NCBI GenBank assembly: GCA_016192525.1
Contig: JACPTZ010000137.1
Location: 1-49,148, forward strand
DNA: 49,148 nucleotides
Direction of reading: 5' to 3'
From: Planctomycetota bacterium
GTDB lineage: Bacteria; Planctomycetota; MHYJ01; JACPTZ01
The position numbers were made by a program, and so were the translations under genes. Below, one piece after another: positions 1-49,148 of the stretch (positions are counted from its first letter, which is position 1; every line of letters starts with the position of its first letter). The notes under the pieces are model-generated. The model was not told the origin of the DNA. It searched no databases and saw only the letters and a program-made list of their open reading frames with translations.

Positions 1-1
1 A

Positions 2-226
2 GATCACGTCCTCGTCCTGTGGTTGCCGAAGTACAGCCCTCAATTGAATGCGATCGAAGGACTCTGGGGCTACCTCAAGCGCAGCGCCCTAAACAACTAC
101 TTCTTCGGGGACGTTCCCAGCCTGCAAGCCGCCATGGTGGGCGCCTTCAATGTCTTAAACCAGAATCCGAAGACGACCCTCTCGCTGGCGTACAGAACTT
201 CTCAGAATTTAGGTAAGATCGCTTAG
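2..226 (+). CDS. IS630-family transposase, C-terminal end (partial)
   Basis: The reading frame is open from the window edge and ends at TAG. The 74 visible residues carry the C-terminal signature of IS630/Tc1-type DDE transposases: a P-x-YSPxLNxIExxWxxLK block (here PKYSPQLNAIEGLWGYLK, about residues 9-26) in which the Glu is the third catalytic acid. The N-terminal part with the first two Asp residues lies outside the window, so it cannot be judged whether the element is intact. No clear terminal inverted repeat was found in the roughly 400 bases that follow. Confidence 0.8.
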   Translation, partial: DHVLVLWLPKYSPQLNAIEGLWGYLKRSALNNYFFGDVPSLQAAMVGAFNVLNQNPKTTLSLAYRTSQNLGKIA

Positions 227-642
227 TTGTAACAACCGCCCGCCCCTCCGGCGGCACAACGCCGCCCGGCCGAGTTGATCCTGCCGATTCGTGGCGTGGA
301 GCGGGAGGCCCGCACAAGTCGCGTCCTCGCGGATGGCCTGCGGCGATCTGACCGCGCGGTCGGAGGGCCAACTGAGCGCGCCCAACAGATGAACGCCCTT
401 CAGTCGGGCCCGGCAGAGCCTCGCGGTACACCGCGACGACCCCTCGTTGCATTCACACCTTGACATCATGTGATATCTCTGGTTAACTAACCTGTTCCAC
501 CGCGCCTCCGGGCGCGCCGCCATGTCTCAGGCCCGTTCCGAAGTCGCTCGCGCGAGGGGCGCGACGGGGACGGGCACGGACCCAGACCCCTGTCCCGCGG
601 ACGAGGCCTCTCCTGATTGAGGCCGGCCGCAAGGAGCCTCCC
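227..642. other. Intergenic region with no recognised gene
   Basis: This gap separates the transposase end from the giant secreted protein. Short open frames exist on both strands but look like GC-rich shadows, with no ribosome binding site or recognisable domain. It must hold the promoter of the downstream gene. The only clear signal is the GGAG at 633-636 that serves as ribosome binding site for the ATG at 643. Confidence 0.5.
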
Positions 643-3600
643 ATGAACACCCGGACTCCGGCGTTCCTGCGCACCTCCCTCTTCCTGGCGGCCCTGATCG
701 GTCTCGGCGGAGGCGCGACGGCCTTCGCGCAGGGCTCCTACGACTGGAACGGGACCGTGAACAGCAACTGGTCCACCCCCGGCAACTGGACTCCGGCGGG
801 TCCCCCCGGACCCACCGATGACGTCACGATCGACGGCGGATTCTACAGCCCCAACCCGGATCCCGTTCTCGATGCGAACGCCACGTGCAACTCGATCAAC
901 ATCCTCGGGGGCGGCATCCTCTCCACGGGCGCCTTCTTCCTGACGGTGTCCGGGGGGGTCTCGGTCGATCTCGGAAGCACTCTGAACCTCGGCCCCTCGG
1001 GTACGTTGACCGTCGACGGGACCTGCACCTGGGACGACGGCTCCACGCTGGGAGTCGTCGCGGCGGACCCCTCGTCCTTCCTGATTCTGAACGGATCCGG
1101 GCCCCAGACCCTTCCCGCCGGGACTTACGGGTACATCGAGTACTCCGGCACCAGCACTCTCACGTTCGCGGGATCGACCGCGGTCGCCATCGCCGACTTC
1201 CACATCATCACCGGGAACTTCGTCGTCTCGTCCGGCGTCTTCAGTGTCGGCGGGAACCTCATTGCCGATGCCGGAAGCACCCTCACGGTCTCCGGGGGGG
1301 CGGAGCTGCAGGTGACCGGGGTCTGCGGATGGGGACCGGCTGCTCCGCTCACCGCGAACGCCGGCAGCACCGTGCGCCTGAGCGGGAGCGGACAGAGCCT
1401 CCCGGAGGGTGGCTACGGCGACCTCGTCATCGACGGTCCGGGGACGATGATCGGCGCCAACACCTGGGCCGATTCCCTCACCGTCATGCCGCCCGGAGAC
1501 CTCACCCTCACCGGGGGCTGGCTCTCCCTGACCGATCTGCATCTCCAGTCGGGCACCAGTCTCACCCTCGGGTCCGGGCTGACCCTCTATGTGGCGGGTT
1601 TCTGCGACTGGGGAACGAGCGTGGGGGGCGGCGATCTGTACATGGACCCCGGCGCTGTTCTGGATCTCGACGGGGCGGGTCCGCAGACCTTGCCCTCGCA
1701 ACCTGTCCCCTACGCCGACGTGACCATCGACAACCCGTCCACCGATATCGACGGGAACGTCACCCTCGACAATCTGTCCCTGTCGTCCGGGACTTCCATG
1801 ACCACTTCCGGTTACACCGTCACGGTCACGAACGACGTTACGGTCGATTCCAGCGCCACCCTCACCGTCGAGATCGGGGGGATGACCCTGATCGTCGGGG
1901 GGGACTGCTTCTGGGGCGGATACGGGGGCTTCACCGGCGTCCTCGCGATGGACCCGGGATCGCTCCTCCGGCTGAACGGGACGTCGCCACAGACCCTTCC
2001 GGCCGGGACCTACGCGGACGTGGCGATCCAGAATTCCACGGGGGTCCAGCTCGACGGAAACGTGACGGTGGAGGACTTCCTGCTGGAGTCGGGAAGCACG
2101 CTCAACACGAATTACAACATGATGACGGTCACGGGAAACATCGTGACGGCGGCCTTCGACGGCGGCACCATCGTGGCCCTTCTGCCCACCGGCTCACCCC
2201 CCCCTCCGGGCGACTTTGCGTTCCCGGCCGTGACCGCCTCCGACCTCCTCATGGGAAACGGGAGCAGCCTCACCCTCGACGGGGAAGGTCGCGTCACCCT
2301 CCAGCAGTGCACGATCGGCATGGGGGCCACCTTGATCGCCTCCCAGGGCACCCCGGGAGTTTCCGACGACGGGATTCTCGAGGTCCTCGGGGACTGGTTG
2401 ATGTCCGGCTCCTTCGCTCCTGGACCCGAGGGGGAGGTCGTCATCAGCGGGTCCGGCAGCACGACCTTCGCCGGGGACCCGATCACGTTCTTTGATCTGT
2501 CGCTTCAGAAGGCGGCCCCCACGACGGTGACCGCCACGGCGGACATCACGATCGAAGGGTCGTTCTGGATCGGACCGGATGTGACCTTCAGCTCGACCGC
2601 GACGTTCTACACCGGGGGCGCCGGAGGCGTGGACCTGGAAGACGCCTCGATCGGGGCGACCTTCTACAACTTCACCGCGGGCGCCGTGGGCGGAACGAAC
2701 CTCACCGGGAGCGGGATGAGCTGGGTCATCGACAACAGCCTGACCGTCTCAGCCCCGCTCGATCTCGGCGTGGGGAACAATCTGACGCTTCAGGCGACGG
2801 TGTCCGGCGTTTCGGTGGACAGCCTGCTGAATCTCAACGAGAGTTTCCTCAACCATCTCTCCGCGTCCGCGTCGTTCGACGTCAACTCCGGCGGATGGCT
2901 CGATCTCGGCCCGGCGGGCGTGTTCCAGTTGAACGCCCCCACGGCGCTCTATGTCAACACCGGCGGGGTGCTGGACGGCAACACGGGCGGATCGCTCATC
3001 ATCGGGGACTCTTCCGCGTATGTCTCGATCGACGGCGGATCGTTCGTGACCCCGCCGGGCGGGTCCAGCGTCTTCGCCAGCAGTTCGCCGGGAGTGGTCA
3101 CCCCTTACTTCGAGGTCTACGACGGGTTTCTGGATCTTCAATCCGGGATCTTCAGCGGGCTCGATTCCAACGGCCTGTACATCGAGGAGTATGTCACGAT
3201 CGTCAATCTGGCCAATGTCACCTTCACCAATGCCACGCCCGGCGGCAACCACATCTCGCTCTACCGGAATGAGAGTTCCGGGGATGTGACCCTCACCTGG
3301 CCCGGCCTTCAAATGGACGACTCGTTCGGTCCCGGCTCGGGGTACAACATCTACGCCGAGAACTACGGCTCGTCTCTCGTGACGATCGAGGTTTCCGGGG
3401 CGGTGGGGGCGGGCGTGGGCGATGTGAATGAATCCGAAGGGCCCCAGACGGTCATCAACTGGGGGCCCGGCGGCGGCGGCGGATTCCCGAGCGCGACCGA
3501 GTTCACCGACGCGCTGGGAGGGGGCATGACCGACTACGTCATCGGCGTGAATGAGGTCTATGTCACCGTGACCGATCTCGATCAGGACACGAACCCCGGG

Positions 3601-5025
3601 CTCGTCGAGACGGTGGACGTCGAAATCACTACGGATCTCACCAGCGACTACGAGTTCATCGTGCTCCAGGAGACGGGGCCGAACACCGGGGTGTTCCGAA
3701 ATACGGGCGGGATTCCGCTCGTCGACGCCTCCTCGACCTCCGACGACGGGATCCTTCAGGTCTGCAGCAGCTGCATCCTGACAGTCGTCTACACCGATCC
3801 TGACGATCTGTCCGACAGCACGAGCGACACGGCCGATGTGCTGACCTCCGGCGGCGGAGGCGCGGGGCCGATCATCGACGAACTCGAACCGGACTTCGGC
3901 ACGACGGCGGGCGGGAGCTACGTCAAGATCTGGGGTCAGGGCTTCGATTCAGGCGCCACGGTGACCATCGGCGGTTCGGCGGCGAACGGGGTGACGGTGG
4001 TCGGGTCGGAACTGATCACCTGCTATGCGCCGTCCGGCAGCGTGGGGCCGACCTCGCTGGTGGTGACGAACCCGGACACCTCCTCCGACTCCCGGGTCTT
4101 CTTCTACTCGACGCCCAGCAGTGTCACCGGCTCGGCGCCTTCCGGCACTTCCGCGGCCGATTACCGGATGGTCTCCGTCCCCGGGTTCATCACGGCGCAC
4201 GAGCTGGGCGAAGCCCTCGAATCATCCCTCGGCCCCTGGGATCCCGCCTCGTGGCGCTGCTTCAATTACGAGCCGGAGTGGGGCGGGTATGAGGAGAAGA
4301 CCCCGTCCGTCACACAATACGACGAGAGTTCCCCGACCGGCTCCTCTTTCTGGCTGCTCTCGCGGAATGGAGGGACGATCTCCGTAAACACTCTCACGAC
4401 CGCCACCATGCCCGACATTGAGGTCCACTTCGACGCCGGCTGGAATCAGATCGGGAACCCCTACTCGGCCCCGGTATCCTGGGGCGCCGTGCTGGTGCAG
4501 GACATCGACCCCTCGACCGGCGATCCGAACGGCCCGCCCGTCCCGGCTACCTCCTCCCCGGTCATCGACCACACGCTCTTCTACTGGAACGGCTCCGACT
4601 ATGTCTCGTCCAGCATGATGGTCCCCGGGGCCGGCTACTGGATGTACAATGCGTCCGGGCACGAGATCGAGATTATCTACCAGAATCCGGGCGGGGCGAC
4701 GAAACCGAACGGGGAGCCCGAGTTCACCCCCCTCCAGGCCCCGTCGATCGCGCCGCCTCCGCCGCCGGGGGCCACACTCACTTCATCGGGCGGCGGCGGG
4801 TCCGCCTCCGCCGGCGGGGTCTCCGGCTCGTCCGGGACAACCTACACCTCTGGCGGCGGCGGGATGGGCGCTTCCAGTGCGGGAGGCGGCGGGGGTGGAG
4901 GCGGGTGCTGGGTCGAGAAGGCGGGCTGGGCCGGGGTGCCCGCGGGGCTGCTGGTGGTGCTGACGTGCGTGCTCCTGTGCCTGGCGGGCCGCCGGGCGGG
5001 AAGATTCCTCGTTGCCTCGGAATGA
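643..5025 (+). CDS. Giant secreted surface protein with IPT/TIG domain and Cys-containing C-terminal anchor
   Basis: A 1460-residue exported protein of unknown specific role, probably surface-exposed. The start is supported by GGAG seven bases upstream and by a signal peptide (residues 1-30, hydrophobic LFLAALIGLGG core ending AFAQG). Residues about 35-900 are low-complexity beta-rich repeats in which blocks such as GSGPQTLPAGTY and DGNVTVEDFLLESGS recur, typical of adhesin-like or polymorphic surface proteins. Residues about 1077-1160 form an IPT/TIG immunoglobulin-like domain. Residues about 1165-1340 contain a Trp-rich block (WNQIGNPY, GYWMYN) seen in large secreted proteins. After a Gly/Ser-rich linker comes GGGCWVEKAG, a hydrophobic helix (GLLVVLTCVLLCLAG) and an Arg cluster. 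This resembles tripartite Cys-containing sorting signals such as MYXO-CTERM, but the exact family is not assigned. Stop is TGA. Confidence 0.85.
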   Translation: MNTRTPAFLRTSLFLAALIGLGGGATAFAQGSYDWNGTVNSNWSTPGNWTPAGPPGPTDDVTIDGGFYSPNPDPVLDANATCNSINILGGGILSTGAFFLTVSGGVSVDLGSTLNLGPSGTLTVDGTCTWDDGSTLGVVAADPSSFLILNGSGPQTLPAGTYGYIEYSGTSTLTFAGSTAVAIADFHIITGNFVVSSGVFSVGGNLIADAGSTLTVSGGAELQVTGVCGWGPAAPLTANAGSTVRLSGSGQSLPEGGYGDLVIDGPGTMIGANTWADSLTVMPPGDLTLTGGWLSLTDLHLQSGTSLTLGSGLTLYVAGFCDWGTSVGGGDLYMDPGAVLDLDGAGPQTLPSQPVPYADVTIDNPSTDIDGNVTLDNLSLSSGTSMTTSGYTVTVTNDVTVDSSATLTVEIGGMTLIVGGDCFWGGYGGFTGVLAMDPGSLLRLNGTSPQTLPAGTYADVAIQNSTGVQLDGNVTVEDFLLESGSTLNTNYNMMTVTGNIVTAAFDGGTIVALLPTGSPPPPGDFAFPAVTASDLLMGNGSSLTLDGEGRVTLQQCTIGMGATLIASQGTPGVSDDGILEVLGDWLMSGSFAPGPEGEVVISGSGSTTFAGDPITFFDLSLQKAAPTTVTATADITIEGSFWIGPDVTFSSTATFYTGGAGGVDLEDASIGATFYNFTAGAVGGTNLTGSGMSWVIDNSLTVSAPLDLGVGNNLTLQATVSGVSVDSLLNLNESFLNHLSASASFDVNSGGWLDLGPAGVFQLNAPTALYVNTGGVLDGNTGGSLIIGDSSAYVSIDGGSFVTPPGGSSVFASSSPGVVTPYFEVYDGFLDLQSGIFSGLDSNGLYIEEYVTIVNLANVTFTNATPGGNHISLYRNESSGDVTLTWPGLQMDDSFGPGSGYNIYAENYGSSLVTIEVSGAVGAGVGDVNESEGPQTVINWGPGGGGGFPSATEFTDALGGGMTDYVIGVNEVYVTVTDLDQDTNPGLVETVDVEITTDLTSDYEFIVLQETGPNTGVFRNTGGIPLVDASSTSDDGILQVCSSCILTVVYTDPDDLSDSTSDTADVLTSGGGGAGPIIDELEPDFGTTAGGSYVKIWGQGFDSGATVTIGGSAANGVTVVGSELITCYAPSGSVGPTSLVVTNPDTSSDSRVFFYSTPSSVTGSAPSGTSAADYRMVSVPGFITAHELGEALESSLGPWDPASWRCFNYEPEWGGYEEKTPSVTQYDESSPTGSSFWLLSRNGGTISVNTLTTATMPDIEVHFDAGWNQIGNPYSAPVSWGAVLVQDIDPSTGDPNGPPVPATSSPVIDHTLFYWNGSDYVSSSMMVPGAGYWMYNASGHEIEIIYQNPGGATKPNGEPEFTPLQAPSIAPPPPPGATLTSSGGGGSASAGGVSGSSGTTYTSGGGGMGASSAGGGGGGGGCWVEKAGWAGVPAGLLVVLTCVLLCLAGRRAGRFLVASE

Positions 5026-5173
5026 CACCGGGCGAGGCCCGCAGGGGCGGGGACCGACCGGTCATTGGAGGGCGGGACCCGACCTCATCGTTGCAGAAGA
5101 AGCGGGAGAGCGTACCGCATCGCGGACCCGGTCCGCGTCCTCCGGAAGTTCGATGACCGGTCGGCTCCCGCCC

Positions 5174-5683
5174 CTACTGTTTGGCCTCGAACTCGAGGCT
5201 CAGAGAGTTGATTCAGTAGCGCCGGCCGGTGGGGGGGGGGCCGTCGTCGAAGAGGTGTCCGAGGTGCGAATCGCACCGGGAACAGACCGCCTCCGCCGAG
5301 CCGGCCGGGCCGTGCGTGCCGACCGTCCCCGCCATCGCATCCCAGAATGAAGGCCAGCCGCAGGCGTCGTACTTCGTCTTCGACGCGAAGAGCGGCTGCC
5401 CGCAGGCCGCGCACCGGTAGGTCCCCTCCCGCTCCTCGTGGAGCAGCGCCCCGCTCCCGGAGGGCTCCGTTCCCCGTTCGCGACAGATGGCGTATCGTTC
5501 CGGCGTGAGGCGCGCCTTCCACTCGGCCTCGGTGAGGTGGGCGAAGTCGGAGGTGGCGGCGGGCTCCGCGGGCCGGCGGGTCGGTGCGGGCTTCGACGGC
5601 ATGGGTTCCTCCTCCCCCGACGGGCGACAGCCGGACACGAGGGCGATCAGAGCGAACAGGATGATGGGCGTCACGCGATTCAT
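5174..5683 (-). CDS. msrB: Peptide-methionine (R)-S-oxide reductase MsrB, lipoprotein, catalytic selenocysteine predicted at residue 157
   Basis: Reduces methionine-R-sulfoxide in proteins; here it appears to be anchored outside the cytoplasm. The start at 5683 gives a lipoprotein signal with lipobox LVSGC (Cys19). The MsrB fold is complete: zinc-site pairs CAAC (91-94) and CSRC (134-137), GTEP, GWPSFW, SHLGHLFDDG and TGRRY. The codon after RRY is TGA (5215-5213), exactly where the catalytic Cys of the RYCINS motif belongs, and the same frame continues with INSLSLEFEAKQ to TAG. Animal MsrB1 uses selenocysteine at this position, and a hairpin with SECIS geometry follows directly. The full product is 169 residues, normal for an MsrB domain plus lipoprotein leader. 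Without readthrough the enzyme would lack its nucleophile. The alternative is a nonsense mutation or base-call error. A sigma70-type promoter lies just upstream. Confidence 0.85.
5177..5203 (-). promoter_or_regulatory. Candidate bacterial SECIS element in msrB
   Basis: In the mRNA the hairpin begins ten nucleotides after the in-frame UGA. GCCTCG pairs with CGAGGC around the loop AGTT, and an outer CTG pairs with CAG across an A/CAAA internal loop. With only five inner pairs the loop is GAGTTC. Either way a G lies in the first two loop positions, and the loop starts 18-19 nt after the UGA, within the range known for bacterial SECIS elements. The structure was read by eye, not folded by computer. 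Confidence 0.7.
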
Positions 5684-5692
5684 GATTCCACC

Positions 5693-5721
5693 AACGTAGA
5701 TCGCGTGGGGAGGGCTGTCAA
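5693..5721 (-). promoter_or_regulatory. Sigma70-type promoter of msrB
   Basis: On the minus strand TTGACA (5721-5716) is followed after 17 bases by TACGTT (5698-5693), about ten bases before the msrB ATG. The -35 box is perfect and the spacing optimal; the -10 box matches four of six positions. The very short distance to the ATG implies a minimal or absent leader. Confidence 0.55.
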
Positions 5722-5772
5722 GCGCAGAATGACGTTCAAATGCGCCCACGTTTTCGCCCCAGTCTCAACTCT

Positions 5773-5922
5773 GTGTCATTCCGAGCGTAGCGAGGAATCT
5801 GACCGCCGAGCGGTTTCTCCACTAAAGAATTCTGGCGGCGCGAGTTTTCGGGAACAGGGCCAAGGGAAGGCGTCACTGAAGGCCGGAACAGATCCCTCGT
5901 CGCTCCGCTCCTCGGGATGACA
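5773..5922. repeat. Degenerate TGTCAT-type palindromic intergenic repeat
   Basis: The segment begins with GTGTCATTCCGAGCGTAGCG and ends with the inverted counterpart CGCTCCTCGGGATGACA, enclosing about 110 bases without a gene. It belongs to the same broad family as the other TGTCATCCTGAGC repeats in this window but is the most diverged copy. Confidence 0.5.
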
Positions 5923-6068
5923 CCAAATCGTGGACGCATTCAAGCAGTATGCCCCAAGGTGCGCCCAGACTCTTCATCAGCCCGGCGAAGTGTAGGGGCG
6001 GGGACCGACCGGTCACGGGGGGCGGGGAGACACCGATCGGGCGACGGCGCCGGTTCGTTACTTCGCCC

Positions 6069-6258
6069 GTACGAGGTTACCCCATTGTCATCCTGAGCTT
6101 AGCCGGCCGCTCCGCCACACAGATGGCGGACAGGCGTTTGGCCGGCTGAGCGAAGGATCGCCAACTTCGGAGTCTGCGAACCGCACACGCGGGTGATCCT
6201 TCGCCTCGGCCTGCGGCCGAGGCTCAGGATGACAAGGGACGGGACGGGAACCTCGTAC
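6069..6258. repeat. MITE-like palindromic repeat with GTACGAGGTT-type ends, copy A
   Basis: Outer ends are GTACGAGGTTAC (6069-6080) and the near-inverse AACCTCGTAC (6249-6258). Inside are inverted TGTCATCCTGAGC blocks. The core carries AAGGATCGCCAAC...GGGTGATCCTTCGCC, a second imperfect inverted repeat. The same arrangement recurs near 15569-15750 and 44571-44868. No transposase is encoded, so it would have to be mobilised in trans. Confidence 0.65.
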
Positions 6259-6312
6259 CTTCTCCCATCCTGGAATGATGAGGTCGGGACCCACCCGAGG
6301 GCGGAGCGGAGG

Positions 6313-7518
6313 CTACTCGTCTTCCGGCCCGGAGACCTCGGCCTCGAACTGCACGCCGCCGAAGATCCGGGCGAAGTCTGCGAGCGGCAGCGTGAAGTGC
6401 CCGTCCTTCGTGGGGTATCCGCGTTCGAGCCCCGGGGCGCCCTTCGGCTTGAAGGCGTTCCCGTGCGGGTTCCAGACCCGCACCGTGTCGGCGGCCTCGT
6501 CGTACCCGAGGACGGCGTAGGCGTGCTTCGGCGAGATCCCGGGGACCTCCTTCACCTTGGGCGTCGTGCAGCAGACGAGGCGATGCTCTCTCATCGCCGT
6601 GCGGAGTCCCTCGCGGACCTTCGGCAGGATCGCGGCGGTCGCCTCCTCCGTCGGGCGGGTCTCCTTCGCCCCCTTCGGCCGGATCGGCAGTCCGCGTGTC
6701 TCGTGCCCTCCCAGAAGTCGGAGCACCGGGACGGTCGATCCGCCCTTCGCGATGAGGTCGGTCACGGAGTCCTTCCGCTTCGCTTCGGGCCGGGCCTCGT
6801 TCCGGATCGTCCCGTACGCCTTCTCGAGGACGTTCAACCAGACGCCGTCCCCCTCCGTCGACGACGTGAGCGCCAGCTCCGCGTCGGTGAGCGGAGGCAC
6901 CCGGACCGTGCGGCCGTTCGGGAAGGCGACGTCGCACGATCCGTCCGGTTGTGCGGCGAACATCGCCCGCACGGCGGCGGGATCGCGCGCCACGGCGGCC
7001 CCCACCGGGGCGAGGAAGAAGCAGTCGCCGAGCCGACCCTGCCTGAACTTCCGGAGGTCGGGCGCGCTCTCCTCGAACAGCACCCGGTTCGCCCGGCGGA
7101 GGCGGGACAGGGCGGCGGCGAACATCCGGTCGACGTTCGGGAGGGGCTCCGGCCCGGGAGGCTCTCCGCCGGCCTCGTCGGCGGGGGGGGCATCCGCCCC
7201 CGCGTCGTCGCCGGGTGTTCCGCCCGCCGTGAACTCCTTCAGCATCTCCCGGTCCGGCTCCGGCTGACCGTACTTGTCGCTCCGCTGGATCTGTTTGAGG
7301 ACGGCCAGGGCGGCCGCCTCGGGGCCGGTGACCTTCGGTTCGTCGATGAGGTCGTCCACCTCGGCGGCGGAGAGTTTGCCGTCCCGGTCGGCGTCCCAGG
7401 CGTCGAAGCGGGCCGCCACCTGATCCTGGAATGGAGACGGCTCTTCTCCCGGACTCGATGACGATCCGCAGAGCGCGAGGAGGAGGACCGGCGTCAAGGC
7501 GGCAGACGTGGATTTCAT
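6313..7518 (-). CDS. Calpain-type (peptidase family C2) cysteine protease lipoprotein with EF-hand-like segment
   Basis: A 401-residue predicted thiol protease exported as a lipoprotein. The start at 7518 was chosen because it gives a lipoprotein signal (lipobox LLALC) and follows AAGGGGAC; the longer upstream frame has no leader. An EF-hand-like calcium loop lies near residues 35-55 (DADRDGKLSAAE). The calpain domain follows, with all three catalytic positions visible: Cys166 in GRLGDCFFLAP, His332 in KHAYAVLGYD and Asn350 in VWNPHGN. Bacterial calpain-like domains of this kind are common in Planctomycetes, though substrates are mostly unknown. It is divergent from the sigma/A2M operon; sharing an intergenic region with a protease-trap gene may be functionally meaningful. 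Stop is TAG. A run of eight G lies at 7193-7200 inside the gene. Confidence 0.85.
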   Translation of the reverse strand: MKSTSAALTPVLLLALCGSSSSPGEEPSPFQDQVAARFDAWDADRDGKLSAAEVDDLIDEPKVTGPEAAALAVLKQIQRSDKYGQPEPDREMLKEFTAGGTPGDDAGADAPPADEAGGEPPGPEPLPNVDRMFAAALSRLRRANRVLFEESAPDLRKFRQGRLGDCFFLAPVGAAVARDPAAVRAMFAAQPDGSCDVAFPNGRTVRVPPLTDAELALTSSTEGDGVWLNVLEKAYGTIRNEARPEAKRKDSVTDLIAKGGSTVPVLRLLGGHETRGLPIRPKGAKETRPTEEATAAILPKVREGLRTAMREHRLVCCTTPKVKEVPGISPKHAYAVLGYDEAADTVRVWNPHGNAFKPKGAPGLERGYPTKDGHFTLPLADFARIFGGVQFEAEVSGPEDE

Positions 7519-7565
7519 GTCCCCTTGAACCCGGTCAGGCGCGCCGGGTTTCGATGCGAAGGGCT

Positions 7566-7589
7566 GAACCCGGATGGCCCCTTGTCGTC
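7566..7589 (+). promoter_or_regulatory. Candidate ECF-sigma promoter (GAAC-N16-CGTC) of the sigma/A2M operon
   Basis: GAAC at 7566-7569 and CGTC at 7586-7589 are separated by 16 bases, the arrangement recognised by many ECF sigma factors. It lies about 90 bases before the sigma gene, consistent with autoregulation. Two further TGAACCC copies occur in the same intergenic region (about 7525 and 7633), the first without an obvious partner box. Confidence 0.5.
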
Positions 7590-7678
7590 TACAGGTGTGG
7601 GAGGATTTCGCTCCGGTTTTATTTCGCCCCGTTGAACCCTTCGACCGACCCCCGGATAGGGGAGGGTGGAACCGACAC

Positions 7679-8287
7679 ATGGACGACACGAACGACGCGA
7701 CGCTCTTCGCGCGTTTCCTGCTGGGGGACGAATCGATGTTCGCCGCCCTCGTCTCGAAGTACGAGCAGCCGCTCTTCAACTTCCTCCTCCGCCGCCTGGG
7801 GAACTCGGCGCTCGCGCAGGAGGCCTTCCAGGAGACCTTCGTCCGGGTCTACCGGAGCCGCCACACCTGGCAGAAGGGGCGACCCTTCCGCCCGTGGCTC
7901 TACACCATCGCCCTGAATGTCGCGTGGAGGACCCTGGCCCGCGAATCGCGGCATCGGGCGCATCGCCTCCCCGATTCCGATTCGAGCACCGGCGGGGAAG
8001 GGCCGGTCCCTGCGGCGACGGTACCGGCCTCTTCGACCGAGACGGAACGGCGCGAACTCTCCGATCGGATCCGTCGCGCCGTGGACACGCTCCCGGAGGC
8101 CCAGCGGGAAGTGTTCGTCATGGTGGAAGTGGACGGCCTCACCCAGCCGGAGATCGCCGAGGTGCTGGGCGTGCCGCTCGGGACCGTGAAGTCCCGTCTC
8201 CACTACGCCGCCCGCGCCCTTCGATCGTCTCTCGTGGACCTGATGGAATCACCGCCCAGCGCCGTCCGCCCGGGCGGGGAGGAATGA
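7679..8287 (+). CDS. ECF-family RNA polymerase sigma factor
   Basis: A 202-residue sigma factor that would direct RNA polymerase to a special promoter class. Sigma region 2 occupies about residues 10-90 (ALVSKYEQPLFNFLLRRLG, EAFQETFVRVY, FRPWLYTIALN). Sigma region 4 occupies about 140-190 (LPEAQREVFVMVEVDGLT, EIAEVLGVPLGTVKSRL, with its helix-turn-helix). The ATG at 7679 is preceded by GGAGGG. The stop codon is followed after three bases by the ATG of the anti-sigma/A2M fusion, so the two are co-transcribed and probably translationally coupled. Its regulon is unknown; its own operon is one likely target because of the GAAC-N16-CGTC site upstream. Confidence 0.93.
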   Translation: MDDTNDATLFARFLLGDESMFAALVSKYEQPLFNFLLRRLGNSALAQEAFQETFVRVYRSRHTWQKGRPFRPWLYTIALNVAWRTLARESRHRAHRLPDSDSSTGGEGPVPAATVPASSTETERRELSDRIRRAVDTLPEAQREVFVMVEVDGLTQPEIAEVLGVPLGTVKSRLHYAARALRSSLVDLMESPPSAVRPGGEE

Positions 8288-8290
8288 CCC

Positions 8291-11200
8291 ATGGACTGCC
8301 TTGAAACCCGCGACCGCCTCTGGGACCTGCGATACGATCTCCTGGCGCCCACGGAGAAGGGCGATGTTGAGACCCACCTCCTGGTTTGCCGCGAGTGCCG
8401 CGCCCTTCGCGACCGCCTCGATTCGGGGTTGGGGGACTTCCGGAGGTCGGTCGATCGCCAACCCCCGCCCGGGCTGGCCCGCCGGGCGGAACAGGCCGCG
8501 CGCCGAATGGGGCTGCGAAGACCGCGCCTCTGGGGCCTGATCGGCGCCGGACTGGCCGCCGCGGCCTCTTTTCTCTTCCTGGCCTCCTCCTGGGTGGAAC
8601 ATCGACCCGCCCCGGACCGGCAGCAGACCCTCCTCTTCGGGACCTCCGATCTCAGGCCGGGCGGACCCTCCGGTCTGCGCGTTCTCGTCCGTGAGGGCGA
8701 CTCGCAGCGGCCCGTCGAAAGCGCGCGCGTGTCGATGAGCCTCGCCGGCGCGGGATCCGATGTGGCCGTCCCCCTGGGCGATCGACTCACCGACCGGAAC
8801 GGCACTCTGCGCGAACCGGTGGTCATCCCCGATCTGCCCGACGGAGACTATCGCCTCACCGTGGAGGTGTCGTCCGATGTCGGCAGGGACCATCTCGAAG
8901 AGACGGTCCAGCTCAAGCGGAGCTGGTCGGTCCTGCTCACCTCGGACAAGCCGATCTACCAGCCCGGCCAGACGATCCGACTCCGCGCCCTCGCCCTGTC
9001 GCGTCCGTCCGCGAAACCGGCCTCCGGACGGGAGGCATGGTTCGAGATCACCGACCCGAAAGGCAACCGCGTCTTCCGCCGACGCACGGAGACCTCCTCC
9101 TACGGCATCACCTCCACCGACTTTCCACTCGCCGAATTCGTGACTCCGGGGACCTACGTCGTGAAGGCGCGGCTCGACGGCGACACGGCGGAGCGACGGG
9201 TGGAGGTGAAGGAGTACGTGCTGCCGAAGTTCAAGGTCGCCTTCGAGACCGCCCGGACCTGGTATCTGCGGGAGGAGACAGTGACGGGGTCGGTGACCGC
9301 CTCCTACTTCTTCGGAAAGCCGGTGGCCGGCGGAAAGGTGGCGATCCGCTTCACCCCCGAGCCGGCCGGCATCGGACAGGGCGGGACCTTCGAGGGGGTC
9401 CTGGACGACGAGGGGAAGTGCGAGTTCACCTGGCCACTCTCCACAGCCTTTGTCGGGATGGGCGGCGCGGTCTTCGACGCTGCTCTGAACGCGCAGGTCA
9501 CCGTCACCGACAGAGCCTCTCATGTGGAGGAGGCCGCACAGACGCTCTCCATCGCCGCTTCGCCGCTTCGGGTGGCCTTCCTTCCGGAGGCGGGCGACCT
9601 GGTGCCGGGAGTCGAGAACCGGGTCTTCGTCCTTCTCACCACCCCCGACGGAAAGCCGGTGCCGGGAGAGGTGACGGTCACCCAAGTTGGCGCCATAGCC
9701 CACGGGTGGAGGCTCAGCGGACTGGAGAAGCCGCTGGAGGTCGACGAGCGCGGGCTGGCGAGTTTCAGCTGCGGACCTGACCCGCGTGCCCCGCTTTCAC
9801 CCCGACAACTCTACGGCGGCCTGTGGAACGCCGGGATCGACGACCTTCAGGAGGAGTCCCTCGGCCGCCGCGCCGTCTGGGGATACGCGTATCCAGTGGC
9901 GTCCTTCAACTACACCGCGGAAAGCGGGTCCCGCCTGAAGGCGACCGGGGCCACCCAGTTGAGCTTGAGCCCCGTCGCCAACGACCTCCTCCTTCGCACC
10001 GACAAGATCTGCTACACCGCCGGCGAGACCGTCGAGGTCTCCGTCTTCTCGTACAGCCCGGGGCTGGTGTACGTCGACCTCATGGCCGACGGGCGCGTCG
10101 TTCTGTCGCAGACCGGCGAGGTGGGGTATGGCGGGAAGAAGGGGGTGGGGAGAGTGTGGCTGGACCTGCCGACGGATCTGTCCGGGACGCTTCGGATCGA
10201 GGCCCGGCGCCGGCCCCAGCCCGGGACATCGGGCGATGCCCGCACGCTCGTGGTGCGGCCGAAGCAGAGGCTGCAGATCGCGGCCGTCCCGGATCGGAAC
10301 GTCTACCATCCGGCGGACACCGCGTCGGTCACGTTCACCGTGACCGATGGGGAGGGTCGCCCGACCCCGGCGGCGCTCGGGCTCTGCGCGATCGACGAGG
10401 CGCTCTACCCGCTCTCGGAGATCCGTCCGGGTCTGGAGGAGACCGCCTTCGTGCTCGGGACGGAGTTTCTGAGAATCCGCCGGTCGGTGCCCTGCGAGGC
10501 GGCGCCCTCGGCGCTCCTCTCGGGCGATCTGGAGGCCCGGGGGCAGGAGCTGTGGCGGGTGCTGCTCTCTCCGGCGCCGCGGACCCGTTGGCCGGGCGGG
10601 TTCGCGACGATGGGGGGTCGTTTCGGCGCCGCGATGATCGAGCGCGAATCGGCGACGGCGCCCATGGTTTCGGCCACGCCGGCGCCTCGACGCATTGCCG
10701 TCGATTCCTATGGCCCGAAGGTCTCGGAATACAACGACACGCTTGCCACGAGAAGGGAGCAGGTTCGGCGCGGGTGGAACTGGATGCTCGTCATGGCGGT
10801 CCTGGCGCTCGGGGGATTCGTCGTTCATCAGCGATTCTGGAAGACGCTGGTGTGTCTGGCCGCGCTCGGGGCCTGGCTGGCGGTTATCTCTCCGACCCGC
10901 CGGCCTGTCATCTTCGAAGCGCTGGGCGGACCGGGAAGGCCGATCGGCGCCCCAAGACCTACGTTCACGAGAGCCCAAGTCGAGTTGCGCGGAAAGCCAA
11001 CCCTGACGGCCGCGTTCGTCAACTTCACCGCCGGCGTCGGTGACGCGCTCGTTGTCGACGCGGCGAGCGAGGAATCCGCCTTCCGCCGCGAAGCTACCTC
11101 CCTCCCCCCCCGACTCCGCCGCGAGTTCCCGGAGACCCTCTTCTGGGCCCCGCAGGTGATCACCGACGATCGCGGTGTCGCCCGCGTGGAAATCCCGCTT

Positions 11201-13201
11201 GCCGACTCCATCACCACGTGGAAACTGGTGACCTCGGGCGTCTCGGCGTCGGGCGGACTCGGCTCGTGCGAGACCTCTCTCCGTGTCTTCCAGCCCTTCT
11301 TCGTCGACCTCAACCTCCCGGTGGCGCTCCTCCAGAACGACGAGGTGACGCTCTCCTGCTCCGTCTACAGCTACCTCCCGGAGGAGCAGCCGATCCGGCT
11401 CGAACTGAAGGCGGGAGAAGCCTTCGAGGCGCTCGGGCCGGGGCGGCTGGAACTCACCCTCGGCCCGAATGAGGTCACGGGAGTCTCCTTCCGCGTGGCC
11501 GCCCGGGCCCCGGGGAGCCATCCCATTACCCTCACCGCCTGGGGGGCCGGGGGGGAGAGCGACGCCATCGAGCGGACCGTCGAGATCCGCCCCTGCGCGA
11601 AGGTCTTTGAGTCAGTGGCGAGCGGCCGGCTGACGGATCGGTCGCGGCAGGAGGTCGTCTTTCCCCCCGGTTCGGCGCAGAACCTGCGCGACCTCCACAT
11701 CGTCCTCTATCCGGGGACGGTGTGCGAGGTGGTGCGCGGGCTGGAGAGTCTCGTCCGCCTCCCCGGCGGCTGATTCGAGCAGTCCTCCTCGGCGACCTAT
11801 CCGAATGTGCTCGTGATGGGTTACCTGAAGGAGACGGGTCAGTTGACCCCCGAAATCAGGACGAGGCTCGAAGAGGCGATCGGCCTGGGCTACCAGAAAA
11901 TCCTCACCTTCCAGCGTCCCGCCGGCGGGTTCGACTGGTGGGGGAGCGGCGAGCCGCTCGTCTGGCTCACGGCGTATGGGATTCAGCAGCTCGCGGATAT
12001 GTCGAAGGTGCACGACGTGGACCCGGAGGTCCTCGCGCGGGCCCGTCGGTGGCTCGTCTCGATGCAGCAGGCCGATGGATCCTGGACCGTGGTGGGCGGG
12101 ACGCACGGCGAGACGATCGCGAGTCTGCCGAACCCGGCTGTGCCGCTCACCTCGTACGTGGTCTGGTCGCTCGCCTCCAGCGGGCCGCGGGAGCCCGCTG
12201 TGGTAAAGGGACTGGAGTTCCTGCGGCAGCATGCCGGGGAGGCGAAGGACGCCTACAGTCTCGCCCTTCTCGTGAACGCGCTGGCGGCGTGCGATCCTGC
12301 CGGTCCCGTCACGGCGACGCAGGCCGCCCGTCTGGCGGAGATGGCGACGACGACGGACGGCCTTCCATCGTGGAGCACCGCCCAGACCCTGGCCTATTCC
12401 ACCGGCTCGACCGCCTCGATCGAGACGACCGCCCTCGCGGCGCTCGCCCTGGGGAAGTTTCCGGCCTACGGGGCGTTGGCGAATGACGCTTTGGCGACGG
12501 TGACGAAGGGGAAGGACGGCTACGGCGGATGGCACTCCACGCAGGCGACGATCCTCGCGATCAAGGCCCTGATCGAGACCCGGCGGCCGGCGCCTGGAGA
12601 GGGGCCGATCGTCATCGTCGCCCGCGTCAACGGCGTGGAGGCGCGGCGGCTTTCCATCCCGGAGTCGGATCGGGACCTGATGCAGGTTCTCCCCCTCCGC
12701 GATTTCGCCCGGGACGGTCGGAACGAGGTCGAGTTGACCGTGGAGGGGGAGGGGAGCCTCTCGTACGAGGTCGTGGCGCGTCACTATATGCCGTGGCGGG
12801 ACGCGTCGGAGGGGGCGCCGCCGCTGACGGCGGAGGTGCGGTACGACCGGACGAATGTCCGCGTGACGGAGTGCGTCTCCGCCACCGCTATCGTCTCCTA
12901 CCGCGATCCCCGGCCCAGCTACATGGGGATCGTGGAGCTCGGCATCCCGCCCGGTTTCTCGCCGATGCGGGAGGACTTCGAGCGGCTGATGCAGTCAGGG
13001 AAGATCAACCGCTACACCCTCACGGGCCGGCAAGCCACGCTCTATCTTGGCGACCTGCGGCAAGGGGTGGATCTTACGCTACCGTACCGACTGCTGGCCA
13101 CGAGTCCGGTTCGCGCGAAGGCGCCGGAGGGTCGGGTGTATGAGTACTACTCCCCGGATCGCGGGCAGGTGATTCCGCCGGTCGGGTTTGTGGCGCAGTA
13201 G
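8291..13201 (+). CDS. Zinc anti-sigma / alpha-2-macroglobulin fusion, thioester Cys replaced by predicted selenocysteine (residue 1161)
   Basis: If the internal TGA (11771-11773) is decoded, this is one 1636-residue membrane protein. Residues 3-36 carry the zinc anti-sigma pattern C-x25-H-x3-C-x2-C (Cys3, His29, Cys33, Cys36). A membrane helix follows at about 81-100. From about 210 comes a typical alpha-2-macroglobulin: MG2 (SDKPIYQPGQTIRLRA), MG3 (EYVLPKFKV) and the A2M domain (DSITTWKLVTSG). Two short hydrophobic segments at about 831-845 and 851-867 may be a membrane hairpin. The thioester site reads PGG-[TGA]-FEQSSSATYPNVLV; in the family this is Cys in C-x-E-Q, which forms a covalent bond with Gln and traps proteases. 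The rest of the thioester domain and a receptor-binding-like C-terminus follow in the same frame to TAG. A two-gene or pseudogene reading is possible, but TGA falling precisely on this Cys with a hairpin behind it argues for selenocysteine. Confidence 0.85.
11776..11813 (+). promoter_or_regulatory. Candidate bacterial SECIS element in the alpha-2-macroglobulin gene
   Basis: Directly after the in-frame TGA, CGAGCA (11776-11781) pairs perfectly with TGCTCG (11808-11813). Above a 7/3-nt internal loop, TCGG (11789-11792) pairs with CCGA (11801-11804), leaving an eight-base apical loop CGACCTAT with G in second position, 19 nt after the UGA. Both stems lie inside coding sequence for the conserved FEQ...YPNVLV stretch. 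This matches the size and position rules for bacterial SECIS hairpins, as judged by eye. Confidence 0.65.
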
Positions 13202-13234
13202 GCGCAGGTTGGGATCGTACGCCCGCACGCCCAA

Positions 13235-15412
13235 TCACTTCTCCCCCGCCCTCCACTCCGGCAGGTCCCGGATCGACTCCCGCGCCGCGGCGGAGGTCGG
13301 GATCCCCCACGACTCGAAGAACGGACCGAGGTTCCGCTTCACCGTCCGGCTGAGGCGGACCAGCCACTGGTCCCGCTTCTCGTCGTCGGTCTTCGGTCGC
13401 TCCTCCGGCTTGAGGGCGCGATACTCGGCGAAGACCCGCTTGAAGGCGTCCCAGCCGAACGCCTCCTGCACTTGGGCGTACATCTGGAGGGCGAGGAAGG
13501 GGTCCTCCTTCCACGTCTCGAACTTCCGACCCTTGGCCGCGTATTCCTCGAATCGCTTCTGGCGGTCCTTCAGGCCCTCGTGGGCGTCGAACGACTTCAC
13601 CCCGCACTGCTCGCAGAGGTACAACGACCAGAGGTTGCACGTCACCTCGCCCGTTCCGTCGAAGGACCAGTCCCCTTCCTGATGGTTGTGGCCGAGTTCG
13701 TGGAAGAGGCCCCAGTTTCCCCTCCGGAGCTCGTCGAGGTGCGACATCGTCCGCGCAGCGTCGAGGTGCGTCATGATCGGATACCCCGAATGCATGTACC
13801 CGGCGCTGATCTCGACGTCCGCCGCGTAGCGCTCGGGGCGGGGACGGTCGCGCGGGATCGAGGCGAGATCGGCGGCGGCATCGAGGAGCATGTCCCAGAA
13901 CCGGAGGAGCGGGGTCGGATCGTCGAGATCGCGGACCTCGGCCGACGGCACGGTGAGGATCACCTTCCGGGTCGCCAGCTCCGCCCACGGGCCCGGGGCG
14001 GAGCGGAGACGTTTCCACTCCTCCGGTTTCGTCCGGTCGAGTTCAAAGTACGGGGCCTCGACCGCGCCCGAGACCGCGACCTTCACCGGGCCGGGCGCGG
14101 CGCCGTCCGGGACCTCGATGTAGAGGAGCCCCCCGAAGGCGCTCGCGACATCGGTCCGGGGCTCCGTCAGCGGGAAGACGCGGGAGACGGCCGGGACGCG
14201 CGGCCAGGTGTCGAGCCCCCACAGCTCGTCGGTGTGCGCCCCGATCCGGACGGAGAGTCCGCCCCGGGCCGCCTCCTTCGGGAGGACCAGCGTGACGGGC
14301 TGACCGGCGGGGGCGTAGAGTCCCGTCGAATGCCATCCCGGGACGCGCGGATCGACCGTGAAGGTCCGGTGCACGGTCCGGGCCTCCTTCGGAACGGCGC
14401 CCGGAAACGCGGCCGCCGCCGGGTGCGCCTTCGTCTTCGCCGGGGGGAAGGCGTTCTGCGCCACCACCTGATACGCGAGGACGAAGCGGTCGAGCGCGCG
14501 ATCCTCTCCGATCGGCGACTCCGGGGTGGGGACGAGCGATGTTCCGCGTCCCGCCATGAGCTTCTCGATGCGAGGCCGGAGGGAGGAGTCGTCCGGGGGA
14601 AGGAGCCGGATGGCGTCGATCGCCGATTGTGCCGCGAGGCGGAGGTCCTCCTTCGACGCCTTTTCCGCCGACTCGATGAGGGCCTCGAGGCCGAGCAGCC
14701 CGTGGGACATGGCGGGCGGGGTGGCGCCGACGGCGAAGCCGTCGGGGGCGGTGTCCTCCGCGAAAGCGTTGGTGAAGCCGATCCCCGCCGGGGCGAGGAG
14801 ACGGTTCAGTCCGCCCTCGATCATCGGTCTTCCGCCCCGGATCTGCTGCCATCCCCATCCGGTGGTGGCGCAGATCAGCCCGCCCCCGGCGCGGATCCAC
14901 TTCGTCAAGGCCAGGGGCGCCTCCTCGGGCAGGTCCATCTCGGTGATCCACAGGACATCGAAGTCCATGAGACGGAGCCACCAGCGCTCCCCCTCGATCG
15001 ACGCCGCGTCGATCCCCCGGGCGGCAAGCCAGGGCCGGGCATCTCCGTGGAGGACTCCCACCCTGGGCTTCTTCTTCGTCGGGGCGCACCATGCGATGAG
15101 ATTGACGAGGAGGCGGCCCGTGTCGCGGTCTCCGAGCGCGGCCGCCGCCCCGAATCCGTCGTGGCCGAGCGCGACGATGCGGCCCCGCGTCCATGGCGTC
15201 GCCGCGACGACCGGCCGGCCCTCCTTGTCCGCGACGATCGGGAAGCCCTCGCGGCCCCAGACCGCCACGGTCCCCGGCGACCCCGGCGAGGCGATGGTCT
15301 TCACGCTCTCGAGGATCGCTCCGAGATCGTCGGCGCGAGCGGACGGGGCATGGAGCGCCCCCCCGGCGAGGGCGAGGAGGAGTCCGACCGAGAGCCGCGC
15401 CGATCGAGTCAT
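13235..15412 (-). CDS. Secreted M60-like (enhancin-type) zinc metallopeptidase
   Basis: A 725-residue exported protein. The start at 15412 gives a good signal peptide (RLSVGLLLALAGGALHAPSARA); an upstream ATG at 15472 would add an unlikely leader. The C-terminal half holds the gluzincin site HELGHNHQ (His571, His575) followed by SFDGTGEVTCNLW with the third zinc ligand Glu, as in peptidase family M60 (mucin- or glycoprotein-directed). The N-terminal 350 residues resemble a GATase-like accessory domain (VGVLHGDARPWLAARGID, GGGLICATTGWGWQQ) often found fused to M60-like domains. It converges with the A2M gene, the two stops being 34 bp apart. The natural substrate cannot be read from sequence. 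Confidence 0.85.
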   Translation of the reverse strand: MTRSARLSVGLLLALAGGALHAPSARADDLGAILESVKTIASPGSPGTVAVWGREGFPIVADKEGRPVVAATPWTRGRIVALGHDGFGAAAALGDRDTGRLLVNLIAWCAPTKKKPRVGVLHGDARPWLAARGIDAASIEGERWWLRLMDFDVLWITEMDLPEEAPLALTKWIRAGGGLICATTGWGWQQIRGGRPMIEGGLNRLLAPAGIGFTNAFAEDTAPDGFAVGATPPAMSHGLLGLEALIESAEKASKEDLRLAAQSAIDAIRLLPPDDSSLRPRIEKLMAGRGTSLVPTPESPIGEDRALDRFVLAYQVVAQNAFPPAKTKAHPAAAAFPGAVPKEARTVHRTFTVDPRVPGWHSTGLYAPAGQPVTLVLPKEAARGGLSVRIGAHTDELWGLDTWPRVPAVSRVFPLTEPRTDVASAFGGLLYIEVPDGAAPGPVKVAVSGAVEAPYFELDRTKPEEWKRLRSAPGPWAELATRKVILTVPSAEVRDLDDPTPLLRFWDMLLDAAADLASIPRDRPRPERYAADVEISAGYMHSGYPIMTHLDAARTMSHLDELRRGNWGLFHELGHNHQEGDWSFDGTGEVTCNLWSLYLCEQCGVKSFDAHEGLKDRQKRFEEYAAKGRKFETWKEDPFLALQMYAQVQEAFGWDAFKRVFAEYRALKPEERPKTDDEKRDQWLVRLSRTVKRNLGPFFESWGIPTSAAARESIRDLPEWRAGEK

Positions 15413-15568
15413 GACTTGAAGTCGAAGCGGGGGGAATGACATGTCGATTCCTGGCTGATGAAGCTGAAGCATGCTCGTCCACAGGCGGACCCGGAACGGA
15501 ATGAACCACGAATTTCACGAATTCCACGAAGGGGGAAACGACAAGAACAGAAGCGGGAACAACGAACG

Positions 15569-15750
15569 CTCGAGGCTACCGCATTGTCATCCGGAGCGTC
15601 CGCCGCAGGCGGACGCGAAGGATCGCCTCCGCCACACAGATGGCGGACAGGAGCTCATACGCCCAGTTCGCTCCAGTGCTTGTGATCCTTCGCCCCGTAG
15701 CACGTGCTACGGGGCTCAGGATGACAACGCCAGGGGCGGTAACCTCGTAC
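15569..15750. repeat. MITE-like palindromic repeat, copy B
   Basis: The right end GTAACCTCGTAC (15739-15750) is intact; the left end (GAGGCTAC, about 15572-15579) has decayed. Inverted TGTCATCC blocks lie inside, together with the palindrome CCGTAGCACGTGCTACGG that recurs near 44606 and 47560. It fills the gap between the M60 and DUF1570 genes. The remaining bases 15413-15568 contain only the repetitive CACGAATTTCACGAATTCC motif. Confidence 0.6.
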
Positions 15751-15829
15751 GTGCGGGGTTCGTTCGGCGCCGAAGACTCGGGCGGCGGCCGAGGCCGGGT
15801 CCCGCCTCGGCGGGCGGGTCCCGTGCCTG

Positions 15830-17023
15830 TCACTCCGCCACCCGGAACTCCATCCTCCCCGACTCCACATCCAGCCCCAATTGACCCGGCGCTTCGTACG
15901 CGCCCAGGTCCTTTCCGTTGATCTCGGCCCGGGCTGTCTTGTCCTTGATGCGGATCGCGATCCCGTTCGGCCCGTCCGTCGGCGGGATGTCGGTCGTGGC
16001 GAGGATCTCCCACTTTCCCGCGGAACGGCGGACGACGCGCCCCCTGTCTCCGGCCATGAGTTGCACGACGTGGAACTCGTCCGTCGACTGGAATCCGAAC
16101 ACAATCCCGGCCTTGGTCTCCGGGCCCGGATCGTCCATTCCGACCTCAAGCCGATCGGCCGCGGACTTGAGGACGGCGAGGGCGCTCGTCTCCGACCGTC
16201 CTTCGAGGACCCCGCCCCGTTCCTGCCACTCGATCCAGGCGATCCGCCACGGCTGCTGGTGCTTCAGGAGCCACGCCCGGAACTCGGCGACGAGTCGCGA
16301 GGGGACCGATCCAAAAGCCCGCCTCCAGGCCTGGAGCGGGGGTTTGCCCGGGTCGAGTTCTCTCGCGAGACGGCGGAATTTGTCCGATCGCGTGTGCTGC
16401 AGGAAGTGGACGAGGGCCCAGGCCTCGGGGCGGTCCGCCTTCACCGTCCCGGCGATCATCCCCTCGAGATTGCACTTCAGCGCATCGAAGTGTTCCAGCG
16501 CCTTCGCGGGGTAGTCCTCCAGCGTGATCGCCGGCACGACGCCGGTCTCGAGCTTCGATCCGTCCCAGCGGTGCATCCCGAAGTACTCGGCCAGTCCCTC
16601 GGTGTACCAGTCGGCGCCCGGGGTCTTGTTGCCGGTCGCGGCGAGGTAGTGGAACTGATGGGTGGCCTCGTGGAGGATGAGCTGGCGCGTGAAGTACGCG
16701 CTGGGCTGGACGAAGAGGTACGCCTTGCGGGTGTCCGGCGCGTAGTAACCGCCGGCCTCCGGGGTGATCTGTCCGTCGGCGCGGAGGGCGTCGTGCCATC
16801 GTTCGCGCGTGGAGTAGACCGCGAGCGGGAGCCGTCCTTCCGGGGCGCGGCCGAAGTACCCCGAGAGGGTGGCGTGCAGTTCCTCCAGCATCGCCCCGGT
16901 CTCTGTGGCGTCGATGTCCTCCACGTGAAGGTCGTAGTGAGCGGTCTGAAGATCGTCCGCGCGCGCCGTCGCGCCGAGGAGGGCGAGGAGGAAGGCGGTC
17001 ATCCGAAGGGCGCAGGGCCGCAT
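15830..17023 (-). CDS. Secreted DUF1570-type zinc-peptidase-like protein
   Basis: A 397-residue protein with an N-terminal signal peptide (MTAFLLALLGATARA; start 17023, or 17002 eight codons in). It contains HEATHQ (His118, Glu119, His122) and a downstream WYTEGLAEYFG, the HExxH plus Glu layout of a gluzincin metallopeptidase. This arrangement and length match DUF1570 proteins, common in Planctomycetes. Residues about 290-397 form a separate beta-rich domain (GIVFGFQSTDEFHVVQL, VAIRIKD-like) resembling a concanavalin/LamG-type module. Activity has not been shown for the family as far as I know, so the peptidase call rests on the motif. Confidence 0.75.
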   Translation of the reverse strand: MRPCALRMTAFLLALLGATARADDLQTAHYDLHVEDIDATETGAMLEELHATLSGYFGRAPEGRLPLAVYSTRERWHDALRADGQITPEAGGYYAPDTRKAYLFVQPSAYFTRQLILHEATHQFHYLAATGNKTPGADWYTEGLAEYFGMHRWDGSKLETGVVPAITLEDYPAKALEHFDALKCNLEGMIAGTVKADRPEAWALVHFLQHTRSDKFRRLARELDPGKPPLQAWRRAFGSVPSRLVAEFRAWLLKHQQPWRIAWIEWQERGGVLEGRSETSALAVLKSAADRLEVGMDDPGPETKAGIVFGFQSTDEFHVVQLMAGDRGRVVRRSAGKWEILATTDIPPTDGPNGIAIRIKDKTARAEINGKDLGAYEAPGQLGLDVESGRMEFRVAE

Positions 17024-17070
17024 GGCCTCGCATGCTAGGGCGGGCGTGCGGGGCGGTCAAGGGGAAAGGG

Positions 17071-18066
17071 CTATCCGCCGCTCAGGATCCGCTTCGGCTG
17101 GTCCACCCCGATTCCCACGCAGTAGTTGACGAAGTGAAACACCGCCGGCGTGGTGAAGAGCAGGCTGTTGACGCGGTCGAGCACTCCGCCGTGACCGGGG
17201 ATCGTGGCGGCCATGTCCTTGATCCCCAGATCGCGCTTGATCGAGGAGATCGTGAGGTCGCCCAGCTGGCCGAGCACGCTCACGATCGCACCGAGCAGAA
17301 GGAGGAGGTCGGGTCGGTCCAGCGCCGTCTGCCGGAACAGGTGGTGGCCGAGCAGGGCGGTGAGCGGGATCGTGAGGAGCATCGCCCCGATGGACCCCTC
17401 CAGGGTCTTGTTCGGGCTGGTGTTTGGGGCCAGCTTCGCCAGGCCGATGCTTCTCCCCACACCATAGGCGAACACGTCGTTCATCTGCACGGCGACCAGG
17501 AGCGTGAGGAGGAGGGGGCGGTAGTTCGCGTCGTTCGCCATGAAACCGAGGTGCTGGAGGGCGCATCCGAACAGCATGAACCCGAACACCCCCAGCGCCG
17601 TACGCCGGATGTAGCCGGTTGGCTCGTCCCGGAGGACGGCGGTCACGGCGATCAGGCCCACCGTCAGCGGCACCAGCGCCGCGAAGAAGCCGTACCAGTG
17701 ATCGAAGGCGGCGAACCCCGCGGCGAGGATGCCGAGGACGACGACGACGCTCACGGACCTCTCGCGGAGGAGCCCGGTGGCGCGGGCGTACTCCGCGTAG
17801 CAGGCCAGGCACGCGAGCGTCACGAATCCGATCGTCCACCCGCGGCCCAGCAGGATCGGCGCCACGATGAGCGGGGCCATCACCATCCAGGAGAGGGTCC
17901 GCCTCCAGAGCTCGGTCCGCGTCTCGGCCTTCACGAGTCCGGCGAGCGAGAGCCCGGCGATGACGGCCGTCGCGACGAGAAGCGTGCCCGCGATCCCGGC
18001 CACGATCCAGAGCGTCACCGGGTGGTCGAAGGCGTGCTCGAACCCAGGGAGGCGGTCGCGGATCAT
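17071..18066 (-). CDS. cdsA: Phosphatidate cytidylyltransferase
   Basis: A 331-residue integral membrane enzyme making CDP-diacylglycerol from phosphatidate and CTP. Eight or so hydrophobic segments are visible. The C-terminal family signature is present (SSIKRDLGIKDMAATIPGHGG followed by VLDRVNS), with the last Asp of the classical pattern replaced by Asn. The ATG at 18066 overlaps the TGA of the upstream small frame as ATGA, so it is translationally coupled to the lipid cluster that also carries a CDP-alcohol phosphatidyltransferase. The pairing suggests a dedicated phospholipid or ether-lipid head-group pathway. Confidence 0.92.
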   Translation of the reverse strand: MIRDRLPGFEHAFDHPVTLWIVAGIAGTLLVATAVIAGLSLAGLVKAETRTELWRRTLSWMVMAPLIVAPILLGRGWTIGFVTLACLACYAEYARATGLLRERSVSVVVVLGILAAGFAAFDHWYGFFAALVPLTVGLIAVTAVLRDEPTGYIRRTALGVFGFMLFGCALQHLGFMANDANYRPLLLTLLVAVQMNDVFAYGVGRSIGLAKLAPNTSPNKTLEGSIGAMLLTIPLTALLGHHLFRQTALDRPDLLLLLGAIVSVLGQLGDLTISSIKRDLGIKDMAATIPGHGGVLDRVNSLLFTTPAVFHFVNYCVGIGVDQPKRILSGG

Positions 18067-18275
18067 GGCGTACCTCCGCGGCGGGCCCACGATACGGTGA
18101 AGATCCCCCACTCGTCGACGAGCATCCCCTCCTTCTCGAATCCGGCCTCGCGCACGAGCGCGTCCATCTCCGTCTGGGGGCGGAGCCATCGCCGGTATTC
18201 GCTCTCCGGACTACGCGGCGATGGATCGTCGGTGGCGGGAGTCGTCGGCTCCGGCAGAAGGGCGGCGGAGGTCAT
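18063..18275 (-). pseudogene. C-terminal remnant of a SAM-dependent methyltransferase, coupled to cdsA
   Basis: A 70-residue frame whose second half (YRRWLRPQTEMDALVREAGF, then DEWGIFTVSWARR) looks like the very C-terminus of class I methyltransferases (often fused to alpha/beta hydrolases) encoded next to CdsA and CDP-alcohol phosphatidyltransferases in other bacteria. The SAM-binding part is absent. Its possible start overlaps the end of the phosphatidyltransferase gene by 65 bases, and its TGA overlaps the cdsA ATG. It is probably a deletion scar kept because it couples translation, though a functional small protein is not excluded. Confidence 0.5.
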
Positions 18276-18927
18276 GGCTCGTCTCCAGAAGAGTGAGGGT
18301 GTGGCGCAGCCGCACGATGACGGTCTGAAGGCACCCGAGGGCGATGACGAGGCACACGCCATCCATCACCGTCCAGCCGCCGGCGAATGTCGGGCTTCGG
18401 CCGCCCGCGATCAGCCCGAGAGCGATCCAGGCCCCGATCCCGAGGGCGACCATCCGCCACGGCTTCGTCATCCAGCCGCCGTATTCGCGCCGTCCCGCGA
18501 CCGCCTGTCCGAGAACGCCGACATAGGCCGTGAGGACCGCGAGGATGGCCGCCCCGTACCCCGCGACCGGAGTGCAGAGACCGCTGTGAGCGACGCCGAC
18601 GAAGATCAGGATGTCCGAGAGCCGGTCCGGGAGTTCGTTCACGATCTCGCCGTGTCGGCCGGCCTCTCCCGCGGCGAGGGCCACCATTCCGTCGAGCATG
18701 TTGCACCAGAGCCGGGCCACGCAGAGGAGGGGCGCCGCCAGCAGGAGCCACGGGTTCGCCCCGGCGTGCCAGAAGCAGACGGCGGCGCCGGCGGCGAAGA
18801 CAACGGAGAGATACGAGATCGTGTCGGCGCGGATCCGGCGGCGGACGCAGAACCGCACCGCAGCGCGGGCGGTGGCACGGAAGACGTCCGCGATGGGACG
18901 ACGGGAGACGGGAGCGTAGGCGCTCAT
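18211..18927 (-). CDS. CDP-alcohol phosphatidyltransferase family protein
   Basis: A 238-residue membrane protein transferring a phosphatidyl group from a CDP-alcohol to an acceptor. The motif region reads NMLDGMVALAAGEAGRHGEI followed by VNELPDRLSD, the variant DGxxA...G...NExxDRxxD form of the family signature, with the acidic residues for metal binding conserved. Several hydrophobic helices flank it. The start at 18927 (MSAYAPVS) is preferred; an in-frame ATG at 18951 is an alternative. It sits upstream of the methyltransferase remnant and cdsA on the same strand, so these form one operon. The acceptor alcohol is not predictable. Confidence 0.85.
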   Translation of the reverse strand: MSAYAPVSRRPIADVFRATARAAVRFCVRRRIRADTISYLSVVFAAGAAVCFWHAGANPWLLLAAPLLCVARLWCNMLDGMVALAAGEAGRHGEIVNELPDRLSDILIFVGVAHSGLCTPVAGYGAAILAVLTAYVGVLGQAVAGRREYGGWMTKPWRMVALGIGAWIALGLIAGGRSPTFAGGWTVMDGVCLVIALGCLQTVIVRLRHTLTLLETSHDLRRPSAGADDSRHRRSIAA

Positions 18928-19099
18928 GCCCGTCAGCAGGGCAAACTCCATTCCCGGCTGCGGGCGCCGGCGCCGGCCCCGCGCCGCGAAGGTCCCTGCG
19001 CACCCGGGCAAGCGGCTGCCCGGGGTGCGCAGGGTCTTGCCGGGTCCGCCGCTCCGTTGGCACCGGACTTCGGGCCCGTGCCACCGGGGGATGAGCCCG

Positions 19100-19837
19100 C
19101 TACAACCGCCCCAGCCGGAACTCGTGCCACAACCGAGACGCCGTCCCCGCCGGGTCACCGCGCGCCCCGTGCCTCCCGCAGTAGCGGTGCACGTTTTCCA
19201 GATCGCGTTCGAGCAGCCGACGCGCGTTCGGGTTGAACCGCGGATCGACCGCCTGCGGGACGTCGATGATCCGCGGCCGGCCGTTCCACCAGAGGACGTT
19301 GTAAGCCGACAGGTCGCCGTGGACGATGTTCGCCGCGAGCATCCGCTCCACCTCCGACGTGAGGCGGTCGAGTGTCCGCTGCGCCTGCTCCGGCGTGAGG
19401 TCGATCTCCTGGAGCGGCGGGGCGGGAGAATCCCCCTCGCCGACGAACTCCATGAGGATCGCCCCGGACGAGACGTCCACCGGTCGCGGCACCGACACGC
19501 CCGCCTCGTGGAGGGCGGAGAGCGTCTCCCACTCATGACGGAGCCAGGCGCCGTACTGAACCTCGCGGCCGAAGCGGGACTTGTTGTCGAAGGCCCGCGA
19601 GGCCCGGGTGACCCGTCTCCAGCGGCCCTCCTGATAGGAGGCGTCGTGCCGGAAGCTGCGGTCGTTCCCGTTCCGGTGGACCTTCGCCGCGAGGCACGGG
19701 ACGCCGAGGCGCGGGTGCGCCCGGCAGACGTAGACGGTGGCCTCTTTCCCGCTCTTGAGCGGGCCGATCACATCGACGATCCAGCCGCCGTCGATGAAGG
19801 CTTGCAGGGACGATTCCATCTCTTCGTAGTCTGGCAT
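19100..19837 (-). CDS. RIO-type serine/threonine protein kinase
   Basis: A 245-residue atypical kinase. The N-lobe has the glycine-poor ATP loop and lysine (LKSGKEATVYVCR, AAKVHRNG). The C-lobe has the RIO catalytic loop HGDLSAYNVLWW and the metal-binding IIDVPQAVD, with ARRLLERDLENVHRYC at the end, all typical of RIO1-like kinases. These are universal in archaea and eukaryotes for ribosome maturation and scattered in bacteria with unknown targets. Start at 19837 (MPDYEE); the longer frame from 19891 lacks similarity. It stands upstream of the lipid genes on the same strand with a gap of about 170 bases, so it may be expressed separately. Confidence 0.9.
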   Translation of the reverse strand: MPDYEEMESSLQAFIDGGWIVDVIGPLKSGKEATVYVCRAHPRLGVPCLAAKVHRNGNDRSFRHDASYQEGRWRRVTRASRAFDNKSRFGREVQYGAWLRHEWETLSALHEAGVSVPRPVDVSSGAILMEFVGEGDSPAPPLQEIDLTPEQAQRTLDRLTSEVERMLAANIVHGDLSAYNVLWWNGRPRIIDVPQAVDPRFNPNARRLLERDLENVHRYCGRHGARGDPAGTASRLWHEFRLGRL

Positions 19838-19947
19838 GGGGGCCTCGAAAGGGGGTTGTCGAAGGATCTTGCAGACGGACCCGGACGGCAAGCACGGCAG
19901 TCATAGAGCACCTCCTCGATCACGTGGTCCGTGACACCTGACTCTGT

Positions 19948-20019
19948 GGGTGGCACGGGCAGCTTGCTGCCCGTGCTCGCGGCGCGCAGGCACGGGCGGG
20001 CAAGCCGCCCGTGCCACCC
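19948..20019. repeat. Nested inverted repeat between genes
   Basis: GGGTGGCACGGGC (19948-19960) is repeated in inverse at 20007-20019. Each arm contains its own smaller hairpin (GGGCAGCTTGCTGCCC, GGGCGGGCAAGCCGCCC). It lies in the 790-base gap between the RIO kinase and the ribbon-helix-helix gene, whose other frames look like shadows. Confidence 0.65.
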
Positions 20020-20305
20020 GCGACCCCCATCCCCATGCTCCCCCATTCGGGCCGGAAGGAAGCAACGCCATGTCATTGACCGAAGTCGCGCTGACGGGTC
20101 GGTTGCCCTTCCGTTGAACAGCCCCGAAGGGGCGATCTTCATCGCTGGAGACAACGCGATCCTGGTTGGGTACGCGAGTGTGGGAGACGTCGACCTGCGG
20201 GGCGCGGCCCTACTTCGGCCGGCAAGGGCCGGCGGGACGGCGCGTCGCGGTCGAGTCGGATCCGACAAGTTTCGTCATGACGCACCTCCTTTCGGCCGGG
20301 GTGAT

Positions 20306-20327
20306 GGGGCGGACGGGAGTCCGCCCC
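20306..20327. terminator. Strong GC hairpin, terminator-like
   Basis: GGGGCGGAC and GTCCGCCCC form a nine-pair stem around GGGA. No U-tract follows on either strand, so Rho-independent function is uncertain; a repeat-derived hairpin is equally likely. Confidence 0.4.
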
Positions 20328-20396
20328 AGGAAGGCACGTACTCTACCCGACGGGGGCGGGCCTGTCAAGCAGCCCTTTGGAGTGGCCCTTTGGAGT

Positions 20397-20414
20397 GCGG
20401 CGACTTGTCGCCGC
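20397..20414. repeat. Short palindromic repeat (GCGGCGAC-TT-GTCGCCGC)
   Basis: An eight-pair perfect palindrome with a two-base centre, next to a second palindromic stretch CGGCCGCGAAGCGGCC. Low-complexity GTT-rich sequence follows at 20480-20530. It lies in the untranslated stretch upstream of the ribbon-helix-helix gene. Confidence 0.5.
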
Positions 20415-20628
20415 TTTCGACGAGCCGGGAGTCTGCTGAACCCGGCCGCGAAGCGGCCAGAGTTGTACCGTTCACTCTCAGACTTCGTAGTTGTTGTCGT
20501 TCGTTGTTGTTGCTGTTTGTTGTCGCTGTGCGTTCCTACGGCTTGTTGTTCTTGTCCCTGTTCGCCCTCCGCCTCCGCCGCCCGGCGACCCCCGCCCGGG
20601 AAACGGTCGCCATGAGGATGTCGGACCC

Positions 20629-20922
20629 ATGGTGCTGAGCCTGAGACTGGATGGCGAGACCGAAGCCCGATTGCGCCGGCTCGCCCGACGCCGCCTGAGC
20701 CGCTCGGAGTGGGTACGGCAGGCACTTCGGGAAGCGATCGACCAGGAGGCCCTCCTGCAACTCATTCTGGAGGGGAGTCCGGAACTGCTGCCGCTGGAGG
20801 CGTACGACCTGCCGCGGATCCGGGCACTCGGGTTCGGGCCCTGGACCATCTCCGCGCGCTGGGCTGCACCCGCTCCGTCGCCCCGTTGCTTGGGGACGCA
20901 GATCGACAAAGATTCCCATTGA
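20629..20922 (+). CDS. Ribbon-helix-helix DNA-binding protein, orphan antitoxin-like
   Basis: A 97-residue protein whose first 45 residues form a CopG/ParD-type ribbon-helix-helix (VLSLRLDGETEARLRRLARR, then SRSEWVRQALREAI). Such domains repress their own promoter, usually as antitoxins. No toxin gene follows within the 100 bases before the next gene. The last 25 residues (ARWAAPAPSPRC...) look compositionally odd and could be the result of a frameshift. Start ATG at 20629 was chosen because the domain begins there; the long open frame upstream is GTT-rich low-complexity sequence. Confidence 0.7.
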   Translation: MVLSLRLDGETEARLRRLARRRLSRSEWVRQALREAIDQEALLQLILEGSPELLPLEAYDLPRIRALGFGPWTISARWAAPAPSPRCLGTQIDKDSH

Positions 20923-21036
20923 CAGCCGTTTCTTCTTCTATGGTCATGGCTTCCCCGTTCACTTCACCCTCCGGGGCGGCCGTGAGGCTCGGTTCCGCGG
21001 ACTCGCGCGCCAAGGGTGAGTGAAAGCGGAGGCCCC

Positions 21037-22497
21037 ATGCCTCGCCGAGCCCTTCTTTCGATCGGACTGTCGCTGCTCGCGGTCGCGGTCTGGATCGCGG
21101 TCGGCTCCTGTCGTTCGCCCGCTCGAAACGGGACGACCCGCCCGGCGCAGGTCGATCCTCCCGCGCCCCGGAGGTCCGTCGCCGATGCCGTCCCCGCCGC
21201 GCCGGCGTCCAGGCCCGACGACGCCGCATCCTCTCTGCCGTCCGCCGGGGAGGCGGATTGGACCGTCGACGAGATGCTCGCGAAAGCCAGGACGTTCCGA
21301 AAGATCGACGTGATGGTCCTCGTGAATGCCCACAACGTCTCGCCGGAGATCGAGGCGCCACTGGCGGAGCAGTGGCACGGGTGGGTGGAGAAGCACAAGG
21401 GAATCCTCACGGACGGCGACGTGGAGAAGATCCTGCTGGCCCTGCGAAACGCCGGCGAGAACGAGATTGGCGCGTTGGGGAACCTGCTCGCGCAGCTCAT
21501 GGAGGAGCGGGACCGGGCGGAGTGGGAGCGGCGCGGGAGGAAGGGTCGGATGCAACCGCACTCCGGTTGGAGCCGGATCGCTCTGACCGCGGAGTCGCAG
21601 GTCCTGCTCGTGAAGTCCCTTCAGGAGTGGGGGGTCTGGACGAAGGCGGAGTACGAGTGGGGGGAGCGGGACCACTTCGACCGATGGTCCGACTACATTC
21701 TCTCCCTGCGGAAACTCCTGGTGACCGAGTTCCTGGCGCGATCCGGATTCGACCCCGTGGCCGCGTGGCTCGTCGAGCATCCGGAGCGAATCAAGGTGTG
21801 GGAGTTCGGCGGGGCCGGGGTGGTTCCGGCGCTGATCGAAAGGGTGCGTCGCGCGAAGGACGTGGAAGAGGGGAAGACGGCGAGGGAGGTGCTGGCGCGA
21901 GTGCGCGACCCGGAGGCGGGCGGGCTTCTCCGGCCGCTCCTGCGGGACCCCGATCACGAACTCCGGCAGGCGGCCTTGCGCGCGATATCGCTGCAGGGGG
22001 TGGACATCCCGATCGCGGATCTGGTGCTGCTCTTGCAGGAGGCGGAGACGGACCGGGAACGGGTCGAGTCGATCAAGGCGATGGGGCAATCGGGGAATGG
22101 CGCGGTGGGACCGATGCTCCTGGACCTGGCCCAGGAGCGGCTCGGCGCCCTTCGGGCCAAGCGACCCAAGGCCCCGCTGAGCGAAGACCCCGTTCTCATG
22201 GAGGCGTGCGAATCGCTCTGCCGACTGCGTGATCCGGGTGCGATCGACTGGTGGATGCGGTCGCTCCTGCAGCGTGGGAGCGCTTCGGTGCCTTCAGCCA
22301 TTGAAGGGGTGGGGGTGTATAGGGCCATCACCTGGCTTGGGTTCGCCCACGCCGAACAGGCAAGACCGTTGCTGGATGCCATTCTCCGGAATCCCGCAGA
22401 GAGTGAGGACATGAGGTCGAATGCGCGAGCATCTCTCCAGATGATCACCGGCGACATGAACTACGGGAACAATGTCAAGATCATTCAAGAACAGTGA
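21037..22497 (+). CDS. HEAT-repeat-like lipoprotein of unknown function
   Basis: A 486-residue predicted lipoprotein. The start at 21037 is supported by GCGGAGGC just upstream and a lipobox (WIAVGSC, Cys25). After a Pro/Ala-rich linker, the mature part is helical with HEAT-like units (EAGGLLRPLLRDPDHELRQA, and SGNGAVGPMLLDLAQERL), suggesting a solenoid scaffold. I do not recognise a specific family. The next gene starts 43 bases after its TGA, so both may be co-transcribed. Confidence 0.75.
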   Translation: MPRRALLSIGLSLLAVAVWIAVGSCRSPARNGTTRPAQVDPPAPRRSVADAVPAAPASRPDDAASSLPSAGEADWTVDEMLAKARTFRKIDVMVLVNAHNVSPEIEAPLAEQWHGWVEKHKGILTDGDVEKILLALRNAGENEIGALGNLLAQLMEERDRAEWERRGRKGRMQPHSGWSRIALTAESQVLLVKSLQEWGVWTKAEYEWGERDHFDRWSDYILSLRKLLVTEFLARSGFDPVAAWLVEHPERIKVWEFGGAGVVPALIERVRRAKDVEEGKTAREVLARVRDPEAGGLLRPLLRDPDHELRQAALRAISLQGVDIPIADLVLLLQEAETDRERVESIKAMGQSGNGAVGPMLLDLAQERLGALRAKRPKAPLSEDPVLMEACESLCRLRDPGAIDWWMRSLLQRGSASVPSAIEGVGVYRAITWLGFAHAEQARPLLDAILRNPAESEDMRSNARASLQMITGDMNYGNNVKIIQEQ

Positions 22498-22540
22498 TGT
22501 CCGGTTGAAGATCTGATGCCCAGTCATGGAGGGAGCCCAC

Positions 22541-23954
22541 ATGGAAACCGAACATCCTGCACTTCGAAACGACGGGCCTCGCGTGGCGGGTCGGTCGCCA
22601 CAGGTACTGCGTCTGGCGCGGCTGCTGCTGTTCGGGTTGGTGCTCTTCACGCCCGCGGCATGGGCGTGGATCTCGCACCTCCCCCCCACCCCTCTCCCGC
22701 CTCCGGCCCCCATCCTGGGCGTCAGCTCAACGCACAAGCCGATGGCCGGGCGGGCGATCGACCTCCTTCTTCCTCCTCATCAACCTCCCAAGGAGTATGC
22801 CGATGTCGAACGATTCAGGGCGATCCTGATTCTCCGGGCGGACCACGAAGGGTCACATCTGGACAATGAAGGCATCAGCAACGCATTGGCCATCATCGTG
22901 GGGGCGTCGTCGAACGGCGGGCCGGCCCCGAAGTACTGGACGGACGCCAAGGCTTATTACGACGCCAGGAACTTCGAGCAGACGTACCTGCGAATCGGCT
23001 GGATCGCGCACCTGCTTCAGGACGAGGCCGCCCCGGCGCACGGGGCCAATATCGATCACGGGAGATGGCGCCATGACTTCGAGTGGCCGACGACTACCGG
23101 AAAGTCGAGTGGCCCGGGTGACTTCTGCGAGTGGTACGCCACGCATCGGAGCATCGAGAACTTCCCCCTGCTTGATCTGGGTGTCGCGGAAGGGGCACAT
23201 GTCGTTATTGACCCGGAGACTTCGGAAGAAGTCGAGCCCGATGTGTACTGTGATCGAATGATCCGCCGAACGCGGGACGCGATCACTGATGTTGTTCCCC
23301 CTCCCGATGGCGCCCTCGGCGGTCCGTGGACAAAGTACTGGATCAACAGCACTGATGACGCCTCCCGCATCTGTGCCACCCAGAACTCCGCAGCCAAGGG
23401 GAGTTACGGGACGAATCGTTTCCCGGATCTTGAGTTTCACGGGAACATCCTGCGCAACGAGGCTCAGTCGGAGAGAGACTACCCTCCCGGGTTACTTCAA
23501 AGACCATTCCCGCAAGTTCCTGAACCACCGCGGCAGGGACGCCATCGAGTGGACCGCCGGGATGTTCGCGAAAGCCTCCAGGATGCTCCCCCCGCTCGTG
23601 GACCTCCCGATCGGGACCGTCTCGTTGCCCGGCGTGGGACTCTGCGATCCGCCGCCCCCGCCGGGGACCATGGCCAGTCTCACTATCACGGTGCGCGAAA
23701 ACCGCAGGAGGATCCTGAAGAATCTCCTGATCGAACTGGACGGGACGCCGGTGGTCGGGCCGGGACCCCTTACCCTGAATGAAGACAGCACCGCGGGGCA
23801 GCTTCCGTTCAAGGCGACATTTACGTTCGAGGTTGCCCCAGGGACGCACACCATTCACGTCAAGGCCAAGGACCAGGACGACAACCATGCCTTCGAGAAT
23901 CCGGACGGCGAGTCCCGGACGCTGACGGTGCAGCCTCCCTGCGGATCCCAGTAG
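22541..23954 (+). pseudogene. Secreted phospholipase C / S1-P1-nuclease-like zinc enzyme, frameshifted
   Basis: ATG at 22541 follows GGAGGGA by seven bases. A signal peptide (RLLLFGLVLFTPAAWA) would leave a mature protein beginning with Trp, as in zinc phospholipases C. Ligand-like residues follow: STHKPMAG, DHEGSHLD, and WIAHLLQDEAAPAHGAN. Similarity runs smoothly to QSERDY near 23480 and then moves by one base into the next frame (PGYFKDHSRKFLNHRGRDAI), continuing through a C-terminal beta domain (about 23660-23940, PGTHTIHVKAKDQDDN). One extra C in TACCCTCCC at 23483-23490 explains the shift. It may be a true mutation or a sequencing error. The combined length would be about 470 residues. 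Confidence 0.7.
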
Positions 23955-24102
23955 CGAGCCGCCCTCCGCTTCTCAAATGCGTCCACAGTTCGGGCCTTGA
24001 AAGTGCCTCGGGCCTGGCGCGGGCGATAGCGGAGGGGGAGTGGGGGTTGGGGGACACGCGGCCTCGTTGGTCGGGCGACTCCTGCCGAAGATCAAACGAC
24101 GA

Positions 24103-24492
24103 TCACGCGATCACATCCACGAGATCCGAGTATTGGGCCAGGGCCCGATCGGCGGTCAGGAAGCGCGCCGGCTCGTGCAGGGTCTGCCCGATGAGGAGGC
24201 GGTCGAAGGGATCGCGATGGTGGAGCGGCAGGCGCCGCACGCCCGCCGCGTGCACCGCGGTCACGGGGAGTTCAAGGAACCCCATCCGTCCGGCCGCCTC
24301 GGCGATCTTCTCCGGCGTCACGGGCAGATCGACGCGTCCGATCTACGTCTTGATGGCCAGTTCCCAGATGCTGGCCGCTGAGAAGAGGACCTCGTTCTCC
24401 GACGCCTCGAGTCGTTCGCGAAAGGTCCCGGGGATCTTCGCGGATTCCGCCACGGCCCAGAGGAGTACGTGCGTGTCGACGAAGAGGCGCAT
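24103..24492 (-). pseudogene. PIN-domain (VapC-like) toxin with internal amber codon
   Basis: The frame begins MRLFVDTHVLLWAV and carries the PIN acidic residues (Asp in FVDTH, Glu in SIWELAIK, Asp in RDPFDRLLIGQ, Asp in LTADRAL). After IWELAIKT a TAG stands where related proteins have a basic or polar residue, and the frame then resumes IGRVDLPVTPEKIAEAAG to the end. CAG to TAG is the simplest origin. The gene overlaps the antitoxin stop by one base (TGATG). A toxin inactivated by nonsense mutation beside a live antitoxin is a common end state; an internal GTG restart at 24321 would lack the first Asp. Confidence 0.75.
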
Positions 24493-24731
24493 CAGCCGCG
24501 ACCCTCGAAGGCGTCGAGGGCGTCGCCGGGAAGCGGGGCGTCGAAGCCGGCGGGGACCGTGAGGCGACCGGCCAAAACTCCCAGCCGCCGCGGTCGCGGG
24601 GCCCTCCGGATCGGGATGAGCCGGGCGAGCGGCTTTCCGGCCTTGGCGATAACGACCTCGGCGCCGGCGCTCATCCGCGCCAGCAGCCGGGAGAGATGGG
24701 TCTTCGCCTCGTGGATGTTGACGGTGCGCAC
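24492..24731 (-). CDS. Phd/YefM-family antitoxin
   Basis: A 79-residue antitoxin starting with GTG (24731) seven bases after GGGGAG. The N-terminal DNA-binding part (VNIHEAKTHLSRLLARMSAG, then AEVVIAKAGKPLARLIP) is classic Phd/YefM. The acidic tail would bind the PIN toxin encoded immediately downstream. It probably represses its own promoter through the palindrome at 24748-24768. Confidence 0.88.
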   Translation of the reverse strand: MRTVNIHEAKTHLSRLLARMSAGAEVVIAKAGKPLARLIPIRRAPRPRRLGVLAGRLTVPAGFDAPLPGDALDAFEGRG

Positions 24732-24747
24732 GATGGTCTCCCCAACT

Positions 24748-24768
24748 GGACTAAGGTTAGTCTAGTCC
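24748..24768. promoter_or_regulatory. Palindromic operator candidate of the Phd/PIN module
   Basis: ACTAA-GG-TTAGT (24750-24761) is nested within GGACTA...TAGTCC (24748-24768), 17 bases upstream of the antitoxin start. Position and symmetry fit an autoregulatory site for a Phd-type dimer. Confidence 0.5.
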
Positions 24769-24809
24769 TACTGCGCTACTTTGATGGACCAGCCTTTCAT
24801 CCGAGTCCC

Positions 24810-24925
24810 CGAGTAGGCCCCCGCCATCCGTTTGGCGGGGGCCGTAACGAGGGGACGGGGCATGACGGATGTCGCCCCCCCACAGGACCGGTCCCTCGTT
24901 ACGGTCGCCTGCGGCGACCTACTCG
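24810..24925. repeat. Long nested palindromic repeat
   Basis: CGAGTAGG (24810-24817) and CCTACTCG (24918-24925) enclose a strong hairpin (GGCCCCCGCC / GGCGGGGGCC) and a second inverted pair built on CCGTAACGAGGG. A related CGTAACGAGGGG string occurs inside the giant kinase gene near 30303. The rest of the gap to 25319 holds a degenerate TGTCATTCTGAGC copy near 25127 and no gene that I can support. Confidence 0.6.
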
Positions 24926-25319
24926 GGACCTCGGTTGCACTTGCGTCGCGCACCGAGTTCCCAAAGGAGCGTAGTCCGAAGGGGCGCGCGTGTCGATCGG
25001 AGTCCGGCCTGCGGGCGGGTCCCAAGACTCGGTCCGGACCATGTCGTGAACCCGGTCTAGGCGCACTGAATTCTCAGGTGTGCCCGGGTGCAAGGCGCAT
25101 CGGTAGGTGCAATCGACCCTCATCATGTCATTCTGAGCCCCGCCCGAAGAGCCCGTCCTGAGCGGTGCAAAGGAATCGCCAGCCCTGCTCGCGAATGCGC
25201 ACCCCCTGGGGGGAGGCCGCGCACTGAGGTGCGCGATGGCGAGCGGTTCGCCCCACTCAAGGGCAGGGTGGAAAGCCTGCCCCTACCGCCTCCTTGCGGT
25301 CGGCCTCCCCAGTCTGCCC

Positions 25320-28300
25320 TTACTTCCCGCTCGCGGGGGGCCGCTTGCGATATCCCTCCAGCCTCGCCGCAAACTCGGCCCGGTACTCCGGCGTGCCGGC
25401 GCCCTTCACGGCCCGCTCGGCGGTCTCGATGGCGCGGGCGGTCTCGCCGTTCGCATGGAGCGCCGCCGCGAGGGTGTCGAGGTACATCGCCCGCGTCGGT
25501 TCGTCCGGGGCGCCGTCTACCGCCCGGGTCGCCAGCTTCACCGCCTTCGCCGTCTCCGCGTCCGGCGCCGGGTCGCCCGGCTCGGTGGGGGAGGGCCACG
25601 TGTGGATGGCCACCCACCACGCGTAGTCATTCGCGATCCGGAGATCGTCCGGCGAGGCCGTGGTCAGTACGCCGTAAAGATGAAAGAGATCTCCCCACCG
25701 CTTCGCCTTCTGATAGAGCTCCGCCCGGAGGAGCGGATCGCTCGCGTACTCCCGCGCCGACTGCCTCAGGTTGTCCCGCCAGGGGTCCGCGATCCCCATC
25801 TTCTCGATCGCGTCGATCTCCGCCAGCGCCTCGTCCGGTTCCCCGGCCGTGAGACGGGCGTGCGGACGCAACCGCAGGAGATGCAGGTTCCCGGGATCGC
25901 GGAGCAACTCGTCGATCGCCGCCAGCGCCTCCACCCCCCGCTGCGCCAGCACCAGCGCCACCGCCTGCTGCACGGTCCCCGCGGGGAACTCCAGCCCCGC
26001 CGCCAGGTGGACCGTCTCCCGGGTGGAGATCACTGCCACATCGTCGTACGCCCCGAGCGGGTCGACCTCGATCGCCTTCCGCAGCGGTGCCGGGTCGTTC
26101 GTCGCCCCGGCGAGAGAGACCAGCGCCTCCGTGCTCCCCCGGAAGGCCTTCGCCGCCCGCTCCAGCTCCGACCTCGCCTCCGGGGCCCGATAGAGCGCGA
26201 GCAGGGCCTTCCCGCGGACCAGGGCGAGACGCATCTCGTCCTCCGGCGCGGGCGGCGCGGGCGAGACGCCCGCGCCACCCGGAATCGCCGCCACCGCCTC
26301 CCACGCCTGCTCCCGCGCAAGTCGCCTCGCCTCCAGTACCCGTGCCCCCGCCGTTGCGGGTCGCCTCGGAGCCCGACCCGACAGCGCCGAGAGGACCCCC
26401 TCCTCCGAGCCCACCACCACGTCCGCCGTCCCGTCGCCGTTCAGGTCGCCCAGCGCCGGCGGGCCGAGCGACTTCCCCGACGCCACCCGCCACAGTCCGT
26501 GACCGTCGCGACCGGAGAGGGCCCGCACGAACCCGTCGTTCGAGACGGCGACGACGTCCAGTTGCCCATCCCCGTCGAGGTCGGCGAACCCCGGCGCGCT
26601 CAGGACCTTGTCCCCCGTCCGCACCGACCACCGGGGCCGCCCGTTGCGACCCGAAAGCGCATAGATGCAGGAATCCTGCGATCCCACCACCGCCTCCAGC
26701 CCGCCGTCGCCGTCGAGATCCGCGAGCGCCGCCTCGTCCGCGGCCCAGCCGGTCTTGTACGCCCAAATCGGGGTCCCATCCCGTCCTGAGATTCCGTAGA
26801 CGTACGTGTCCCACGATCCGAAGACAGCGTCGGGGATGCGATCGCGGTTGAGGTCGCCGAGCGCCGGCGTCACCCGGACCTCGTTCTTCGTCCCGAAATC
26901 CCAGAGCGGCGCGCCGTCGGGGCCCGAGAAGGCCCGGACCCGGCCTTCGCGGAAACCGGCCACGGCATCGAGCCGGCCGTCGCCGTTCAGGTCGGCGAGA
27001 CCAGGCGGACTCAGAACGGCATTGGGACTGGAGACCTTCCAGAGCAGATGCCCGTCCTTCCCCGACAGGAGAGCGAACGCGCCCTCCACTCCCACGGCCG
27101 CGTCCGGCGTGCCGTCTCCGTCGACGTCCCCGAGGCGGACCGCGCAGACGGCCTTTCCGCCCTCCGCCGATCTCCAGATTCGGCGACCGTCCGGGCCCGA
27201 CACCGCCTCGACCTCTCCGGATCCGATGGCGGCGACCACGTCCGCGATCCCGTCGCGATCGAGGTCCCCGATCGCGGGGACCCAGCGCACGGGGGCCCCC
27301 GTGTCGGATCGCCAGAGCGTTCGCCCGTCGGTTCCCGAGAGCGCCATCAGACGATTGTCCGTGGTTCCCGCCACGACATCCGCGACGCCGTCGCCGTCGA
27401 GGTCCGGGAGGGTCGTCGCCGGAAGGGTGGCGATGCCGGTGGCGAGCGACCAGATCCGGCGACCGTCCCCGGTGTCGAGCGCGTACGCCCGACCGTCGAG
27501 CGAGGCGATCACGCATTCCCGGCGACTGTCCCCGTCGAGGTCCTCCAGCACCGGCGCGGCGCTGATGGCGGCCCGGGCGTCGAATCTCCAGATCGGGGCG
27601 CCGTCCCGGCCGGAGAGGATGCGCACTGAGCGATCGTCCGAACCGATCGCCACCTCCGGCGCGCCGTCACCGTCCACGTCGCCTGTCGTGGGACGGCAGC
27701 GCGTCGGCGAGCCGAGCGAGAAGGACCAGAGCACCACGCCGTCCGCGCCGGACAGGGCGAGGACCTCACCCGTGTCGGTGCCGATGACAGCGTCCGCGCG
27801 GCCGTCGCCGTTCAGGTCGCCGATCGCCGCGCTGGAGACCCATGCCGTGTTCAGGGTCTTCTCCCAGAGGGTCTTTCCGTCCCGACCCGAGAGGGCGGCG
27901 ATCCGACCTCCCGACGATCCGAACAGGATGTCGGGGACGTCGTCCCCGTTGAGATCCGCCACTCCGGGACTGTTCAAGGGAGCGCCGGGCGCCTTCACCC
28001 GCCAGAGCACGCCGCCATCGACTCCCGACCGGGCGACGAAGGAGCCGCCGCCGGTGCCGTCCACCGCCGTGCCGTATGCGGGATCGGCCGTGCCGTCGTC
28101 GTTCAGATCGGCCATCACCAGCCGGGAGGCGAGATGCGTGGCCTCCGAACTCCCGGGATCGAGAGGCTCCTTCCACAGTTTGTCGCCGTCGCGTCCCGAG
28201 ATGGCGTACAGGAACTCGTTGTAGTCCGTGGTGACCACGTCCATCGTCCCGTCCCCGTTCAGGTCTCCCAGGACCGGAGTCATGGTGATCGAGACCATGA

Positions 28301-30635
28301 TCCCGTACTCCCAGAGGAGGGCGCCGGACCGGCCGGAGAGGGCCCGGATCTCCCCGTCGTTTGTCCCGATCACCACGTCCGGGAGGCTGTCGGCATCGAG
28401 ATCGGCGAGGACGGGGGACGATCCGGCCACGAAGCTGAACTCCGCGGTCCAGAGCGCGCTCCCGTCGGCGCCCGAAAGCGCGTGCAGCCGATCGTCGCGG
28501 GAGGCGACCACCACGTCCGGGACGCCGTCGCCATCGAGGTCGCCCACGGCGGGCGAGGTCTCGATCGAGTGGCGGGCCTGGAAGGACCACCGCTCCATGG
28601 GCGTGAGGGAGGCCCGGAGCCGGACGTGGCCCGGGGAGGAGGGGAAGCGGGTCGTCGGGCCGTCGGCGATCTCCATCGGAGGGCTCACCTCATCGACGTC
28701 GGGCCGCGGCGTCCACTTGGCGATCTGGACGCGGCACCAGCGCGGATGGTCGTTCGGCTTCGTCACATAGAGGGTGTAGGCGCCGGGCTGGAGAGGGAGG
28801 CGCTGCACCGGGAGCGGGATCGCGAGCATCGGGGGGAGATCGGGGATGTCGCGGAGGTCGCAGGGGCGGAAGGGGGGAGGCGGGGGCAACGAACCGTCCA
28901 CCCCGAGTAGCGACCGCGCATCGGTCGCGTATCGAGGGGCGGGCCCGCGCATCGTATCGCCGGGGAGGGGGTCGTCGCCGTAGACGAGGAGGCGCACGCC
29001 GGCCGATTCCGACTCCACGCTCAGGAAGCCGAGATCGGGTTCGAGGTGGATCGGCGGGAGGCGCGTGGTCTGGCCCGGGTTGATCGGGAAATCGACGCCG
29101 ACGCCCTTCGTCCCCTCCGAGGTCACCTCCAGATGGTACTGTCCGTTCTTTAGCGGGTGCGTGGTGGCGCCGCCGCGGAGGCGGGCCACCTCCTTCCCCT
29201 TCGAGGTGACGGTGACCTCGGCGTCCGCCGGCGTCACCTCCAGCGCCACGGTCCCCGAGTCCGGGAGCAGCACCGGGGCGTAGTCCGAGACGACCCACGG
29301 GCGGAGCTGTACCCGTCCGCCCGCGTCCTCGCACCCCTCGCGATGCACCTTGAGGTGCGGGTTTCCGGCGGGCCAGATGCGGAGGCGCATCGGGCTCTGC
29401 CCCACCGGTTCGCCGTTCAGGAAGATCTCGGCGCCCGACGGGGTCGGCGCCACGTTCACCCACGCCGGGCCGCTGAACCAGGCGAGGATGGCGAGGGCCA
29501 CGAAGAGGTCGGTGGCGAGGAACGCGGTGAGGGCGGGCCGTCGCGCCGCCGCCTTGCGGAGCCGGTAGAACGCGCTCGGCGGCCGGGCGTGGACCTCCTC
29601 GCCGCGGAGATAGCGGTCGATGTCGTCGGCGAACTCCTGGGCGGTGGCGTAGCGACGCTCGCGTTCCTTCGCGAGGGCCTTCATCACGATCGTCTCGGCA
29701 TCGCGCGAGAGGGCGGGGACGAGGCGGCGGGGGGGGAGCGGTTCGCGCGACTTCACCGCCTCGATCACCTCGAACGTGCTCGACCCGGCGGCGGGGAGGC
29801 TGCCGGTGAGCATCTCATAGAGGACGGCGCCGAGGGAGTAGATGTCGCTCCGGCCGTCGGCGAGATGGGTCTGTCCGGCGGCCTGTTCGGGGGACATGTA
29901 GAGCGGGGTGCCGAGGACATCGCCGGAGAGGGTGAGGGCGGTGGTGGCGCGGACCTCGCGGGCGAGGCCGAAGTCGGTGAGGACGGCGCGGTACTCGGCG
30001 ACGAAGCCGGTCCCCACCGCGAGGGCGGAGTCGCCAGGGGAGGCATCGAGGACGGCGCTTTCCGAGACGAGGAGGATGTTGCCCGGCTTGAGGTCGCGGT
30101 GGATGATGCCCTTCTCGTGGGCATGGGCGAGGGCGCGAGCGGTGTCGCGGGCGATCCGCATGGCGGTGCGGGGCGGGAGGGGGCGCTGGTCCTTCAGCAC
30201 TCGGGCGAGGGAGGGGCCATCGACGAACTCCATCGTGTAGTACCAGAAGCCCGCCCCGTAGCCCCGAGTGGCCCTCTGTAGCGCCTCGGGCGCGGAGGAG
30301 GGCGTAACGAGGGGCGGATCGGCGGGCTCCTCGCCGACGTCGAAGAGCCGGACGATATTCGGGTGGGCGAGGGCGGCGGCGGAGCGGACCTCGCGCTGGA
30401 AGCGGGATCGGATCTGCGGGTCGTCGTCGCGTCCGCGCGGAATCACCTTGAGGGCGACGGTGCGTGGGACGGCGGGGTCGCGGGCGAGGTAGACGGCGCC
30501 CATGCCGCCCTCGGCGAGGAAGCGGACGATCTCGTATCGGCCCACTCGGGCCCCGGGCGGGAGCGCGAGCGACAGATGCGAGGAGGCCGCGCGGTCCGGG
30601 GTGCGGATCTGGGTGGGGTCATGCGGAGCGGTCAT
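25320..30635 (-). CDS. Giant membrane Ser/Thr protein kinase with PEGA, 16 FG-GAP-like repeats and TPR-like C-terminus
   Basis: A 1771-residue Hanks-type kinase. Start at 30635 (MTAPHD). The cytoplasmic kinase domain covers about residues 34-300: GGMGAVY, Lys63 in VALKVI, HRDLKPGN (Asp181), DFGLA (Asp221), GTPLYMSPEQAAG. A 23-residue insertion (about 124-146, PPLVTPSSAPEALQ...) looks repeat-derived. A membrane helix lies at about 367-390, followed by a PEGA-like domain (APTPSGAEIFLNGEPVG). Outside the membrane, about 690-1415 contain sixteen roughly 45-residue units of the form DLDGDGxxDVVxGxxDxxxxALSGRDGxxLW, calcium-binding FG-GAP/VCBS-type blades alternating with PQQ-like strands, likely two propellers. 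The last 330 residues are helical and TPR-like. Such kinases are a planctomycete hallmark; the propeller probably senses an extracellular ligand. Stop TAA. Confidence 0.92.
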   Translation of the reverse strand: MTAPHDPTQIRTPDRAASSHLSLALPPGARVGRYEIVRFLAEGGMGAVYLARDPAVPRTVALKVIPRGRDDDPQIRSRFQREVRSAAALAHPNIVRLFDVGEEPADPPLVTPSSAPEALQRATRGYGAGFWYYTMEFVDGPSLARVLKDQRPLPPRTAMRIARDTARALAHAHEKGIIHRDLKPGNILLVSESAVLDASPGDSALAVGTGFVAEYRAVLTDFGLAREVRATTALTLSGDVLGTPLYMSPEQAAGQTHLADGRSDIYSLGAVLYEMLTGSLPAAGSSTFEVIEAVKSREPLPPRRLVPALSRDAETIVMKALAKERERRYATAQEFADDIDRYLRGEEVHARPPSAFYRLRKAAARRPALTAFLATDLFVALAILAWFSGPAWVNVAPTPSGAEIFLNGEPVGQSPMRLRIWPAGNPHLKVHREGCEDAGGRVQLRPWVVSDYAPVLLPDSGTVALEVTPADAEVTVTSKGKEVARLRGGATTHPLKNGQYHLEVTSEGTKGVGVDFPINPGQTTRLPPIHLEPDLGFLSVESESAGVRLLVYGDDPLPGDTMRGPAPRYATDARSLLGVDGSLPPPPPFRPCDLRDIPDLPPMLAIPLPVQRLPLQPGAYTLYVTKPNDHPRWCRVQIAKWTPRPDVDEVSPPMEIADGPTTRFPSSPGHVRLRASLTPMERWSFQARHSIETSPAVGDLDGDGVPDVVVASRDDRLHALSGADGSALWTAEFSFVAGSSPVLADLDADSLPDVVIGTNDGEIRALSGRSGALLWEYGIMVSITMTPVLGDLNGDGTMDVVTTDYNEFLYAISGRDGDKLWKEPLDPGSSEATHLASRLVMADLNDDGTADPAYGTAVDGTGGGSFVARSGVDGGVLWRVKAPGAPLNSPGVADLNGDDVPDILFGSSGGRIAALSGRDGKTLWEKTLNTAWVSSAAIGDLNGDGRADAVIGTDTGEVLALSGADGVVLWSFSLGSPTRCRPTTGDVDGDGAPEVAIGSDDRSVRILSGRDGAPIWRFDARAAISAAPVLEDLDGDSRRECVIASLDGRAYALDTGDGRRIWSLATGIATLPATTLPDLDGDGVADVVAGTTDNRLMALSGTDGRTLWRSDTGAPVRWVPAIGDLDRDGIADVVAAIGSGEVEAVSGPDGRRIWRSAEGGKAVCAVRLGDVDGDGTPDAAVGVEGAFALLSGKDGHLLWKVSSPNAVLSPPGLADLNGDGRLDAVAGFREGRVRAFSGPDGAPLWDFGTKNEVRVTPALGDLNRDRIPDAVFGSWDTYVYGISGRDGTPIWAYKTGWAADEAALADLDGDGGLEAVVGSQDSCIYALSGRNGRPRWSVRTGDKVLSAPGFADLDGDGQLDVVAVSNDGFVRALSGRDGHGLWRVASGKSLGPPALGDLNGDGTADVVVGSEEGVLSALSGRAPRRPATAGARVLEARRLAREQAWEAVAAIPGGAGVSPAPPAPEDEMRLALVRGKALLALYRAPEARSELERAAKAFRGSTEALVSLAGATNDPAPLRKAIEVDPLGAYDDVAVISTRETVHLAAGLEFPAGTVQQAVALVLAQRGVEALAAIDELLRDPGNLHLLRLRPHARLTAGEPDEALAEIDAIEKMGIADPWRDNLRQSAREYASDPLLRAELYQKAKRWGDLFHLYGVLTTASPDDLRIANDYAWWVAIHTWPSPTEPGDPAPDAETAKAVKLATRAVDGAPDEPTRAMYLDTLAAALHANGETARAIETAERAVKGAGTPEYRAEFAARLEGYRKRPPASGK

Positions 30636-30745
30636 GGCGGGGGGTAGTGTAGCCTCGCCCGCGGCGCGGCGCAACGGAAGGGGGGGGACTCATCGAAACT
30701 TGTGTTCCGAACGAACAACCCGTAGGATGAGTCCGGAGCGCGAAC

Positions 30746-31020
30746 ATGGACAAACCCTCCGTCTATCTGGATACGAACATCCTCTCCGTGCTGCATTACC
30801 GGGGCGGGCAAGTCCAGTCGGGTGCATCCCGCGTGAACGGCCCTCAGGTTGTCATCCTGAGCGGAACGCCGCCTCCGTTCGGCGGCGTGGAGCGAAGGAT
30901 CACCAGCGTAGGCGTCTTTGGGGCGCATCGGCTGGCGATCCTTCGCCTCGGGCTTCGCCGCACCCGTCCAGTCTCTCGCCTGGCAGATCGCAACGCGGGA
31001 GTGGTGGGAGTGCGAACGTG
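30746..31020 (+). pseudogene. PIN-domain gene broken by a palindromic repeat and cut by IS21
   Basis: MDKPSVYLDTNILSVLHYRG is a clear PIN N-terminus. At about 30810 the similarity stops in a TGTCATCCTGAGC repeat. After the repeat, from 30975 in another frame, LAWQIATREWWECERG resembles the next PIN helix. The IS21 element begins at about 31024. The gene has thus suffered two insertions and the remainder of its 3' end is lost from this locus. Confidence 0.65.
30848..30974. repeat. TGTCATCCTGAGC palindromic repeat inside the PIN gene
   Basis: Begins GTTGTCATCCTGAGCGG, with GAAGGATCACCAGCGTAGG and GCTGGCGATCCTTCGCCTCG forming the inner inverted pair. Here the right TGTCATCC arm is missing, suggesting a truncated copy. 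It is the only copy in the window that clearly interrupts a recognisable protein-coding sequence. Confidence 0.6.
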
Positions 31021-31210
31021 GGCTGTCATTGATCGGGTCATACTGCACCAGTCGTAGCCGGGTATAGTGCACCACTCATGTGCGGGTTATAGTGCACCAC
31101 CCATGTTCGGGTGATCGTGCACCACCCGCAGGGCGATTCCTCTTGTCGGGATGCCTGTGTCTCAGCACCCTTTGCTCACCCCAAGTCCAGGTGAGGAAGG
31201 AGGATGAGAC

Positions 31211-32750
31211 ATGGCCGGCAGGAGGACCCTCGTGCTCGATGTCCGTGAGATGGTGCGGCGGCTCAGACTCGGCGAGGCCGGGCGTGAGATCGCCCGCGAC
31301 CTTGGCTGTAACCGCCGCACCATCGCGAAGTACCACCGTCTCGCCCAGACGGAAGGCTGGCTCTCCCGGCCGGAACTCCCGGCCCCCGGAGAAATCGACC
31401 TCCGCCTGACCCAGATGGCCCCGACCCTCGAATGGGGGCCGGAGTCGAGCGTCGAACCGCACCGCGACACCGTCGTCGCCCTCCGCGCCAAAGGCGTGGA
31501 GGTCACCGCTCTTTGGCAAATTCTCAGGGACCAGCACGGGTACGCCGGCGCCTACGCCAGCGTCCTGCGGTTCGTCCATCGGCTCGAACCCAAGACTCCC
31601 GAGGCGTTCGTCCGGATCGAGACGAAGCCGGGCGAAGAGGCCCAGGTCGATTTCGGCTACGCGGGACGGTTCCTCGACCGCCGGTGCGGGCGCCTCCGCA
31701 AGGCGTGGGTCTTCGTCATGACCCTCTCGTGGAGCCGCCACCAGTACGCCGAGATCGTCTTCGATCAGTCGGTCGAGACCTGGCTGGCGCTGCACGTCCG
31801 CGCCTTCGAGTCGTTCGGCGGCGTCCCGGCGAAGATCGTGATCGACAACCTGAAGGCCGCGATCACGAAGGCCTGCTTCGAGGACCCCCAGGTCCAGCGG
31901 TCGTACCGCGAACTCGCCGAACACTACGACTTCCTCATCTCGCCCTGCCGTCCCCGCACCCCCGAGCACAAGGGGAAGGTGGAGAACGGCGTCCATTACG
32001 TGAAGCGGAACGCCCTCGCGGGTCGCGAGTTCGCGGATATCGACGCCGCCAACGCCCATCTCGCCCGATGGGTCCGCGAGGTCGCCGGCGTCCGCGATCA
32101 CGGTACCACGCACGAGAGGCCGCTCGACCGGTTCGAGATCGAACGCCCCGCGTTCCGGCCGCTCCCCGCGACGCCGTACGTGCTCGCCGTCTGGAAGGAG
32201 GTCAAACTCCATCCCGACCCACGTGGTCTTCGACCGCTCCTTCTACAGCGCCCCGCATCGCCTCATCGGGCAGCGTCTCACGCTGAAGGCGACCCGGGAG
32301 ACGATCGCGATCTACTTCGGTCACGAGCTCGTGGCGAGCCACTCCCGAGCCCCGGCGGCCGGGATGCGGGTGACGAACACCCTGCACTACCCGCCGTACA
32401 AGCTCTCCGGGTTCATGGCCACCCCGGTCCGGCTCCGCGAGGAGGCCGAGGCGATCGGCTCGGCCGTGGCGACGGTGGTCCGGCGCCTGCTCGACGAGAG
32501 GCCGGTGGACCGCTTGCGCCAGGCCCAGGGACTCGTCGGCTTCGCGAAGAGGTACGGCCCGGAGCGTCTGGACGCCGCCTGCCGGCGCGCCCTCCTCTTC
32601 GATGACGCCTCCTACCGCTCGGTCGCCTCGATCCTTCGAAGGAACCAGGAAGACGCCCCGTTGCCCCCGGAGGCGTCCGCCTCCGGGCCGGTCCCGAAGA
32701 CGGCCGCCTTCGCCCGACCGGTCTCCCAGATCGCGGCCGGTCTGGGATAG
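31211..32750 (+). pseudogene. istA: IS21 transposase IstA, single-base frameshift
   Basis: DDE transposase with helix-turn-helix at the N-terminus (GEAGREIARDLGCNRRTIAKY), and catalytic Asp147 (AQVDFGYAG), Asp212 (VIDNLKAAI) and Glu258 (HKGKVENGVHY). Near 32218, KLHPD should continue HVVFDRSFYSAPHRLIGQRL, but one extra C in CATCCCGACCCACG moves this into the next frame, which then runs to TAG at 32750. Without the insertion the protein would be about 512 residues, normal for IstA. It is probably inactive unless frameshifting restores it. Confidence 0.85.
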
Positions 32751-32759
32751 GAGATCCTC

Positions 32760-33530
32760 ATGGAACCTCGTTCCTCGCTGGCGCCGCGGCTGAAGTCGCT
32801 GCGGCTCTCCGGCATCCTCGAGACCCTCGACGTGCGGAACCGCGAGGCCATCGAGACCAAGTGTTCCTTCGTCGAGTTCCTCGATCGCCTCCTCGAAGAC
32901 GAGGTGGAGCGGCGGGGACAGAAGCAGCTCTCGCTCCGGCTCCGGAGATCGAACCTCGATCCGATGAAGACACTGGAGGCCTTCGACTTCTCCTTCAACC
33001 CGGCGGTGAACCGGCAACAGGTGTACGATCTGGCGACCTGCTCCTTCGTCGAGAGGGCGGAGTCGGTCTTCCTGGTCGGACCCGCGGGGGTGGGAAAGAG
33101 CCATCTCGCGCACGCCCTGGGTCACGAGGCCTGCCGTCGCGGCTTCGACGTCGTCTTCGCCAGGACGAGCGGGATGCTGGCGCATCTGCACGGAGGTCGC
33201 GCCGACGGCACCTACGAGCGGAGGCTGGGGACCTATCAGCGTCCCGAAGTCTTGATCCTCGACGACTTCGGGCTCAAGCCGATGCGGCCTCCGGCGGCGG
33301 AGGACCTGTACGAGGTGATCGAGGGAAGGTACGGTCGGGGGGCGATCGTGCTCACGACGAACCGGGCCTTCAACGAGTGGCCGGAACTGTTCGACAATCC
33401 CGTGCTCGCCTCGGCGGCCCTCGATCGACTCGCCCACGGCGCCGTCCAGATCATGATCACGGGCGACTCGTACCGGACCAAGGGGCCGAAACCCGAGGTG
33501 AGGCGCACCGTCGCGACGGCGAAGCGGTGA
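32760..33530 (+). CDS. istB: IS21 helper ATPase IstB
   Basis: A 256-residue AAA+ ATPase that activates the IstA transposase and selects targets. Walker A GPAGVGKSHL (from residue 107), Walker B VLILDDFG (Asp168, Asp169), and the family block DLYEVIEGRYGRGAIVLTTN are present. It starts ten bases after the istA stop, as usual in this family, and appears intact. Confidence 0.93.
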   Translation: MEPRSSLAPRLKSLRLSGILETLDVRNREAIETKCSFVEFLDRLLEDEVERRGQKQLSLRLRRSNLDPMKTLEAFDFSFNPAVNRQQVYDLATCSFVERAESVFLVGPAGVGKSHLAHALGHEACRRGFDVVFARTSGMLAHLHGGRADGTYERRLGTYQRPEVLILDDFGLKPMRPPAAEDLYEVIEGRYGRGAIVLTTNRAFNEWPELFDNPVLASAALDRLAHGAVQIMITGDSYRTKGPKPEVRRTVATAKR

Positions 33531-33924
33531 CGGGGGGGGCGAGGGGAGGGGACGAAGAGAATTGTCATAGAGCGAGAGATCGACGTGCTACGATGGCCGT
33601 GGAAGCGACGGAACGACTCGAAAGATCCGCACCATCCCGGTTCCGCGCCGATCGACGGAGTCCGGGGTGGCCCGTCCGGTTTTCCACAGGGGCTCCGCCG
33701 CCGCCTGCACCTTGAGGGGTGCCGCGCCGGCACCCCATGGAAAACCGGGCCTGTTCTCTCTCAACCCGGCCCTCGGATCCGGACCGGAGGAACGCCCGAA
33801 GTGGTGCACGATCACCCGAACATGGCTGGCGCACTATGCCCGAACATTGACACCCCGTCCAAAGGCCCCTTCCGAGGGGCCTCTCGGCCTCCCCTCGAAC
33901 AGGCAGAGGGACCACCGGCGATGA

Positions 33925-34113
33925 GGGAAGGCGCACTCGCGGCTGCGAACGGCGGAGATCGCCCGCCGCTGCCACCGGACGCACACGGCGGTCCTGCTGG
34001 CCGTGAAGCACCTGGACGCGGCGGCGCGGCACGACCGGGCGCTCGCCGAAGGGCTGTCCCGACTGTCCGCTCGGGTCGGCACCTCGGTCGCGGATTCGCC
34101 GGAAGCACAGTAA
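33925..34113 (+). pseudogene. Fragment resembling DnaA domain IV
   Basis: An open stretch of 62 codons without a start reads LRTAEIARRCHRTHTAVLLA then VKHLDAAARHDRALAEGLSR, ending at TAA. The helix-turn-helix pattern EIAxxxxRxHTAVLxAVxxL is that of the C-terminal DNA-binding domain of DnaA, also found in some REP-associated tyrosine transposases. It is cut on the left shortly after the IS21 right end. Only a by-eye resemblance; it could also be a chance frame. Confidence 0.35.
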
Positions 34114-34136
34114 TTTCTGATATGCGATACGGTCCG

Positions 34137-34604
34137 GGGCAAGGGCAGGCCACTCGGGGCGCCGGCGTCCATCACCACCACCCGCCTCAACTCCGGGCAC
34201 GCCGGCCCCGCCGCCGCGACCTTTGCGAGATGCTTCGCGTTCGAGGCGATCGCCACCTTCGCCCCGGAATTCTGGAGGATGTAGCCCACTTGATCGGCCG
34301 GGAGACTCGGGTAGATCGGCACGAGGGCGAGGCCGAGGGTCTGGCAGGCGAGATCGGTAATCGTCCACTCGGGGCGGTTCTCGGAGATGAGCGCCACGCG
34401 GTCGCCCGGCTGGAGCCCGTCGGTGAGCGCGCCCAGCCGTCCCGCGGCGAAGGCGTGGGCGAGGGCGGCGATGCGACGCTCGAACTCTGCCGTGGGGATG
34501 TCCCGCCAGGCCCCGTCTTTCTTGAACTTCAGGGCGTCCGGCTTCGGCCAGCGGTCGAAGGCGGCGTAGATGAGATCGGGGATGGTGCGCGGCGCCGCAG
34601 TCAT
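34137..34604 (-). pseudogene. AMP-binding (long-chain acyl-CoA ligase) gene, N-terminal remnant
   Basis: From ATG 34604 about 156 residues match the start of long-chain fatty-acid-CoA ligases (RTIPDLIYAAFDRWPKPDAL, PGDRVALISENRPEW, CQTLGLALVPIYPSLPADQV, ILQNSGAKVAIAS). Similarity stops at about 34137, before the ATP-binding and acyl-adenylate motifs. The remaining 100 codons of open frame translate repeat or IS sequence. The 3' part was lost, probably in a rearrangement with the neighbouring IS21. Confidence 0.8.
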
Positions 34605-34686
34605 GGCGGGGCATTGTGCCCGCGATGACGCGGCGCGTCAAGAACCGCGAGGGGCGCAGGTGCAGCGGAATTCTCAAAAATCGTTC

Positions 34687-34717
34687 TTGACAGGGAAGGG
34701 GGGGGGGGCTGTATATG
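34687..34717 (+). promoter_or_regulatory. Promoter with G11 homopolymer in the -35/-10 spacer
   Basis: TTGACA (34687-34692) and TATATG (34712-34717) are separated by 19 bases that include eleven G (34698-34708). It lies about 50 bases before the Gly-rich gene. Loss of one or two G would bring the spacer to 18 or 17, the sigma70 optimum, the same logic as phase-variable promoters such as meningococcal porA. Confidence 0.6.
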
Positions 34718-34767
34718 TGAAGGCTGTCTCTGGAGGTTCCCGGGAACCCTGAGGAGAGGAGGCAGCC

Positions 34768-36066
34768 ATGAGGAGGACGCTGTGGGTTGGCGTGTTGGGC
34801 ACAGTTGCCGTCATGATGTGCGGAACAACCTGTCTGCGTGCACAGGACCCATCGCCCCAAGATGAGGCAGACCCATTGATCGTCAATCTCCTCGACAAGT
34901 ATGAGCTTCAGTGTCCCGATGGCAAGCCGAGGATCAGCAACAGGAAGGATTTGAAAGCCTGGCAAGAGGACCTGCGCAAGCTCGCAGCAAGGCTGCGCGA
35001 AATTTTCAGGGACACCGGGACCTGACACGATTTCCTCATCCAATGCGGCGAACACGTTGTGTCCGTCCGCGTAAACGTGGCAGGCGGTCCCGAAGAGGAA
35101 AAGGCGGATCCGGGAGAGAAGGGATCGCCAGGGAAAAATGTGGGCACTACAGGTGGGCAGATGGAACAGGACCAGAATGTCATAACGGTTACCGTCGCTG
35201 GTGACGGTGGCGAGGGGGGAGATGCGCCTGAAGGAGGCGATGCGGGTGGAGGCGGCGGGGGCGGGAATGCAATAGGGAAGGCGGGAGACGGATCGCTCAT
35301 TATCGTCGTCGGCGGGAAGGGCGGGGATGCCGGTCAACAGCCGCCCGGCGGGAAAGAAGTCAAGGGAGGACCTGGCGGCCAGGGATTCAATGAGGCCGGC
35401 ACCGACTCCGTAGTGAAGACTCTGGGCGAAGACGGCGGAAAATCATCGGGTGGGGTCAAAGTGAAATCAGAGGACAAGCGCGGCGGCGCGAAACAACACG
35501 TTGTGCTTCCTCCGGGTCGGGGGGCAGCACCGGGCGGGAGAGCGAGAGCGGTCTGCATCTCAGGAGAGGCGTGGGCCGCGGGCGGGCGAGGTGGCAAGGG
35601 CGGTGACGGAGGCAAGTCACGGACCGATGTCGCATCGGACGGCGGACAGGGCGGGACGGGCGGAGACGCCTTTGCCCGCGTGTGGTTTGGATCTGATTCA
35701 GTCGCGCTCGCCTTTGGAGGAGCGGGCGGAAGAGGAGGTCACGGGGGGGGATCGGCAAGCGGCGATGTGTTTGGGAATGGCGGGGACGGTGGGCGGGGGG
35801 GGTGCGCGATGGCTATTGGACCAAGTGATCTCATGGCGGAAGGGGGTCCGGGGGGAGAGGGCGGCCTGCCCGGTGGCGGGGGCATTATCATTCTGCCGCC
35901 GTCTCAGCGACCGATCGCGCAAGTCAATCAGGCGCTTCCCGGTGCGATCGGTCCCGTGGGTTGTGCCCGAATGGTCCATCTGGCGGCAGGCAGCAAGGGG
36001 CCGCCGAACCCGGACGTACGCCCCGGCATGCCTGCTTCGGCGGCTCGAGATCCGACGTGCAGGTGA
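34768..36066 (+). CDS. Secreted glycine-rich protein with in-frame TGA, candidate selenoprotein (Sec at residue 86)
   Basis: ATG at 34768 follows a perfect AGGAGG by five bases. A signal peptide (LWVGVLGTVAVMMCGTTCLRAQ) and about 60 charged residues lead to RDTGT, TGA (35023-35025), then without a gap HDFLIQCGEHVVSVRVNVAGG in the same frame and a long Gly-rich region (GGxGGxGG units, about residues 120-400) to TGA at 36064. Total 432 residues if read through. The downstream half has no plausible start of its own (the GTG at 35059 lacks a Shine-Dalgarno), so without readthrough it would be neither translated nor exported. A strong hairpin with SECIS geometry begins 20 nt after the TGA. No homologue is recognised, so the expected residue at the TGA is unknown; a nonsense mutation is the alternative. 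The next gene starts four bases later. Confidence 0.6.
35045..35070 (+). promoter_or_regulatory. Candidate SECIS hairpin in the Gly-rich gene
   Basis: GCGG pairs with CCGC, CG with CG, and ACAC with GTGT, interrupted by one A-C mismatch and one bulged T. The apical loop is GTT (35056-35058), with G first, 30 nt after the TGA. All features lie within the known limits for bacterial SECIS elements. Confidence 0.5.
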
Positions 36067-36070
36067 TCAA

Positions 36071-37597
36071 ATGGACGCATCGAGGCTCACCGTTCAACCA
36101 GGTCGGAGGCGGATCGTTGTCTTGGCGGCGCTTCTGCTTGCCTTGGCGACAATCCTCTGGCTCGTACCTTTTGGTCTGACAGTCTCAACGCCTCCAGCGG
36201 CACGTTCGGCTGCATCCCCTGACGGCCACTTCTCCGGGATCCCCGAACACGGGCGCGCTGTCGCTGCACCCGCGAATCAGACGGCCGCTGAAATCCCACG
36301 CACGCAGTCGAGCGTGCTCGACGACAAAGCTGTTCCGACAGGAAGCACCCTTGTGGGCAGGGTGATGTGGGGAGATAGTCACACTGCGGTCTCGGGGGCC
36401 CGCGTGGAACTCTTGGCCAAGAGTGGCTCCCTCTCCGAGGTTCTCTCCGGAGAAGATGGAGGCTACACCTTCCGTGGCGTTCTCCCTGGCCCGGTGGCCT
36501 TGGTCGCCATTCCCCCGACGAACGGGAATCTTTTCGCCAAGGAAGAAGTGACCGTCGCCGACTCGTCGAATGTGTTGACCATCGACCTTGTGCTCGATCG
36601 AGGAGCCGTTCTGGAGGGCGCGGTGTTCACGGAGGGCGGCGAACCGCTTGCCGGCGCCGAGGTAAAGATGCAAAACAAGTTTTCGACCTACAGTGTGCTA
36701 CGGTTTTCGGACTCCGATATCGACGCCATGCCCGAGGGCCCGGAGTGGTTGAAGACCAAGTCGCTCCCCGATGGGTCCTTCGCCATTGAGGGTATCAAGG
36801 TCTCCAATGAGAGGGAAGGGTTGAGCGAACTATTGCCGTCCTCAGGCTATTTCGTCACTTGCAGTTGTAAGGGGTACGCGGTTTACTTCGTGAACGAGTT
36901 CCTCCTGTATCGCGATCGCCGCAACTTTCTGAAGATCACTCTCCGGAAAATCCCTGACTCTGCGGTGGTGGCAGGACGGGTGCTCGATCCGGACGGGAGA
37001 CGGGTGCCAAACGCGCGGGTCTACTATAGAGCCTTCGAGCGTGCGGCCGACGGCAGCAAGAGCGCCTGCGGTTCGGGCATCATCGGAACTCCTGTAGAAT
37101 CGAACGCTATGGGGGAGTTTTCAGTCATCGTGAAGATGTCCGGCCTGAAGATTGCGAACGGCACCGTATCGAATCTCATGTATGTTGTCGCGGAATCTCC
37201 CGGCTACGCCCGCACCTACGCTCCGGTGAACGTCGGCCCTGGAACGCACCTTTCGGATGTCAGCGTGGTTCTGGAGAGCGGAAACCTGGTTCGCGGCACC
37301 GTGTGTGACTCCGAGCATCGTGCCATCGCCGGCGCCCAGATCTCGCTTGCCGAGGACGGCGATTCATTCGGAGGATTTCTCGAGACAACCACCGACGATG
37401 TTGGACACTTTGAAGTCACTGGATTGAGGGACCTTCGGTATTGGGCTTGGGTGAACGCCGAGGGATTCGTCAACCTGGCCGCCGTCGAAGTGCGCCCGGG
37501 CGACCTGAATCTGTCGTTCGTCATGACCCCCGCGCCATCCCTTCCCTCGGCAGGTTCCTCTTCGCGCGAAGGAACGCAGTCTGCTCGCGACAAGTAG
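36071..37597 (+). CDS. Membrane-anchored protein with carboxypeptidase-regulatory-like (Cna-B type) repeats
   Basis: A 508-residue protein with an N-terminal membrane anchor or signal (VVLAALLLALATILWLVPFG). Four or so beta-sandwich units of the carboxypeptidase-regulatory type are visible: VGRVMWGDSHTAVSGARVEL, EGAVFTEGGEPLAGAEVKM, AGRVLDPDGRRVPNARVYYR and RGTVCDSEHRAIAGAQISL. These act as structural or adhesive modules. Its ATG lies four bases after the stop of the Gly-rich gene, so translation is likely coupled; the two may form a cell-surface pair. Base composition is somewhat lower in GC than the neighbouring kinases. Stop is TAG. Confidence 0.8.
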   Translation: MDASRLTVQPGRRRIVVLAALLLALATILWLVPFGLTVSTPPAARSAASPDGHFSGIPEHGRAVAAPANQTAAEIPRTQSSVLDDKAVPTGSTLVGRVMWGDSHTAVSGARVELLAKSGSLSEVLSGEDGGYTFRGVLPGPVALVAIPPTNGNLFAKEEVTVADSSNVLTIDLVLDRGAVLEGAVFTEGGEPLAGAEVKMQNKFSTYSVLRFSDSDIDAMPEGPEWLKTKSLPDGSFAIEGIKVSNEREGLSELLPSSGYFVTCSCKGYAVYFVNEFLLYRDRRNFLKITLRKIPDSAVVAGRVLDPDGRRVPNARVYYRAFERAADGSKSACGSGIIGTPVESNAMGEFSVIVKMSGLKIANGTVSNLMYVVAESPGYARTYAPVNVGPGTHLSDVSVVLESGNLVRGTVCDSEHRAIAGAQISLAEDGDSFGGFLETTTDDVGHFEVTGLRDLRYWAWVNAEGFVNLAAVEVRPGDLNLSFVMTPAPSLPSAGSSSREGTQSARDK

Positions 37598-37615
37598 CGA
37601 ATCGCTCTCCCGCCC

Positions 37616-37645
37616 TTGACATCGCCGCTTCCCCCCGCCTATACT
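37616..37645 (+). promoter_or_regulatory. Strong sigma70-type promoter without an obvious gene
   Basis: TTGACA (37616-37621), 18-base spacer, TATACT (37640-37645): the best consensus promoter in the window. Downstream there is no recognised plus-strand gene; a 46-codon GTG frame starts near 37678. It may drive a small RNA or be a relic of a lost gene. Confidence 0.55.
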
Positions 37646-37755
37646 CCGCCGCCCCCAGTTCCGGGTGTTCGGGACCGTGTCGAAACTCGTCACTTTTCGT
37701 GAAGCGCAATCGCGAACCGCCACTGATCTCGACGCGGTCCCGGTGATCCGACCGC

Positions 37756-38193
37756 TCAGGATTCTTCGCGACGGCCACGACCCAGCCAGTAGCCGGGCTT
37801 CCGACGCAGGTGCATGACGGCTACTACGTACACGCCTTCATCCTCGACGATGCAGATGAGCCCGTAGGGGAAACGCGGGATCAGAAATCGTCGAAACTTG
37901 CCCTTTCCCGACGGATCCGTCGAAACCACGGTTTCGGCTGGGGACAGCCCCGGTGGAGGCTGCTCCTCGCGTCTCATTCTAGCGTCCTGGGCGCTCTGCA
38001 ACAACCGCAAATCACCCGCGGGGGTGAGGTGGTGGCCCGCACCGTGATCGAATGCTGCAAGTTACTCCAGCCTCTGGGGGACCTCACGCAGATGCGCCGC
38101 CGGCGAGGCGTCCCGCGCGGCTGCCGCCGGCAGATCGCGGACCCCCTGCCGCACCGCCGTGCGGCTCCGAGCGTATCGACGCCCGATCTCCAC
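37756..38193 (-). pseudogene. Decayed ParE/RelE-type toxin
   Basis: The C-terminal part (KFRRFLIPRFPYGLICIVED, then GVYVVAVMHLRRKPGYW) is typical of ParE toxins. Upstream in the same frame a TAA at 38064-38062 separates it from VEIGRRYARSRTAVRQGVRD, beginning at GTG 38193. The middle does not match the family, so the gene appears degenerate. It lies just downstream of the zeta-type module on the same strand. Confidence 0.5.
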
Positions 38194-38202
38194 CGGGCCC
38201 CT

Positions 38203-38415
38203 TCAGCGGCGGCGTTTGGGACGCCGTCCTCCACGCCGGCCATCGAGGTCGTCGGGATCGACCCACGTTGCGCGCCCGTGCCTCCAGATGACCACGGGCA
38301 GGCCCGCCCGCTTGTGGAGCCGGATCGCCTCGCGGGCCGCCCTCCGCAGGGCGGCGTCGATCGGGGTCTTCCGGTCGAACATCCTTCCGATGTCAACCGA
38401 CGTCCTGGGGGCCAT
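38203..38415 (-). CDS. Small antitoxin partner of the zeta-like toxin
   Basis: A 70-residue protein (ATG 38415, seven bases after AGGTGG; a GTG at 38424 is possible) containing TPIDAALRRAAREAIRLHKR then AGLPVVIWRHGRATWVDPDD. The pattern of a helical segment followed by VVxWRxGxxxxxxPxx is that of small proteins encoded after zeta-type kinases. Its start lies within the end of the toxin gene, so the order is toxin first and the two are translationally coupled. Confidence 0.7.
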   Translation of the reverse strand: MAPRTSVDIGRMFDRKTPIDAALRRAAREAIRLHKRAGLPVVIWRHGRATWVDPDDLDGRRGGRRPKRRR

Positions 38416-39001
38416 GGCCGCCACCTTTCAGGATGCGATCCCACGTTTGAGTCAAGGAAACGCTCGTCGCCGTGGACCCTCTGCCCGACGCCACTCGGAG
38501 GGGGAATGGACCCGAGTTGTCGTACACCACCCATGAGGCGGCCAACGCTCTGTAGAGATCGAAGAAATTGCGCAGTCCCGCGGTGTAGCGGCGTCGGACA
38601 ATCTCTTCCGGGACCTCGTGCCCACCCATACGGACCCGATCCCTGACTCGGGCCACCGCGAAGTCGGCGCTTGGCAGCCAGAGGTAGACCAGGCGACACT
38701 TGTAGCCCGCTCGAATCAACCTCTCGAGCCACGGCGCGAAGGACCGACTGGCCAGCGTCGTCTCGAAAGCAAAACTGACACGATGTCGGGCCAATTCTCG
38801 GAGGCGTGAGAGCATCACCCGCCCGGCCGGGATGGCGGCCCTCTCCGGATCAAAAGCCGACAACCCCCGCGCGATCACGTCGGCGTTGACGAACTCCGTG
38901 ACACCCAGAGTCCCCTTCAGCAACTCGGGACCCATCGTGGACTTTCCGGCCCCGTTCGGCCCGGCCAACACAACCACCGCAGGCCTTGGCCCGGTTCGCA
39001 T
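38393..39001 (-). CDS. Zeta-toxin-like P-loop kinase
   Basis: A 202-residue P-loop kinase; zeta toxins phosphorylate UDP-N-acetylglucosamine and block wall synthesis. Walker A is GPNGAGKST (residues 14-22), followed by FVNADVIARGLSAFDPE (the zeta Asp/Arg region), SFAFETTLASRSF and RVRMGGHEVPEEIVRRRY. AGGAGA lies upstream of ATG 39001. The downstream overlapping small gene is the presumed antitoxin; together they form an addiction or defence module. Confidence 0.85.
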   Translation of the reverse strand: MRTGPRPAVVVLAGPNGAGKSTMGPELLKGTLGVTEFVNADVIARGLSAFDPERAAIPAGRVMLSRLRELARHRVSFAFETTLASRSFAPWLERLIRAGYKCRLVYLWLPSADFAVARVRDRVRMGGHEVPEEIVRRRYTAGLRNFFDLYRALAASWVVYDNSGPFPLRVASGRGSTATSVSLTQTWDRILKGGGHGPQDVG

Positions 39002-39215
39002 CGGGTATTCTCCTGCTGCTCGGTGTCACTCGCCGGGAGGAAAACCTGTCGGGCGGGTCGTCCAGGAACCTCGCGCATGTCCTGTTCTCGGGAATCCGCG
39101 TATGATCGTATCGTCCCCCGTTCCAGTGAACAAGCGGAAAACGCCCACGGGGACGCCTCCAGGCGTCCGCGCCGGCTCTTCACCGCGGCCGGTTGAACTC
39201 CCCGCATCCGCGCGC

Positions 39216-40358
39216 TCAGCGCCCCAGCCGTCCGACGGCCTGGTCCGGGTTCAGAAAATCCACGCCGATATTCCGCAGAACTCTTCGATACGGCCGGTCG
39301 ACGTCCCGGGCGACAACCCAGTTCTCGCCCTTCGGGTAGCGCGACCGGAAGGCGGAGAACGGCGAGACGTCGGCGCCATCGGCCGACCACTGGCACTCGA
39401 CGGCGATTGGCGGGGCGCCCCGCCGGACGAGGACGAAGTCGACCTCATGGCCCGCCTTGTCCCGCCAGTACCGGACCTCCCAGCCGGCGGTCCGGGCGTG
39501 GAACTCATTCAGGACATAGTGTTCCCACAGATGCCCCAGGTCCTCGGTCCGGAGCTCATCCCAGCCGCGGAAATAGCAGACGAACCCCGTGTCGAAGCCA
39601 TAGACCTTCGGCGCGGAGACGATCTCCGTCGATCGGCGGGAGGAGTAGGGCCGGATGACGTGGGCCGCGCGGGTGGCCTCCAGCGCGCGGAGATAGCTGG
39701 AGACGGTCGGCCGGCTGATCTCGCAGGGGGCGGCGAAGCGGGTCGCCTCGAAGATGCCGCCGCTCTGCGCGAAGAGCAGTTCGACAAACCGCCGGTAAGC
39801 GTCCGGGCGTTTCAATCCGAACATCTCCTGGAGATCGCGGGCCCAGAAGGCGTCGATCCACTCCGCGTAGTCGCTATCGGGGACTTCGCGCGAGAGAAAG
39901 AACGAGGGGAGGCCTCCCCGGCGCAGCCGGTGGGTCAGGGAGGGATTTCCGAACGTCTCCAGGTCCGGTCCGGCCATGGGGGTCAGCCAGAGGTCGGCCT
40001 TCCTCCCGGTCAGGGTGTCGCGGAATCGCGCGGAGGCCTGCAGCGTGGACGAGCCGGTGGCGACGATCCGGATATCGGGGTGATGGTCGGCGGCGATTTT
40101 CAGGAGTTCGGACGGCCGTCTCAGGCGGTGAATCTCGTCCAGGACGATGCGCTTCCCGCGCAACCCCTCCAGGAACCCCTCGGGATCCTCATCCATCGTG
40201 CGGCGGATGCGGGGCCGTTCGCAGTCGAAGTACTCGACGCGATCGAGGCTGCGGCAGAGGGTGGTCTTTCCGGACCGCCGAACGCCGAACAGCCAGACCA
40301 CCGACCGCCGCTTCCAGGCGGCCTCGATGCGGGCGATCCAGAACGGGCGCTGTACCAT
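39216..40358 (-). CDS. AAA ATPase with C-terminal DUF4143 nuclease-like domain
   Basis: A 380-residue protein. Walker A at GVRRSGKTTL (about 25-34), Walker B at KRIVLDEIHRLRRP, sensor ATGSSTLQAS; the C-terminal DUF4143 part has HLWEHYVLNEFHA and WRDKAGHEVDFVLVRRG with IAVECQW, a PD-(D/E)xK-like core (E, D-x-V, E-x-Q). These proteins are widespread in accessory regions and their function is unsettled. The start has no Shine-Dalgarno and a TAGATA-like box a few bases upstream, so it may be leaderless. Confidence 0.85.
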   Translation of the reverse strand: MVQRPFWIARIEAAWKRRSVVWLFGVRRSGKTTLCRSLDRVEYFDCERPRIRRTMDEDPEGFLEGLRGKRIVLDEIHRLRRPSELLKIAADHHPDIRIVATGSSTLQASARFRDTLTGRKADLWLTPMAGPDLETFGNPSLTHRLRRGGLPSFFLSREVPDSDYAEWIDAFWARDLQEMFGLKRPDAYRRFVELLFAQSGGIFEATRFAAPCEISRPTVSSYLRALEATRAAHVIRPYSSRRSTEIVSAPKVYGFDTGFVCYFRGWDELRTEDLGHLWEHYVLNEFHARTAGWEVRYWRDKAGHEVDFVLVRRGAPPIAVECQWSADGADVSPFSAFRSRYPKGENWVVARDVDRPYRRVLRNIGVDFLNPDQAVGRLGR

Positions 40359-40431
40359 ACGTATCTATGATTGCGGATGGTACAACTATTTGCAAGTCTA
40401 TTTTCGCCTCAAATGCGCCCACGACTTGACC

Positions 40432-40566
40432 TGTCATCCCGAGCCTCGCCCGCAGGGCGAGGCGAGGATCACCAGCCCTGAAGCCGAGACCCACTCAGGC
40501 TGGCGATCCTTCCCCTTCGCTGCGCTCAGGGCGGCCGAACGGCGGCCGGCTTCGCTCAGGATGACA
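40432..40566. repeat. TGTCATCC-type palindromic repeat
   Basis: Starts TGTCATCCCGAGCCTCGCCC and ends GGCTTCGCTCAGGATGACA, with GAGGATCACCAGCCTG and CAGGCTGGCGATCCTT as inner arms. It fills the gap between the DUF4143 gene and the Cys-rich membrane protein; flanks carry AAATGCGCCCAC and a near-inverse GTGGGCGCATT, also seen near 5740. Confidence 0.6.
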
Positions 40567-40631
40567 GCCAAAGTGTGGGCGCATTCGAGTATGTTCGCAG
40601 CATCCGCCGATGGCCCTCGCGTCTCCCGGGC

Positions 40632-41450
40632 TCACTTGTCCTTCGGGGGGACGTCCGGCGGCGGCGTGCCTGATGCCCCGGGTGGAGGAGATTCCGGCCC
40701 GGTGACGGGGTTCCCCTTCGTCCCGTTGGGACCGGTCGAAGGTGCGCCGCACTCGCACCACGCCCACTCGTTCCGGTCCGTGGACAGGCGGCTCCACATG
40801 TAATCCCAGTTCCCCTCCCGCCACTCCGCCCGCCGGAGGAGCGAATCCGGATCGATCTCGCACTTGTCTCTCACCGACACCGTTATCTTGACCGGCGACG
40901 AGGGAGTGGGCTCTCCGAGAAGCTTCCAGAGTTCATCCACGTGCGTCCTGTAGTTTGTCTCGCAGTGATGGGTGGCGGACGAGGAGGGCGGGGCGGGGGG
41001 GGCGTACCCGTAGCAGATGTAGAACGTGCCGTCCAGAAGGGAGATCTCTCTCGCCGGATCCCGCAGCGCCGTCATGAAACGGGCCATGCTGGTGAAGGCC
41101 CCGCGCGTGCCGTGCCGAAAATCCCTGACCTCGATCAGAAGCGCCGCCCAGTGAACCACCCGTCGGTGCGCGCACGTGCCGCAAGTGCCGCACGGATGAT
41201 CGGCGTTCTCCGGCACGACGCCCAGATCGAGGAGTTCCGCACCATTCCGGATGGGCGGTTGCCGGGCGGCGTGGTCCGGCCGTCGGAGGTGCTCGTTCAT
41301 CTGCTTTTTCCGGAGGGCGAGTTCCTCTTCGGTCAGATCGTACGCCCCGTCGAGGCCACCCTTCCCCAGGTGCACGACGCCGAAGCCGAGGATCGACACC
41401 GCGACGACTCCCACCAGCACGACAAGAATCATGCGCGCGTTCATCTTCAT
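40632..41450 (-). CDS. Membrane-anchored Cys-rich protein coupled to kinase-FGE fusion
   Basis: A 272-residue protein of unknown function. The ATG at 41450 overlaps the kinase stop as ATGA and follows GGAG by seven bases. One N-terminal helix (ILVVLVGVVAVSILGFGVVH) anchors it; the rest would be extracytoplasmic. A CGTCGTCAHRR motif (two overlapping C-x2-C) suggests a metal or redox site. Further Cys occur in pairs (FYICYGYAPP, EWAWCECGAP). The C-terminus is Pro-rich. Tight coupling to the kinase suggests it is a substrate or partner. Confidence 0.7.
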   Translation of the reverse strand: MKMNARMILVVLVGVVAVSILGFGVVHLGKGGLDGAYDLTEEELALRKKQMNEHLRRPDHAARQPPIRNGAELLDLGVVPENADHPCGTCGTCAHRRVVHWAALLIEVRDFRHGTRGAFTSMARFMTALRDPAREISLLDGTFYICYGYAPPAPPSSSATHHCETNYRTHVDELWKLLGEPTPSSPVKITVSVRDKCEIDPDSLLRRAEWREGNWDYMWSRLSTDRNEWAWCECGAPSTGPNGTKGNPVTGPESPPPGASGTPPPDVPPKDK

Positions 41451-44290
41451 GGTTCGCTCCATGAGCCTCGGGCTCGAGGCGGCGAAGAAATGAGGGGGAC
41501 GCGGCTCAGTCGCACCGGCGCGCCGAGTCGCGTTCCGTAGATCGAACAGACGGCGTGCGGGAGGAGCCGGAACCTCACCGTGGGACGGCAGGTGGTGGTG
41601 TTGTCCGTCCATGCCCCGCCCCGCGCCACCCTCCAGCCCGCCCGCTCCGGACCGGGGACGTTCATGCAGAGGTCCCGCGAGTTCCCCACCAGGCCGCGCA
41701 CCCCGTAGGGCGATTCGTCGTGCGGAAACGCGTGCACCGGGACCGGCTGCTCCCGCTCCCCCAGCGATCGGCTCGCGTTGCACCACCGAAGATCGAAGTG
41801 CCTCCCCCACGGGAACCAGCGCCGGTCCGGCCCGCGCGCCGCCTTCTCCCAGAGCGATTCGTCGGGCAGCGTGGTCATCCATCCCTCGCGCCGGCGACGC
41901 CACGCCGCGTACACCATCGCGTCCTCCCACGAGATCCCGGCCACCGGCCAGTCCTCCTCCCACTCCGCGGCGCCGCTCTCCAGCCGGCGCGCGGCGGCGC
42001 GTTCCCCGGGCGCCGCGCGGTCCAGCCAGTCCCGCGTCGGAATCGCGTACGGCGGTCCGGGCCAGCAGTATCCGCTCCCGGAGGCGTCGCGCGGGACCCG
42101 CCGACGGGCCTCGTCGGGGGAGGTCCGCGCGAGGTCGTTCAGAAACTCCCGGTACTCCGCACAGGTCACGGGGTCGCGGGCGATGAAGAGGTCGTCCAGC
42201 GACCGGACCTCGGCCGCCTGCGAGAACGGGTTGCCGGCATCGCCCTGATAGCCGAAGTCGCCGGCGGGGATCGGGATGAACCCCGGGGGCACCTCGTCGG
42301 CGCCGAAGAGCGTGACCTGCTGCTCCACGTCGCCGCAGCGCGGGATGAAGACGGGGCACCGCAACGGGACGGGACCGGATCGCGGGGAGGTCTCGTGCGG
42401 CCCGGCGACGAGGAGCAGATACGATCCCATCGGAATCGGGAGCCGCTCGATCGGAGTCGGGCCGAGATACCGGCCCGGACCGCGCGGGCGATAGGGGGAG
42501 TCGGCGCCGAAGAGGAGATCGATCGCGGCGTCGGCGGATGGCGCCGGGGCCGCCGATCCCGGTCCGTCGGGAGTGACCGGCCGCAGGAGCCTCCCCACCT
42601 CCTCGTACCGCCAGAGCCAGACGTGCGCCCCCTCCACCGGGCGGGGGGTGCAGGATTCCCCGTGCACCTTGAGGCGCACCGGCCCGTCGGGCTCCAGGGC
42701 GGGGACCCCCTCCGCCCCCTTGTGGCCGGCCATCGACCGACCGGAGAAGGGATGGTATCCGGGGAGATGGAGTTCCTCCGGCGCCACGTCGCGACCGTCC
42801 CGCAGACAGCGGCAGGGCCAGGCCCGAGTGCGGACCGTGAGGGCGCCGTCCCCCTTGAGGAGCGCGTCGAACGGCCCGTCGTTGTACCGCTCGACGATGG
42901 CGCGGGGGTACAGCGTGGCCGCCTCGTCGCCGCTCTCCTCGGCCTCGACGAACCGGTCCCAGAAGAGTTCCGCCTTGAGGCGCCGCGCCCCCGCGTGGTC
43001 GCGCTCGTAGCCGAGGGCCGTGGTCACGGTCGCGTCCGCCGTCGAGAACGCCTCGGCGGCCTCGCGTTCGAGCGAACGGGCCCGGTTCTCAAGGGCCCAG
43101 AGCGACGACTTGTCTCCGACCGGGTCGGCCTGCTTCGTCGCCTCCCCTGCGGCCGCCGCGGCCTCGCGCGCCTCCGCGCCGAGGCGGCGATACCGCGCCA
43201 GCTCCTCCCGCGCCCGGGCGACCGCCTCGTCGGCGAGACGGTGGTGGCGCTCGCGCTCCTTGACGCCGTCGAGGAAGAGCCTGACTTCGCGGGCCAGTTC
43301 CTCGACGGAGCGATAGCGCCCCGACCTCTCGCGGGCGAGGCAGCGGAGGCAGATCGATTCGAGCTCGGGAGGGACCGGGCGGGGGCCGACGGCGGAGGGA
43401 GGGGTCACGCGGCCCTCGCGCACCTGGTGGATCACCGCCTCCACCGACGGACCGTCGAACGGCGGCCGAAGGGTCATGATCTCGTAGAGGATCGCCCCGA
43501 GCGACCAGACGTCCGACAACTCGTCCACCTCGGAGATGCTCCCGTGCGCCTGCTCCGGAGACATGTAGGCCGGCGTTCCGAGAAGATCCCCCTCCATCGT
43601 GAGGAGGGGAGTCTGCCGCGGATCGAGTCCCGCCTCGCGGAGCAGCCGGCGTTCGTCCGCCGGATGCGGATCGGGCCCGTCCTTCACCTTGGCGAGTCCC
43701 CAGTCCACGAGAAGCGTCTCGCCGAACTCGCCGAGCATGATGTTCGACGGCTTGAGATCGCGGTGGATGACGCCGCGGGAGTGCGCGAAGGCGACCGCGA
43801 GGCAGACGTCGTGGAACCGCTCAACGAGCCGCCGCAGCGCGAACTCCTCGGGGGGCGGCCCCGGAGAGCGGGCGAGGTCGCGCAGGATCTCGCCGAGATC
43901 GCGCCCCGCGATCTTCTTCATCGTGAAGTAGACCTGCCGCGCGCCGCCCTTGCCGACGAGGACGCCGACGTCGTAGACCGGGACGATGTGCGGATGTTCG
44001 AGCCGGCCGGTGACGCGCCCCTCGAGGAGGAACCGCTCGACGTATTCCGCGGGGACATCCTCGCGCATCACCTTGAGGGCGATCTCGCGTCCGACGGCGC
44101 GATCGAGGGCCTTGAGCACGCGTCCGAGCCCGCCGCGACCGAGCTCGCCGCGGATCTCGTACTTGCCGTCGGGGGAGGCGGAGTCCGGCGGGGGGGAGTC
44201 GTCCGCTTCCCCGGCCGCCCGGCGGAGGGTGGGGCGGGTGGACTCATCCCGGGAGGGGCCGTGGAGGGTGGGATCGTCGGCTCTGCACAT
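41447..44290 (-). CDS. Ser/Thr protein kinase fused to an FGE/SUMF1-like domain
   Basis: A 947-residue protein. The Hanks-type kinase domain spans about 43-340: GRGGLGRVLKALD, ALKVM, HRDLKPSN, VDWGLA (with Trp in place of Phe in DFG), GTPAYMSPEQAHG. A coiled-coil segment (about 345-440, rich in EARERAARYRRLG-like heptads) follows, then a PEGA-like part near 520-660. The C-terminal 250 residues form a formylglycine-generating-enzyme-like domain (IPIPAGDFGYQGDAGNPFSQ, GISWEDAMVYAAW, TLPDESLWEKAARG, GLVGNSRDLCMN, VARGGAWTDN). The Cys pair needed for FGE catalysis is not evident, so a binding role is likely. No transmembrane helix is obvious. Kinase-FGE fusions are typical of planctomycetes. Confidence 0.9.
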   Translation of the reverse strand: MCRADDPTLHGPSRDESTRPTLRRAAGEADDSPPPDSASPDGKYEIRGELGRGGLGRVLKALDRAVGREIALKVMREDVPAEYVERFLLEGRVTGRLEHPHIVPVYDVGVLVGKGGARQVYFTMKKIAGRDLGEILRDLARSPGPPPEEFALRRLVERFHDVCLAVAFAHSRGVIHRDLKPSNIMLGEFGETLLVDWGLAKVKDGPDPHPADERRLLREAGLDPRQTPLLTMEGDLLGTPAYMSPEQAHGSISEVDELSDVWSLGAILYEIMTLRPPFDGPSVEAVIHQVREGRVTPPSAVGPRPVPPELESICLRCLARERSGRYRSVEELAREVRLFLDGVKERERHHRLADEAVARAREELARYRRLGAEAREAAAAAGEATKQADPVGDKSSLWALENRARSLEREAAEAFSTADATVTTALGYERDHAGARRLKAELFWDRFVEAEESGDEAATLYPRAIVERYNDGPFDALLKGDGALTVRTRAWPCRCLRDGRDVAPEELHLPGYHPFSGRSMAGHKGAEGVPALEPDGPVRLKVHGESCTPRPVEGAHVWLWRYEEVGRLLRPVTPDGPGSAAPAPSADAAIDLLFGADSPYRPRGPGRYLGPTPIERLPIPMGSYLLLVAGPHETSPRSGPVPLRCPVFIPRCGDVEQQVTLFGADEVPPGFIPIPAGDFGYQGDAGNPFSQAAEVRSLDDLFIARDPVTCAEYREFLNDLARTSPDEARRRVPRDASGSGYCWPGPPYAIPTRDWLDRAAPGERAAARRLESGAAEWEEDWPVAGISWEDAMVYAAWRRRREGWMTTLPDESLWEKAARGPDRRWFPWGRHFDLRWCNASRSLGEREQPVPVHAFPHDESPYGVRGLVGNSRDLCMNVPGPERAGWRVARGGAWTDNTTTCRPTVRFRLLPHAVCSIYGTRLGAPVRLSRVPLISSPPRARGSWSEP

Positions 44291-44570
44291 GGAGGCACCG
44301 GGAGCACTCTATCAGCGACGGCGGAATGTGCAACAGGAGGGTGTCGGTCCTCCTCCACGATCCCGCCGTCATCCCCTCCCGTGCGTGCCCCTTCGGCCAT
44401 CGTGCAGCCGTCCCGCCCGCCCGTCCCCCTGCCGCTGACGTTCCGGGCCGGAGGAATGGTCGGGTCGGGATCGACCGTCTCTCCGGGACAGACGCCGGGG
44501 GGGGCTGACGGCGGCCCGACGCGAGGGAGTCGCCCCGAGGGGACATCGAGAGGCCGCGAGAAGTTTCGAC

Positions 44571-44868
44571 GTACGAGGTTACGGCCTTGTCATCCTGAGC
44601 TCCGTAGCACGTGCTATGGGGCGAAGGATCACCAGCGTCGGAGTCTGCAAGCCGCACACGCTGGTGATCCTTCGCCTCGGTCCTTCGCTCCGCTCAGGAC
44701 AGGCTCTGCGGCCGAGGCTCAGGATGACAATGCGGTTAGGGTCCGCGCAACACAAGCGCCTTCCTGGGGCAGGCTGGCGATCCTTCGCGTCCGCCTGCGG
44801 CGGACGCTCAGGATGACAAAGTCGCGCAAATCGTTCAGGCAATTGTTGCGCGGACCCTTACCTCGTAC
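44571..44868. repeat. MITE-like palindromic repeat, copy C (extended)
   Basis: Left end GTACGAGGTTAC (44571-44582), right end TTACCTCGTAC (44858-44868). Inside are TGTCATCCTGAGC, the palindrome around GTAGCACGTGCTA and GGATCACCAGCGT...ACGCTGGTGATCC. A second partial core follows, then a 55-base segment (AAGTCGCGCAA...GTTGCGCGGACCC) that recurs almost identically at 47429-47479. It occupies most of the 650-base gap upstream of 44941; the part from 44291 to 44570 shows no gene. Confidence 0.65.
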
Positions 44869-44940
44869 GTTCTACGGTCACCGATCGCGGGGACGATCTT
44901 CGGACTTGAGTCGCCGGCAAGCCCGTGATATCATCCGGGC

Positions 44941-45144
44941 ATGGACGTGAAATGGACCGAATCGTGGAAACGCCTGGGTGAGGCCAACGAGCGGGAACAC
45001 CGCGCGCGGCTTCGCGAGCTGACGGTCGAGGAGGCGTATCGGCAGTTCGAAGAGTTGAATCGTGCCATGGAACGCGACCATGCGGATATCCCTCCCACAG
45101 ACTCGCATCCCGTCGGACTATTGAAATTCTGGAAGAAGTCTTGA
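44941..45144 (+). CDS. Small helical protein paired with a nucleotidyltransferase
   Basis: A 67-residue charged, helical protein (SWKRLGEANEREHRARLREL, TVEEAYRQFEELNRAMER). The family is not named here; similar small proteins precede nucleotidyltransferase-like genes in toxin-antitoxin-type pairs. Its TGA overlaps the TTG start of the next gene (TTGA), so the two are translationally coupled. No strong Shine-Dalgarno is seen. Confidence 0.65.
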   Translation: MDVKWTESWKRLGEANEREHRARLRELTVEEAYRQFEELNRAMERDHADIPPTDSHPVGLLKFWKKS

Positions 45145-45710
45145 ACGTCGCCCCGCTGGAAGACGCCTTCCGACGCGCCGTGGATGTCCTTCAACGCCTG
45201 AACATCCCTTTCTTCGTCTACGGAGGGCTGGCCGTACCCACCTGGGGGCAGGTGGTGAACACGCGCGACGCCGACTTCGTGGTCCAGGTCGACGAGCGGA
45301 GCGCCACAGCGTTGATCGACGGCCTCCGGAACGAGGGATTCGATCTCCCGCCGCGAGCGGCGTTTCTGTTCCTCGTTGACACGTGGGCGGCCGCGAGCCT
45401 CGGAGGCCGCAAGGTCGACTTCGCCCTCGGCGCCACTCCGTTCGACGAGTCCGCGAGAGCCCGAACGGCCACCGTGCGGATCTTCGACCGTGAGGTCCCG
45501 GTGGCGTCCGCGGAAGACCTCATCCTGTACAAGCTCTGCGCGTTTCGCCGCAAGGACCTGGCCCACATCGAAGACATCATCAAGCGGCAGGGTCGGAGGC
45601 TGGACCTTTCCTATCTTCGCCGCTGGGCGGATGAGATTTCACGCGCCACGGGGAAGTTCGAAGTTCCTTCGACCCTTGAGAAGATGCTCGCGGAGGAAGG
45701 GCTGGCTTGA
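45141..45710 (+). CDS. MNT/AbiEii-like nucleotidyltransferase family protein
   Basis: A 189-residue protein starting with TTG inside the end of the preceding gene. FFVYGGLAVPTWGQVVNTRD followed by ADFVVQV carries the GG...(x)RDxD pattern of the DNA-polymerase-beta-like nucleotidyltransferases, and VDFALGATPF gives the third acidic position. LKMLAEEGLA-like helices close the domain. With its small upstream partner it forms a likely toxin-antitoxin or defence pair; which member is the toxin is not clear from sequence. Confidence 0.8.
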   Translation: MNVAPLEDAFRRAVDVLQRLNIPFFVYGGLAVPTWGQVVNTRDADFVVQVDERSATALIDGLRNEGFDLPPRAAFLFLVDTWAAASLGGRKVDFALGATPFDESARARTATVRIFDREVPVASAEDLILYKLCAFRRKDLAHIEDIIKRQGRRLDLSYLRRWADEISRATGKFEVPSTLEKMLAEEGLA

Positions 45711-45740
45711 GGGACACCGCCACGCCGTTCTCACCGCATG

Positions 45741-45810
45741 TGGCGCGGACCGTCTCTACAAGATTCAGTTCTTGAGGGCGAATTGAAAAGTGAAGAGACG
45801 GTCCGCGCCA
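45741..45810. repeat. 70-bp MITE-like element with perfect 17-bp terminal inverted repeats
   Basis: TGGCGCGGACCGTCTCT (45741-45757) recurs exactly in inverse at 45794-45810, with a 36-base AT-richer centre. No target duplication is obvious. It lies 30 bases after the nucleotidyltransferase stop, so it might also serve as a terminator-like hairpin. Confidence 0.75.
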
Positions 45811-45885
45811 TCCCCGCGGGGTCGCGGTTCCTTCACGGGTTTGGGCCCGAGAGGTGGCGCGCGGGAACCGGAAAAAGCTGAACAT

Positions 45886-46041
45886 TCAATACGGTCCGGG
45901 CCACGCGAAGACCTCCGCCAGAAGCGTGGCAAGTTCCAGTTCCCGCTGTGAGAGTTCATCCTCGCAGGCGCCGAGCCGGGCGAGGGCTTCGTCTAGTTCC
46001 TTCTCCTGCGGCGACTTGCTCGTGACCAGTTTGCGGCGCAT
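45886..46041 (-). CDS. Small helical protein of 51 residues
   Basis: ATG at 46041 is preceded closely by GGGAGGGAGG, a strong ribosome binding site. The product (MRRKLVTSKSPQEKELDEAL, then ARLGACEDELSQRELELATL and a WPGPY end) is charged and almost entirely helical with heptad spacing of Leu, suggesting a dimeric small regulator or antitoxin. No toxin neighbour is recognised on its strand. The alternative start ATG at 46053 would add four residues. Confidence 0.5.
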   Translation of the reverse strand: MRRKLVTSKSPQEKELDEALARLGACEDELSQRELELATLLAEVFAWPGPY

Positions 46042-46232
46042 CCTCCCTCCCGAGACCATACGGTCCCGCGTTCAGTGATCTTCCACACAATGAATCGCTG
46101 ATCCTGCCTGCGCAGTCCAAATGGACAACACGATTTCTTGCGTTTGGTGACCCTCCGCCACCCGGATCGAGGCCCCCCGCAAGGGGCGGCCCTACGCGAA
46201 CTCCACCTCCCCCGAGGCCGACGGGTGAGACC

Positions 46233-46463
46233 CTACGACCGGGAGGCGGTGCGCGCGGGGCGGCGGGTCGGAGGTCTCTCGACGCTACGCTTCCGCACGG
46301 CCACTCCCGGGGCGGGTGGAAGCGGGAAGAAAAGGGCGGCGCAATTCACGCAACGGAACGCGCGGTCCATCCCCATCCCCTTTCGCCGGGGCCAGCGGAT
46401 GCAGACGGCGCTGCCGCCGCAGTCGGCGCAGGTAATTCGATCCCCGAGACGCCAGCGGGTCAT
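46233..46463 (-). CDS. Zinc-ribbon protein, antitoxin candidate
   Basis: A 76-residue protein with two Cys pairs, ITCADCGG (12-15) and FRCVNCAALF (about 38-41), forming a zinc ribbon. The C-terminal 25 residues are basic and low-complexity, possibly extended by mutation. Its ATG overlaps the stop of the DUF4258 gene as TAATG. Small zinc-ribbon genes following DUF4258 proteins are a recurrent pair and are thought to be toxin-antitoxin modules. Confidence 0.65.
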   Translation of the reverse strand: MTRWRLGDRITCADCGGSAVCIRWPRRKGMGMDRAFRCVNCAALFFPLPPAPGVAVRKRSVERPPTRRPARTASRS

Positions 46464-46807
46464 TACACTTCTCCGCGATAGAGGGTTATCAAAACCACCA
46501 CTTCCTCTTCTCCGTCATGAGTCTGGGACGGCACGAACTTGAAAACCACCTCGAAGAGAATGCCCCAAGGCGTGGTCGAGATCAGGAAGTGCTTGTACCC
46601 GTCGATCGCGGTGCGTTTCTCGTCCCGCTCCCGCAGGCTCCTCACGATTCCACCACGCAGCAGATCGATGATGTCCTCATGCTGGAGACCTTCTTCGAGT
46701 GCCTTCTCCCGCGCGTGCGAGGAGACGGCCACGCGTCCGTCTCGCGCGGCCTGCCGGACGCGGATCGTCAGCTGCCAGTCGTAGCCGCCTTTCGCGATCC
46801 GGGCCAT
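46463..46807 (-). CDS. DUF4258 family protein, RelE-like toxin candidate
   Basis: A 114-residue protein (ATG 46807, or 46819 four codons earlier). It contains VSSHAREKALEEGLQHEDII and IDGYKHFLISTTPWGILFEV with VVVLITLYRGE at the end: the DUF4258 pattern of H-A-x-x-x-x-x-x-x-G followed by beta strands, remotely like RelE nucleases. It is the first gene of a two-gene operon with the zinc-ribbon protein. Confidence 0.75.
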   Translation of the reverse strand: MARIAKGGYDWQLTIRVRQAARDGRVAVSSHAREKALEEGLQHEDIIDLLRGGIVRSLRERDEKRTAIDGYKHFLISTTPWGILFEVVFKFVPSQTHDGEEEVVVLITLYRGEV

Positions 46808-46819
46808 TCCGGAGCCCAT

Positions 46820-47334
46820 TCTACCACAGCAGGCGCCGTGCTCAAGTCGAAAGCGGAAGCGAGATGTGGCGTTGTGCAGGTCGCGGCGGTAGGTGGTTCG
46901 ATTCCGCCGGGAGGGCTACGCTTGGGGCGCGGAATCGCCCCCGTCGCGGGTGCCGGTCTAAGGGCGGGTCCGGGGCGAAGCTCTACCCGCACGTGCCGCC
47001 CCCCGTTCCTCGTCCGTCATCCTTGGTCCTTCGCCCTTCGTGGCTCGGACCACGTCTTTCGATTCTGGTGTAAGAACGAGTGCCAAGAGGCAAGGACATG
47101 GTCCGAGCCACATTCTCGAACATGCCTCGCGGGCCGGCGCCGACGGCATGGGCGGGAACGGACGTCGCGGCTCAAGCCACTCTTCGGCGTGTCTTGAGCA
47201 CGAGGGCGACCGGATGCCGGCGCGGCAGAGCATCTCCACAAGAGTATCGATGTTGAAGCGATCGTGGAGCGGACCGTGAGGCGTTAGATTCACATGTGTA
47301 ACTGAGAACTCACGACCCGGTCCCACCACCGGAA
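46820..47334. other. Intergenic region without supported gene; tRNA T-arm-like trace
   Basis: No reading frame here has a domain or ribosome binding site. At about 46893-46909, GGTGG-TTCGATT-CCGCC has the exact form of a tRNA T-arm, followed by GGGAGGGC like an acceptor strand, but no matching 5' half exists at the right distance. Inverted GGCTCGGACCAC(GTC)... strings at about 47040-47110 form another imperfect palindrome. Confidence 0.45.
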
Positions 47335-47484
47335 AGGATCGCCAACGTCGGAGTCTGCGAACCGCACACGCTGGTGTTCCTTCGCCTCGGTCCTTCGCTC
47401 CGCTCAGGACAGGCTCTGCGGCCGAGGCTCAGGATGACAAAGTCGCGCAAGTCGTTCAGGTAACTGTTGCGCGGACCCTAACTC
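47335..47484. repeat. Partial copy of the copy-C palindromic repeat
   Basis: AAGGATCGCCAACGTCGGAG leads into the same core as copies A and C, GGATGACAAAGTCGCGCAAG, and the 55-base tail ending GTTGCGCGGACCC. The left arm is missing. It abuts the inverted-repeat element that begins at 47485. Confidence 0.6.
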
Positions 47485-47702
47485 GGACTATTCATGAATG
47501 CGCGGCGCCTTCGCGCCTGGCGCCCCGCAGGTCAATCCGTCCGCCCTGAGCGAGGCGCCCCGTAGCACGTGCTACGGGGCGCCGAGTCGAAGGGCGACAC
47601 GGTGTTGCGGTCCGGCCCTTCGACTCGCCGGCCGGCCGGAGGCCGGCTCGCCAAGGGCGGACGGTTTTCCGGGGAGACGCACCTCCCGTTCATGAATAGT
47701 CC
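47485..47702. repeat. 218-bp MITE-like element with GGACTATTCATGAA ends and nested palindromes
   Basis: Perfect 14-bp terminal inverted repeats GGACTATTCATGAA (47485-47498) and its inverse (47689-47702). Inside lie a perfect 30-base palindrome (47554-47583, centre GCACGTGC), inverted CCGTCCGCCCT (47537-47547 / 47654-47664) and inverted CGAGTCGAAGGGC arms. No open frame is carried. Flanks CCTAACTC and GGGCTAAC share TAAC, which might be part of a longer imperfect repeat. Confidence 0.75.
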
Positions 47703-47819
47703 GGGCTAACAACTCACAGTCCGTGCCGCACCTCCCCCGGATCGAGGCGACGCGACTCCTCGCCTGAATCAGGTGCCCGTGCCCAAGGCGACGGCCGGCG
47801 GGCTTTCCGACGCCGAATT

Positions 47820-49148
47820 CTATGCCAAGGCCGCCAGGAGTTCCTTCAGGGGAGTGAAGGCGAACCCGGTGCTTCGGTCGGATAGACCGTAGGGCATGAC
47901 CAGTTGGTCCCCGTGAACCAGCGCCCCGCACGTGTAGAGGACGTTGGGGACGTATCCTTCCCGCTCGAGGCCCGCCGGCCGCATCAGGGGCTCGCGCAGG
48001 CGGCCGATCACTCTGGAGGGGTCCTTGCGGTCCAGCAGGAAGGCGCCGAGGCAGTACTTCCGCATGGGGCCCACGCCGTGGCTCAAGACCAGCCACCCGG
48101 CGTCCGTCTCGATGGGGGAACCGCAGTTCCCGGTCTTCACGAACTCCCAGGGCCGGGCGGGGGACAGAACGCGCACGGCCTTGTTCCAGAAGTGTACGTT
48201 GTCGGAGTACATCAGGAACACGTTCTCGCCGTCCTGACGGGAGAGCATGGCGAAGCGCCCGTCGATCTTGCGCGGGAAGAGCGCCATGCCCTTGTTCTGC
48301 ACGCCGGGCCCGTTCAGGGTGCAGAACTTGAAATGCCGGAAGTCCTCCGTCTCGAAAAACTGGGGAAGGACGTTTCGCCCGTCGTAGGCGGTGTAGGTGG
48401 CGTAGTAGGTCGTCTTGCCGTCCTCCCCCGCCAGGGCCACCAGCCGCACGTCCTCGATGCCGTTGCTCTGAAGGGGGGTGACGGGGAGGATGATGCACTC
48501 GGACAGGTCCTGGTCCGCCGGGAAGCGGATTTCATAGTTGCACATGGCCAGGAGCCAGATGCCCCCGGCGACGGGGTCCTCCTCGAACCTCAGCCCCGGA
48601 GCCGTTTCCTGGAGGGCGCCGTGCAGGCGGTCCCTCAATTCCAGCAGGGTGAAGACCTCCCCCAGCCGGCCCATCACGCGGTCCACCCATTCACCGGCCA
48701 ACCCCATCTCCGAGAGCTTCCGGGCGAACAGCGCCTTGTGGTACGCCGGGTTCTCCACGAGCTCCGGCTCGGTCAGAAACCTGGAGGGCGGGTCCAGGGC
48801 GATCCCGTTGTGGGCGTCGATCGCCCCGGTGCGGAAGGCGATGGACGAGATGTGCCCCTCGCCCGTGGAGCGGAGGCTGAGGAGGAAGCGCAGTCCCCCT
48901 CGAGGCGTTCCCGACTGGTCCGGATGGGGCAGGATGGACGGGTTGAAAAGCGCCGCGGACTCGGCGGAATACTCGAACAGGAAATAGGAGCCGATGAGGA
49001 GTTGGCGCGCCTCCGACAGGCCCCCCCCCCGGCGGAAGAAACCTCTCCACCTGGCGGAAGCGTTCCAGAAAACGCTCGGTCAGCCGGCGGTGCCGGGGGG
49101 AGAACTCGGCCAGCACCTCCTCCAGGACGCGCCCGACCTCCGCCTCGG
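47820..49148 (-). CDS. GH130-family glycoside hydrolase/phosphorylase, 5' end outside window, frameshifted at G10
   Basis: GH130 enzymes are mannoside phosphorylases or beta-mannosidases. The C-terminal 400 residues fit the family: LIGSYFLFEYSAESAALFNP, TGEGHISSIAFRTG, NVHFWNKAVRVL, GVGPMRKYCLGAFLLD, YVPNVLYTCGALVHGDQLVM. The upstream part (EVLAEFSPRHRRLTERFLER) is also family-like but lies in the next frame; the switch is at a run of ten C (G in mRNA) at 49021-49030, and nine would restore one frame. The start codon is beyond the window. The tract may be a sequencing error, a recent mutation, or a slippage switch. Confidence 0.8.

Follow-up and report, generated by a model that had tools for sequence, protein, structure and literature searches.

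Selenocysteine predicted at the thioester position of alpha-2-macroglobulins from Planctomycetota

An alpha-2-macroglobulin (A2M) gene of a planctomycete is interrupted by a single in-frame TGA on the codon of the thioester cysteine, and this codon very probably specifies selenocysteine (Sec; residue 1161). A first-pass annotation of the same DNA had predicted Sec at this position, and the prediction found strong support in TGA/Cys alternation among relatives, in the Sec machinery of the carrier genomes together with a TGA-type SelD, in purifying selection, and in a hairpin signal biased toward TGA genes. Overall, the best explanation, which we regard as probable, is that the TGA is decoded as Sec, that Sec forms a selenoester with Gln1164, and that the protein is a trap with sigma-factor reporting. 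The gene lies in the window, i.e., the whole stretch of 49,148 nucleotides that was analyzed, which derives from contig C18 of a planctomycete MAG (4.18 Mb, 227 contigs, 82% complete). The features of the gene and its protein are as follows.

8291..13201, + strand: alpha-2-macroglobulin gene, with TGA read as Sec (frame, translation, Pfam)
8930..9190, + strand: MG2 domain, residues 214-300 (Pfam)
9992..10408, + strand: A2M bait-region domain, residues 568-706 (Pfam, 24.4 bits, cut-off 22.7)
11135..11407, + strand: A2M domain PF00207, residues 949-1039 (Pfam)
11729..12574, + strand: thioester-containing TED domain, residues 1147-1428 (Pfam; AlphaFold2 model)
11771..11773, + strand: TGA on the thioester-Cys codon, predicted selenocysteine, residue 1161 (frame, CD109 alignment, relatives)
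11780..11782, + strand: Gln1164 of U-F-E-Q, predicted selenoester partner (translation; Gln in 37/37 TGA genes)
12104..12106, + strand: His1272, aligned with the His of CD109 (VIHSE) (phmmer alignment)
12917..13162, + strand: A2M receptor-binding domain, residues 1543-1624 (Pfam)

Translation over 1636 codons bore out the earlier observation that the TGA at 11771-11773 is the only break in an otherwise open A2M frame; the surrounding residues read LPGG-U-FEQSSSATYPNVLV. The second part of that observation, that the TGA sits exactly on the thioester Cys, was confirmed by a phmmer alignment in which the Cys of the human CD109 GCGEQ motif occupies the column of the window's TGA residue, and by the corresponding regions of 37 genes, which behave alike. 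The E and Q of the motif are present in the window and the Cys codon is replaced by TGA, so that C-x-E-Q with a cysteine is not found. By its sequence, the window protein is a variant of the thioester A2M family with Sec predicted in place of Cys. Pfam detected MG2, MG3, A2M_BRD, A2M, TED_complement, and A2M_recep in this order and all above their cut-offs, A2M_BRD by only 1.7 bits and with no single stretch passing an E value of 0.001 alone. AlphaFold2, supplied with an alignment of 18 rows, modeled the 485-residue A2M/TED part with a mean pLDDT of 82.3 and a pTM of 0.65, helical from fragment residue 198. The best PDB fold matches among those listed were complement C4, C3, CD109, and A2ML1; since their TM-scores were 0.46-0.59 of the query, the modeled domain arrangement is uncertain. 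We take His1272 to be the counterpart of the transacylation His of C3/C4B. Its column contained His in 16/37 TGA rows and 10/90 Cys rows and was discarded as evidence because the alignment of this gappy loop is too loose.

The same codon was then compared across relatives. A match to a 485-residue piece was found in 40 of 59 related genomes (the window's own included), and among the best 22 of those matches, 21 had exactly one in-frame TGA and one (G050) had none. A profile survey of 392 Planctomycetota genomes, in which at most four candidates were scored per genome, listed 82 matches in 58 genomes at an E value of 1e-110 or better, 32 with a single in-frame TGA and 50 without a stop; neither TAA nor TAG occurred in frame among these 82 close A2M matches. 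In all 32 survey genes, and in five genes from other searches, the TGA lies on the thioester codon. A further locus scan kept 80 of 571 confirmed loci, a selection that leans toward Cys since one of its two patterns requires a Cys codon. Nine of the 80 were TGA loci, two of them from Chloroflexota (L167 and L177) and five already in the genome set; two loci missed by the regular expression (L175 and L201) nevertheless carry Cys in the tree set. Dropping identical or contained sequences reduced 160 matches to 137 distinct MG-TED regions, in which the codon is TGA in 37, TGC in 60, TGT in 39 (together 99 Cys), and ACC in 1. Because loci were partly chosen for their TGA, 37/137 does not represent prevalence, for which the survey figure is 32/82 listed matches. 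Each of the 37 TGA regions contains one TGA only, at the thioester codon, and no other stop. The 37 genes span 28 genomes, two of them Chloroflexota, and relatives of the window are about 33-47% identical to it. The E and Q of U-x-E-Q are invariant in 37/37 TGA rows and 90/90 Cys rows (as for the His column, rows of at least 400 residues were counted). TGA and Cys paralogues coexist within single genomes (G003, G008, G016, G065, and G133). The alignment of homologues that had been proposed as a check places Cys opposite TGA. A protein database search returned Cys at the position in all of the best 120 of 4584 proteins, none of which is named a selenoprotein, and a tblastn against plasmids yielded 22 records, all of them distant, with identities below 60% and coverage short of 80%.

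A tree was built from the 127 of 137 regions with at least 430 residues. The window's clade comprises 11 members, all TGA (SH-aLRT 99). Over the whole tree, 12 switches between TGA and Cys are required (shuffled labels, 32.2), of which at least 6 are forced if the starred branches alone are trusted, a rough count given the quick method and some long branches. Exchanges were seen in Gemmatales-type MAGs, where L128 (TGA) pairs with L123 (TGC) and L124 (TGA) lies beside L127/L200 (Cys), and in Chloroflexota, where L167/L177 (TGA) lie beside L192 (Cys). In ten pairs of TGA genes, dN/dS was 0.12-0.46 after the TGA and 0.08-0.52 before it. Purifying selection acts on the downstream frame as it does on the upstream frame, and the full-length protein therefore matters; the decay of the downstream frame that would have spoken against Sec was not seen.

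The Sec-decoding genes sought in the window's own MAG were found in part. A full selA (572 bits) is present, as is a selB-like gene that is cut at a contig start and aligns from model position 92 (202 bits, below the cut-off of 242), whereas selC (UCA tRNA-Sec) and selD were not found in this MAG, which is 82% complete. The genome thus does not lack all Sec-decoding genes. A SelD candidate on contig C132 (64 bits) looked ThiL-like by eye and was not counted. The sole tRNA-Sec match above threshold, on C67, was called tRNA-Ser by ARAGORN; a second match is a tRNA-Sec-shaped tRNA with a GCA anticodon, called tRNA-Cys by the same program, and such a tRNA is also present in G018.

Across the carriers, SelA was detected in 26/28 TGA genomes (14/14 in the first set and 12/14 in the further set, the L189 genome being a repeat of G003 and counted once). 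The two genomes without it have a completeness of 59% (G140) and 67% (G224). No selA match was obtained in G050, a close Cys relative. Among 89 genomes for which no TGA-A2M turned up, as judged from a part of their A2M genes, 63 also gave a SelA match, two of these scoring below the cut-off (Fisher p 0.02 versus 26/28). As SelA is frequent anyway, its co-occurrence by itself is modest evidence. SelD was present in 26/28 TGA genomes (missing in G000 and G001), and all 26 have a SelD gene with an in-frame TGA. Among the SelD genes listed, 27/28 contain an in-frame TGA, the gene of G013 also containing a TAG and the second SelD of G018 lacking a TGA. At 26/27 TGA-type SelD loci, the TGA lies in the motif [AG]G-U-xx-K and the frame stays open behind it, the miss being G013; the published Sec motif of SelD is UxxK (PMC13188914). 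No selD was found in four control Cys-A2M genomes that lack selA. A search for tRNA-Sec (UCA) with 59 candidates scored per genome and stricter filters identified it in 10/14 TGA genomes, and three more were found near selA in a scan of 12 selA loci; it was not found in G000, G001, G016, and G018, which are 80-82% complete.

Two hairpins can be drawn behind the TGA of the window.

11776..11813, + strand: alternative hairpin proposed by the first-pass annotation, loop CGACCTAT 19 nt after the TGA (folding)
11792..11824, + strand: most stable hairpin, predicted SECIS-like element, stem 11792-11804 with 11811-11824 (folding, clade pairs)

The hairpin proposed earlier (CGAGCA/TGCTCG and TCGG/CCGA with the 8-nt loop CGACCTAT, G second) can form (-10.2 kcal/mol). 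With it, the window passes our version of the bSECIS model, which asks for a loop of 3-9 nt with G in the first two positions, 16-37 nt after the TGA, and an energy of -7.5 kcal/mol or lower. The rival fold at 11792-11824 is more stable, and the proposed hairpin is probably not the relevant one. Family-wide, the bSECIS model was passed by 11/37 TGA and 5/99 Cys genes, so that one strict SECIS model failed to describe all genes, and joint RNAalifold analysis of all 37 TGA genes gave no consensus.

Folding in general was compared between 37 TGA and 99 Cys genes, the ACC region being excluded. For the 60 nt after the codon, the mean fold z score against synonymous resampling was -1.75 in TGA genes and -0.43 in Cys genes (one-sided p 4e-7); with codon usage taken from 240 downstream codons, the mean values were -1.83 and -0.45. 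The windows of 0-51 and 6-48 nt showed the same folding excess in TGA genes, whereas no difference was found for 0-42 nt (p 0.51) and 3-39 nt (p 0.14). The SelD genes of TGA-A2M genomes, used as a positive control, had a mean z of only -0.67 and a short canonical G-loop hairpin in 24/26 cases; such a simple G-loop hairpin was found in 12/37 A2M-TGA and 7/99 Cys genes. Either hairpin signal was present in 33/37 TGA genes, 33/99 Cys genes, and 25/26 SelD genes, leaving 4/37 TGA genes with neither. In the window's clade, the 11792-11824 hairpin can form in most genes: 119/143 pairs were formed versus 93.0 +/- 3.6 expected (z 7.13), carried by 7/11 genes, and the window forms 12/13 pairs with its loop 31 nt after the TGA. 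Some enrichment was also seen in 12 Cys sisters (84/156 pairs versus 74.5 expected; z 2.36). A different hairpin of the sister clade formed 90/120 pairs in 12 Sec members (z 4.6) and 27/40 in 4 Cys members (z 1.0). These scores are biased upward, as both clade hairpins were drawn from some of the scored sequences. Covariation was weak in the own clade, where 42/500 shuffles reached the score. In the sister clade, with every one of its 12 Sec members included, 15 compensatory (double-sided) changes were counted versus 6.1 +/- 1.9 expected (0/500 shuffles). From these sequence comparisons, the hairpin after the TGA appears to be under selection.

Several other readings of the TGA were weighed against Sec. 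A genetic-code change (TGA as Trp or Gly) was rejected, as TGA is absent elsewhere in the 37 regions; UGA is not reassigned, because TGA ends both the upstream sigma-factor gene and 10/35 closed TGA-A2M genes. The window comes from a fragmented, incomplete genome, and an error could produce a lone in-frame TGA; that the gene is decaying and its TGA stems from a nonsense mutation or from faulty sequencing or assembly nevertheless has a negligible probability, given that 37 distinct genes from 28 genomes have TGA at this codon, with no other stops and a dN/dS well below 1 behind it. It is highly improbable that UGA is read as Cys by a tRNA-Sec-like tRNA-Cys of the selC* type, which would yield an ordinary thioester. 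A selC* tRNA-Cys with an opal anticodon is described in PMC7609411, and both the own MAG and G018 contain the tRNA-Sec-shaped tRNA-Cys while no tRNA-Sec(UCA) was found in either, but the GCA anticodon of this tRNA reads UGC/UGU and not UGA. In addition, 13 other TGA genomes yielded a UCA-bearing tRNA-Sec, SelA occurs in carriers along with a SelD that itself contains a TGA at the known Sec site, and the Cys relatives simply use TGC/TGT. A conserved regulatory stop, with a TED-less main product of 1160 residues and Sec read-through upon selenium or another signal, would make use of the fact that UGA is a working stop within the same genes and operon, and the anti-sigma and bait parts would survive the truncation. 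We regard it as improbable because the downstream frame is selected like the upstream frame and because the TGA occupies the functional Cys codon in 37/37 regions and no other site. Such a stop is compatible with Sec decoding.

The remaining alternative accepts Sec and concerns its chemistry: the residue might form no ester with Gln1164 and instead act as a selenol (or selenenyl/selenosulfide) in redox or metal chemistry. Uncharacterized prokaryotic selenoproteins are mostly likely redox proteins according to a 2026 review (PMC13188914), and a selenoester should hydrolyze faster than a thioester, so that a good pocket would be needed. We consider this alternative unlikely, though it deserves attention, since TGA and Cys rows alike retain the E-Q of the ester motif without exception, the TED, A2M, and receptor domains are all retained, and the residue swaps with an ester-forming Cys across the tree. 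The invariant E-Q and the exchange with ester-forming Cys led us to predict a Sec-Gln1164 selenoester, which by analogy with the thioester is fairly probable. It would presumably be more reactive than the thioester. We know of no natural protein that has an internal selenoester.

The genetic context of the window's A2M suggested a connection to transcription, based on three further features.

7679..8287, + strand: ECF sigma factor gene, ORF 7574-8287 (Pfam Sigma70_r2, Sigma70_r4_2)
8297..8401, + strand: zf-HC2 anti-sigma-type zinc finger, residues 3-37 (Pfam, 21.4 bits, just below the cut-off of 22.2)
8528..8596, + strand: hydrophobic stretch, residues 80-102, likely membrane anchor (by eye)

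The ECF sigma gene, for which ATG 7679 is the likelier start, ends with TGA at 8285-8287, 3 nt before the A2M start. Although the zf-HC2 match of the window is just below the cut-off, it is above it in four own-clade relatives. Six own-clade genes have a readable start (the window, L138, L198, L234, L245, and L248). In five of them, a zf-HC2 A2M with a membrane segment follows or overlaps an ECF sigma gene, the two being about 300 nt apart in L138; L245 has the anchor only. Six of the 120 best database proteins also carry zf-HC2, and as these are Cys A2Ms, the fusion is not tied to Sec. Beyond the own clade, several Sec-A2Ms begin with signal- or anchor-like segments, as judged by eye. Coupling of the A2M to the sigma factor, suggested by gene order and domains, is close to an even call, and we propose it tentatively.

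These elements can be combined into a working model. SelB, together with the hairpin directly after the TGA, would insert Sec, and the N-terminal membrane segment would hold the protein in the envelope. Cutting of the bait region, by a protease or another stimulus, would cause the TED to swing open, upon which a nucleophile on the target would be acylated by the Sec-Gln bond, either via His1272 or directly. Because a selenolate leaves more readily than a thiolate, acylation would be faster than with a thioester. For the own clade, the zf-HC2 N-terminus and the preceding ECF sigma gene suggest an additional reporting role, in which the ECF sigma factor would be released inside the cell when the trap is cleaved or makes a capture outside. 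These would be selenoester-armed bacterial protease traps, those of the own clade built on a membrane anti-sigma factor that switches an ECF regulon. As a composite, this picture is possible yet somewhat doubtful.

If the prediction is true, these A2Ms would be a family of selenoproteins that departs from the customary redox role, in that an internal acyl bond would have selenium as its leaving atom, and A2M would be linked to ECF sigma signaling. The close TGA/Cys relatives and paralogues make the benefit of selenium over sulfur testable on one reaction, the activation of an ester. Standard annotation would end such proteins before the TED, so they are easily overlooked. The first-pass annotation knew of no described selenocysteine A2M, and in line with this, none is reported in the titles or abstracts of the open-access papers listed by our searches. 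Nor was the word "macroglobulin" found in the available portions of other selenoprotein papers and of the main text of a planctomycete genome paper. The 2026 review lists 119 prokaryotic selenoprotein families or subfamilies in its Table 1, e.g., SelD and FdhA; A2M, TED, and thioester proteins are missing from this table, and the review's text mentions neither A2M nor thioester (PMC13188914).

In blood, alpha-2-macroglobulin traps proteases, and complement C3 and A2M share a superfamily. Human A2M, CD109, C3/C4, and bacterial ECAM/SaA2M (CLEQ) have the MG, bait, A2M, TED, and receptor domains and the x-x-E-Q motif in common with the window protein, whose nearest solved relatives by sequence and fold are CD109, A2ML1, A2M, C4, and C3. 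Unlike the known thioester A2Ms/TEPs, it has a TGA at the ester residue, and its clade adds a zf-HC2 domain behind an ECF sigma gene (background on the bacterial A2M mechanism is given in PMC4498604). Close Cys homologues such as L123, L126, L127, L192, and L200 belong to the same family with the same motif and are about 40-47% identical to the window region, but they have TGC/TGT at the codon and a weaker or no hairpin signal. Like known prokaryotic selenoproteins, the TGA genes have an in-frame TGA to which Cys corresponds in homologues, carrier genomes equipped with Sec machinery, and a hairpin after the TGA. They differ from them in that Sec is predicted to be the leaving atom of an internal ester instead of a redox center, and in a hairpin that is longer than published bacterial SECIS elements and whose loop is mostly atypical. 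ECF sigma/zf-HC2 transmembrane anti-sigma pairs show the same adjacency of a sigma gene and a zf-HC2 membrane protein, whereas here an entire A2M, including a predicted Sec, makes up the extracytoplasmic portion.

The A2M gene with the in-frame TGA was found to begin with an anti-sigma-type zinc finger (zf-HC2) behind a sigma factor gene, and this order was kept in five of the six own-clade genes that were read. Two further genes were observed in the window.

7574-8401: ECF sigma factor gene, then zf-HC2 (anti-sigma) A2M fusion
25320-30674, (-) strand: Ser/Thr kinase of 1784 aa that also carries FG-GAP and beta-propeller repeats
41447-44290, (-) strand: protein with kinase and FGE-sulfatase domains, 947 aa

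A second A2M of the same genome (L002, G000:C3:81734-82006) displayed an open frame of 2076 aa with zero in-frame stops. The relative G033 carried an A2M (L235 and L236) that is apparently split over two ORFs: the thioester-containing domain has an ORF of its own, which starts like a lipoprotein and is preceded by an ORF of ~880 aa that resembles the N-terminal part. This layout is similar to that of a two-chain complement protein.

The tRNA search of G000 (own genome) and G018 (a relative) did not recover tRNA-Sec with UCA in either genome; each contained a tRNA-Sec-shaped tRNA that ARAGORN called tRNA-Cys.

L011:1500-1593 (G000:C164), (-) strand: 94 nt, anticodon GCA
L082:469-558 (G018:C10), (-) strand: 90 nt, anticodon GCA

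The relative G014 possessed two tRNA-Sec (UCA) genes (L057 and L085), and G018 encoded a second SelD-like gene of the Cys type (CGGCGSK; L308, G018:C243) in addition to a Sec-type SelD. Judged by eye, the acceptor stem of the L011 tRNA is followed by U. Both GCA tRNAs resemble the selC* tRNA-Cys of PMC7609411, and the phyla named in its passages on them differ from that of G000 and G018.
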